Positions 1 through 32,164 of a DNA stretch of 32,164 nucleotides are shown piece after piece. The DNA is from a virus. The stretch is from IMG/VR virus record IMGVR_UViG_3300034418_003171, positions 1 through 32,164 of that record; one strand, written 5' to 3'. Position 1 is the stretch's first letter, and each line of letters opens with the position of its first letter. Below the pieces are notes generated by a model. The model was not told the DNA's origin. It searched no databases and worked only from the letters and a program-made list of their open reading frames with translations. A program made the translations under genes and the position numbers.

Positions 1-1
1 C

Positions 2-2152
2 CGCATTGAAGCGGATATGGCTGATCTCAAGCGTGATCTTGCCAAGGTTTCTCAAACTACTGAGCGACATACAGACCGTATGGCTGATGCTTTCCGAAAG
101 GTAGGGCGAGCCATTGCGGTTATCGGCGGCACTGCAATCTTTGGTTCTTTCATTAAAAGCGCCATTGATACGGGCGCTGAAATAGAGGGTTTAAGAGTTA
201 AACTTGATGCTTTGCTTGGCAGCGCGGAACAGGGTGCCAAAGCGTTTGACATTATGGCTGAGTTTGCTGGTCGTGTTCCGTTTTCTTTGGATCAAATCCA
301 AAAAGGTGCTGGCTCTCTTGCGGCTGCTTCTGACAATGCAGATGAGCTTGGGGAACTATTACAGATAACAGGTAATATTGCAGCACAATTTGGCATCCCA
401 TTTGAGATGGCATCAGAAAATGTACAACGGGCGCTATCTGCGGGTATTGGCTCTGCGGACTTATTTAAACAGGCTGGTGTTTCTGCTTTTGCAGGATTTG
501 AAGCTGGCGTAAGTTATAGTGCGTCTGAGACGGCGGCTATTTTGATCAAGCACTTTGGAACAGGCGGCACATCAGATGGCGCTATGGACGCATTTGCAAA
601 AACAACCGCTGGTACTGTTTCTATGTTCGGTGACGCAATGCACAAATTTAGGGGTGCAATTGCTGAAAGTGGATTGAACGAAGGGTTCAGAGAATTAGTA
701 GCACAATTAACAGATGTTACAAATAGCAGCATGGGGCTTGCAGACATCATAGGTAATTTCTTGGGTGCTGCATTCTCAAATCTTGCAAAAACAATTGATT
801 TTGTAAGACAAAGCTTTGCTATACTTGCTAATCCAATGCGAAGTGTAATTGAACTAGGCAAAGAAATTTATACTCAGCTTAGTGAAGCTTTTGGCCCATA
901 CATTGCCATTATCATAGAATATGTTCAAAAAGCCATTGATGTTGTGCGCGAAAACATGACGCTTTTGATTGTTGCAACGGGCGCATACATTTCTCTTAAC
1001 GTAGCAAAGTCTTTTTGGACCTCTGCGCAAGAAGCATTCAAATTTGCAAGGGCGACTTTGGCGTCTGGTAAAGCTTTTGCATTTATGAATAGAGTGATTA
1101 AAAGATCACCAATTTTTCTTATTGCTGGCGCACTTGGATATGCTGCGCAACAATTTGGTATGTTTGAGGATATTGCTGATAAGCTTGAGATGACCTTTGA
1201 TGATATATTGCCTGACAATATTAAACAAATGCTCTCTGCAATTTCAGAGGATTTTACAGAAGCGGCTTCTGATATTGACGAAGCGCGTAGGTTAATTTTT
1301 GGAGATGCTGCGGGTCAAGCTTTTGAGCCAGAAACTTTTGCCCCTGCGGGGGAAGCCGCGAGAGCGATAGAAAACATTCAAGCAGCACTCGCTGCGGCGG
1401 GTGGTGGAAAGGGTAAAAAAGGCTTAACAGATTTACAGAAGGCTATTAATTCTAATATAAGCCCTATTCATGCAGTAAGAAAAGAATTTAATTTATTAAA
1501 TGCCGCTATGGAAACGATGGGGGACAAAGCTGGTCCAAAGCTTAAAGAGGCATTTACAAATGTCAAAGATGAGTTGGCTAGATTGCAATTAGAAATGCTA
1601 GAAAAAACATACCCAGCTTTGACGTCTATTAGGGATGGCTTTAACGCAATGGCAGATAGCCTAACAGATGCTTTGGTCGATGCTGTAGAAAAGGGCAAAC
1701 TAAACTTAGAAAGCCTAAGAGATACATTCAGAGATATTCTAAGACAAATGATCGCAGATGCTATTAAGGCACAGATTATACGACCTATGATCAGTGGTAT
1801 GTTCAGCGCGGTAGGCGGTGCAATTGGGGGTGATGCTGGAACATTCATTTCCTCAATAGGGCAAACCAAAGCTACAGGCGGTCCAGTAATGCGAGGAGCG
1901 CCCGTTCTGGTAGGGGAGCGCGGTCCAGAATTGTTTGTGCCTCAAGGCGCTGGTTCTATTGTCAATGCGGCAACCACAAGGGGCATGGGCGGCGGTGTTA
2001 CTGTCAATCAAACCTTTGCATTCTCAGCAAATGGCGATGAGAGCGTCAAGAAAATCATCCACCAAGCTGCACCACAAATTGCAAAAATGACTGAGCAAGG
2101 TATAATGGGCAGTAGGCGGCGCGGCGGTCAAATGAAAGCGGTCTTTGGTTAA
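2..2152 (+). CDS. Tail length tape measure protein (5' end outside window)
   Basis: Sets tail length and is threaded through the tail tube until DNA ejection. The reading frame is open from the first bases, and the codons before the first ATG (position 17) read RIEAD, which fits the usual IEADMADLKRDL opening of such proteins, so I treat it as 5'-truncated by a short piece. About 716 codons are present. The first 250 residues look like the alpha-helical tape-measure domain, with hydrophobic segments near residues 30-55 and 240-370. The C-terminal 90 residues have the glycine-rich block with GERGPELFVP that is typical of lambda-like tape measures. The stop overlaps the next ATG by one base (TAATG). 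Opposite-strand frames here are shadows. Family assignment is firm. Confidence 0.93.
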   Translation, partial: RIEADMADLKRDLAKVSQTTERHTDRMADAFRKVGRAIAVIGGTAIFGSFIKSAIDTGAEIEGLRVKLDALLGSAEQGAKAFDIMAEFAGRVPFSLDQIQKGAGSLAAASDNADELGELLQITGNIAAQFGIPFEMASENVQRALSAGIGSADLFKQAGVSAFAGFEAGVSYSASETAAILIKHFGTGGTSDGAMDAFAKTTAGTVSMFGDAMHKFRGAIAESGLNEGFRELVAQLTDVTNSSMGLADIIGNFLGAAFSNLAKTIDFVRQSFAILANPMRSVIELGKEIYTQLSEAFGPYIAIIIEYVQKAIDVVRENMTLLIVATGAYISLNVAKSFWTSAQEAFKFARATLASGKAFAFMNRVIKRSPIFLIAGALGYAAQQFGMFEDIADKLEMTFDDILPDNIKQMLSAISEDFTEAASDIDEARRLIFGDAAGQAFEPETFAPAGEAARAIENIQAALAAAGGGKGKKGLTDLQKAINSNISPIHAVRKEFNLLNAAMETMGDKAGPKLKEAFTNVKDELARLQLEMLEKTYPALTSIRDGFNAMADSLTDALVDAVEKGKLNLESLRDTFRDILRQMIADAIKAQIIRPMISGMFSAVGGAIGGDAGTFISSIGQTKATGGPVMRGAPVLVGERGPELFVPQGAGSIVNAATTRGMGGGVTVNQTFAFSANGDESVKKIIHQAAPQIAKMTEQGIMGSRRRGGQMKAVFG

Positions 2153-2766
2153 TGGCTATTACATACCCCATAACATTGCCCTCAACAGGCATCTCTGCGA
2201 TTGAGTGGCGATCAATCAATGCTGTAATCAATTCTCAGTCTCCATATACGTTTAAACAGCAAATTGTTGTTCTTGGCGGTCAGAGATGGGAAGCAACCGT
2301 GACCCTTCCCCCTCAAAAGAGAGCAACAGCGGCGGCATGGGCTGCGGCTCTTACAAGCTTAAAAGGCGTTGAGGGCAGTATGCTTTTCGGTCATCCTGAT
2401 CACGCTACCCCCAGAGGAACATTGAGATCGACCAATGCTGGGAATGCGGCAAGCATAACTGGAACCCAAGGCGATAGTTCGGTCACCATTACAATGCAGA
2501 CAGGTGATCAGGATAAAACACTGTTAGCGGGTGACTTTATCCAGTTAGGGTCAAGTAGTTCTGCGGAACTTTATCAAGTGCTTGCAGATAAAACTGGCAA
2601 TGGCACATTGGAAATTTATCCAAATCTGCGTCAAACATATTCCTCTGAAACACTGGGAACAAACAACCCGCAAGGGGTTTTTCGTTTATCTACAAATACC
2701 GTTTCATGGAACATAGATAATATCGCTAGATATGGAATTTCATTTGATATTGTTGAAGTGTTATAG
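2152..2766 (+). CDS. Distal tail / minor tail protein
   Basis: A 204-residue protein directly after the tape measure, in the place where lambda has gpM and gene transfer agents have the distal tail protein. It starts MAITYPITLPSTG and carries a pattern (WEATVTLPP, then a GVEGSMLFGHPDH segment) seen in phage tail proteins that dock on the tube end. A central block rich in S, T and G (residues about 90-135) could be a beta insertion domain. No signal peptide or membrane segment. The start overlaps the tape-measure stop. Role is inferred from position and fold-like features; exact family not named. Confidence 0.7.
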   Translation: MAITYPITLPSTGISAIEWRSINAVINSQSPYTFKQQIVVLGGQRWEATVTLPPQKRATAAAWAAALTSLKGVEGSMLFGHPDHATPRGTLRSTNAGNAASITGTQGDSSVTITMQTGDQDKTLLAGDFIQLGSSSSAELYQVLADKTGNGTLEIYPNLRQTYSSETLGTNNPQGVFRLSTNTVSWNIDNIARYGISFDIVEVL

Positions 2767-2776
2767 GGGTTGATCG

Positions 2777-3367
2777 GTGTCTAGGGATTTATCAAGCGGC
2801 GTATCATCTACCTTAAACGACGATGTTATATATCCATTTTTTGCTGTTGAGTTAAACTTTGATAGCGGTACTTTTACGGCTGCGGATGGAACAACCCAAG
2901 ATCGCGTTCTGAGGCTTTGGACGGGCTTGGGAACTCTGACATATGATGGCAACCAATATTTTGGAACTGGTAATATGCTAGACATTTCCAGCATCGAAGA
3001 AAGCACAGAGATTGCCGCTAAAGGGGCAACTATAACTCTGAGCGGTGTGCCTAGCCAAGTTGTATCTTTGGCTCTCTCTGAGCAATATCAGGGACGTGAA
3101 TGCACAATCTATTTTGGTATGACGTCCTCTCAATCAAGTCTGACAGAAGTGTTTACGGGATATATGGATCAGATGAGTATTGATGAGGGTCCAGAGAGTT
3201 CTACGGTTCAATTGACTGTAGAGAATAAATTGATTGACTTGGAGCGTCCACGGGTCGGAAGGTTTACTTCCGAATATCAAAAATCTATTTACTCCGAAGA
3301 TAAGGGTTTTGATTTTGTCGAAAGTCTTCAAGAGCAAAAACTGACTTGGGGAAGGGCTGGTGTCTAG
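2777..3367 (+). CDS. Tail tip / baseplate-hub-like protein
   Basis: A 196-residue protein in the gpL or GTA-hub (DUF2163-like) position. It begins with GTG (MSRDLSSGV), ten bases after the previous stop. Visible pattern: an N-terminal beta segment with YPFFAVELNFDSG, a TLTYDGNQYFGTGNML strand pair, a repeated beta meander, and the end segment GFDFVESLQEQKLTWGR, which resembles hub proteins that carry a terminal WGR. Its last 8 bases overlap the GTG of the next gene. Probably connects the distal tail to the tip protein. The family name is from memory of gene order and short motifs. Confidence 0.65.
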   Translation: MSRDLSSGVSSTLNDDVIYPFFAVELNFDSGTFTAADGTTQDRVLRLWTGLGTLTYDGNQYFGTGNMLDISSIEESTEIAAKGATITLSGVPSQVVSLALSEQYQGRECTIYFGMTSSQSSLTEVFTGYMDQMSIDEGPESSTVQLTVENKLIDLERPRVGRFTSEYQKSIYSEDKGFDFVESLQEQKLTWGRAGV

Positions 3368-3815
3368 TTATCAGCAAGAGTTTCTTGCAAGCGTATATAT
3401 CGAAATACAAGAACTGATCAAAGAGCATTGGCAAGAGATTGCGGTCAATAAGTCCAAGATAAAACTCAATCCTGATTGGGACGCTTATGAGGAACTTGAG
3501 AAAAATAATCGCCTCAAGATATTTACAGCGCGAGAAGATGGAAAGTTGGTTGGATATTTCGTTGTTATAACGGGCGTCAACATTCATTACAAAGACCATA
3601 TGTTTGCACAGAATGATGTTCTTTATCTTTCAAAGGAACATCGAAAGGGATTTACGGGGATCAAGCTTATTAAGTTTGCAGAGCGGTGTTTGAAGGAAGA
3701 TGGGATTTCCGTTCTTAACATAAACACCAAGGCTCATAAGCCCTTTGACAAACTGTTGGATTATATGCGCTATAATATGGTAGAACGGGTCTATCAGAAA
3801 TATATAGGTGACTGA
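3360..3815 (+). CDS. GNAT-family acetyltransferase in tail module
   Basis: A 151-residue protein starting with GTG (MSSYQQEF). The core looks like a GNAT fold: a substrate strand with DGKLVGYFVVITG, a beta4 strand (NDVLYLSKEHR), then a pyrophosphate-loop-like RKGFTGIKLIKFAE where GNATs have R/Q-x-x-G-x-G/A, a GISVLNINTKA strand and a final YMRYNMVERVYQKY segment. GNATs move an acyl group from acyl-CoA to an amine; the substrate cannot be read here. It occupies the slot usually held by the NlpC/P60 tail peptidase (gpK) between hub and tip genes, overlapping both neighbours (8 bases and 1 base), so it belongs to the late tail transcript. It could instead act on host proteins after infection. 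Confidence 0.7.
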   Translation: MSSYQQEFLASVYIEIQELIKEHWQEIAVNKSKIKLNPDWDAYEELEKNNRLKIFTAREDGKLVGYFVVITGVNIHYKDHMFAQNDVLYLSKEHRKGFTGIKLIKFAERCLKEDGISVLNINTKAHKPFDKLLDYMRYNMVERVYQKYIGD

Positions 3816-6538
3816 TGGCGATTTCGGCTGGCATGGCTTTGGTATCAACCCTTTCCACAGGCGCAATGGTTGGAATGGGGGTGACAGGTGCGACCCTTAT
3901 GGGCGGCTCTATGATGTCGCACTTCCTGATTTCTACAGCTATGGGCGCGGCCCTCAATGCGCTTACTCCAAAGCCTTCAATTCCAGATATACCCCAAAAC
4001 CAAGCGAATAGCGGCTATCAAGTATCATCAAGGGCGGCGGCTGCAAACCATCAAATCATCTATGGGAAAACCAAAGTAGGCGGTGCAATCGTTTATGATG
4101 ATGTGTCTGGTGTAAACAATAAGGTTTTGCATAGGGTCATTGCCTTTACTGGACATGAGATTGAGGAATTTACAACTTTCTATTTCAACAATGAAGCTTT
4201 GACCCTTACCACAGGCACAGACAGTCACAGCGATACTTATTATTATCCTACGGTAGCAACCAGCCCATCTGGTGCTACCCATGACAGATATAACGATTAT
4301 GTTCGTATATACTTCAGAAAAGGCGGCACAGAGAATGACACAGCGATTGCGAACCTTATCGCAGAGGGTAGCGGATGGACGTCTGATCATAAGCTAAGAG
4401 GTGTTGCTTATGCTTATGTAAGAATGGCGTTTGATGCTGATGCGTTCCCAAATGGTGTTCCTGAGATGTCCTGTCTTATAAAGGGCAAGAAGGTTTATGA
4501 TCCGCGAACCAGCACAACGGCTTGGTCAGATAACCCCGCTCTGTGCATAAGGGATTATTTAACAAGCACAACTTATGGCCTTGGGGAAGCGGCGGCTTCA
4601 ATTGATGATGATAAGGTAGAGATTGCGGCTGATGTTTGCCAATATGCGGATTACGATGTTAATGATGCGGACCCGCCATCGACCAAAACAGGGGGCAACC
4701 GATTTACTTTAAATGGTGCCTTTACAACAGCCGTAACCCCGCATGATCATCTTATGGATTTGCTGACTGCGATGGGCGGTGTGCTTTGGTATGGTCAAGG
4801 CAAATGGCGAATGAAGGCTGGTCATTATGTCAATCCAACAATTAGCCTTACCACAGATGATCTTCGTTCCAATGTGCAAGTATCTACAAGGCATAGTCGG
4901 AGAGATAATTTCAATACAATCAAGGGCGTGTTTCGCGGTCCCGCTACAAACTATCAGCCTACAGACTATGCAGAAGTAACAAACCAAGCGTTCATTGACG
5001 CTGATGGCGGTCAAAAAAGCGTTTACAATCTCAGCCTTCCATTTACTGATGATTTCCAAATAGCGCGTCATTTGGCTTTGATAACCTTAGAGCGCAATCG
5101 TCAACAGCTAACGGTAAAAGCGACCTTCGGCATGAAGGCATTTGAGCTTCAAGTTGGCGATGTTGTGAATTTGACAATCGACAGGTTCGGGTTCTCCTCA
5201 AAGACATTTGAGGTTATTCAATGGACCTTTGGGCTTTCTGGCGCTGAATTGGGCGTAAGTTTGGTTTTGCGGGAAATCAGCGCAAGTGTTTTTGATACTA
5301 TTTCTGATGGGCAGGTTTATGAAAGGGACAACACAAACCTTCTAAGCCCATTTGAAGTTCCCGCTGTAGCTATTGCAACATCAAATCAATATGGTGGCGT
5401 GTTTAAAGTTGTCAGTGAAAAGCTTCTTAGGGAATTGCAGCTAGACGTAACAACTCAAGATGCTTCAAGAATTGATCGCGTTGAGGTTCAGTATAGACCA
5501 GCAAGCACTGGCGATTATTTAAATATTGGAACGGGCGGTCTTGGGCGGTATAGCGTTTTGGATTTAGACGAAGGAAACTATGACGCAAGAGTAAGGGGCA
5601 TAAACACATTCGGAGTAAAGGGCGAATATAGCTATCTTTTGAACTTCTTGCTTGCTCCATTTGACAGTCCACCAAGCGATGTATCAAGTTCCAGCTTTGT
5701 TTTCGAAGTATCGCAAGGCACAATATTCTTGCAATGGGCTGCTATCTCTGACCTTGATCTCTCTTATTATCTAATAAGATACTCCTCAGACCTCACTACA
5801 GCTTCACTGAGCGCGGCAAATACATTATGGGGCGGTAACTCAAATGTTCTTGTTGAGCGTGTAGGACGCCCCGCTACGAACATCTCTTTACCCGCTAGAT
5901 CAGGGACATATCTTATCAAGGCATATGATAAAGCTGGCAACCCAAGTGATAATGTTGGGTATGTGCTTGTCCCTGCGGCTGCTCTTCCAGTTCTTGGAAA
6001 CAACATTACTCAGACTGAGCATTCTACATTCGGCGGCAATACGGGGCTTACAAACTCAAATATTCAAGTTGATACTGTTCCAAGTCCAAATGAATTGAGA
6101 ATTGATGATACGTCTGCATCAACACCTTCTGGGACGTATTATTTTGGTGGAGCATTGTCAGGGGCGCAAACTGCATCCAGTGCAGATTACATTGATGTTG
6201 GTACTGTTCGCACGGTCACAACTAGCGGATCAGTAACATTTGCGCGATACATAGATTATTCTTCTGTGTTTGATAATATCCCGCAAACTTGGGACACTTG
6301 GCCTGATACATTCGACGATTGGACAAATGAAGATGCTGGGTTTGGGGATTTCTCTACAGCTATACAAGTAAGGGCTACAAGCGATGATCCAGCTTCATCG
6401 CCTACTTGGGGGGAATGGGCTGATGCTCTTGGACAACAGGTTGTTGGACGTGGCTTTCAGTTTAGAGTAAACTTGGACGCAACAAATACTGAAGTGTCAC
6501 CCAAAATAACTGAACTCACAGGAACAATAGGTTACTAG
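3815..6538 (+). CDS. Tail tip attachment protein J-like (central fibre)
   Basis: A 907-residue tip protein of the lambda gpJ type. The N-terminal 50 residues are hydrophobic and glycine-rich, followed by the Phage-tail_3 type region (about residues 150-480) that forms the tip ring, with segments such as VLWYGQGKWRMKAGHY and VGDVVNLTIDRFGF. From about residue 500 there are two fibronectin-III-like beta stretches (VEVQYRPAS, YDARVRGINTFG; later YYLIRYSSD, GTYLIKAYDKAGN). The last 150 residues, with a TWDTWPDTFDDW motif, are probably the receptor-facing end. It overlaps the acetyltransferase stop by one base. Host-range determinant by analogy with lambda J. Confidence 0.85.
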   Translation: MAISAGMALVSTLSTGAMVGMGVTGATLMGGSMMSHFLISTAMGAALNALTPKPSIPDIPQNQANSGYQVSSRAAAANHQIIYGKTKVGGAIVYDDVSGVNNKVLHRVIAFTGHEIEEFTTFYFNNEALTLTTGTDSHSDTYYYPTVATSPSGATHDRYNDYVRIYFRKGGTENDTAIANLIAEGSGWTSDHKLRGVAYAYVRMAFDADAFPNGVPEMSCLIKGKKVYDPRTSTTAWSDNPALCIRDYLTSTTYGLGEAAASIDDDKVEIAADVCQYADYDVNDADPPSTKTGGNRFTLNGAFTTAVTPHDHLMDLLTAMGGVLWYGQGKWRMKAGHYVNPTISLTTDDLRSNVQVSTRHSRRDNFNTIKGVFRGPATNYQPTDYAEVTNQAFIDADGGQKSVYNLSLPFTDDFQIARHLALITLERNRQQLTVKATFGMKAFELQVGDVVNLTIDRFGFSSKTFEVIQWTFGLSGAELGVSLVLREISASVFDTISDGQVYERDNTNLLSPFEVPAVAIATSNQYGGVFKVVSEKLLRELQLDVTTQDASRIDRVEVQYRPASTGDYLNIGTGGLGRYSVLDLDEGNYDARVRGINTFGVKGEYSYLLNFLLAPFDSPPSDVSSSSFVFEVSQGTIFLQWAAISDLDLSYYLIRYSSDLTTASLSAANTLWGGNSNVLVERVGRPATNISLPARSGTYLIKAYDKAGNPSDNVGYVLVPAAALPVLGNNITQTEHSTFGGNTGLTNSNIQVDTVPSPNELRIDDTSASTPSGTYYFGGALSGAQTASSADYIDVGTVRTVTTSGSVTFARYIDYSSVFDNIPQTWDTWPDTFDDWTNEDAGFGDFSTAIQVRATSDDPASSPTWGEWADALGQQVVGRGFQFRVNLDATNTEVSPKITELTGTIGY

Positions 6539-6904
6539 ATGTCACAAAACAGCTTAACTATAGGCAACGTATCAGCGAGTGCAGCAAGAACAGCAATTAA
6601 CAACGCGCTGGATACGTTGAACACACTACACTCTGGGGCAAATGCCCCCTCAAGCCCATCCGCTTACATGCTTTGGTTCGAAACAGACACCAATCTTTTG
6701 AAGATTTATGACGGGACCGATTGGATAACGATTGGAGAATTGGATACCACGAACAACACTTTTCATCCAATTATCGGTCTTTGGAAGTTGGAAAGATCAG
6801 GGAATGATTTGCTCTTTGAATATAACGGAACTGGTGTGATGAAGCTAACATCCACAGGTTCGTTGACTTGTGTGGGCGATATTACAGCATATGGAACAGT
6901 CTAA
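6539..6904 (+). CDS. Small tail fibre-like protein
   Basis: A 121-residue protein that starts right after the tip gene stop. It opens with an alpha-helical stretch (SAARTAINNALDTLNTLHSG) followed by APSSPSAYMLWFETDTNLLKIYDG, a motif often found at the shaft of phage fibres and tail-associated virion proteins, then TDWITIGELDT and a short beta end. Likely an adaptor or short fibre carrying the next proteins. It shares one base with the following start (TAATG). Confidence 0.6.
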   Translation: MSQNSLTIGNVSASAARTAINNALDTLNTLHSGANAPSSPSAYMLWFETDTNLLKIYDGTDWITIGELDTTNNTFHPIIGLWKLERSGNDLLFEYNGTGVMKLTSTGSLTCVGDITAYGTV

Positions 6905-7650
6905 TGGCAATTGCTTCGACAGGCTCTATTTCAATGTCTACAATCCAGACTGAGTTTGGCGGTTCCAATCCTATTTCAATGTCTGAATACTATCGAAGCA
7001 ACACATATGAAAATAATGTAAGTGGTAACAATACTGGGGTTCCTCAATCTGGTGAAATTAAGTTAAGTCAATTTAGAGGAACAGTTCTAGCAAGATACAT
7101 TTCTTATAAGCTTTTGGGCGGTGGTGGCGGTGGCGGTTACGGGGTTGAGAATGGTGGTGGTTCTGGAAGGGCGGGATCAGGTGGTACAAGTTCTATGAAT
7201 TTTGGTGGAACCAATATTTCAGCATCGGGGGGCTTGGGCGGCGGTAATGGCGACACTTATTACACCTCTGACTTTACAAAGGGGCAAGACGCTTCAACTG
7301 CACAAGGGTATTCAGAGAACTTTGGGTATTCTGGTGGATACACAGCTTACAATCAGAATGCTGCGGCTGGAACTGGTTATGCGGCTGGCGGCTCTGGCGG
7401 TGGTGGAGATCAACCCGCAGACTATGATGAAAGTGGAAGCCGTGGCTCTGGTGGAAATGCTGGTCAAGAAAAAGGCGGCGCGGGTTATGTTAATGTGGGG
7501 TCATCAATAAGTTATACTATAGGTTCTGGGGGCGCTGGGGGGCAATCATTCCATGATGGGGCATCTGGGCGCGGTGGATTTTTAAGATTGGTTTCTAATG
7601 GGTCAACAGTTGTATCAACTGGCTCAAGTGGTAGCTATACGGTGGTCTGA
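6904..7650 (+). CDS. Glycine-rich tail adhesin-like protein
   Basis: A 248-residue protein; ATG at 6904 overlaps the previous stop and is preferred over an earlier in-frame ATG at 6868. The N-terminal 65 residues (MAIASTGSISMSTIQTEFGG and GEIKLSQFRGT) form a small conserved cap seen on marine phage fibres. From residue about 75 the protein is dominated by runs of G, S and A, including a run of seven glycines, and ends SYTIGSGGAGG with GGFLRLVSNG, typical of glycine-rich phage domains. By analogy with T-even gp38 adhesins, polyglycine sandwiches could carry variable receptor-binding loops. Receptor unknown. Confidence 0.65.
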   Translation: MAIASTGSISMSTIQTEFGGSNPISMSEYYRSNTYENNVSGNNTGVPQSGEIKLSQFRGTVLARYISYKLLGGGGGGGYGVENGGGSGRAGSGGTSSMNFGGTNISASGGLGGGNGDTYYTSDFTKGQDASTAQGYSENFGYSGGYTAYNQNAAAGTGYAAGGSGGGGDQPADYDESGSRGSGGNAGQEKGGAGYVNVGSSISYTIGSGGAGGQSFHDGASGRGGFLRLVSNGSTVVSTGSSGSYTVV

Positions 7651-8183
7651 TGAGTTGGGTAATCAAATTCGCAAAGCATTCTGAGGCGCTTAATGAGATG
7701 TCATTTACGCTTTGGCCTTTCATTACGGAAATAGCTTTCTGCGATAGGCAGGGCGATTTCTCAACCTCTGTTTGTTTTAATGATATTGCGGCATTGAGAG
7801 ATTATGTAGGCGATATACCTCCAGAAGTTCTGTCTGCATCTACAACACGCTATGGCTTTAATTTGGAGAGTTTGCGGTCTGGCAATCAGAGGTTTTATGT
7901 CAATGGTCAAGCGGATGGAGAGACAGTCAGGGCTTATCACTACAACGCTCAAAACCAATTAACGCATTGGAAAAGTTATAAAAAAAGTTCAGGTAATTAT
8001 CCTATATTGATTGATCGGTATAATGCTTCTGGGGAGATCATTAGCGCAGATGAGCCAGAAGAAAGCGGGGATAGTTCTTTTTGGACAGGCTCAAGTGAGA
8101 TTATAGATACCGCTTCGGGTCATGACGTGATATATCTTAGGAAAGTGAACGCAAATCAAAGTTACATGAGAGTTATGAAATGA
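7650..8183 (+). CDS. Unknown protein at end of tail-fibre module
   Basis: A 177-residue protein with no family I recognise. It has aromatic-rich N-terminal beta-like segments (LWPFITEIAFCDRQGDFS), a mid-protein YHYNAQNQLTHWKSYKKS stretch and an acidic linker (DEPEESGDSS). No signal peptide or membrane segment. It overlaps the previous stop by one base and the next start by four (ATGA), so it is translated with its neighbours. Position suggests a virion protein or a fibre assembly chaperone. Confidence 0.5.
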   Translation: MSWVIKFAKHSEALNEMSFTLWPFITEIAFCDRQGDFSTSVCFNDIAALRDYVGDIPPEVLSASTTRYGFNLESLRSGNQRFYVNGQADGETVRAYHYNAQNQLTHWKSYKKSSGNYPILIDRYNASGEIISADEPEESGDSSFWTGSSEIIDTASGHDVIYLRKVNANQSYMRVMK

Positions 8184-8413
8184 ATATGTATTTCGGAGTT
8201 GATCTAGTCTTAGGTGTTTTGATTGCTTCAACTGGTTGGTGGGCTAAAACGCAACACGCCAAATTGGACAAACTCTCCGAAAGTTTATCTACAACACGCG
8301 AAATAATGGCGCGTGATTATACATCTGTAAACCGTTCACAGTCTGACATGGATAAAGTTATTGCTCGCCTTGATCGGCTGGAAGGCAAGCTAGACAGGCT
8401 GATTGAGCGTTAA
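8180..8413 (+). CDS. Small membrane-anchored coiled-coil protein
   Basis: A 77-residue protein with one N-terminal membrane segment (about residues 4-22, FGVDLVLGVLIASTGWW) followed by a charged heptad-like helix ending RLDRLEGKLDRLIER. The layout, one anchor plus coiled coil, fits an inner-membrane lysis accessory such as an i-spanin or a pinholin partner, but no lipobox partner is visible. The start overlaps the preceding stop (ATGA). It opens the membrane-protein and lysis block. Confidence 0.55.
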   Translation: MNMYFGVDLVLGVLIASTGWWAKTQHAKLDKLSESLSTTREIMARDYTSVNRSQSDMDKVIARLDRLEGKLDRLIER

Positions 8414-8578
8414 GTGTGCGCTTTGGTCGCAATTTTCTGGGGCCAATCTTTCTCACTGGGGTTATATCAGGTTTGTGTGTACGACTGCGGGTATGACAGA
8501 CCCTCATATTTGTGGTATGATAAGAGCTATGTAGTACCCCCCAGCTACTTCTGCCCTGTGAGGATTTACGATACATGA
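8414..8578 (+). CDS. 54-residue cysteine/tyrosine-rich small protein
   Basis: This short frame fills the space between two neighbours exactly. It starts with GTG on the base after the previous TAA and its TGA overlaps the next ATG (ATGA). An upstream start is impossible because the in-frame codon before it is that TAA. The first 18 residues are hydrophobic (VCALVAIFWGQSFSLGLY), which may be a short export signal or anchor, followed by CVYDCG, a tyrosine-rich centre and PSYFCPVRIYD. After the hydrophobic part there are three cysteines, suggesting a small exported fold with a disulfide. Function unknown; a tiny outer-membrane or periplasmic lysis factor is one option. Confidence 0.5.
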   Translation: MCALVAIFWGQSFSLGLYQVCVYDCGYDRPSYLWYDKSYVVPPSYFCPVRIYDT

Positions 8579-9042
8579 TTGATCCTGTTACTGCAATCGC
8601 GGGAGCTACAGCCGCTTTTAATTTTTTGAAAAAAGGCGTGCAGGTTGGGCGTGATCTCCAAGACATGGGGCAACAGCTTCAACAGTGGGCTGGTTGCATG
8701 GCTGAACTGGATCAGGCTGAAAAGATGACGGTGAAGCCACCTTGGTACAAGGCTCTTGGTGGTGGTACTCAGGCGCAAGCGATGGAAGTATTCCTTGCGA
8801 GGAAGAAAGCGCAACAGATGCGCGATGAGCTACGCGAGATCATTAGTCACCCCGCAATACTTGGTCCTTCGCATTGGCAAGAGTTCCTAAGAATAGAGGC
8901 TGAGATTAGAAAACAAAAAAAAGAACATGAGTTTAGGCGCATGGAAATAAAGCAAACTATTCTTGAGTGGTGCGCTGGCATTGCCTTGTTCTTAGTTTTA
9001 CTTTCTGGTCTTGTTGGTTTTGTTTGGTTGGCTAATGCTTGA
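8575..9042 (+). CDS. Membrane-anchored helical protein, unknown
   Basis: A 155-residue protein starting MIDPVTAIAGATAAFNFL. It has a long charged helix (about residues 65-125, rich in R, K, E, Q) and one strong C-terminal membrane segment (about residues 130-152, IALFLVLLSGLVGFVWL). I recall similar proteins beside lysis genes of marine phages, without known function. The start overlaps the 54-residue gene (ATGA) and the end overlaps the next gene by eight bases. Confidence 0.6.
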   Translation: MIDPVTAIAGATAAFNFLKKGVQVGRDLQDMGQQLQQWAGCMAELDQAEKMTVKPPWYKALGGGTQAQAMEVFLARKKAQQMRDELREIISHPAILGPSHWQEFLRIEAEIRKQKKEHEFRRMEIKQTILEWCAGIALFLVLLSGLVGFVWLANA

Positions 9043-9265
9043 TCCTGTAGGAAATTTACCGTTTGCCGTGAGCGTTGAGAGAAGCCGTGAGAGCATCGAA
9101 AACCATCAGGCGCAGCAACAGGTGCAGAAAGAACATAATCGTGCTCACAAGCTCTCTAAGGCGCTTGAGAGACAGCAACTTGATTTAATGCTCAGTTATG
9201 ATAGGTTTGGGGCGCGTAATACTCAATTGCAACCTCAAGGACAGATCATAGATATGGAGGTCTGA
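9035..9265 (+). CDS. Small helical protein, unknown
   Basis: A 76-residue protein if it starts at the ATG at 9035 (MLDPVGNLPFAV), which overlaps the preceding stop by eight bases. An in-frame TTG at 9011 is less likely. The body is a charged glutamine-rich helix (ENHQAQQQVQKEHNRAHKLSKALERQQ), compatible with a coiled coil. No membrane segment. The segment just before its stop contains GGAGG, the ribosome-binding site of the next gene. Role unknown; linked to the lysis block by position. Confidence 0.5.
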   Translation: MLDPVGNLPFAVSVERSRESIENHQAQQQVQKEHNRAHKLSKALERQQLDLMLSYDRFGARNTQLQPQGQIIDMEV

Positions 9266-9266
9266 A

Positions 9267-9524
9267 ATGGTTCAAATCACAGCTAAGTATATTGACAGCC
9301 TCAAGATACTGCCACGCCTGATGATGCTGGCGGTAACGATACTTACCTATCAAGCGGTTCACTGGTTTATGAGTTTGCCTGATCCTTCTGTTGCTCAAAG
9401 CGGTTTAGTTTCTGTGTGCATGGGCGCATTGACAGGTTGCTTCGGCATCTGGATGGGCAAAGAAAGCAAGACTACGGTTACTGAAGGTTCGGTAATCAAA
9501 GAAGAAAAGTATGGTAAGCCTTGA
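9267..9524 (+). CDS. Putative holin (two membrane segments)
   Basis: An 85-residue protein with two hydrophobic segments, about residues 15-34 (LPRLMMLAVTILTYQAVHWF) and 46-62 (VSVCMGALTGCFGIWMG), joined by a short SLPDPS loop and followed by a charged tail (KEEKYGKP). Size, two helices and a charged C terminus match class II holins, which form membrane lesions that release the endolysin. A GGAGG site lies eight bases before the ATG. A second holin candidate follows, so which one sets the lysis time cannot be decided. Confidence 0.6.
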   Translation: MVQITAKYIDSLKILPRLMMLAVTILTYQAVHWFMSLPDPSVAQSGLVSVCMGALTGCFGIWMGKESKTTVTEGSVIKEEKYGKP

Positions 9525-9609
9525 GGATTTCATGGTGTTCCTGATGGTAAGGGCGCTTGAGTTTCTCCTTAACACAAAGATGGCCCTCTACGGGACGGTG
9601 ATGGTATGA
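9511..9609 (+). CDS. 32-residue hydrophobic peptide, putative
   Basis: A very short frame bridging the gap between two holin-like genes. The ATG at 9511 lies inside the 3' end of the preceding gene and the TGA overlaps the ATG of the next one (ATGA). The peptide (MVSLEDFMVFLMV, then RALEFLLN, then MALYGTVMV) is rich in M, L, V and F and could lie in or on the membrane. The tight stop/start coupling is the main argument; the small size means chance is possible. Confidence 0.35.
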   Translation: MVSLEDFMVFLMVRALEFLLNTKMALYGTVMV

Positions 9610-10064
9610 TTACACTTCTTGGAAGTCTGTTGGGCTTTGGCACGTCATTTCTGCCAGAGGTATTGAATTACTTCAAAGCAGGTCAAGAGCATAAGCACAA
9701 TCTTGAGCGTATGCAGCTTGAAATGGACATGATGACGAAGCGAAATGAGTTACAGCTCAACATCATGGATAAGCAAGCGGAAATCAAAGAAACAGAAGGT
9801 TTGTACAAGCATGACAGTATTGACGCTGGTTGGTTCATTAATGGACTTAGAGGGTCTGTCCGTCCTGTCATCACTTATGTTTTTTTTGGTCTTTTCGTTG
9901 CCATTAAGGTGACGGCTTTGATTGCTCTCATGGATGCGGGTAACGACTTGGGCCGCTCTCTTTCGCTTATCTGGGACGATGCTACATCTGGATTGTTTGC
10001 TGCTATAATCAGTTTCTGGTTTGGGGGTAGGGCTGTAGGCAAATACATGAAAGCGAAGCCCTGA
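9606..10064 (+). CDS. Putative three-segment holin
   Basis: A 152-residue protein: a short N-terminal hydrophobic segment (ITLLGSLLGFGTSFLPEVL), a long charged helix (about residues 25-70, HNLERMQLEMDMMTKRNELQ), then GLRGSVRPVITYVFFGLF and a last segment ending LFAAIISFWFGGRAVGKYM. This matches the 3-TM holin type described for gene transfer agents and many marine phages, with the RPxxTY motif before the second helix. Starts overlap the 32-residue peptide; the stop overlaps the next small gene by one base. Forms part of the lysis cassette just before the endolysin. Confidence 0.65.
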   Translation: MITLLGSLLGFGTSFLPEVLNYFKAGQEHKHNLERMQLEMDMMTKRNELQLNIMDKQAEIKETEGLYKHDSIDAGWFINGLRGSVRPVITYVFFGLFVAIKVTALIALMDAGNDLGRSLSLIWDDATSGLFAAIISFWFGGRAVGKYMKAKP

Positions 10065-10168
10065 TGGAGATGTGGCAGTGGATACTGCTCTTTACAGCTG
10101 TAAGCCTTAACACGCTGGTCAATTGCTGGCGCTTATATTTGGAGAAAAAACGATGCCATTCAAGCTAA
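10064..10168 (+). CDS. 34-residue single-pass membrane peptide
   Basis: ATG at 10064 overlaps the holin stop (TGATG) and the frame ends inside the first codons of the endolysin gene. The peptide MEMWQWILLFTAVSLNTLV has one membrane segment followed by a basic tail (RLYLEKKRCHSS). Position between holin and endolysin and the start overlap favour a real gene, possibly a lysis regulator or very small i-spanin. Its 3' end also supplies the GGAG ribosome-binding site of the endolysin gene. Confidence 0.45.
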   Translation: MEMWQWILLFTAVSLNTLVNCWRLYLEKKRCHSS

Positions 10169-10608
10169 GTAGACGGAGCCTTGATAAGTTAGAGGGCGTT
10201 GACGAAAGGCTGCAAGCCGTAGCTAAACAAGCCATTACTCTTTCGAAAATCGACTTTGGTGTTATTCAAGGCATGAGAACCATCGAACAGCAAAAAGAAC
10301 TTGTAGCAAAGGGCGCAAGTAAAACGATGAAGTCTTTGCACTTAGAGGGCAAAGCAATCGACGTCATGGCTTACATCAATGGTCGCGCAAGCTGGGAACT
10401 AAATCTGTATGATGATCTTGCGGATGCAATCAAAGAGGCAGCGATTATTGTTGGGGTGCCTATCAGATGGGGCGCGGCTTGGCACATAGACGATATTAGG
10501 AAGTGGGATGGCACAATGGAAGATGCTATGAATGCGTATGTAGACCTCCGTAGATCGCAAGGTAAACGTCCATTTATAGATGGACCGCATTTCGAAATAA
10601 GAGAGTAG
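10153..10608 (+). CDS. Endolysin, peptidase M15 (L-alanyl-D-glutamate endopeptidase type)
   Basis: A 151-residue zinc peptidase that cuts peptidoglycan stem peptides at lysis. It matches the short T5-endolysin type (M15C): an N-terminal helix (RSLDKLEGVDERLQAVAKQA), the FGVIQGMRT strand, the zinc motif SLHLEGKAID with H63 and D70, and a C-terminal GPHFEI giving the third ligand H146. No signal peptide, so it needs a holin. ATG at 10153 follows GGAG at the usual spacing; an in-frame start at 10123 would add residues with no homology. This is the last rightward gene before a convergent terminator region. Confidence 0.9.
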   Translation: MPFKLSRRSLDKLEGVDERLQAVAKQAITLSKIDFGVIQGMRTIEQQKELVAKGASKTMKSLHLEGKAIDVMAYINGRASWELNLYDDLADAIKEAAIIVGVPIRWGAAWHIDDIRKWDGTMEDAMNAYVDLRRSQGKRPFIDGPHFEIRE

Positions 10609-10622
10609 TTGCATTCAAAAAA

Positions 10623-10671
10623 AATCTGTGTTTTTATAGTTTTGGGAAACAGGGGAAAATCAGAACAGATT
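10623..10671. terminator. Candidate bidirectional terminator between convergent operons
   Basis: Inverted repeat AATCTGT (10623-10629) / ACAGATT (10665-10671) with a weak inner TTTT/AAAA pairing. On the + strand it is followed by GTGTTTTT; on the - strand by a run of eight T. It sits between the rightward lysis operon and the leftward methyltransferase operon, where a two-way stop is needed. The long loop (35 bases) makes it weaker than a standard hairpin. Confidence 0.35.
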
Positions 10672-10731
10672 GTGTTTTTCTATGGATACTACTGTATTTT
10701 GTGGTGAAATCCTGTATTCATGCCCTGTTTC

Positions 10732-11484
10732 TCACGAAATTTCTGCATAGATAATACAATGGGCTTTTCCCTCATTTAGTGTGGGGGATTTAGGTATCTG
10801 TTTTATAAGACTTATTTGCCTGTGAGGGTCTAGACTGTCTTTTACTTTGTCATTCCAAAAAAGATGAGATTGTTCAATAAGAACATTATGGTTCAGCCTA
10901 TAGTCCTTTATTTGAAAGCCTATAGATGAAAGTGTTTTTTCCCAGTTATCTTTTGACCGAAAAGACATTTCCCATCTACTAGAGTAATAGTAATCTGCGC
11001 CAAAATAACAGTAGTCTTTAATTAGAATTTTATCAGTATAGTTCGAAATGTTCGCAAGAGCTTTCGGCCCATCCATGTGGCACAAGCTGTCAAAGAATAC
11101 TGCAATATCAAATCTGTCATTTGAGAAATAGTTTTCTGCTTTTGTTAAGTAGCAGGTTAATAGTGGCGATACGGCTTTGTATTGCGATTTTGAATTTGTA
11201 ATACAAGTAATTCGGCACTCTGGTTTGTGCTTGGAAATGTAACGCGCTGGACCTCCATATCCACAGCCAACATCCAGTATTGATTTGACGCCATTTAGAT
11301 AAGGAAGTGCATTATGAGTATAGTTCTCAAATAGATTTAGATGCGGACCTTTCTCCATATAATGATAGTTAAGGTCATCATCTAAATAAGCTTTTAGATT
11401 TAAATCGTATAGATCAGTTATATTTTTTTCCCCTCTACGCGCAAACTTCGCACAAATTTTTCTAGCTCTTTTCTTGCTCTCCAC
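10732..11484 (-). CDS. Class I SAM-dependent methyltransferase
   Basis: A 250-residue protein with the Rossmann SAM-binding motif ILDVGCGYGGPARYI at residues 69-83, a second strand motif (RITCITNSK) like small-molecule methyltransferases of the type 11 group, an acidic motif (FDIAVFFDSLCHM) and an ILIKDYCYFG post-motif strand. The substrate cannot be read from sequence. It is the last gene of the leftward operon starting at 13.85 kb. The GTG start at 11484 has no clear ribosome-binding site and overlaps the upstream small gene by 67 bases, so either the true start is internal or translation enters from the upstream frame (GGGG then A7 lies at the junction). Could modify a host metabolite, RNA or a surface glycan. 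Confidence 0.75.
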   Translation of the reverse strand: MESKKRARKICAKFARRGEKNITDLYDLNLKAYLDDDLNYHYMEKGPHLNLFENYTHNALPYLNGVKSILDVGCGYGGPARYISKHKPECRITCITNSKSQYKAVSPLLTCYLTKAENYFSNDRFDIAVFFDSLCHMDGPKALANISNYTDKILIKDYCYFGADYYYSSRWEMSFRSKDNWEKTLSSIGFQIKDYRLNHNVLIEQSHLFWNDKVKDSLDPHRQISLIKQIPKSPTLNEGKAHCIIYAEIS

Positions 11485-11603
11485 AGGTCTTGTTGAACAT
11501 TAGGGTGTTTTGTACCTGTGCGAAGGTAAGCGTCTAGACATCGTTCTTCCTCTCGCTTTAGATGACGTAAAAGTGCGTGATCCGCTGGTGTGAGTTCTAG
11601 CAT
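11418..11603 (-). CDS. Small helical protein, unknown
   Basis: A 61-residue charged protein, MLELTPADHALLRHLKREEE then two helices ending LEKFVRSLRVEGKKI. The ATG at 11603 has a good upstream site (AGAGAGG, about seven bases away). It overlaps the upstream zinc-ribbon frame by 104 bases and the methyltransferase by 67, which is unusual. It may be the proper C-terminal half of the zinc-ribbon protein, separated by a frameshift. Confidence 0.5.
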   Translation of the reverse strand: MLELTPADHALLRHLKREEERCLDAYLRTGTKHPNVQQDLWRARKELEKFVRSLRVEGKKI

Positions 11604-11700
11604 TTTCTACCTCTCTGCGCATATAGCATTCGGCACACAGTGTGTCATAGTCTGATTTTACCAGAGCATCCCTATCGCAGTACACACATTTCTCAGTCAT
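11500..11700 (-). CDS. Small zinc-ribbon protein
   Basis: A 66-residue frame starting MTEKCVYCDRDALV with two CxxC knuckles (C5/C8 and C22/C25, CAEC), which would bind one zinc ion. Residues after about 32 are low-complexity, rich in R, S and T, and look like the out-of-frame reading of the next gene, so the functional part is probably the first 30-odd residues. The ATG overlaps the preceding stop. Small phage zinc ribbons often bind nucleic acid or host proteins; function here is unknown. Confidence 0.5.
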   Translation of the reverse strand: MTEKCVYCDRDALVKSDYDTLCAECYMRREVENARTHTSGSRTFTSSKARGRTMSRRLPSHRYKTP

Positions 11701-12122
11701 TATTCTTCTCCCTTGTTTAAGTGTTTTCTATATTTTTTTTCAAAGCCCCCCATGTCCGCGCAACATTCATCAAGATTTGATAAAAGTGTTGCATAATCTT
11801 TATCTCCTAACGCCTCTTTCATGCGTAGATGATTTTCTTTCATCGTTTTTCTAACCCCTTTTGCTAATTCAATCATTTTGAAAAGTGCCTCAACGTCACC
11901 GCCAGAATGAATATTTGTCGGCCTGTCTTTTTTTCTGAGATTTTGATTAAAGTCTAGGTAAGTTTTAAAGAATTTAGAAAGCGCTTGGCGCATTTCCATT
12001 TGATCTTTCATTGGCATGTTTTTGAAAATGGTATCTTGGTTGCAAACTGCAAAGCCATAAATCGCATTTAATAAGCCAAGATGTTTGCTCTTTATTGTTA
12101 CAGAAAAAACTTTTTTAGTCAT
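11700..12122 (-). CDS. Unknown helical protein
   Basis: A 140-residue lysine-rich protein, MTKKVFSVTIKSKHLGLLNA, predicted mostly helical (MKDQMEMRQALSKFFKTYL; EALFKMIELAKGVRKTMKEN). No family recognised, no signal or membrane segment. It overlaps the gene before it by eight bases and ends at the start of the zinc-ribbon frame, so it is part of the leftward early-type operon. Confidence 0.55.
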   Translation of the reverse strand: MTKKVFSVTIKSKHLGLLNAIYGFAVCNQDTIFKNMPMKDQMEMRQALSKFFKTYLDFNQNLRKKDRPTNIHSGGDVEALFKMIELAKGVRKTMKENHLRMKEALGDKDYATLLSNLDECCADMGGFEKKYRKHLNKGEE

Positions 12123-12435
12123 GACAAAGCTCCGTAATTACAAAACTCCATTTTAGTGCGTTCCAAGTTCTACATTCATCTAGTGCCAGTTTAAAAGCTT
12201 CTGCTTCTTTTTGTGTTCTAAAAGAATATTTTTTTAATGTTTGATACTCACCCTCTGCTCCCCAAAGGAGCGTTACAATGTTTTGAGGGTGCCCTGCTTT
12301 GAGGTGCTTTGAAATATCTTTCTTTCTTATTGTTGTAATTGTTTTTGATGCCAGTTTCATCGTTTTTTCGTTTGATTTTTTTGAAACGCATTTACTGTTC
12401 CAAAAAGGTGGATTGTCGTTATATTTTATTTTCAT
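12115..12435 (-). CDS. Unknown basic protein
   Basis: A 106-residue basic protein, MKIKYNDNPPFWNSKCVSKK. A strand-helix section near the end (YSFRTQKEAEAFKLALDECRTW) resembles small alpha/beta folds in which a helix packs on a sheet. Its ATG overlaps the previous stop by four bases (ATGA). No function can be assigned. Confidence 0.5.
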   Translation of the reverse strand: MKIKYNDNPPFWNSKCVSKKSNEKTMKLASKTITTIRKKDISKHLKAGHPQNIVTLLWGAEGEYQTLKKYSFRTQKEAEAFKLALDECRTWNALKWSFVITELCHD

Positions 12436-12665
12436 GGTCTTGCCCTTGGTCTAAGTACGGATGACACAACGTCTGTTTCTACGCAGGTCATAAAAATGTC
12501 ATTGCCGTACAGCTTTACGATATGATCGTAGATCGGGTCAGCCAACCCCTGATCCATTACTTGTTGACAATGGCTTTCCGAGGCGTAGACGATGGATGCA
12601 AGCGGCGCTGCATTGAATGACGCCATTTCGTAGTCGATCATCAGGACAGTAAAGAACTCAATCAT
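12432..12665 (-). CDS. Small protein with hydrophobic N terminus, two-cysteine core
   Basis: A 77-residue protein if read from the ATG at 12665 (MIEFFTVLMIDYEMASFN). That ATG overlaps the stop of the 31-residue membrane peptide (ATGA), which is why I prefer it to a GTG three codons earlier. The N terminus is mildly hydrophobic, and the body has SHCQQVMDQGL and FMTCVETD, two cysteines that could pair if the protein is exported. I have the impression of similar small proteins in marine phages but cannot name a family. Confidence 0.5.
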   Translation of the reverse strand: MIEFFTVLMIDYEMASFNAAPLASIVYASESHCQQVMDQGLADPIYDHIVKLYGNDIFMTCVETDVVSSVLRPRARP

Positions 12666-12757
12666 AGCCACCACCCCGCGCTAATACCTGTTACGAATAT
12701 TGCTGCAAGTACTATGGTCAATCCGAAGATGATCCAATCTTGTTTATCAATGTTCAT
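12662..12757 (-). CDS. 31-residue membrane peptide
   Basis: A short frame, MNIDKQDWIIFGLTIVLAAI then FVTGISAGWWL, with one clear membrane segment of about 21 residues. Its ATG overlaps the stop of the HTH gene (ATGA) and its TGA overlaps the ATG of the next gene (ATGA), so three genes are chained by four-base overlaps. This double coupling is good evidence for translation. Function unknown. Confidence 0.55.
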   Translation of the reverse strand: MNIDKQDWIIFGLTIVLAAIFVTGISAGWWL

Positions 12758-12972
12758 AGCTCTGTCCTTTGCCCTTGTTTTTTTACCTTCCAATCAATCC
12801 CATATCTTTGTGCATAGTTATTGATCAGTGTGAGTGAGCGGCCTAGTATTCTAGCCGCTTCTGTTTGAGTGTAACCGCTCTCTGAAAGAGAGAGCAAAAG
12901 TTCTTTCTTTTCTCTCTTGTGACGAGCGGAAATTTCATCCCAAGTTTCAATGTATCTGTGAAGGTTTTCCAC
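12754..12972 (-). CDS. Small helix-turn-helix protein
   Basis: A 72-residue protein from the GTG at 12972 (MENLHRYIETWDEISARHKR). I choose this start because AGGGAG precedes it at good spacing and the context GAGAATGACGTG is the same as at the GTG of the gene at 18646; an ATG nine codons upstream overlaps the preceding gene. Residues about 30-60 (GYTQTEAARILGRSLTLINN) form a helix-turn-helix like those in phage regulators and Fis-type proteins. Probably binds DNA; target unknown. Confidence 0.6.
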   Translation of the reverse strand: MENLHRYIETWDEISARHKREKKELLLSLSESGYTQTEAARILGRSLTLINNYAQRYGIDWKVKKQGQRTEL

Positions 12973-12982
12973 GTCATTCTCC

Positions 12983-13309
12983 CTAAAAGTTATAGTCATA
13001 AAAGCGGCGTGGCTTTTCGCTTAATCGGTATTTTGACCCATAGCGGTCTCGCCAAACCCCATCTTTATGTAATCGAATGCGAAGTGTGCGAAGGTTGTCA
13101 TCGTTAGTAATTATCCATCGCTGTTCCGCGCTGTTTGCGCAGTGTCCAGCAAAGCCGCCCTGTTCCCATTTTGGGGTCCATGTAGGGTCTTGTTCAGCGT
13201 TCATTTCCCGTATTTCTAAGGTTTTCTCGCTTATCTTTTTGACAACCTCATATGGATGAATGTCGCTATATCCGTGATAATTTGCGTATTGCATTTTTAC
13301 TATCCTCAT
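12983..13309 (-). CDS. Unknown phage protein
   Basis: A 108-residue protein, MRIVKMQYANYHGYSDIHPY, rich in aromatic and charged residues, with a mid-section TPKWEQGGFAGHCANSAEQR and a basic end (KYRLSEKPRRFYDYNF). The ATG overlaps the preceding stop (ATGA). The layout suggests a small mixed alpha/beta domain. No family recognised. Confidence 0.5.
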   Translation of the reverse strand: MRIVKMQYANYHGYSDIHPYEVVKKISEKTLEIREMNAEQDPTWTPKWEQGGFAGHCANSAEQRWIITNDDNLRTLRIRLHKDGVWRDRYGSKYRLSEKPRRFYDYNF

Positions 13310-13617
13310 TCGTAGAAGGCGAGGTCAAAGCCCCAATATGTTTCGCAGTGACCCCAAGGCCCATTTGCGAAAACTGCGATTGCCCAATCATGTGGACCGC
13401 TTTCCCAGCAAACGTGCCAAGCCTTCCCAACATATCCATGCTGTTGACTTTCTTCTGGTGATTTAATCCAGACCTCATAATGAGGGTTCATGCCAGAGGC
13501 TCTACAAGCTTCGCAGAGTGCCTTATAAAGTGCTTTGGCTGCTGATGCCTTGGTTTTGTATTTTGATGGCTCCCAGCGCAGGTTTAGGCGCTCTCCGGCC
13601 CATGTTTCGATAAGCAT
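13306..13617 (-). CDS. Unknown phage protein
   Basis: A 103-residue protein starting MLIETWAGERLNLRWEP at the ATG that overlaps the previous stop (TAATG); an ATG three codons upstream is possible. It contains YKTKASAAKALYKALCEACR, a helix, then tryptophan-rich strands (AWHVCWESGPHDWAIAVFAN). No family recognised. Second gene of the operon from the 13.86 kb promoter. Confidence 0.5.
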   Translation of the reverse strand: MLIETWAGERLNLRWEPSKYKTKASAAKALYKALCEACRASGMNPHYEVWIKSPEESQQHGYVGKAWHVCWESGPHDWAIAVFANGPWGHCETYWGFDLAFYE

Positions 13618-13817
13618 TAGTCCCATTCCTTCCTGTCGATTTGATTGTCATAACCCTCGTAATAGTCAGCGATTTGCTCTGGGGTCATATCTTCCTCAAG
13701 AACTGGGTATCCCTTGTAAGTGCCTTGAGGCCAGTAATGTGGCTTTGCTGGACGCCAGTAATAAGCATCCGCTGATCCGCGATCCATTGGTGATCCGTGT
13801 TTGGGAAAGCTATTCAT
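13617..13817 (-). CDS. Conserved-looking small phage protein
   Basis: A 66-residue acidic, tyrosine- and proline-rich protein: MNSFPKHGSPMDRGSADAYY, then PKPHYWPQG-like core and MTPEQIADYYEGYDNQIDRK. I recall close relatives in many phages of Gram-negative hosts, always uncharacterised. First gene after the 13.86 kb promoter, with AAGGAG nine bases before its ATG. Confidence 0.65.
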   Translation of the reverse strand: MNSFPKHGSPMDRGSADAYYWRPAKPHYWPQGTYKGYPVLEEDMTPEQIADYYEGYDNQIDRKEWD

Positions 13818-13823
13818 ATTTGG

Positions 13824-13898
13824 TTCTCCTTATTGCCGATAAGAACACAATATTTTATTTTTGTGGATATGTCAACACCTTTTGTGAAATTATTTCAC
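13824..13898 (-). promoter_or_regulatory. Leftward promoter P1 with palindrome and DnaA-like spacer motif
   Basis: Reading leftward: 15-bp near-perfect palindrome GTGAAATAATTTCAC (13898-13884), eight bases, -35 TTGACA (13875-13870), 17-bp spacer starting TATCCACA, -10 TATTGT (13852-13847), then leader GGCAATAAGGAGAA (13837-13824) with the Shine-Dalgarno site. The -35 is consensus. TATCCACA differs by one base from the end of a DnaA box (TTATCCACA). Drives the 13817-10732 operon. Confidence 0.75.
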
Positions 13899-13926
13899 TT
13901 TTTTGTGCATCAATCCATATTCTGTA

Positions 13927-14262
13927 TTACAAGCCGAATATGCGTTTCATTGTTTTTGTAATGAAATACCCTTCATGTTGCGGGTGTCGCGCCATAAATA
14001 AACGGGCGTACAGCGCAATAAAGTCATTGGAAACTTTATAAACTTCGTCATGCGTCATTGCAGTTTCCCATCTGACCCTGTTAGCGACCATCCAAGCGGA
14101 GCCGCGCTTAGGTCGACGCTGTATCATTTGTAAGCTGAACTGCTCAAAGAACTGAAAGGTCGCTGGATTGGTGCGCATGTGATATAAGAACTCAGTAGCA
14201 AGACATCCCTTTTCATTTGTCTTAACGCTATCAAGATAGTTAAAGAACTCATTCTCATTCAT
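13927..14262 (-). CDS. Unknown phage protein
   Basis: A 111-residue protein, MNENEFFNYLDSVKTNEKGC. The middle (RPKRGSAWMVANRVRWETAM) and the end (DEVYKVSNDFIALYARLFMA) look like a compact helical domain that I associate with uncharacterised conserved phage proteins. Last gene of the operon from the 15.15 kb promoter; the next operon's promoter palindrome begins 29 bases beyond its stop. Confidence 0.55.
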   Translation of the reverse strand: MNENEFFNYLDSVKTNEKGCLATEFLYHMRTNPATFQFFEQFSLQMIQRRPKRGSAWMVANRVRWETAMTHDEVYKVSNDFIALYARLFMARHPQHEGYFITKTMKRIFGL

Positions 14263-14283
14263 AGTCTGGTTTCCTTTTTTTGA

Positions 14284-14571
14284 TTACATCCATATTGTGC
14301 ATGTGCCGCGACCATAAAAGTATTCATCTGGCATATCTGCGACAGTGTAGACAACTCTGTATCTTTGACCGATGTTGTCTTTGATTTGATCTTCGCTGGT
14401 AAGCTGTTCTTCCTCTGGTCGATTGATTGTTACACCATCTCTCTTGATTGAGTTATTATGAGTAATTGTTATTTCGGACCCTTGCTCAAAATGCCAAATT
14501 GCCCACTCCTCATTGTAAGTCCAGAATACCCTTCTAGGCGTTGAAATCCTAAACTGTAGTTTAGCTGTCAT
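14284..14571 (-). CDS. Unknown phage protein
   Basis: A 95-residue protein starting MTAKLQFRISTPRRVFW at the ATG at 14571, chosen because GGGGG lies about five bases upstream; an ATG four codons earlier is possible. It has beta-like strands (SEITITHNNSIKRDGVTINR) and ends YFYGRGTCTIWM. It overlaps the upstream gene by 11 bases. No family recognised. Confidence 0.5.
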   Translation of the reverse strand: MTAKLQFRISTPRRVFWTYNEEWAIWHFEQGSEITITHNNSIKRDGVTINRPEEEQLTSEDQIKDNIGQRYRVVYTVADMPDEYFYGRGTCTIWM

Positions 14572-14794
14572 CGTTACCCCCAAAGCATTGGTTCCACTCT
14601 TCTGGGATAATTCCCGACATCAAGAACTCGCGCTCATCATCGTTAAGCTGTGGCATTGCGTGCTGGATAAGTCTGCCGCTCTGCCAATCGTCAAGCTGCT
14701 CTTTGGTTATGGGCAGTTCCATTTCGTTAAGTTTTCCAGTTAACATACTGCGCTTTTGGATAAACATTCTGTGCCTCATTGTTTTGTCCCCCAA
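14561..14794 (-). CDS. Conserved-looking small phage protein
   Basis: A 77-residue acidic protein with MFIQKRSMLTGKLNEMELPI, then QLDDWQSGRLIQHAMPQL and DDEREFLMSGIIPEEW. This pattern, a short MLTGxxNEM strand followed by a W-x-SG-x-LIQ-AMP-L motif and an ExEFL-SGI-PEEW end, recurs in many phages and has no known function. The start ATG at 14794 has alternatives at 14779 and 14767. Confidence 0.6.
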   Translation of the reverse strand: MGDKTMRHRMFIQKRSMLTGKLNEMELPITKEQLDDWQSGRLIQHAMPQLNDDEREFLMSGIIPEEWNQCFGGNDDS

Positions 14795-14943
14795 GCATCG
14801 TCCATAAGGATTTGTTTGACTTGTGCTTCGGTCAGATCAAAGTGCCTCGCAACCTGCTTTATGGTTACGTTCATATTGCTGTCAAAGAACCAGCAAATTT
14901 CTTTCCGCATCATAAGGTCAACTTCTGAAATCCAATCGCCCAT
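14776..14943 (-). CDS. Small helix-turn-helix-like protein
   Basis: A 55-residue protein from the ATG at 14943 (MGDWISEVDLMMRKEI); GGGAG eight bases upstream favours it over an ATG at 14958. The C-terminal half, VTIKQVARHFDLTEAQVKQI, has the spacing of a helix-turn-helix. Probably DNA-binding. It follows a 53-residue gene and overlaps the next gene by 19 bases. Confidence 0.55.
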   Translation of the reverse strand: MGDWISEVDLMMRKEICWFFDSNMNVTIKQVARHFDLTEAQVKQILMDDAWGTKQ

Positions 14944-14945
14944 TT

Positions 14946-15107
14946 TCAATACTCCCAAATTGGTGAGAACCCGATGTCATGATCAAGGTAAACAACTGCT
15001 GATCCCAAGAATTTCCAATCGCATGACTTTGCGATGTATTCGCCCCAAGTTTTAGCTTCGTCTAAAGTGCTGAAGATTTTTTCTGATGTAAGTCTGTTAG
15101 CAATCAT
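14946..15107 (-). CDS. 53-residue protein, first gene of leftward operon
   Basis: A short frame MIANRLTSEKIFSTLDEAKT, then WGEYIAKSCDWKFLGSAVVY and a DHDIGFSPIWEY end. It has AGGAG 11 bases before its ATG and lies directly behind promoter P2, and its stop is two bases before the next start, so it is very likely real despite its size. The sequence suggests one helix and a small sheet. Function unknown. Confidence 0.6.
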   Translation of the reverse strand: MIANRLTSEKIFSTLDEAKTWGEYIAKSCDWKFLGSAVVYLDHDIGFSPIWEY

Positions 15108-15113
15108 GTCATT

Positions 15114-15184
15114 TTCTCCTTTTGCCTATTTAACGAATATCACAAGATTGTGGATAGGTCAACATCTTTTTTAAAATAATCATC
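15114..15184 (-). promoter_or_regulatory. Leftward promoter P2 with palindrome-like element and DnaA-like spacer motif
   Basis: Leftward order: element GATGATTATTTTAAA (15184-15170; 12 of 15 match the palindrome of the 30.98 kb promoter), seven bases, -35 TTGACC (15162-15157), spacer of 17 starting TATCCACA, extended -10 TGA-TATTCG (15139-15134), leader GGCAAAAGGAGAA (15126-15114). Same architecture as the promoters at 13.86 and 30.96 kb. Drives 15107-13927. Confidence 0.7.
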
Positions 15185-15209
15185 GTTAATTTTACATAAA
15201 GTAACATCA

Positions 15210-15237
15210 GAAAAAATGGTAGCCCTTACGAGGGCTA
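15210..15237 (-). terminator. Rho-independent terminator, leftward
   Basis: Perfect 7-bp hairpin TAGCCCT-TACG-AGGGCTA (15220-15237) followed, on the - strand, by CCATTTTTTC. It ends leftward transcripts that have run past the HNH gene and antisense through rusA, just before promoter P2 starts a new leftward unit. Confidence 0.75.
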
Positions 15238-15254
15238 TCTACTATATCTAGTGC

Positions 15255-15728
15255 ATGGCACTACAGATATGTGAATTTAAAGTATATGGCACACCAATAG
15301 GTAAAGGCAGACCGCGCTTTACTCGTAATGGTCATACTTACACGCCAACCAAAACCAAAGACTATGAAAAGCGGGTTGCTTCGGCTGCATGGGCAGAAAT
15401 GAAACGACAGGGTATCCAGCCTACAGATAGGCGGGTCAATATGATAATTACAGCGTTCTTTGATATTCCTAAGTCATACTCAAAGGCTAAGACGATAGAA
15501 TGCCAATGTGGAATAGTTATACCGCCACGCCCTGATATAGATAACATCGGTAAAATCATTGCGGATGCTTGCAACAAAATTGTTTATGTAGATGACGCTC
15601 AAATTTGGTTTTTGGCTATGTCAAAGCAATATTGTGATCAAGGACAGCAAGCTCATGTCCATGTTAAAGTTCAGTGGGATGATCCGAGTAAGAATAGTCG
15701 GGACCATATAGTTCTCGCCACAATTTAG
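15255..15728 (+). CDS. rusA: RusA-family Holliday junction resolvase
   Basis: A 157-residue nuclease that resolves branched DNA made by recombination or replication before packaging. The RusA signature is clear: PIGKGRPRFTRNG (residues 14-26), YTPTKTKDYE, then RPDIDNIGKIIADACN with D94, D96 and K100, and YVDDAQI with D113/D114, spaced as the catalytic D70, D72, K76 and D91 of E. coli RusA. It is the only rightward gene in a leftward region, and its 3' end overlaps the HNH gene by 65 bases tail-to-tail. The ATG at 15255 has no strong ribosome-binding site and no clear promoter of its own is visible. Confidence 0.93.
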   Translation: MALQICEFKVYGTPIGKGRPRFTRNGHTYTPTKTKDYEKRVASAAWAEMKRQGIQPTDRRVNMIITAFFDIPKSYSKAKTIECQCGIVIPPRPDIDNIGKIIADACNKIVYVDDAQIWFLAMSKQYCDQGQQAHVHVKVQWDDPSKNSRDHIVLATI

Positions 15729-15996
15729 GCTGTCTGTGTATAGCTACCTTTGAGCTATCCCAAAGACCTTGATGATGCCCTTCGCACAATGGAATAGCGT
15801 CTAAATCAGAACGCTTCCTTGTGCTATATCTATCGTGAATGGGATGGTGCGCTGTGGTCGCTGACATTTGAACTTCATTAAAAGTTTTACAAATAATGCA
15901 GCGTCTTGATCTTATTGATTGTAAAAAGCGTTCATTCTTCTGTTTTTTGGATTTGTCTTTCAGTCCTACGGGCGGCTTGTTCGCCAAGTTTGTCAT
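15664..15996 (-). CDS. HNH-type nuclease (Ref / DUF968-like)
   Basis: A 110-residue protein with a compact HNH core: CIICKT knuckle, TTAHHPIHDRYSTRKRSD, then IPLCEGHHQGLWDS, giving two zinc cysteine sites plus the histidine pair, and a YGPDYS end. This layout (CxxC, AHH, R-SD-IPLC-HHQG) resembles phage Ref-type RecA-dependent nucleases and DUF968 proteins; which of the two I cannot decide. Last gene of the recombination operon, downstream of Erf and SSB, so a role in recombination or nicking is likely. Confidence 0.75.
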   Translation of the reverse strand: MTNLANKPPVGLKDKSKKQKNERFLQSIRSRRCIICKTFNEVQMSATTAHHPIHDRYSTRKRSDLDAIPLCEGHHQGLWDSSKVAIHRQPKLWRELYGPDYSYSDHPTEL

Positions 15997-16001
15997 GGAA
16001 A

Positions 16002-16346
16002 TTAACCTCTCTTCGCAAAAGGTCCATCTGTTCTTTTATCTCCGAGTTCACCATAGTCCCCTGCGATGATTTCAGAAATTCGTCCTTGATTGACATTGTA
16101 TTTCTCCGCTAATGCCCTTGTACTCATCCAAGGCTCTTGCAGATGCCATTGTAACACACTGTCTCTTATTTGTGGAGTTATGGGGTTCGCGGTCGCTGGT
16201 GCTTTTTGATTTTTGTGTTTTTTCCGCACCATATGACTAAGCGCGGATTGCACAGACGCCCTTATGAACATGGGGTCAGATGTGCCATCTTCCATTGCGT
16301 CCAGAAGTCGTTCTAATATTGCTCTAGCGCGTGGAATGTCGCTCAT
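16002..16346 (-). CDS. HTH DNA-binding protein
   Basis: A 114-residue protein: N-terminal helices (IPRARAILERLLDAMEDGTS), a basic linker (VRKKHKNQKAPATANP), then ITPQIRDSVLQWHLQEPWMS followed by TRALAEKYNVNQGRISEI, a helix-turn-helix like that of resolvases. It shares four bases (ATGA) with its upstream neighbour. Could be a transcription regulator of the recombination operon or a replication accessory protein. Confidence 0.6.
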   Translation of the reverse strand: MSDIPRARAILERLLDAMEDGTSDPMFIRASVQSALSHMVRKKHKNQKAPATANPITPQIRDSVLQWHLQEPWMSTRALAEKYNVNQGRISEIIAGDYGELGDKRTDGPFAKRG

Positions 16347-16588
16347 TGTAGAAACCTTTCTTTGATTAAGCCATTGTAATCGAAAACCATAAGGTCCTCT
16401 AACTCTGGGTGCATAATGATTATTATATTAGAGCCAAGTCCGTTACTTTCAGAGAAAATCGGGAAAGGACATAAGGTAATCGCTTCATTGTCAAACATAT
16501 CAAAAAGTTTTGGCAATGCGGCGCACATTTGCTCAATCGAAACGCCTTCCCCTCTAAATACTTCATATGGCTCAGTTTTATCTGTCAT
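16343..16588 (-). CDS. Unknown small acidic protein
   Basis: An 81-residue acidic protein, MTDKTEPYEVFRGEGVSIEQ, with a hydrophobic middle (GLGSNIIIIMHPELEDLMVF). Overlaps its upstream neighbour by 11 bases and its downstream neighbour by four. No family recognised. Confidence 0.5.
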   Translation of the reverse strand: MTDKTEPYEVFRGEGVSIEQMCAALPKLFDMFDNEAITLCPFPIFSESNGLGSNIIIIMHPELEDLMVFDYNGLIKERFLQ

Positions 16589-16991
16589 TTAATAACTCCA
16601 TTGGGTCAAAGCCTATTGCCTCTGACAGTTTCTGCATTACTGCCTCAAAGAATGTATTGAACTCTTGCTGGTCCATTTTGTCTAAAGCAATGCTGTCAGG
16701 GAAATAATAAACCCCGCCAAATTCGCTTGCTACAACCTGATAGTATCCACAGGCTATTTTAAGCTCTCTATGCAAATGCTCTGATGTAGGCCAGCGTCCA
16801 GTAGCCTTGACCACTTTCCCCAGAATTGACCAATACATTTTATGATGTTCGGGCGACCTGTCTCTTAAAGGCAATAAGGAGAATGCAGTGCCGCCCGAAC
16901 ACTGAGCCAACATTTCCGCATCATATGGAGTAGCTGGCTCAAGAACCCCGCTGGACATGCGTACTGTTATGCGGGGTTGTTCTTTCTTCAT
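16578..16991 (-). CDS. DUF1367-like phage protein
   Basis: A 137-residue protein with RSPEHHKMYWSILGKVVKAT, GRWPTSEHLHRELKIACGYY and YYFPDSIALDKMDQQEF, ending in a helix EAVMQKLSEAIGFDPMELL. This resembles the DUF1367 family, which sits beside recombination genes in lambdoid-type phages and has no firm function. Immediately downstream of ssb (17-base gap), fitting a role in recombination or replication. Confidence 0.65.
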   Translation of the reverse strand: MKKEQPRITVRMSSGVLEPATPYDAEMLAQCSGGTAFSLLPLRDRSPEHHKMYWSILGKVVKATGRWPTSEHLHRELKIACGYYQVVASEFGGVYYFPDSIALDKMDQQEFNTFFEAVMQKLSEAIGFDPMELLNDR

Positions 16992-17008
16992 ATCAGGACT
17001 TTTTCTTT

Positions 17009-17368
17009 TTAAAAAGGTATTGCGTCATCATAATCTGGGTCTGCTTTCTGTTGAGTTGGTGACATATTGACCTCATGCGATTTAGATCGTTGCCCCAGCG
17101 TTAAGCTGGACACTCTACATTGCAAATATTTATTGCCGTTATACTCTCGCCAACTTAAATCTCCGACAACGGTAAGTTGTTTGCCCTTCTCAATGTATGG
17201 AGCAACAGCTTCACCAGCTTTGCCCCAATAATTACAATCAAAGAAATAGGTTTCATTTGCTCTTTTGTCATTAACAGCCAGAGAAAATGAGCAAACCACA
17301 TCACCATTCTGAGTTGTTCTTATCTCTGCATCTCTTACTGCATTTCCGACCAATGTTATCATTTTCAT
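17009..17368 (-). CDS. ssb: Single-stranded DNA-binding protein
   Basis: A 119-residue OB-fold protein: MKMITLVGNAVRDAEIRTTQ, CSFSLAVNDKR, FFDCNYWGKAGEAVAPYIEK, GKQLTVVGDLSWREYNGNKY. After a short linker it ends DYDDAIPF, the acidic tip that recruits SSB-interacting repair and replication proteins. Shorter linker than bacterial SSB. The ATG overlaps the Erf gene stop (ATGA), so annealing protein and SSB are made together. Confidence 0.92.
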   Translation of the reverse strand: MKMITLVGNAVRDAEIRTTQNGDVVCSFSLAVNDKRANETYFFDCNYWGKAGEAVAPYIEKGKQLTVVGDLSWREYNGNKYLQCRVSSLTLGQRSKSHEVNMSPTQQKADPDYDDAIPF

Positions 17369-17973
17369 TTTATAATCTCCGCTTCACGGTTATTGTAAGC
17401 AAGCTCTAGTTCGCTTGCTCTGATGCTGTTAAAACCCTTTATATTAGAAATCAGGTTATGCACCTCAGGGCCAAACTGTATCATTTGATCCGCTGTCGCA
17501 TCGGTTAAAAAGGTTTCCAGCTTTTCCGCTCTGTTTAACATTTCCTGTTGCTGTCTTGTAAGGCGCTTTTCTTTGACGTCTTGCTTAACCTGCATTCTCC
17601 CCATGCCAACCGCTGTGTTGCCATCATCATCTGCGACTGCAATACCCGTTAAAGATAGCAAACCATATCTACGTGCATAGGTAATCGCGCCACCTAAAGA
17701 CTGCATGTCGCCTTTCTTGTATTCTAGGTACACTTTGCTGTGAAATCCCTCGCCTGTTTCATGGAGAATTTCCGTTCTTACATAAAAACCATGTTCATCT
17801 GCATTACAGCACTGTATAATAGCAAATCCATGTGCATGGAATACTGGAAAAACAGCGTCTTGAACTGATTGCAAGTCCGCATAGCTGTTTTTCAAAAATG
17901 GGTTTGTTGCGTTTTTTAAGGCGACCCCCATTTCACTTTGCGCTTTTGTAAACGCTTTGATTGCGTCAGTCAT
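17365..17973 (-). CDS. erf: ERF-family single-strand annealing recombinase
   Basis: A 202-residue protein of the ERF family, which anneals complementary single strands for phage recombination and genome circularisation. The family core is visible: FLKNSYADLQSVQDAVFPVF, YKKGDMQSLGGAITYARRYG, LLSLTGIAVADDDGN. The C-terminal third is a charged helical tail (RLTRQQQEMLNRAEKLETFL). It directly follows the Gp157 gene and precedes ssb, a standard phage recombination order. Confidence 0.9.
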   Translation of the reverse strand: MTDAIKAFTKAQSEMGVALKNATNPFLKNSYADLQSVQDAVFPVFHAHGFAIIQCCNADEHGFYVRTEILHETGEGFHSKVYLEYKKGDMQSLGGAITYARRYGLLSLTGIAVADDDGNTAVGMGRMQVKQDVKEKRLTRQQQEMLNRAEKLETFLTDATADQMIQFGPEVHNLISNIKGFNSIRASELELAYNNREAEIIK

Positions 17974-18455
17974 TATTTCATCCTTATTGATATAGTTTCG
18001 GGTCCAGCGACCAATTCGGCCCCATCAATCTGAACTCCAGCTTTCAGTTGATTTTTTATTGCTACTTTATCTGGTGTGATAGTCACCTTGCAGAGTTGAC
18101 TTGGTATCTTCCTTTCGTCGTGTATTAGCAAAGCCTCTGCGCCTTTGCGTAATGATATGGTTGCGAGTGTATGTGGTATTTTGCTTTGTCCCGTCCAAAG
18201 CAGTAGACGCTTTAGTGATAGCTTGAGACTATCGCGGCGTCTCTGAATTGTATTCTTGCGATTGCTGTATTTTTCTATAATGGTTTGAACGGCCTCATAT
18301 TGAGCATCGGTCTCTACGATTTGTTCAATAATGCTCCCTACAGCTTCCATAACATCTGTTTCCCCATCAAGTGTATCCCAGAATACTTCTAAGTCATCTT
18401 TAAACGGAGCAAGTTCCTCAGAAAGCATTGTAATAATTGCGCTGTCTAGTTTCAT
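17973..18455 (-). CDS. Gp157-family protein
   Basis: A 160-residue protein of the siphovirus Gp157 type: an N-terminal acidic helical half (EVFWDTLDGETDVMEAVGSI), a coiled middle (YSNRKNTIQRRRDSLKLSLK), then GQSKIPHTLATISLRKG and the strand PSQLCKVTITPDKVAIKN. Gp157 proteins are commonly found beside annealing and SSB genes; their biochemical role is not settled. Starts four bases inside the previous gene and shares its stop with the erf ATG. Confidence 0.8.
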   Translation of the reverse strand: MKLDSAIITMLSEELAPFKDDLEVFWDTLDGETDVMEAVGSIIEQIVETDAQYEAVQTIIEKYSNRKNTIQRRRDSLKLSLKRLLLWTGQSKIPHTLATISLRKGAEALLIHDERKIPSQLCKVTITPDKVAIKNQLKAGVQIDGAELVAGPETISIRMK

Positions 18456-18646
18456 GGGGTTTTTCTCCCGTGCGCAATTTCAATGGCCTTGTTAATAATA
18501 TCAGTCATTCCAACTGGTATTGATCGCTGCAAATACTTGAGGTGATCTATTTCACCAGCTTCATATTGATCGTCAACTTGTCGCTGATGATCAATGAAAA
18601 GTTTGATTAATTCATCCTTCAAGTCAGCTGTGCTGGGTCTTTTCAC
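18452..18646 (-). CDS. Small protein, first gene of recombination operon
   Basis: A 64-residue helical protein, MKRPSTADLKDELIKLFIDH, from a GTG at 18646 with AAGGAG seven bases upstream. It lies directly behind the leftward promoter of the 18.65-18.70 kb switch. Overlaps the Gp157 gene by four bases. No family recognised. Confidence 0.55.
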   Translation of the reverse strand: MKRPSTADLKDELIKLFIDHQRQVDDQYEAGEIDHLKYLQRSIPVGMTDIINKAIEIAHGRKTP

Positions 18647-18650
18647 GTCA

Positions 18651-18703
18651 TTCTCCTTAAATTGCCTGTTTACTTATCTATCGAAAATGATAAATAATGT
18701 AAA
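18651..18703. promoter_or_regulatory. Overlapping opposed promoters with operator (genetic switch region)
   Basis: Leftward promoter: -35 TTTACA (18703-18698), 17-bp spacer, -10 TAGATA (18680-18675), leader GGCAATTTAAGGAGAA (18666-18651). Rightward promoter: -35 TTTACT (18669-18674), 18-bp spacer, -10 AATAAT (18693-18698). The -10 of each abuts or overlaps the -35 of the other, so polymerase cannot occupy both. Between them is the inverted repeat TTATC-N10-GATAA (18674-18693), a probable repressor site. Controls the recombination operon on the left and the Cro-like and initiator genes on the right. Confidence 0.6.
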
Positions 18704-18725
18704 GAAAAAAATAGAAGGATTAACA

Positions 18726-18917
18726 ATGGAAGAAAAAACTAGCGGTTACATATCTGTTGAAGAGGCACGAGAGCGCCTCAAAGATAGGCGACTTAAATAT
18801 GTAGCGGAAAGCATAGGCGTTACATACATGAGCCTCAGTAGATTGATGAGAGGCGAAGGTAATCCCTCATTTAAGCTGTTGAGCGGCTTGACGGATTATT
18901 TTAATGAGAGGCCATAA
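18726..18917 (+). CDS. Cro/CI-type HTH regulator
   Basis: A 63-residue protein from the ATG at 18726, with AAGGA upstream. After a short acidic start (MEEKTSGYISVEEARERLKD) it has a five-helix HTH_3-like core: LKYVAESIGVTYMSLSRLMR then NPSFKLLSGLTDYF. The single small domain is like Cro rather than full CI. It sits beside the opposed promoters at 18.67-18.70 kb and probably binds the inverted repeat there. No CI-like repressor or integrase is present in the window, so lysogeny cannot be inferred. Confidence 0.75.
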   Translation: MEEKTSGYISVEEARERLKDRRLKYVAESIGVTYMSLSRLMRGEGNPSFKLLSGLTDYFNERP

Positions 18918-18941
18918 AAAAAGACCCCCGCTCGGAGGGTC
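18916..18941 (-). terminator. Hairpin with leftward T-run after cro-like gene
   Basis: Stem GACCC / GGGTC (18923-18927 and 18937-18941) with an inner CC/GG pair and GCTC loop. On the - strand it is followed by seven T; on the + strand no T-run follows. It would therefore stop leftward antisense transcripts before they enter the cro-like gene, and only slow or shape the rightward mRNA. Confidence 0.45.
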
Positions 18942-18992
18942 CAGATATGAGGCAGTTCGAACAGTAGTAAAACTTAAAGAGGATTAAGTTTC

Positions 18993-19682
18993 ATGTCCCA
19001 TTATATGACCGCTCTTGCCATGAAGCAAGTAGGATTAAAGCCAGCAACGAAAATAGTTCTTTATTGGCTTTCTGATCATCATAACAGCGAAACAGGAGAA
19101 TGTTTCCCTAGCCATAAAAGATTAGCGGAGCTTTGCGAGATGACAGACCGCAGCGTTCGCAATCACCTTGAGGAGTTGCAAAATTTGGGCCTCATAAAGA
19201 TCGTAGAGAGAAAGCGCGATAATGGCTCACAGACTAGCAATAGCTACCTACTGCAACTTATGGATACTTATGGCGACAACCACCCTAGGAAAAATATTCC
19301 TACCCCCTTGGAAAATATTTCCGACCAGCCAAGGAAAAATATTCCTACCCTTAACCTTGGAAATAATAATCATGTAATTGAACCTAATAGGGCAAAATCA
19401 AAAAGAGCTACTTCTTTGCCAGATCAATGGGTTCCAAACCAAAAGAATATTGCAGATGCAATATCAAGAGATTTTACAGAAGAGGAAATAACACATGAAG
19501 CGGAACAGTTCAGAAATTATCACCTTTCCAAAGGATCAACTTTCAAATCATGGGATGCAGCATGGCGCACATGGCTTGGCAACGCTAGAAAGTTTTCCAA
19601 AGCATATAACGCCAGAACAGGCGGCAATGCTCAAACAATGCTGTCAGCATTTGGTAAACTCGCAAATAGATTGCAAGGATGA
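18993..19682 (+). CDS. Phage replication initiator, lambda O-like winged-helix protein
   Basis: A 229-residue protein with an N-terminal winged-helix domain (residues about 1-85: MKQVGLKPATKIVLYWLSDH, CFPSHKRLAELCEMTDRSVR, LGLIKIVERKR), as in phage initiators of the HTH_36 type. The middle (about residues 97-125) repeats PRKNIPT twice and is encoded by iteron DNA. The C-terminal part (FRNYHLSKGSTFKSWDAAWR, WLGNARKF) is the segment usual in such initiators for contact with the helicase loader. By analogy with lambda O it binds the iterons inside its own gene. The ATG follows AGAGGA by nine bases. Confidence 0.82.
   Translation: MSHYMTALAMKQVGLKPATKIVLYWLSDHHNSETGECFPSHKRLAELCEMTDRSVRNHLEELQNLGLIKIVERKRDNGSQTSNSYLLQLMDTYGDNHPRKNIPTPLENISDQPRKNIPTLNLGNNNHVIEPNRAKSKRATSLPDQWVPNQKNIADAISRDFTEEEITHEAEQFRNYHLSKGSTFKSWDAAWRTWLGNARKFSKAYNARTGGNAQTMLSAFGKLANRLQG
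19284..19371 (+). repeat. Iterons: candidate phage replication origin inside initiator gene
   Basis: Two perfect copies of the 19-mer AGGAAAAATATTCCTACCC (19287-19305 and 19332-19350), an intervening related copy TGGAAAATATTTCCGACC (19309-19326) and a degenerate fourth copy starting TGGAAATAATAA (19358). Starts are 22-26 bp apart, about two helical turns, and each full copy is itself an inverted repeat (GGAA...TTCC). AT-rich DNA follows (19358-19420), suited to strand opening. The same layout defines ori in lambda O. Confidence 0.72.
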
Positions 19683-20004
19683 TTTACCATTCTTTGAAAT
19701 GGCTTTAGGGAAATTAACAGAGCCAGTAACTTCCAAATGGCTGTTTGGGCGTGTCGCAACGCTGCAAGCCCATTACTATACGCAAGCGATGCCAGAAGAA
19801 TTACTAGAGGCTTTAGGCATGGACTGGTATGAAGAGCTAAAAGACTTCCCTGCATGGGCTATCAGCAATGCTTGCAGATGGTGGATGAGCGCAGACAATG
19901 AAAAGCGAAGATACAAGCCAGTTTGCGGCGATATATCAGCAAGAGCAAAAACCGAATTGGGTATCGCCAGCATTATTAAATTACGCCTAAAACAACACGC
20001 TTGA
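19627..20004 (+). CDS. Putative helicase-loader / replication accessory protein
   Basis: A protein of 125 residues from the ATG at 19627 (MLKQCCQHLVNSQIDCKDDL), which overlaps the initiator gene by 56 bases; the frame is open back to 19495, giving up to 169 residues. Features: LTEPVTSKWLFGRVATLQAH, MDWYEELKDFPAWAISNACR, RWWMSADNEKRRYKPVCGDI. I recall this W-x-EEL-FPAWAI-ACRWW-RRKP-GDISAR pattern in proteins paired with phage initiators, in the slot of lambda P. Helicase loading is inferred from position; no ATPase motif is present. Confidence 0.6.
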   Translation: MLKQCCQHLVNSQIDCKDDLPFFEMALGKLTEPVTSKWLFGRVATLQAHYYTQAMPEELLEALGMDWYEELKDFPAWAISNACRWWMSADNEKRRYKPVCGDISARAKTELGIASIIKLRLKQHA

Positions 20005-20053
20005 TAATATATCTAACATGATTTAGGAATAAATAAACATACGGAGGTAAAAA

Positions 20054-20629
20054 ATGAGCCAGTGGGCGGCAAAAGAGATCGAACAGATTGCAGTTGAAGA
20101 TTTAATTCCATACGACAGAAACCCTAAAATTCATCCAGATACTCAAGTCAAACAGCTTGCAAATAGTATCCGTGAATGGGGTTGGACTATGCCTATTCTA
20201 GTAGATGAAAACACACAGGTAATTGCGGGGCATGGGCGTCTATTCGCAGCCAAAGAGTTAGACATGAAAGAGGTTCCTTGTATTAGAGCTACTGGATGGA
20301 CGGAACAGCAAAAGAAAGCCTATGTTATTGCAGATAATAAACTTGCAGAAAATGGCGAGTGGGACACTAATGAGTATTTTTCTCAGCTAAAGGAAATGAG
20401 TAATGACGGCTTTGATCTGGGACTTATGGGTGTTGATATTGATATGTCAGCTTTTAACTATAACCCAGTATATGAGCCAACATTTGATGCGTCAGAGATT
20501 GACGAAAGCAAGATGGTAAAGGCAGACCAATATATGCAGCGCGACCAAGAGAACAGATTGATGGGTCGGGAGGGGACAGAAGTAATCTGCCCTCATTGCA
20601 TGGAAACATTCGTATTTACGGGTAGATAA
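20054..20629 (+). CDS. ParB/Srx-fold nuclease-like protein with C-terminal zinc knuckle
   Basis: A 191-residue protein with a ParB N-terminal-like domain (residues about 8-100): VEDLIPYDRNPKIHPDTQVK, SIREWGWTMPILVDENTQ, then VIAGHGRLFAAKEL (the GxxR box) and YVIADNKLAENGEWD. The C terminus has EVICPHCMETFVFTG, one CxxC pair. Strong GGAGG eight bases before the ATG marks it as the first gene of a six-gene overlapping cassette. In phages this domain is often fused or adjacent to DNA methyltransferases and modification enzymes. Not a chromosome-segregation ParB; no parA or parS is seen. Confidence 0.85.
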   Translation: MSQWAAKEIEQIAVEDLIPYDRNPKIHPDTQVKQLANSIREWGWTMPILVDENTQVIAGHGRLFAAKELDMKEVPCIRATGWTEQQKKAYVIADNKLAENGEWDTNEYFSQLKEMSNDGFDLGLMGVDIDMSAFNYNPVYEPTFDASEIDESKMVKADQYMQRDQENRLMGREGTEVICPHCMETFVFTGR

Positions 20630-20925
20630 TGTCCATAGAAAGATTGTCAGAGAACTTGAGGAACGCGACCTATAAGTTCGCAAAGACAATGCCCTACATG
20701 CCGCATTTCTACACTGTTGGAAAAACGTGGGATGACTACAAAGAATTTCTTTGGACATGTCATGCAATACAGGAACATGGGATTAAGCAGCAGTTTTTCA
20801 AAGACCCTAGAAAATACTTTTATTTAGATGGTTGGCGATATTGGATTATGGACAAAGACCCCAATGACGCGGCAATCATAAACCGAGAGCGTGAAACAAT
20901 TAGGATGCCAAAATGGTCAGAATAA
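20629..20925 (+). CDS. Small phage protein linked to methyltransferase clusters
   Basis: A 98-residue aromatic-rich protein: MPYMPHFYTVGKTWDDYKEF, CHAIQEHGIKQQFFK, KYFYLDGWRYWIMDKDP and IINRER. I recall the pattern MPH-YT...F...I...G....Y.YLDG..YW.M....INR as a small domain, alone or attached to phage SAM methyltransferases. Function unknown. Shares one base with the ParB-like stop and overlaps the next gene by 13 bases. Confidence 0.6.
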   Translation: MSIERLSENLRNATYKFAKTMPYMPHFYTVGKTWDDYKEFLWTCHAIQEHGIKQQFFKDPRKYFYLDGWRYWIMDKDPNDAAIINRERETIRMPKWSE

Positions 20926-21482
20926 TTGTAAAAGCTATGCCATCCAGACAGCCGTATATTGATTATTTACGGAAATATTTGCCGCAAGCCGAATTTTGCA
21001 TGGACCAAGGTAAAGGCGCATTTGATACTTTTTTGCGTGCTTTGAAAATGGCTGGTACAGAGCCATGCATACATATGGAAGAAGATGTCATTTTGACCGA
21101 TGGGTTTTACAACAAGATACATGAGATCATAGCAAAAAAGCCCAATAACTTTATACAGTTTTTTTCGATGCGGCAGAAGGACCTTACAGAAGGTTCGCGT
21201 TGGGATAATAATTTTCTAATGAACCAATGTTGGTATGCACCAATGTTCTATTCGGAAAAGATGCTTAAGTATGCGATGGGATGGTACTTGAAAAATGGAA
21301 AAATACACCCAACAGGAACAGATACTATGGTGTGTGATTGGTTAAAGTCTCGCAAGGAAAAGTATTGGATACACTGCCCAAGTCTTGTTGATCATCGAAT
21401 TGGCAAGTCAGCTATAGACCCGCGCCGTTCTTCTAAGCGTCAATCACTAACATTTAGGAATGGTATATATGACGATTTATAA
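20913..21482 (+). CDS. Glycosyltransferase-like protein (GT-A type)
   Basis: A 189-residue protein: MVRIIVKAMPSRQPYIDYLR, a GKGAFDTFLRALKMAG helix, then the strand and acidic motif CIHMEEDVILTDGF at residues 52-64, equivalent to the DxD site where GT-A enzymes hold a metal and nucleotide sugar. Later FIQFFSMRQKDL, MNQCWYAPMFYS and HCPSLVDHRIG complete a short GT-like fold. Target unknown; lying between a ParB-like gene and a methyltransferase-like gene suggests sugar addition to modified DNA, but a surface or protein target is possible. AGGA upstream of the ATG; overlaps both neighbours. Confidence 0.65.
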   Translation: MVRIIVKAMPSRQPYIDYLRKYLPQAEFCMDQGKGAFDTFLRALKMAGTEPCIHMEEDVILTDGFYNKIHEIIAKKPNNFIQFFSMRQKDLTEGSRWDNNFLMNQCWYAPMFYSEKMLKYAMGWYLKNGKIHPTGTDTMVCDWLKSRKEKYWIHCPSLVDHRIGKSAIDPRRSSKRQSLTFRNGIYDDL

Positions 21483-22065
21483 CTCAGCATTAAAAAACGG
21501 CACAAAGCAATTCGAGGGATACCCGCCCACACAAAGGTTTGAACATGAGGGCTGCATCGGTATGCGGCGTAACATAATAACCGAGGGGTATTTTGCAGAG
21601 TTAGAAACCTGTGATATTATTTATTGCGAGCCACCATTCCCTGCGGGAGTAAAGGTGTTTGATGAGCGAGCTAAAGAAAAGACATCATCTTATAACGATT
21701 TTGCCCACCAGTTTGCAGTGCTTTGGGAAAGACTTTCACACAAACCAAGATTGGCTATTACTAACAAGCGGTTAGAAAAAGCACTTCCAAAACCAGATGT
21801 GCAAGTAAAAGTCAGGCTGAATACCAATTGGGAAACACTTAGCTGTTGGGGCATAACACCACCTAGCGGAATGAGTAATCTAGGGGTGTGTGAATATCTG
21901 GGTAAGACATTCAATAGAATGGGGGATATTACATGCGGCTATGGTGTTCCTGTCTTGCACTTTAAGAAAGTAAAATCTGGCAATACATTTGTAGCATCAG
22001 ATTATGACGCTCACTGCATTACAGTTTTAAGGATGTTGATGAATGAAAATACACCTCAAAGATAA
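21469..22065 (+). CDS. DNA methyltransferase-like protein, permuted, with EPPF motif
   Basis: A 198-residue protein from the ATG at 21469 (MTIYNSALKNGTKQFEGYPP), preferred over an ATG three codons earlier because of AGGA spacing. It has CDIIYCEPPFPAG at residues 48-60, equivalent to catalytic motif IV (D/N/S-PP-Y/F) of amino-DNA methyltransferases but with E in the first position. Near the end MGDITCGYGV (151-160) resembles SAM motif I and ASDYDAHCI the acidic motif II. Motif IV before motif I is the permuted beta-class order. Short for a full enzyme, so it may be specialised or inactive. Overlaps both neighbours (14 and 23 bases). Confidence 0.6.
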   Translation: MTIYNSALKNGTKQFEGYPPTQRFEHEGCIGMRRNIITEGYFAELETCDIIYCEPPFPAGVKVFDERAKEKTSSYNDFAHQFAVLWERLSHKPRLAITNKRLEKALPKPDVQVKVRLNTNWETLSCWGITPPSGMSNLGVCEYLGKTFNRMGDITCGYGVPVLHFKKVKSGNTFVASDYDAHCITVLRMLMNENTPQR

Positions 22066-23200
22066 TGTTTGCGATGCAGCATTAGAGCGTATTCGTTACA
22101 TCTTTGACGAGTTTGAGAACGTAATAGTATCGTTTTCAGGCGGCAAGGATAGCACAGTAACCCTTGAGATGGCGTTAATCGTTGCGCGTGAAAGAAATCG
22201 CTTGCCGCTTAAAGTATTATTTTTAGATCAGGAAGCCGAATGGCAGTGCGTAATTGACTATGTGCAAGAAGTCATGGAGCGGGATGAGATTGAACCGATG
22301 TGGTTTCAAATGCCCATCCGTTTGACCAATAGTACATCGAATGAGCAACACTATCTGCATTGTTGGGAGGACGGTAGCGAATGGATGCGCGAAAAAGTCC
22401 CTTACGCTATTACAGAAAACGATTATGGCACAGATCGGTTCCACGAACTTTTCCCCGCAATATACAAAAAGCACTGGGATGGGCAAAGGCTTGCTGTTTT
22501 GGCAGGGATCAGGGCAGAAGAAAGCCCCGCTCGACTAGCGGGACTAACAACGGCGGCGACTTATAAGTGGGTTACATGGGGTAAACATCCAAACAAAAGC
22601 CGAGAGCATTACAATTTCTACCCCCTGTATGATTGGTCATATACTGATATTTGGAAATCCATCCATGACAATAATTGGTCATATTCCAAAGCGTATGATT
22701 ACTTTTATCAATATGGAGTAAGCCCAACCAAGATGCGCGTGTCAAATCTTCACCATGAAACAGCAGTTCATCAGTTGTTTTATTTACAGGAGATTGAGCG
22801 AGACACATGGAACAAGCTGACAAAGCGTCTAGGCGGTATTAATCAGGCACGGCATATGACGAAAGAGGATATGTTCCAAGCCAAGAAACTTCCATATATG
22901 TTCAAGGATTGGAAAGAATACAGAGATCATCTGTTGATAAATCTTGTTACTGATCATGATTACCAAGAGGCCATGCGTAAGAAGTTCGCGCAGATGGACA
23001 ATGTTTATGCTGCAATGAAAGATATATCCAAGCTGCATAAGGTGCATGTTGCTACAGTCTTAGCACAGGATATTGATTTCACTAAATGCAGTAATTTCGA
23101 GCAAGGGCCGTATGCTATAACTTATCGTCGTTGGAAGCGCGGCGACACGAAGTTTGTGCAGCGGTCAGAACATAGGGACTGGATACCAGTAAAGACATGA
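22043..23200 (+). CDS. IbrA-like PAPS-reductase-family protein (PP-loop)
   Basis: A 385-residue protein of the PP-loop/PAPS reductase superfamily. The nucleotide loop VSFSGGKDSTVTLEMAL is at residues 29-45, with LKVLFLDQEAEW after it, LAVLAGIRAEESPAR further on and a YPLYDWSYTDIW segment typical of this group. It matches the IbrA type (DUF3440), first described as an activator of Eib prophage genes in E. coli and always paired with a ParB-domain partner, as here. PP-loop enzymes adenylate or reduce sulfur substrates, and DndC of phosphorothioation systems is a relative. The role in this phage is open. AAGGA precedes the ATG; the stop overlaps the partner start by four bases. Confidence 0.82.
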   Translation: MKIHLKDNVCDAALERIRYIFDEFENVIVSFSGGKDSTVTLEMALIVARERNRLPLKVLFLDQEAEWQCVIDYVQEVMERDEIEPMWFQMPIRLTNSTSNEQHYLHCWEDGSEWMREKVPYAITENDYGTDRFHELFPAIYKKHWDGQRLAVLAGIRAEESPARLAGLTTAATYKWVTWGKHPNKSREHYNFYPLYDWSYTDIWKSIHDNNWSYSKAYDYFYQYGVSPTKMRVSNLHHETAVHQLFYLQEIERDTWNKLTKRLGGINQARHMTKEDMFQAKKLPYMFKDWKEYRDHLLINLVTDHDYQEAMRKKFAQMDNVYAAMKDISKLHKVHVATVLAQDIDFTKCSNFEQGPYAITYRRWKRGDTKFVQRSEHRDWIPVKT

Positions 23201-23859
23201 AGATCATTAGTCAACTAGAGCAAGCCTTACATGGGCTAAGTGAGAACGACAAAATAGAAATGATCGAAAAGATCAAAGATCACTTGCATAAGGAAAGCCC
23301 AATCCAACAGCCCGTTGATCGGGTCTATTGGGTTGATGTTGATAAAGTAGAGGCTAACGATTACAACCCCAACAGTGTAGCGGGTAAAGAAATGCGTTTG
23401 CTTTACACCTCAATCAAGCATGACGGATACACGCAGCCCGTAGTAACCATCTATGACGAAGAAAAAGGCAAGTATGTCATCGTAGATGGGTTTCACCGCT
23501 ATTTTATCTGTAAGAGCAATCAGGACATCAGAGATCGTAACAAGGGCAGACTGCCCATCGTTGTCATTGAGAAAGACATCAATGATCGTATGGCCTCAAC
23601 AGTCCGTCACAATCGGGCCAGAGGCGCACACTCAGTCGATGGCATGGCGAACATGGTATTCTCTATGTTAGAGGAAGGTTGGGGCGATGCGGAAATCTGT
23701 AACCAGTTGGGTATGGAGCCAGAAGAATTATTGCGGCTAAAGCATATTACTGGCTTCTCAAAGCTATTTGTAGATGCCGAATACAAAAAGGCATGGGTAA
23801 CTAAACAGCAAATCTTGATTAAAAAGAAGTGGCAAGATGAGCATGGGGTTGACCAATAG
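23197..23859 (+). CDS. IbrB-like ParB-domain protein
   Basis: A 220-residue partner of the IbrA-like protein. After a helical start (MKIISQLEQALHGLSENDKI) the ParB/Srx domain shows VYWVDVDKVEANDYNPNSVA, SIKHDGYTQPVVTIYDEEKG, then KYVIVDGFHRYFICK (GxxR-type box as DGFHR) and STVRHNRARGAHSVDG. The last third is an HTH-like helical region (EEGWGDAEICNQLGMEPEEL). IbrA and IbrB are needed together in E. coli. The four-base overlap here supports equal production. Second ParB-type protein of this cassette. Confidence 0.85.
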   Translation: MKIISQLEQALHGLSENDKIEMIEKIKDHLHKESPIQQPVDRVYWVDVDKVEANDYNPNSVAGKEMRLLYTSIKHDGYTQPVVTIYDEEKGKYVIVDGFHRYFICKSNQDIRDRNKGRLPIVVIEKDINDRMASTVRHNRARGAHSVDGMANMVFSMLEEGWGDAEICNQLGMEPEELLRLKHITGFSKLFVDAEYKKAWVTKQQILIKKKWQDEHGVDQ

Positions 23860-23903
23860 CTTACCGCTGGTAAAAAGTGAAAATAAGTGATAATGTTGGT
23901 GAC

Positions 23904-24524
23904 ATGAGTAACAAAATAGAAGAGGCGCTACGCCGAAAGATCAAAGAAGAGTTTGTTCATGGCTACATCGATGAAAACGGTGTGCGCCAATACCCCTCTA
24001 TTATAGCTCTATCCAAGCGACACGATGTTGCTAATGTTTCCCTGCACAGATGGTCAAAAAAAGAAGATTGGCAGGGGGAAAAGAACAAAGTGCAGACCGA
24101 ATATGAATTAGCGGTGCAAAGAGAGCGTCAACAATTAATGGTGCAAAATGGCACCTTATTAGACGATAGGTCAATCAATCTTGCTTTTGGGATGATGAGC
24201 GATGTAGCAAGGCGCTTAACCGAAGATCAAGAAAACAGAAAAACATTGAACGAAATTCTTAATATCCCAAGTGCTCAAGAAAGAGATGAGCAACTAAGAA
24301 AGTTCAACACTAAACATAAAATTCTGACAGCGCATGATTTAAACTCAATTGCGGGGGTTGTGGCTACTGCTCAAAAGATCGGCAAATTAGCACTTGGTCA
24401 GGCTCAAGAGATTAGCAAGGTTTCCGCTCATGTTACAGCACCAGATAGTTTACGACAGGTTATCGCAGACTTGGACGAACTTGCCGCAGCGAAGTCATCA
24501 ACAGCAAAGCACACTATACAGTGA
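23904..24524 (+). CDS. terS: Terminase small subunit (putative)
   Basis: A 206-residue protein from the ATG at 23904 (MSNKIEEALRRKIKEEFVHG); an in-frame GTG at 23877 is possible. Residues about 30-55 (SIIALSKRHDVANVSLHRWS) form a helix-turn-helix for DNA recognition; the remainder is helical (RERQQLMVQNGTLLDDRSIN, EDQENRKTLNEILNI) for oligomer formation. Lying directly before the large subunit with a large overlap identifies it as the packaging-site recognition subunit. Sequence similarity to known families is not obvious to me, so the call rests on position and HTH. Confidence 0.72.
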   Translation: MSNKIEEALRRKIKEEFVHGYIDENGVRQYPSIIALSKRHDVANVSLHRWSKKEDWQGEKNKVQTEYELAVQRERQQLMVQNGTLLDDRSINLAFGMMSDVARRLTEDQENRKTLNEILNIPSAQERDEQLRKFNTKHKILTAHDLNSIAGVVATAQKIGKLALGQAQEISKVSAHVTAPDSLRQVIADLDELAAAKSSTAKHTIQ

Positions 24525-25725
24525 TTGGCTGAAAATGGCTCGACCAGAGCAAATTACCCCTGTTGGGGATTGGAATGTCTGGTTAATCTTAGCGGGGCGT
24601 GGTTGGGGCAAGACAATGACGGGGGCATTTGATACGATGATCTATGCCCTTAACAATCCAGAAAGCCGTGTAGCTGTAGTCGTTCCTACATTTGGCGATC
24701 TTCGCCGTGTAGCTTTTGGTGGTGTTTCTGGTATACTCAAGTGGTTACCAGATGAGTGCTTGCTAAAAGGCAGAGGTCAAGGATACTCCTCATCAGCGCA
24801 AGAAATAAGGCTTTACAATGGCTCATTGATACAAGGCTTTGCGGCTACAGAGCCAGAACGACTTAGGGGGCCACAGTTTCATAGGGCTTGGTGCGACGAG
24901 GTTGCAGCTTGGTTTTATCCAGAAGCTTTTGACCAACTAATGTTTGGCTTGCGTCTAGGCGAAAATCCGCAATGCGTTATTACAACAACACCAAAGCCGA
25001 ATGAGCTTACCCGTTCATTGATCAAGAGAACTGGTACTGTTGTGACTAGGGGTAGCACGTTTGACAATGCTGCAAATCTTGCTCCCGCCGCATTGCAGCA
25101 ATTGAAAGAAAAATATGACGGGACAAGGCTTGGCAGACAAGAGCTTTACGCAGAGGTGCTTGATGATATAGAAGGCGCACTCTGGTCTTGGTCTATGATT
25201 GAGGGAAGTAGACTTTCAGATCAAAATTTACCAGAGCTTCAAAGAATTGTGGTAGCTTTGGACCCCGCTGTTACAAGCGGTGACGATAGCGATGAAACAG
25301 GGATAATTGTTGCAGCAAGGGGTGAAAATGATGAGTTTTATGTGTTAGAAGATGCTACAATGAAGGCAAGTCCCGATGGGTGGGCGCGAAAAGCGGTAGA
25401 GCTTTACCACAAATATAACGCGGATCGAATTATCGCAGAAGTAAACAACGGTGGAGATTTGGTCGAAAGAGTGGTAAGAACTATAGAGAGAGTTCCTTAC
25501 TCAGCAGTTCGCGCTAGTCGTGGTAAGCTAGTAAGGGCTGAACCGATTGCGGCGCTTTATGAGCAAAGGAAAGTTCATCATGTCAAAGAATTTAAAGAGT
25601 TGGAGGACCAATTGATTTCATATACTCCAACATCCAAATCGTCACCTGACAGATTGGACGCCCTTGTATGGGCTTTGACAGAGTTATCGCAGCGTAGTGG
25701 CAAGCCATCGTGGAGAATAAGTTAA
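24430..25725 (+). CDS. terL: Terminase large subunit
   Basis: DNA-packaging motor and nuclease. N-terminal ATPase: WLILAGRGWGKTMTGAF (Walker A, around residues 52-68), VAVVVPTFGDLRR, then HRAWCDEVAAW (Walker B) and the CVITTTPKPNE coupling motif. C-terminal RNase-H-like nuclease: VALDPAVTSGDDSDETGI, IIAEVNNGGDLVE, and the end DRLDALVWAL. The true start is uncertain: the segment LYSDWLKMARPEQ expected before Walker A overlaps the small subunit, so I use the ATG at 24430 (95-base overlap); TTG at 24481 or ATG at 24535 are alternatives. Stop and portal ATG overlap (TAATG). Confidence 0.93.
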   Translation: MLQHQIVYDRLSQTWTNLPQRSHQQQSTLYSDWLKMARPEQITPVGDWNVWLILAGRGWGKTMTGAFDTMIYALNNPESRVAVVVPTFGDLRRVAFGGVSGILKWLPDECLLKGRGQGYSSSAQEIRLYNGSLIQGFAATEPERLRGPQFHRAWCDEVAAWFYPEAFDQLMFGLRLGENPQCVITTTPKPNELTRSLIKRTGTVVTRGSTFDNAANLAPAALQQLKEKYDGTRLGRQELYAEVLDDIEGALWSWSMIEGSRLSDQNLPELQRIVVALDPAVTSGDDSDETGIIVAARGENDEFYVLEDATMKASPDGWARKAVELYHKYNADRIIAEVNNGGDLVERVVRTIERVPYSAVRASRGKLVRAEPIAALYEQRKVHHVKEFKELEDQLISYTPTSKSSPDRLDALVWALTELSQRSGKPSWRIS

Positions 25726-27890
25726 TGGGTATTTTCGACAATCTGCGCAGCGCAGTATTTGGGCAAAGATTTGAGATCAAGGAAGCACCAAAGGTCTATG
25801 TTCAAGGCGCGATGATGAATTATACAAGGCGCGATAACTTCAAGGCTTATGCCAAAGAGGGGTATCAAGAGAACGCTATTGTGTACCGCTGTGTTAATGA
25901 GATAGCAAACGGGGCTGCATCTATTCCGTTCAAGGTCTATCAGGGGGATGTAGAACTTGAAAGCCACCCTCTTATAAGCCTGTTAGAAAGACCAAACCCG
26001 ATGCAAGCAAGCGTCGAATACTTTCAAGCATTGTATTCATTTCTTTTGCTATCTGGTAATAGTTACGCTCTGTCCTCTGGTGTTAACCAGATACCTACAG
26101 AGCTTTACCTTCTTCGACCAGATAGGGTTGAAATTGAGCCAAGCGACACATCAATCCCAAAAAGTTACAAGTATAAGCTTAACAGCCAAGTGGTAGCGCG
26201 ATATGAAGCTGATCCCGTAACAGGACAGTCTGAGGTTAAGCACTTTAAGCTTTGGAACCCCTTAGATGATTATTTGGGTCTATCACCCTTAATGGCGGCG
26301 GCTGTTGATCTTGATCAGCATAACATGATTGCAAAGCACAATATTGGGTTGCTTAATAACGGGGCGCGGCCTTCGGGTGCAATTGTGTTTAAGCCACAAG
26401 ATGATCTTGGCAATGCCATGACATTGACTGAAACGCAAAGACAGCAAGTAATGCGTGACTTAGAGGCTAGATTTACGGGTGAAAAGAACGCTGGTCGCCC
26501 TATGCTTTTAGAAGGCGACTTTGATTGGAAAGAGATGGCTATGTCACCGCGTGATATGGACTTCTTGCAAAACAAGCATATGGCTGCAAAGGACATTGCG
26601 CTTTGTTTCGGGGTTCCCTCTCAGCTTATCGGGATACCTGACAGCCAAACCTATGCGAATGTTCAAGAGGCGCGTCTTGCGCTATATGAGGAAACCATCA
26701 TTCCTCTAGCGCGTAGAGTTGAGAGCGACCTTAACGAATGGTTGGCGCCTAGTTTTGGTGACGATATTTCAATAGAATATGATATTGATGCTATACCAGC
26801 GATGACGGAGCGCCGCCGCCGTATATATGAAAATGTTACAAATGCGGTTGCACAAGGCATAATAAGCCGTAATGAAGCGAGAGAGAGACTAGGATTAGAG
26901 CCTATCAATGGTGGTGATGAGGTTTACATCGCGGCTAATCTCTTTCCCCTTGGTGGCCCAGACATAGCGCCAAGCGAGGGTCAAACACCAGAAGAAGCAG
27001 GTAAGCAAGCTTACGGAGAGCAAAAGCTTGACTTTTATCCAGATGGTGAAGAGGTTCCCGACAACTTACCAGATGCTTATCGTATGGGGGATGGTGAAGA
27101 GCGGTGCGGCAACTGCATGCACTATGATCAGCAATATTGTGATTTATTTGATGCAGAGGTCAGGGCGCAGTATGTTTGCGGCAAATGGGAGCCACAAGAC
27201 GACGAAGAGAAAGCAGAAAGTGATGTTGACACAGTGCCAACAACGGCAATGGCACGAAACGCAGAGCGTGGACTTGAGCTTCGCAAAGAGTATGGTCGTG
27301 GCGGCACTATCATCGGTGTTACAAGGGCAAATCAGCTAAAGAGCCGCGAGCGTCTTAGCCCAAGCGTTGTGCGAAGAATGCACAGTTATTTTTCAAGGCA
27401 CGAAGTAGATAAGAGGGCGCAAGGATTTCGGCGCGGGGAAGATGGTTGGCCTACAGCTGGATTGGTAGCATGGTTGCTTTGGGGCGGCGATGAGGGTCAA
27501 ACTTGGGCGGCAAGCAAGGTTAAGCAGCTTGATCGTGAACGCGATAAGATGTGCGAAGCAGTTGATGAGACAAAAGCGCCTACCAAGATTTCGGATGCAA
27601 TCAAGAAATCGCTTGCTTCTAAGGTAAAGGAACACAATGACGAATATGGGGATCAAAAGGGTAAACGGGTAACGCAAGGGATGCTTGAGGCCGTATTCCG
27701 TAGAGGCGTTGGCGCTTATCACACCAATCCGCAATCAGTAAGACCTACTGTTCAAGGTCCAGATCAATGGGGTTTAGGACGTGTAAATGTTTTCTTGAGG
27801 GCGGTTAGAACGAATAGGTTCCCAAGTGGTAAATTTGACACCGATCTTTTACCAGAGGATCATCCCTTAAAAACAGGAAAAGATAAATGA
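25725..27890 (+). CDS. HK97-family portal protein with long C-terminal extension
   Basis: A 721-residue portal. Residues about 1-410 are a normal HK97-type portal: VYRCVNEIANGAASIPFKVY, LISLLERPNPMQASVEYF, HFKLWNPLDDYLGLSPL, LCFGVPSQLIGIPDSQTYAN, and the clip/crown region ending LGLEPINGGDEVYIAANL. It then continues for some 300 residues: an acidic linker, a four-cysteine motif (C461, C464, C474, C488; CGNCMHYD and YVCGKWEP), a basic domain near 509-600 (GLELRKEYGRGGTIIGVTRA and AWLLWGGDEGQ) and a last domain near 620-718 (VKEHNDEYGDQKGKRVTQG, AYHTNPQSVRP, DTDLLPEDHPL). The last two resemble small phage domains of the DUF5872/DUF5824 kind. Forms the dodecameric packaging and ejection channel. 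Confidence 0.88.
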   Translation: MGIFDNLRSAVFGQRFEIKEAPKVYVQGAMMNYTRRDNFKAYAKEGYQENAIVYRCVNEIANGAASIPFKVYQGDVELESHPLISLLERPNPMQASVEYFQALYSFLLLSGNSYALSSGVNQIPTELYLLRPDRVEIEPSDTSIPKSYKYKLNSQVVARYEADPVTGQSEVKHFKLWNPLDDYLGLSPLMAAAVDLDQHNMIAKHNIGLLNNGARPSGAIVFKPQDDLGNAMTLTETQRQQVMRDLEARFTGEKNAGRPMLLEGDFDWKEMAMSPRDMDFLQNKHMAAKDIALCFGVPSQLIGIPDSQTYANVQEARLALYEETIIPLARRVESDLNEWLAPSFGDDISIEYDIDAIPAMTERRRRIYENVTNAVAQGIISRNEARERLGLEPINGGDEVYIAANLFPLGGPDIAPSEGQTPEEAGKQAYGEQKLDFYPDGEEVPDNLPDAYRMGDGEERCGNCMHYDQQYCDLFDAEVRAQYVCGKWEPQDDEEKAESDVDTVPTTAMARNAERGLELRKEYGRGGTIIGVTRANQLKSRERLSPSVVRRMHSYFSRHEVDKRAQGFRRGEDGWPTAGLVAWLLWGGDEGQTWAASKVKQLDRERDKMCEAVDETKAPTKISDAIKKSLASKVKEHNDEYGDQKGKRVTQGMLEAVFRRGVGAYHTNPQSVRPTVQGPDQWGLGRVNVFLRAVRTNRFPSGKFDTDLLPEDHPLKTGKDK

Positions 27891-28594
27891 ATATCGGATC
27901 AGTGCAAGCGGCTAAAGGTTCTTATGGACCAGCCATATATAAGTTCGGTTTTAATGCAGCGATTACAACCGATGAGGAAACAGTATGGGACGCTGGGGGT
28001 GTTTATAATTATCCATCAAGCGCGGGGGTGGCAACGGTTGTAAGCTCATCAACGGCAGATGATCTTGTTGGCACTGGCGCACAGAAGGTAAAGATTGAGG
28101 GTCTTGATGCTAACTATAATGCTCAAATCGTCGAAGTCGAAATGGATGGGACGACTAATGTTTCAACAACCGAAACATTTATAAGGGTATATCGTGTTTA
28201 TGTAAGCCAAGCTGGTAGCGGCAAGGTTAATGCTGGAAACATTACGATCTCTATCGGTGGTTCGGTAAGGGCGCAGATTAGTGCCAATCAGGGGCAAACG
28301 CTAATGGCTGTATATACCGTTCCAGCGGGATTTACAGGGTATGTTACGCAATGGTCATTTAGTTCTGGTGCTTCAGCATCTAACAAGTATTTAGATGGGC
28401 GGCTAATAATTCAAAGGTTCGCGGGGATCATTCAAACAAAGGCGCGTTCAACAATTCAAAACACCTCTTTCGTTCAAGACTTGCAGGTCGCTACGGTAGC
28501 TAATGAAAAGGACGATATAGAAATTCGGGCTGTTACTTCATCAGGCACAGATGCGGTTTCTGGTACATTCTCTGTTTTATTGAAGAGAAATTAA
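27887..28594 (+). CDS. Beta-rich virion structural protein
   Basis: A 235-residue protein: MNIGSVQAAKGSYGPAIYKF, then ETVWDAGGVYNYPSSAGVAT, VVSSSTADDLVGTGAQKVKI, EGLDANYNAQIVEVEMDGTT, and QTLMAVYTVPAGFTGYVTQW. This pattern (KFG-N...VWD-GG-Y, SSS-D-GTGA, GLD-NY, NQTLMA-YTVPAG) is one I know from marine phage head fibre or decoration-type proteins. It overlaps the portal stop by four bases and is therefore in the head transcript. Exact position in the virion is not shown by sequence. Confidence 0.7.
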   Translation: MNIGSVQAAKGSYGPAIYKFGFNAAITTDEETVWDAGGVYNYPSSAGVATVVSSSTADDLVGTGAQKVKIEGLDANYNAQIVEVEMDGTTNVSTTETFIRVYRVYVSQAGSGKVNAGNITISIGGSVRAQISANQGQTLMAVYTVPAGFTGYVTQWSFSSGASASNKYLDGRLIIQRFAGIIQTKARSTIQNTSFVQDLQVATVANEKDDIEIRAVTSSGTDAVSGTFSVLLKRN

Positions 28595-28926
28595 TGAAAC
28601 TTACAAAAACTGATGCCGTTGATCTTTTCCAAGAGATAGGCCGAATATTTGAACGTGATTGGAATGAGCTATCAGGCATGGAGCTTTCAAAGTGGGATCA
28701 AGATTTGCTTATGGGGGTCGCCTGTTACAGTGCTTTATTCCTGAGAGGCGAATATAAAACGCTAGACTTGGCACAAGAGAAAGTTCTTCAACATATACGA
28801 GATCAGGCGACAAAGAACCCAAATTACAACAAGGTAAGAAAGCGCACCACCTTGGGCATCTACAAGCTATTCCGCGAACTAGAAAAGCAAATGGATGCGA
28901 CGATACCGAAAGATAAGGATTTGTGA
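28594..28926 (+). CDS. Unknown helical protein
   Basis: A 110-residue helical protein, MKLTKTDAVDLFQEIGRIFE, with LMGVACYSALFLRGEYKTLD and a basic end KRTTLGIYKLFRELEKQ. No family recognised. It overlaps the neighbours by one base each and may be an assembly factor or a non-structural gene carried on the late transcript. Confidence 0.5.
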   Translation: MKLTKTDAVDLFQEIGRIFERDWNELSGMELSKWDQDLLMGVACYSALFLRGEYKTLDLAQEKVLQHIRDQATKNPNYNKVRKRTTLGIYKLFRELEKQMDATIPKDKDL

Positions 28927-29195
28927 TGAGCCAGTACAGTGGAAGAGATTGGCCTTTTCCTTGGGAAACCCAAAAGCATTTTGTTCCAAAGGTAGACATC
29001 GCATCAAGGCTTGAGAGGGCGGCTTTGTTTTTGGGTGGCAGGGAAAATAAGCACTCTGAACTTTATACTTCGGCTGCGGACGAAATATATCGTTTACGTT
29101 TGCTATGTAATCAGAACAAGATTGATTATGGGGAAGTTCTGCCAAGGTGGGATGAATGGAATAACAGGCTTGAAAAGAAAAATCTTTTAGGATAG
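28926..29195 (+). CDS. Unknown small protein before terminator
   Basis: An 89-residue protein, MSQYSGRDWPFPWETQKHFV, with an alpha-helical middle (ASRLERAALFLGGRENKHSE, SAADEIYRLRLLC) and a charged end. ATG at 28926 overlaps the preceding stop by one base. It is the last gene before the strong terminator at 29.24-29.28 kb. Confidence 0.5.
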   Translation: MSQYSGRDWPFPWETQKHFVPKVDIASRLERAALFLGGRENKHSELYTSAADEIYRLRLLCNQNKIDYGEVLPRWDEWNNRLEKKNLLG

Positions 29196-29237
29196 TGTTT
29201 TCTTATCGTACATGTCTGAAGTTACTATATTGGTCGG

Positions 29238-29275
29238 AAAAGGGGGTAAGTGCTTGCGTACTCGCCCCCCTTTTT
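29238..29275. terminator. Bidirectional rho-independent terminator
   Basis: Stem AAAAGGGGG (29238-29246) pairs with CCCCC(C)TTTT (29265-29275), and the + strand continues TTTTTCTT. The same hairpin on the - strand ends CCCCCTTTT. It stops the rightward terminase-portal transcript and, in the other sense, the leftward GIY-YIG cassette. Confidence 0.85.
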
Positions 29276-29336
29276 CTTAATTGAATTGGTTTTGATCAAG
29301 AGAAATTAGCGCATAGCGTTTAATGTTATTTTATGG

Positions 29337-29416
29337 TATATTTAAGTTGCGATGTAGTTGAGTGCATCGTTCCTCCCTGTTAGACTGGGCCACGATTAAA
29401 CCCGTGGCCCATTTTT
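29337..29416 (+). ncRNA. Candidate phage small antisense RNA
   Basis: Isolated between two terminators. An extended -10 box TGG-TATATT at 29334-29342 (no good -35) would start an RNA near 29349. It has a 5' hairpin CGATG/CATCG (29350-29354 and 29365-29369), a single-stranded stretch GTTCCTCCCTGTTAGAC, and a perfect 9-bp terminator hairpin TGGGCCACG/CGTGGCCCA (29386-29411) followed by TTTTT (29412-29416). Positions 29365-29376 (CATCGTTCCTCC) are complementary, with a two-base bulge in the target, to GGAGGTAAACGATG, the ribosome-binding site and start codon of the leftward genes at 29852 and 30493. No protein frame fits. Predicted, not proven. Confidence 0.5.
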
Positions 29417-29578
29417 CAAGAAGTCCTTTATTTCCTCTTCGCTCCACCTGTTTCCAACGCCCATATAATGAGGCTGTGGTAGGCTTTTGTTCCTGACGCC
29501 CCCTAAGAAGTCGGTTATCGTTAAGCCCAGCATACGGGCCGCTTGGACGGCCTTGATGTACTTAGGGAACCTAGACAT
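29396..29578 (-). CDS. AlpA/excisionase-like small DNA-binding protein
   Basis: A 60-residue protein, MSRFPKYIKAVQAARMLGLT, with an HTH start, a wing-like QPHYMGVGNRW segment and a final helix EEEIKDFLKNG, as in AlpA or excisionase-type winged helices. Its stop codon lies in the terminator hairpin of the opposite-strand small RNA. Last gene of the leftward accessory cassette. Without an integrase in view, excision is not implied; it could be a regulator. Confidence 0.6.
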   Translation of the reverse strand: MSRFPKYIKAVQAARMLGLTITDFLGGVRNKSLPQPHYMGVGNRWSEEEIKDFLKNGPRV

Positions 29579-29852
29579 CCTGCTCTAACCGATCCTGTGC
29601 GCCTGATATAATTGCTTTTAGGGTATATCTGTCAGCACTGTCTAGTATTCCGTTAATGAGTTTAGTACAGTCTGTTCCCCGAAATTCTATCCATCCGGTT
29701 GGGGCAACATTATTGCTTATATCTATGGTAAAGACATCAGGGAGGTAGTCGCTATATTGCCTCTCAAGGCTGTACGCTCTGTTTTCACGCCCATGAAAAG
29801 AAATTCTTTTTTTTGCGATAAAGTTCGGGTCGCACGTTATAATTTCAATCAT
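29571..29852 (-). CDS. Unknown small protein
   Basis: A 93-residue protein, MIEIITCDPNFIAKKRISFH, with a central DVFTIDISNNVAPTGWIEFR strand pair and a helical end. No family recognised. Its ribosome-binding context GGAGGTAAACGATGA is identical over 15 bases to that of the GIY-YIG gene, and both are possible targets of the opposite-strand small RNA. Overlaps the next gene by eight bases. Confidence 0.5.
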   Translation of the reverse strand: MIEIITCDPNFIAKKRISFHGRENRAYSLERQYSDYLPDVFTIDISNNVAPTGWIEFRGTDCTKLINGILDSADRYTLKAIISGAQDRLEQDV

Positions 29853-29893
29853 CGTTTACCTCCAAAGTTTTAAGATATTGTATTGGTTTAAGC

Positions 29894-30493
29894 CTAGCAG
29901 AACCCGACATGATTACCTCCGTAATAATCAAAGTAATCATCTCCACAAATGACGTCAGCATTTATCAAGTCTACAAAATTATAAACCTCTGTAAAAACTG
30001 GTTTGTTTTTCTTCAATCTGTTTTTTCTCACTACTTGTTTATTAAATATTGGTCGCATCTTTGCAATCGCTAACGCTTCTACATCTCTTGCCTCTTCATA
30101 TGTTTGGAAATATGATGTCATAATAAAATCAACTGAGTACCACCATGATTTATCATTTCGGTGCTGTCTTATTCGACTGCGAAGATTGTAAGTACAGCCA
30201 ATGTAAAGGGGTATTACTCTCTTGTTTGGGCTATTCCCCTCTTTGTCGGCGTCTGGTAAAGAGCCAAGCAAGTAAACAGAATAGTGTTTTTTGAATGTTT
30301 TATGAGAACGATCCCTGCCCTCTGGCAAGCACTCAAAATGGTTCCAGATAAAGGCATTAGCAAATTGTTCATCTGAGGCCGCAGTTAATGGTTTGTCTTT
30401 CGGAAATGACATGGAATAGTTAAGACCATGGTTCCAATAATACATAGTCTCAGGGGGCGTTCTGGTCCATTTCTTTAGAGAAAGTTTAGTCAT
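29894..30493 (-). CDS. GIY-YIG endonuclease
   Basis: A 199-residue protein with a GIY-YIG nuclease domain at residues about 70-155: HYSVYLLGSL (GIY strand), VIPLYIGCTYNLRSRIRQHR with the YIG strand and R105, then SYFQTYEEARDVEALAIAKM with the metal-binding glutamate near E139, and RPIFNKQ. The N-terminal 70 residues and the last 45 are unassigned and could give DNA or partner specificity. Likely a free-standing homing or anti-host nuclease; the position inside an accessory cassette in the head region fits a homing element. Good GGAGG before the ATG. Confidence 0.82.
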   Translation of the reverse strand: MTKLSLKKWTRTPPETMYYWNHGLNYSMSFPKDKPLTAASDEQFANAFIWNHFECLPEGRDRSHKTFKKHYSVYLLGSLPDADKEGNSPNKRVIPLYIGCTYNLRSRIRQHRNDKSWWYSVDFIMTSYFQTYEEARDVEALAIAKMRPIFNKQVVRKNRLKKNKPVFTEVYNFVDLINADVICGDDYFDYYGGNHVGFC

Positions 30494-30656
30494 CGTTTAC
30501 CTCCGAGGGGTCCATATACTCCTCTGCTATAACGAAGTCTTTTATTTCATCTTCGCTCAAGTAAACGCAAAAGCTGCGTATTACCTGTTCAAGATTATAA
30601 TATCCTTGGTCAACCCGATCCAAGAATTTGTTAGTAACTTTGCGAGTGTATTCCAT
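30486..30656 (-). CDS. 56-residue small acidic protein
   Basis: A short frame MEYTRKVTNKFLDRVDQGYY then NLEQVIRSFCVYLSEDEIKD and an acidic end (AEEYMDPSEVNDD). It fills the gap between the promoter-proximal gene and the GIY-YIG gene, overlapping the latter by eight bases and carrying its GGAGG site. AGGG precedes its ATG. Function unknown; a small acidic helical protein is typical of phage inhibitors, but this is only a resemblance. Confidence 0.5.
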   Translation of the reverse strand: MEYTRKVTNKFLDRVDQGYYNLEQVIRSFCVYLSEDEIKDFVIAEEYMDPSEVNDD

Positions 30657-30660
30657 TCGA

Positions 30661-30912
30661 TTAACCCTTTGCTGCTTTGTCGATGCCGAATGCTAAGTTG
30701 ATGCCGTATGTTGCGCAATTGTGCATGCGTCTTGCGAGTGCGCTATGACTGCTTGCTGGATTTACCTTTGCAGCTTTTTCAGAACGAGCAGCTTGGTCAA
30801 TAAAATATTGAATGGCTTTTGAGCCATCGTTATCAAGCTCGCGCATTTTAGCGTTGAAGATTTTTTTGGCTGTTTCCCATTTTGTAGGAAATTTTGGGTA
30901 GATGCTTGTCAT
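30661..30912 (-). CDS. Unknown small protein, first gene of leftward cassette
   Basis: An 83-residue protein, MTSIYPKFPTKWETAKKIFN, mostly helical (KAIQYFIDQAARSEKAAKVN; LARRMHNCATYGINLAF). No family recognised. It has AAGGAG upstream and lies directly behind promoter P3. Confidence 0.55.
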   Translation of the reverse strand: MTSIYPKFPTKWETAKKIFNAKMRELDNDGSKAIQYFIDQAARSEKAAKVNPASSHSALARRMHNCATYGINLAFGIDKAAKG

Positions 30913-30918
30913 TTCGTT

Positions 30919-31052
30919 TTCTCCTTATTGCCTATGTAACTTATATAGCATCTGTGGATATTGCTGTCAACGCAAAAAGTTAAAATAATTAACAAAAAAG
31001 TTATTGACATCAACAAATTTTGTGGATAAGTTGTATGCAAGGCAAAGGAGAA
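30919..31052. promoter_or_regulatory. Divergent promoters P3/P4 around a palindrome, with DnaA boxes
   Basis: Central palindrome GTTAAAATAATTAAC (30979-30993). Leftward P3: eight bases, -35 TTGACA (30970-30965), 17-bp spacer containing TATCCACA (30960-30953), -10 TATATA (30947-30942), leader GGCAATAAGGAGAA (30932-30919). Rightward P4: ten bases, -35 TTGACA (31004-31009), 17-bp spacer containing the start of TGTGGATAA (31021-31029, a perfect DnaA box on the - strand), -10 TAAGTT (31027-31032), leader GGCAAAGGAGAA (31041-31052). P3 drives the GIY-YIG cassette; P4 drives the small genes to the right. Confidence 0.7.
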
Positions 31053-31057
31053 AGCAC

Positions 31058-31399
31058 ATGAGATACGATCTTTACCAAATCAAAGCAGCTACAGCGACAC
31101 CCGCAGCGGACAAGGCCAAAATCGACATGATGATGGATTTCAGCGACAACAAGATAGGCGGTATAGCGCGGGATGCTTGGGACAAATTCTTTTATACTAG
31201 AGTGGCAACACTTGATGCGAAAGATTACAACGATGCTTTCGAGGTCGGGAATATTGGACCAGAAGAAAAGATTACTCGCTATGCTGCACTTTCATCAGCA
31301 TCAGTCGGAGACATACTTATCGCAGAGGATGGCACCATCGCAGTAATAGCAAATATCGGATTTATCCAAATCGGATACAGCGCAGTACACGCAGCATAA
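31058..31399 (+). CDS. Unknown small protein, first gene after P4
   Basis: A 113-residue protein from the ATG at 31058 (MRYDLYQIKAATATPAADKA); AAAGGAG lies six bases upstream. An in-frame TTG at 31004 is the -35 box of P4, not a start. The sequence has a helical first half (KAKIDMMMDFSDNKIGG) and beta-like second half (VGDILIAEDGTIAVIANIGF), the latter resembling a small OB- or SH3-like barrel. No family recognised. Confidence 0.55.
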   Translation: MRYDLYQIKAATATPAADKAKIDMMMDFSDNKIGGIARDAWDKFFYTRVATLDAKDYNDAFEVGNIGPEEKITRYAALSSASVGDILIAEDGTIAVIANIGFIQIGYSAVHAA

Positions 31400-31411
31400 G
31401 GGGGAATGAAA

Positions 31412-31591
31412 ATGGTAAGAGAGGGACAAGTTATAGATGCGATTGATCACATCTTAGAGACAATGGATCGCAGAGGTTGGGACAAGCTGTCCGAGAAAAG
31501 CAAGAAGTCTTACGAGGCTTTATGGGCTTTACGCGAGGGGCTTGAGGGCAACCCAGATGATGGTACAAAGATGATCTTTTATATACCGTAA
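31412..31591 (+). CDS. Unknown small acidic helical protein
   Basis: A 59-residue protein from the ATG at 31412 (MVREGQVIDAIDHILETMDR), chosen because GGGGG is better spaced for it than for the ATG two codons earlier. Two charged helices and an extended end (DDGTKMIFYIP). No family recognised. Third-party role unclear; it is part of the P4 operon. Confidence 0.5.
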   Translation: MVREGQVIDAIDHILETMDRRGWDKLSEKSKKSYEALWALREGLEGNPDDGTKMIFYIP

Positions 31592-31602
31592 GGAGACAGA
31601 CA

Positions 31603-31866
31603 GTGTTCCAATACAGCAAAAAGCGAGTTCACAAGGATGTTCCAGCTTGGGATATTTTTTACGGCGACAAGCGTTGTGGCTTGCTCACAGCATTTCCTCT
31701 GGACGGCCCAACGGCTACTATAAAGGTTGAACAGAATGTTAAAAGCGATATGAAGGCGATCGTAGAGCGCACGGTTGACGCCTCTACAGTCAATATGTGC
31801 TTTAACAGGGCTACAGAGTTGCACCAAGAAATGATTGAACATATAGTCATGGAGCTTTATTCGTGA
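31603..31866 (+). CDS. Unknown small protein
   Basis: An 87-residue protein starting with GTG (MFQYSKKRVHKDVPAWDIFY) after AAGGAG. A beta pair (DGPTATIKVEQNV) and a C-terminal helix (FNRATELHQEMIEHIVMELY). No family recognised. Twelve bases separate its stop from the next ATG. Confidence 0.5.
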   Translation: MFQYSKKRVHKDVPAWDIFYGDKRCGLLTAFPLDGPTATIKVEQNVKSDMKAIVERTVDASTVNMCFNRATELHQEMIEHIVMELYS

Positions 31867-31878
31867 TACATCAATCAT

Positions 31879-32164
31879 ATGAACATACCAGTTTTTATCA
31901 AAGCCGAGGGTCGCAGACGATTAAACATTGCGAGAGAGCTTGGTGAAATAAACAGGCTTCGGCTGTCTTATGAAAAGTCTCTTGGCACCGCGATGCTTGC
32001 GGTCTTTGCAAAAGCTGGACAGCAAGCGGCAAATAATTTTGAACGCTTCAACAGCTTTACAATGAGAGACCTTCAACACGAGGCCGATGTTGAAAGGGTT
32101 CTTCGCGCACATTACGCAAGCGTCATTACTACTTTCAGCAATAGGGTTTATGACAATACAAAGC
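31879..32164 (+). CDS. Putative MuF-like head morphogenesis protein (3' end outside window)
   Basis: The first 95 codons of a gene cut by the window edge: MNIPVFIKAEGRRRLNIARE, then a charged helix and AMLAVFAKAGQQAANNFERF, with VLRAHYASVITTFSNRVYDN at the end of the visible part. The helix-rich N terminus with HY-SVI--F--RV resembles Mu gpF-like head proteins, which normally follow the portal gene and carry protease or toxin domains at the C terminus. Here it is separated from the portal by an accessory cassette. Family assignment is from these short features only. Confidence 0.5.
   Translation, partial: MNIPVFIKAEGRRRLNIARELGEINRLRLSYEKSLGTAMLAVFAKAGQQAANNFERFNSFTMRDLQHEADVERVLRAHYASVITTFSNRVYDNTK

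Follow-up and report, generated by a model that had tools for sequence, protein, structure and literature searches.

A recurrent phage gene cassette with a ParB/PP-loop core and an exchangeable enzyme slot, a candidate DNA modification module

Introduction

IbrA and IbrB, a PP-loop protein and a ParB-family protein, have been reported as transcriptional co-activators in the eib prophages of E. coli, and Mom of phage Mu performs a GNAT-fold adenine modification. Among DNA modification and defence systems, Dnd phosphorothioation and type-4 BREX bring together a PP-loop/PAPS-reductase-like enzyme and DndB, a member of the ParB superfamily (PMC10853773, PMC12839542). CmoA-CmoX-CmoY cytosine hypermodification employs a SAM-dependent DNA-modifying enzyme and an ATP-dependent adenylating second-step enzyme, and many phage contigs that encode the DNA carboxymethyltransferase CmoX also encode ParBc proteins (PMC12783734). 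Passages of a paper on a Mu-like cryoconite phage describe methyltransferases or an acetyltransferase that alternate in the packaging module, and a ParB gene is named in its map legend (Bellas et al. 2020, PMC7468147).

Here we describe a six-gene run that resembles each of these systems in part. It lies in a viral DNA stretch of 32,164 nucleotides (IMG/VR record IMGVR_UViG_3300034418_003171), referred to below as the window. No published description of the cassette was found in the literature searched, which does not prove the absence of an earlier one.

Results

The six genes are intact, overlapping and conserved

All six open reading frames are present on one strand without frameshifts, exactly where the original prediction had placed them:

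20043..20047, + strand: ribosome-binding site GGAGG, read from the sequence, 6 bases 5' of the ATG at 20054 and heading the six-gene run
20054..20629, + strand: ParB1, a stand-alone ParB_N domain protein with a C-terminal CxxC (Pfam, PHROG, PADLOC, alignment)
20629..20925, + strand: 98-aa protein with a conserved core domain, conserved in the cassette and outside named families
20913..21482, + strand: GT, a small putative GT-A-like glycosyltransferase with a MEED motif (phrog_854, alignment)
21460..22065, + strand: slot gene X, here the methyltransferase-like protein MTE with EPPF (AlphaFold model, Foldseek, motif alignment)
22043..23200, + strand: IbrA-like PP-loop ATPase with SGGKDS and DUF3440 (Pfam, PHROG)
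23197..23859, + strand: IbrB-like protein, the second with a ParB_N domain (phrog_2159, alignment)

Consecutive genes overlap by 1, 13, 23, 23 and 4 bases; relatives suggest ATG 21469 as the probable start of MTE, and the third overlap would then be 14 bases. The region holds six open reading frames of at least 98 aa, whereas dinucleotide shuffles contain 0.76 on average, and the same phage was found in four other compared IMG/VR contigs (99.97-100% identity over 11.8-16.6 kb). The six-gene region is not a product of chance, since many other phages carry intact, conserved homologues in this order. Reading of the sequence thus verified the overlapping run, its leading GGAGG site and each of the motifs first noted there (CxxC, MEED, EPPF, DITCGYG and SGGKDS), and profile searches agreed with the gene assignments proposed for ParB1, GT, IbrA and IbrB.

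ParB1 matched Pfam ParB_N (2.4e-7) and phrog_620 (4.5e-50) and was conserved in a 12-member alignment. It also matched the ParB part of the ParB-methyltransferase fusions of phrog_498 (1.7e-45) and the PADLOC Type II MTase N-terminus (7.5e-32); it is the unfused counterpart of the ParB domain that phrog_498 joins to DNA methyltransferases. The 98-aa protein carries the conserved motif KTMPxxPHxYT...YKYWxM...INR and belongs to no family in Pfam, PHROG, NCBIfam or PADLOC. Inspection by eye showed its domain fused in relatives to AdoMet-decarboxylase-like, class I methyltransferase-like, GNAT-like or, in one relative, SET-like sequence; the SET fold usually modifies proteins. PDB profile searches with the 98-aa protein, GT, MTE and the 2-oxoglutarate-oxygenase-like (2OG-like) slot protein of relatives (see below) found no sequence relative.

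IbrA matched PAPS_reduct (2.9e-17) and DUF3440 (6.8e-7) in Pfam and phrog_2302 (6.2e-84), with weak PADLOC matches to DndC (1.4e-7) and BrxP (3.5e-9); FAD synthase and CysD were further matches of its profile. Across the aligned members the ATP site of the PP-loop does not vary. No conserved redox cysteine was found among 71 IbrA members, in which only C107 reaches 75%. IbrB matched phrog_2159 (2.9e-73). The window thus shows the hallmark of an IbrA/IbrB pair, a ParB gene that comes after a PP-loop PAPS-reductase-like gene.

The cassette recurs in many phages beside packaging genes

The order ParB1, small protein, GT, X, IbrA, IbrB, mostly followed by the terminase genes TerS and TerL, was identified in dozens of divergent IMG/VR contigs whose GTs share 39-65% identity. 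Among 85 distinct GT loci, some on contigs that are cut, IbrA was present in 81, IbrB in 77 and ParB1 in 64; an IbrB gene stands no more than 1.5 kb from IbrA at 84 of the 85 distinct loci that have flanks. A variant of the cassette is present in the cultured Microbacterium phages Hendrix and Rasputia. For the 93-aa gene of Hendrix, resemblance to the 98-aa family was set aside as circular evidence, the gene itself having been in the alignment. A search of plasmids with GT gave no match. Sugar enzymes are among the additions to the island in relatives: TylF-like methyltransferases in L131 and L224 and an NAD epimerase in L041. Small-molecule-type SAM methyltransferases are present in some islands.

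The six genes are therefore a recurrent cassette found in many unrelated phages beside DNA-packaging genes. The search for their order favoured the original prediction, which had hinged on homologues co-occurring rather than being always scattered, and strongly supports that the genes belong together. The exact set of six did not hold as a unit: the conserved part is ParB1, the small protein, IbrA, IbrB and usually GT, and the MTE position is exchangeable and mostly occupied by another enzyme.

These distributions bear on whether IbrA and IbrB simply co-activate transcription of phage genes, as in the eib prophages, with GT and X as unrelated cargo inserted between regulators. Pairs of IbrA and IbrB without GT do occur in many cultured phages, for example Streptococcus thermophilus CHPC1230, Mycobacterium Nebkiss and Pseudoalteromonas XCL1123. 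However, GT and X hold a fixed place as overlapping genes in dozens of loci, where cargo would be expected elsewhere too, and the PP-loop ATP site is invariant; we regard this explanation as highly improbable.

The slot methyltransferase has a predicted, variant beta-class fold

MTE has no family name in Pfam, PHROG, NCBIfam or PADLOC, no PF01555 (Pfam DNA methylase) match was found in the window at E <= 0.001, and single-sequence searches of cultured phages with two different members gave no match. An AlphaFold model built from 8 homologues (mean pLDDT 86) was compared with known structures using Foldseek. The best matches were the beta-class DNA amino-methyltransferases M1.HpyAVI (3e-5), CcrM (2.3e-4), M.BceJIV (2.3e-4) and MboIIA (2.5e-4). 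All 23 PDB matches at E <= 0.001 were DNA methyltransferases, with moderate TM scores of 0.40-0.56. Motif IV precedes motif I (EPPF at residues 57-60, DITCGYG at about 156-162), a permuted order that the secondary structure of the model fits. MTE is thus predicted to have a variant beta-class DNA amino-methyltransferase fold, and the structure prediction bore out its original description as permuted and motif-variant.

The first residue of motif IV in DNA amino-methyltransferases is Asp, Asn or Ser. The window protein, with EPPF, departs from the beta-class catalytic motif (D/N/S)PP(Y/F/W), and Glu replaces the catalytic aspartate (EPPF/W/Y) in 26 of 29 family members. The 201-aa protein is modelled without a large insert such as a target-recognition domain. 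Given these two features, ordinary DNA bases may not be the substrate of MTE; ParB1 could be a putative stand-in for the target-recognition domain. The conserved Glu also raises the question of whether MTE is a non-catalytic partner, like the METTL14-type EPPL protein, with another enzyme performing catalysis. A canonical DPPW methyltransferase (MTD) lies directly beside the EPPx protein in some relatives (L167, L169, L171, L172, L175 and L186), which favours such a pairing. The SAM motif GDxTCGYG and the ASDxD motif are nevertheless strongly conserved, unlike in a dead partner; the EPPx protein is the only slot enzyme in L161, L178 and L179, and the window likewise has no adjacent DPPW partner. 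We consider a non-catalytic role unlikely.

GT matched the phrog_854 glucosyltransferase family (1e-7) and carries an E-[ED]-D motif in which E and D are invariant. This acidic DxD-type motif and the family similarity identify it as a putative GT-A-like glycosyltransferase; no family member with a tested substrate was found. Two members weakly match Glyco_transf_25 (best 0.0085), an LPS family, and an NAD epimerase, a sugar enzyme, sits between GT and X in relative L041. Both observations would suit modification of a cell-surface glycan or virion protein by GT and X, in seroconversion or superinfection exclusion, with ParB and IbrA merely linked. Such a role would leave both ParB proteins and the PP-loop ATPase without a function; the island has no membrane or transport gene, and the fold predicted for the slot methyltransferase is that of DNA methyltransferases. 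It is the least probable of the explanations weighed here.

The fourth position is an exchangeable slot

The gene directly after GT was 2OG-like in 42 distinct GT loci, a GNAT acyltransferase in 12, MTE in 8 and absent in 8. The 2OG-like slot protein of relatives retains an invariant HxD...H triad (H75, D77, H121) in 12 members, and its model (pLDDT 94) is a predicted double-stranded beta helix. Foldseek matched it to 7v4m (6.8e-4), a hydroxylase from nucleoside-antibiotic synthesis, and to AspH (8.9e-4), at TM scores of only 0.35-0.43; a search of cultured phages gave no match. BLASTP detected no sequence similarity between the GNAT slot proteins and Mu Mom, and they are not recognisably Mom.

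Mapped onto the IbrA tree, the 7 rows labelled MTE need 7 changes, of which at least 6 are forced by well-supported branches. MTE has thus entered the cassette independently about seven times, an approximate count because the tree was run in quick mode without a mixture model and some long branches were flagged. L019, the sister of the window's IbrA (77% identical), has a 2OG-like gene in its slot, and the window has MTE. The clearest exchange was observed in marine phages: L069 and L072 share 92-97% DNA identity with L066 on both sides (~6.2 kb of flank), the identity stops at the 3' end of GT and resumes at the start of IbrA, and a single gene is replaced. Assembly chimerism is an unlikely cause, as each version was seen in more than one contig (MTE in L069 and L072, the 2OG-like gene in L066, L068 and L071). 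A count of 13 to 15 empty islands was discarded, since in most of them the 98-aa domain is fused to an enzyme, or the genes run in another order; only L226 and L229 look truly empty, and we therefore do not claim that slot enzymes are frequently dispensable. The fourth position is a socket at which phages swap chemically unrelated enzymes, even between near-identical phages.

Discussion

The suggestion that these genes build or read an unusual modification of phage DNA is still, we infer from the conserved cassette and the DNA methyltransferase fold, the best reading. It is also favoured by the kinship of ParB1 with methyltransferase-fused ParB domains, by the ParBc proteins on CmoX contigs (PMC12783734) and by the sugar enzymes in the islands of relatives. 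We think it probable that the cassette serves to (hyper)modify phage DNA, combining a common core with exchangeable finishing chemistry. ParB1 and the 98-aa protein, as an adaptor, would carry the enzymes to phage DNA; IbrA would adenylate, and so activate, a base or an incoming group, and IbrB would be its ParB-fold partner or an NTPase; and GT would attach a sugar. X would make the last change, by SAM-dependent group transfer through a variant beta-class methyltransferase in the window phage and by an oxygenase-like or acyltransferase-like reaction in others. Exchange of X would place a different final mark on an otherwise nearly identical phage, which is what an arms race against host restriction, or against other DNA-reading defences, would lead one to expect; host restriction is probably the driver. 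PF00303 (the hydroxymethylase/thymidylate-synthase family) was found in none of 21 records (the window and 20 related records, several of them fragments), with a control positive in 9 genomes, so there is no obvious primary handle for the sugar. PF12851 (Tet_JBP) was also found in 0 of 21, a search whose control was silent too.

The target might instead be a nucleotide, RNA or a small nucleoside-like compound, with the product perhaps incorporated later or inhibitory. PP-loop enzymes (TilS, MnmA, TtcA), GTs, GNATs and methyltransferases also act on RNA or small molecules. The absence of DndC-type conserved cysteines from IbrA, its profile matches to FAD synthase and CysD, the nucleoside-antibiotic hydroxylase as top match of the 2OG-like protein and the small-molecule-type methyltransferases of some islands all point this way. 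On the other hand, each cassette has two ParB-domain proteins, its slot methyltransferases have a DNA amino-methyltransferase fold, and it frequently adjoins the terminase; we judge a target other than phage DNA improbable.

More tentatively, DNA modification by the cassette may represent a widespread, undescribed hypermodification family, in which the ParB/PP-loop core and GT build a common intermediate and one exchangeable gene sets the final chemistry (methyl, hydroxyl, acyl, or possibly aminopropyl with AdoMet decarboxylase), giving near-identical phages chemically different genomes. If so, this would be a natural combinatorial system that places different chemical marks on the DNA of phages, and its existing swap pairs (L069/L072 versus L066; the window versus L019) could be used directly to study the effect of a mark. 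IbrA and IbrB, which are widespread and mostly carry the annotations PAPS reductase and partition protein, would gain a function, as would a methyltransferase family in which glutamate has taken the place of the catalytic aspartate. Hendrix and Rasputia, as cultured relatives, make the DNA-modification reading testable now.

The cassette differs from each of its closest described counterparts. T-even-type glucosylated hydroxymethyl-pyrimidine DNA depends on a hydroxymethylase of the thymidylate-synthase family, the family that the PF00303 search did not find. Likeness to Mu Mom is limited to the relatives with a GNAT protein in the slot; the window's cassette has none. The E. coli prophage IbrA and IbrB belong to the same two adjacent families (phrog_2302 and phrog_2159), but here the pair stands at the end of a cassette whose other members are ParB1, the 98-aa protein, GT and an enzyme that can be swapped. 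Dnd and type-4 BREX share the pairing of a PP-loop enzyme with a ParB-superfamily protein; however, IbrA lacks the conserved DndC cysteines, and a PADLOC scan of the six proteins gave no match to DndA, DndD or DndE beyond the weak DndC and BrxP matches. The Cmo system shares a SAM-dependent DNA-modifying enzyme, ParBc neighbours and an adenylating ATP-dependent enzyme, but CmoX, with its SPPC motif, is related to C5-cytosine methyltransferases, whereas the slot enzyme has a predicted permuted beta-class fold, and CmoY is an asparagine-synthetase-like ligase, whereas the ATP enzyme of the cassette is a PP-loop protein (PMC12783734). The variable packaging-module region of the cryoconite phage is very likely the same kind of slot, judging from the passages on it; these use a single phage to illustrate flexible genes and do not include the ParB-PP-loop cassette, the GT, the oxygenase members or the distribution described here (PMC7468147).

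The cassette and its conservation

All six genes of the original prediction are present in the window, complete and in the same direction (20054-23859), with overlaps of 1 to 23 bases. They follow this site:

20043-20047: GGAGG, ahead of the run of six open reading frames

ParB1 matched ParB_N and phrog_620 and was a very good match to the ParB portion of proteins in which ParB is fused to a methyltransferase (phrog_498, 1.7e-45; PADLOC Type II MTase, 7.5e-32). The glycosyltransferase (GT) matched phrog_854 'glucosyltransferase' (1e-7), the PP-loop ATPase IbrA matched PAPS_reduct and DUF3440 (phrog_2302, 6e-84), and IbrB, the second ParB-domain protein, matched phrog_2159 (3e-73). No family match to the 98-aa protein was found in Pfam, PHROG, NCBIfam or PADLOC, and the methyltransferase-like protein passed none of the curated cut-offs (its Pfam MTS match, at 0.0013, fell below threshold). 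The likely start of the gene for the latter is 21469, not 21460, since its relatives open at the position corresponding to MTIYNSAL. The window is an IMG/VR virus contig, and four other IMG/VR contigs were 99.97-100% identical to it over 11.8-16.6 kb. Elsewhere in the window, a 151-aa protein resembling a GNAT acetyltransferase is encoded among the tail genes (3360-3815, +), and a 250-aa class I SAM methyltransferase-like protein (LDVGCGYG) is encoded on the opposite strand, apart from the cassette (10732-11484, -).

Scans with the GT and with slot proteins collected 86 distinct GT-bearing loci, with GT identity to the window as low as 39%. The commonest order was ParB1-(98 aa)-GT-X-IbrA-IbrB-TerS-TerL, where X is an exchangeable slot gene and TerS and TerL are the terminase genes; ParB1 downstream of IbrB was the second frequent arrangement. 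Among 85 GT loci examined, many on cut contigs, IbrA was found in 81, IbrB in 77 and ParB1 in 64. Of 85 distinct IbrA loci flanked on each side by 3.5 kb or more, 84 had an IbrB no further than 1.5 kb from IbrA. Cultured Microbacterium phages carry variants of the cassette. The Hendrix genome ends with GT, a second GT, a methyltransferase, GNAT and PAPS reductase, and starts with IbrB and two ParB proteins, followed two genes on by TerL; this genome is circularly permuted (PMC7302621), and its two cassette-bearing ends are therefore adjacent. The Rasputia genome ends with three glycosyltransferases, an acetyltransferase, a methyltransferase and PAPS reductase.

Exchange of the slot gene

Directly 3' of the GT we found a ~170-aa protein at 42 loci, GNAT at 12, the window's methyltransferase family at 8 and nothing at 8. 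In a 63-row tree of IbrA, 7 changes were required to account for the 7 rows labelled methyltransferase, with at least 6 changes forced by well-supported branches; the 2-oxoglutarate-oxygenase-like (2OG-like) label needed 8 changes, though strongly clustered. The IbrA nearest to that of the window (locus L019, 77% identical) accompanies a 2OG-like gene, and DNA similarity between the two loci ends within GT and returns at the IbrA start. The clearest swap was observed between L069 and L066, which are 96.5% identical across one 4.0 kb stretch and 92.2% identical across another of 2.2 kb that reaches the GT end, carry a methyltransferase and a 2OG-like gene, respectively, and are again 93% identical from the first bases of IbrA. 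The methyltransferase version of L069 was found again in L072. Comparison of L043 with L037 revealed a GNAT gene cleanly present in one and absent from the other.

The ~170-aa, 2OG-like protein has an invariant PLHxD...SPHQ (model pLDDT 94); the solved structures closest to it, at weak TM scores, were 2-oxoglutarate or non-heme iron oxygenases and cupins. The window slot protein (model pLDDT 86) had 23 PDB matches at E <= 0.001, all DNA methyltransferases, including M1.HpyAVI (best, 3e-5), CcrM, M.BceJIV and MboIIA. Motif IV precedes motif I, the beta-class arrangement; in contrast to the DPPY of that class, motif IV reads EPPF. Glutamate occupies this motif in 26 of 29 family members, and the SAM motif GDxTCGYG remains strong among the same 29. 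A paralogue with the canonical DPPW adjoins the EPPx protein in several relatives. Tandem beta-class methyltransferases, in which a canonical DPPW protein is paired with an EPPY/EPPW protein or a variant, occupy the slot in L167 (5366-6580), L169 (2094-3310), L171, L172, L175 and L186, a pairing that recalls METTL3/METTL14.

Additional enzymes in the island

We surveyed the contents of 109 islands, each with ParB1 or the 98-aa gene at one boundary and IbrA at the other. GT+2OG was found in 30, GT+GNAT in 8, GT+methyltransferase in 6, and GT alone, paired methyltransferases and GNAT alone in 5 each; a further 4 combined a methyltransferase with other glycosyltransferases, and there were many single combinations. 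Pfam confirmed TylF-like methyltransferases in L131 and L224 and an NAD-dependent sugar epimerase between GT and the 2OG-like gene in L041 (1588-2559). In L219, an AdoMet decarboxylase (1905-2282; Pfam AdoMet_dc, 7.8e-12) adjoins a DPPW methyltransferase; decarboxylated SAM would turn the adjoining transferase into an aminopropyl transferase. By eye, the 98-aa domain is fused in relatives to AdoMet-decarboxylase-like (L202:5309-6001, L204:3169-3837), SET-like, class I methyltransferase-like and GNAT-like sequences; the SET-like sequence of one phage cassette (L207:5273-6001) is joined upstream of this adaptor domain. Three tandem GT copies precede the 2OG-like gene in L056 (4824-6522), and Rasputia likewise has three annotated glycosyltransferases; such triple copies perhaps build a short glycan. 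A 248-aa protein of no known family lies between methyltransferase and IbrA in the L184/L185-type island (L184:6563-7306).

Proposed function and relation to known systems

We propose that ParB1 and the 98-aa protein would serve as targeting or adaptor components, IbrA would activate a base or group at the expense of ATP, GT would add a sugar and X would complete the mark. No conserved cysteine pair was present in 71 IbrA members, which argues against sulfur transfer of the Dnd type and would favour an adenylating role. The substrate is probably DNA, since the slot protein has a predicted DNA-methyltransferase fold, ParB1 is the free-standing counterpart of a domain that other proteins carry fused to DNA methyltransferases, the cassette often adjoins terminase, ParBc proteins co-occur with the phage DNA carboxymethyltransferase CmoX (PMC12783734), and exchanging marks fits the general logic of countering restriction. 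Counting against DNA are the altered catalytic motif of the slot methyltransferase, the moderate fold scores and a PF00303 search in which no hydroxymethylase was identified in 21 records (the window and 20 related records).

No published description of the cassette was found, in literature coverage that lacked some key papers. Bellas et al. 2020 (PMC7468147) describe a single Mu-like phage whose packaging module contains a 2 kb region where methyltransferases come and go, with an acetyltransferase in their place in one variant; we take this as an apparent earlier example of such a slot. With moderate confidence, we place the cassette with phage DNA hypermodification systems.

Follow-up and report, generated by a model that had tools for sequence, protein, structure and literature searches.

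Positions 29349–29416 (+ strand) of the analysed window, a stretch of 32 164 nucleotides from an IMG/VR contig of a tailed phage (record IMGVR_UViG_3300034418_003171), probably constitute a small-RNA gene that the phage carries and that belongs to the SorX/SorY/suhB (alpha-r8) superfamily; its product would be a self-transcribed, trans-acting RNA of ∼68 nt with a terminator that also insulates. The assignment of this predicted RNA to the SorX/alpha-r8 type is well supported at the level of sequence (covariance model and Rfam SorX), as are the architecture of the element, its conservation in syntenic position and its spread among phages and Rhodobacterales. The result points to viral use of a copied host RNA regulator instead of a switch dedicated to two neighbouring genes.

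Two rightward terminators lie in the gap between the head genes, which run rightward and end at 29195, and a block of small leftward genes (29396–30912). The same region is spanned by a near-identical 48 kb contig, in which, as in four other contigs of its group, no tyrosine integrase was found. The separate terminator of the head-gene operon (29237–29275, +) was read from the sequence as a bipartite G/C hairpin (GGGGG..AGTGC..GTACT..CCCCC) followed by TTTTT; it was missed by a simple hairpin scan and ends ∼110 bases upstream of the second one, as the preliminary description of this DNA had stated. The preceding rightward gene, a phage ORF of ∼90 amino acids, is closed by this terminator, which would isolate the small RNA from upstream transcription. 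Sequence reading and the hairpin scan placed an extended −10 element, a predicted start at G29349, a hairpin and the linker UUCCUCCCUGUUAGAC between the two terminators. The extended −10 element TGGTATATT (TG-G-TATATT; 29334–29342, +, with the TG at 29334–29335 and the hexamer at 29337–29342) gives the RNA a putative promoter of its own, and no convincing −35 element was seen 5′ of it. In three syntenic phage lineages (TGGTATATT, TGATATCAT and TGGTATACT) this element matches TGN-TATAAT at seven of eight positions and lies 4–6 nt 5′ of the hairpin, while even six of eight matches were reached in only 2% of shuffled sequences. The 5′ hairpin (29349–29370, +) has an 8 bp stem, GCGATGTA/TGCATCGT, and the loop GTTGAG, folds to −9.3 kcal mol−1 alone and differs among relatives. 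It is followed by the conserved core GTTCCTCCCTGTTAGACT (29369–29386, +), an anti-Shine–Dalgarno seed which, from the fold and the alignments, is unpaired except at the edges of the hairpin and the terminator. The RNA ends in the intrinsic terminator TGGGCCACG-ATTAAACC-CGTGGCCCA plus TTTTT (29386–29416, +; hairpin scan and fold), the stem of which (29386–29394/29403–29411) has nine pairs, seven of them G–C. Positions 29347–29416 (70 nt) fold to −28.1 kcal mol−1 (z = −5.67 against 200 shuffles); the fold consists of two hairpins joined by the unpaired linker.

The high-quality terminator, the extended −10 element and the 5′ hairpin of the preliminary description were thus all recovered, and every position that it gives checked out. 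Its statement that the region lacks a protein frame needs one qualification: the interval is not wholly noncoding on the other strand, because the 3′ half of the terminator overlaps the last codons of a leftward 60-residue ORF (29396–29578, −). This ORF appears helix–turn–helix-like by eye, gave no PHROG or Pfam match and has homologues near the element in the relatives L137, L141 and L102. No tRNA genes were found in the window, and no match to Rfam at gathering thresholds was obtained anywhere in it.

A second candidate RNA in the window, likely an OOP-like antisense RNA, was noted at 18916–18996 (−). It has a TTGCTT-N17-TATAAT promoter, a 10 bp 5′ hairpin, a linker with the palindromic CUGUUCGAACUG and a terminator followed by T7 (fold z = −2.6), and gave no Rfam match. 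It extends leftward, from where an O-like replication gene starts (18993–19682) to where a transcriptional-regulator gene ends (18594–18917), which is the position of OOP in phage lambda.

Relatives of the window phage were found by portal-protein similarity (72–83% identity: L137, 73%; L141/L102, 83%; L109/L131/L132, 72–74%). Five viral contigs with the cassette were uninformative because they are 100% identical to the window. In the equivalent position, where the leftward block has its 3′ end or close to it, L137 carries TATGATATCATGTTAGT-GAAGGTTCATTCCTTC-TTACCTCCCTGTTGACTG-GCCCCCTGTTTATCAGGGGGTC-TTTT and L141/L102 carry TGGTATACTAGGAGCGCATG...-CTCCCTGTTGGACTG-ACCCCTCAGATTACTGGGGGGTC-TTTT. 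Compared with the window, both hairpins have diverged in sequence yet are still hairpins, and the linker and the extended −10 element are kept; the terminator stem varies between relatives as the 5′ arm does (CCTTCTTACCTCCC in L137 and GTGTCCAAATCTCCC in L141), so that the CATCGTT-containing hairpin of the window is not retained. The more diverged L109, L131 and L132 have, in the interval from the portal gene to leftward ORFs, CTTCCTCCCTGACTG (or CTAACTG) followed by a terminator, a weaker version that scored 26.2–24.1 bits with the covariance model described below, to whose training set these sequences do not belong. The element is absent from relatives such as L105 and L163 and is therefore accessory; judged from these alignments it is nevertheless clearly maintained. 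Weak covariance-model matches of 11–18 bits were also seen 5′ of the portal gene in L105 (4266–4355), L106 (1036–1099), L121 (1496–1559), L125 (919–983) and L138 (920–984); they comprise a hairpin, a CCUC-containing linker and a G/C terminator and are possibly a second type of small RNA or terminator in these marine phages.

This pattern of conservation bears on the view that the element is mainly a terminator or insulator, its core being a leftover of a captured host sRNA terminator module that plays no role in trans. Such a view fits its location between converging operons, the fact that one rightward terminator already precedes it in the window and the plain hairpin terminator that L105 has at the corresponding spot. 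An insulator would need neither the invariant CCUCCCUGUURGACUG linker nor the 5′ hairpin, yet both are kept while the stems diverge; moreover, a promoter lies directly 5′ of the hairpin and the head operon is already ended by another terminator. We consider this explanation unlikely.

The invariant linker is also the core of an Alphaproteobacterial sRNA superfamily, and its 14–16 nt are common to more than 100 distinct host and phage elements. SorX (RF02784) matched the window RNA over the full length (1–73) with 24.1 bits (E = 4.6e-4; gathering cutoff 46.6), SorY (RF02651) with 22.5 bits (E = 7.7e-3; cutoff 111) and suhB/mmgR (alpha-r8, RF00519) with 17.9 bits (E = 0.1; cutoff 41) in a scan of the short region, the suhB match not being reported in the scan of the whole record; every one of these scores is below the curated cutoff. 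The SorX-type core CUCCCUGUUGGAC is present as CUCCCUGUUAGAC (one G>A change) at 29373–29385, unpaired in the fold between the 5′ hairpin and the terminator. Nine of the ten positions of the alpha-r8 10-mer UUUCCUCCCU (PMC12559287) are matched by GUUCCUCCCU at 29369–29378 (+), the 5′-most two letters of which lie within the end of the hairpin in the fold, and a Rho-independent terminator, as in alpha-r8, is present at the 3′ end. A covariance model, R1, built from 24 host and phage sequences found 29346–29417 as its sole match in 32 kb (47.9 bits, E = 8.6e-13), a score that is not independent because the window is one of the training rows. Together with the full-length SorX match and the architecture kept in syntenic relatives, this bears out the earlier proposal of a small-RNA gene.

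The pattern CTCCCTGTT(N)GACTGNNCC..TTTT was found in 28 viral contigs that form at least eight distinct sequence groups; about four such contigs are expected by chance from our own estimate of the collection size, and L174 and L178 look like chance matches. The core followed by a terminator occurs in at least 116 bacterial genome contigs, and among the matches listed nearly all are Rhodobacterales (by title) or an unplaced alphaproteobacterium; in most of the 121 distinct sequences among the matches listed, the core is invariant and lies between a 5′ hairpin and a terminator that both vary. With a slightly wider pattern the element was present in 52 of 61 genomes sampled from the one family Rhodobacteraceae, and the reversed pattern used as a control gave none. 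Hairpin arms of unequal length were misaligned by MAFFT, which left RNAalifold with a poor consensus, and stems were therefore scored per sequence: directly 5′ of the core the mean score was 9.0 for host copies (n = 123) and 7.9 for phage copies (n = 14), compared with 4.4 in shuffles, and equivalent 5′ hairpins of unrelated sequence are found in L137, L141 and host copies. Host copies exceeded the SorX cutoff at seven of 11 loci tested (47–81 bits). Nine of 12 other phage records matched SorX (E = 1.5e-10 to 1.8e-3) below the cutoff, phage copies scoring 17.3–38.8 bits. Two host copies ∼110–1500 nt apart, with different 5′ hairpins and the same core, were observed in L239, L271, L300, L220, L193 and L189, which indicates that in Rhodobacterales and relatives the sRNA has been duplicated locally. 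A distinct version with a CGTCTCCCAGACGTGAAGCCTCCCTGTTRGACTG-like sequence, a terminator and two CUCCC stretches was seen in L195, L217, L263 and L274; it is probably a separate sRNA lineage outside Rhodobacterales, since L195 is from Defluviicoccus and L263 from Elioraea.

Cultured phages also carry the element. Rhodobacter capsulatus phage RcZahn has TGTGCC-AATCTA-GGCGCA-TACCTCCCTGTTGGACTG and a terminator at 59601–59673, in the unannotated gap that follows gene 66, a copy that scored 41.3 bits with the covariance model, of which it too is a training row. The roseophages CRP-811, CRP-823 and CRP-831 share CTCTTCCTCCCCAAGACTTG and a terminator (20.6–20.7 bits with the same model). These unannotated alpha-r8-like elements (L310 6825–6897, L311 5611–5682 and L312 6294–6365, respectively) are flanked by the genes of the helicase/primase and the ssDNA-binding protein but run on the other strand, and those of CRP-811 and CRP-823 gave sub-threshold suhB scores of 27–28 bits. 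Second, weaker copies (17–24 bits) were observed in carrier phages: RcZahn at 42667–42745, G072 at 57860–57926 and G077 at 40560–40621. A match in a Loktanella phage was rejected as a plain terminator without the core. The terminase of the window phage is 49% identical to that of Roseobacter phage CRP-6, and its tail protein has its best match in CRP roseophages; since the phage is related to phages of that host group, its host is probably a member of the Rhodobacteraceae. A nucleotide search of 28800–31500 against named phages, near and distant, gave no match, and a portal-protein search of bacterial genomes found no prophage relatives.

SorX of Rhodobacter sphaeroides and other Rhodobacterales has a similar layout and core (ACCUCCCUGUUGGAC-terminator, compared with UUCCUCCCUGUUAGAC-terminator in the window). 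It differs in that its 5′ hairpin is unrelated and that it arises by processing of an ompR-type transcript, in whose 3′ UTR it lies (PMC9438474), whereas the phage RNA has a predicted promoter of its own; SorX is Hfq-dependent and represses potA (PMC9438474). SorY likewise has the core CCUCCCUGUUGGACUU and a GGCCGAGC terminator and is its own transcription unit (PMC8307010), but has a longer 5′ hairpin. The alpha-r8 RNAs (suhB/MmgR/SisA–D, RF00519) share a weak 5′ hairpin and a Rho-independent terminator with the window RNA, and their single-stranded 10-mer UUUCCUCCCU resembles its GUUCCUCCCU; unlike them, the window RNA is phage-borne, does not adjoin an N-formylglutamate amidohydrolase gene and has UGUUAGACU following the 10-mer, in common with SorX. 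In Caulobacter, SisA–D pair through UUUCCUCCCU, SisA doing so with Hfq, and are titrated by the sponge CrfA (PMC12559287); in Sinorhizobium, MmgR contains the motif, a direct target not being proven (PMC7143759). These relatives are Hfq-associated and carry an anti-Shine–Dalgarno stretch (PMC12559287, PMC7143759, PMC9438474).

From these comparisons we infer the transcription, Hfq dependence, targets and effect or benefit of the window RNA. Rightward transcription from its own extended −10 element would yield an RNA of ∼68 nt with a 5′ hairpin, an unpaired core and a Rho-independent terminator, which, by analogy with its characterized relatives, probably depends on Hfq of the host and would act in trans. 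Its CCUCCC core would pair with the Shine–Dalgarno regions of mRNAs, most likely start regions of the Rhodobacterales host rather than of the phage, so that translation would be blocked and decay promoted during infection; the terminator would also help to shield the head-gene operon from the leftward cassette that faces it. Because the layout is the same as in the relatives and the seed GUUCCUCCCU nearly so, the RNA would by default be expected to act in trans on host mRNAs of the infected cell, as a repressor or a competitor.

It is rather improbable that the RNA is primarily a decoy or sponge that relieves host repression by drawing Hfq, shared target sites or a CrfA-type sponge away from the SorX/alpha-r8 sRNAs of the host. 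To our knowledge, the phage anti-sRNAs AsxR and AgvB are unrelated in sequence to the window RNA. They are known in E. coli (as cited in PMC12559287) and are likewise small Hfq-type RNAs on phages, unlike the window RNA in being enterobacterial (reviewed in PMC12197685; this review of phage sRNAs makes no mention of Rhodobacter, Roseobacter or Alphaproteobacteria). A copy that shares the seed would compete by design, and in Caulobacter the alpha-r8 10-mer is the very site titrated by CrfA (PMC12559287), but seed mimicry is equally expected from a plain repressor.

The preliminary description had instead proposed a dedicated antisense RNA that silences two genes of the adjacent leftward cassette, those of a 93-residue protein (29571–29852, −) and a GIY-YIG endonuclease (29894–30493, −; PF01541, E = 1.8e-5), through CATCGTT/CCTCC. 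The shared 12-mer is as described: CATCGTTCCTCC occurs at 29365–29376 and TA-interrupted copies, CATCGTTTACCTCC, at 29850–29863 and 30491–30504, the gapped pattern occurring three times in the window where 0.01 would be expected. Both start regions carry GGAGGTAAACGATG as ribosome-binding site and ATG, 5 + 7 pairs are possible and the raw hybrid energies are −21.3 and −18.1 kcal mol−1. CCUCCC did not arise to match these genes, however, because it is part of the core found in the whole family, and CATCG forms the 3′ arm of the hairpin at the 5′ end, where it is paired and would have to be freed. Once opening costs were counted, the GIY-YIG start ranked third (−8.1 kcal mol−1) and the 93-residue protein start seventh (−5.2 kcal mol−1) of 43 hand-chosen phage gene starts, as estimated simply from RNAduplex plus accessibility rather than with IntaRNA; corrected pairing with the phage's own genes is weak throughout (best −8.5 kcal mol−1). 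The situation that the preliminary description itself had named as refuting its model is the one seen in relatives: L137 and L141 keep the RNA with a changed 5′ arm, the L137 orthologue of the 93-residue protein gene has the start region GGGTGGAAGGCCAAGATG without a complementary ribosome-binding site, no homologue of this gene was detected in L141 and no GIY-YIG homologue was found in either. By these comparisons the RNA appears to outlive its supposed targets. Nor is the 12-mer itself a conserved unit, since a terminator follows it only in near-identical contigs (with one coding-like exception); most of the 87 matches to the hairpin-plus-12-mer pattern resemble unrelated coding sequence. Silencing of the cassette as the dedicated function is accordingly very unlikely. 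The upstream 7-mer match, chosen after the fact, has a probability of ∼0.0007 per random 7-mer as a single event, and because it is improbable on its own a weak side-regulation of the two genes in the window phage is possible.

Hardly credible is the notion that the core really serves a small ORF on the − strand (GGGAGGAACG-ATG) as its Shine–Dalgarno sequence. An ATG does follow GGGAGG, the complement, both in L109 (8922) and in the window, but the ORF has 13 codons in the window, is similarly short by reading in L137 and L141 and reaches 49 codons in L109, and terminator polarity, promoter and SorX match are all on the + strand. The 49-residue ORF behind the complement of the core in L109 (8773–8922, −) resembles a small membrane protein, and a two-strand use of the element is possible there.

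SorX/alpha-r8 RNAs are already known in bacteria, and phage sRNAs in enterobacteria. In the open literature searched, which excludes most subscription journals, no phage-borne member of the SorX/alpha-r8 group was found; the core string matched only unrelated human-cell work, and a search for roseophage sRNAs returned only unrelated Vibrio phage work. We tentatively propose, as a possibility short of an even chance, that several unrelated phages of Rhodobacterales, cultured ones included, took up the host's anti-Shine–Dalgarno sRNA of the SorX/alpha-r8 type under promoters of their own and thereby, in infected cells, commandeer or jam the Hfq–sRNA network of the host, which would be an undescribed form of viral mimicry of a core host riboregulator. 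The SorX/alpha-r8 reading accounts for the finding without a bespoke cassette switch. Post-transcriptional control by phages is little explored outside enterobacteria, and roseobacters rank among the most abundant bacteria of the sea; a recognizable, unannotated class of small RNAs with a copy in RcZahn and alpha-r8-like candidates in cultured roseophages would make the borrowing of host riboregulators by phages directly testable.
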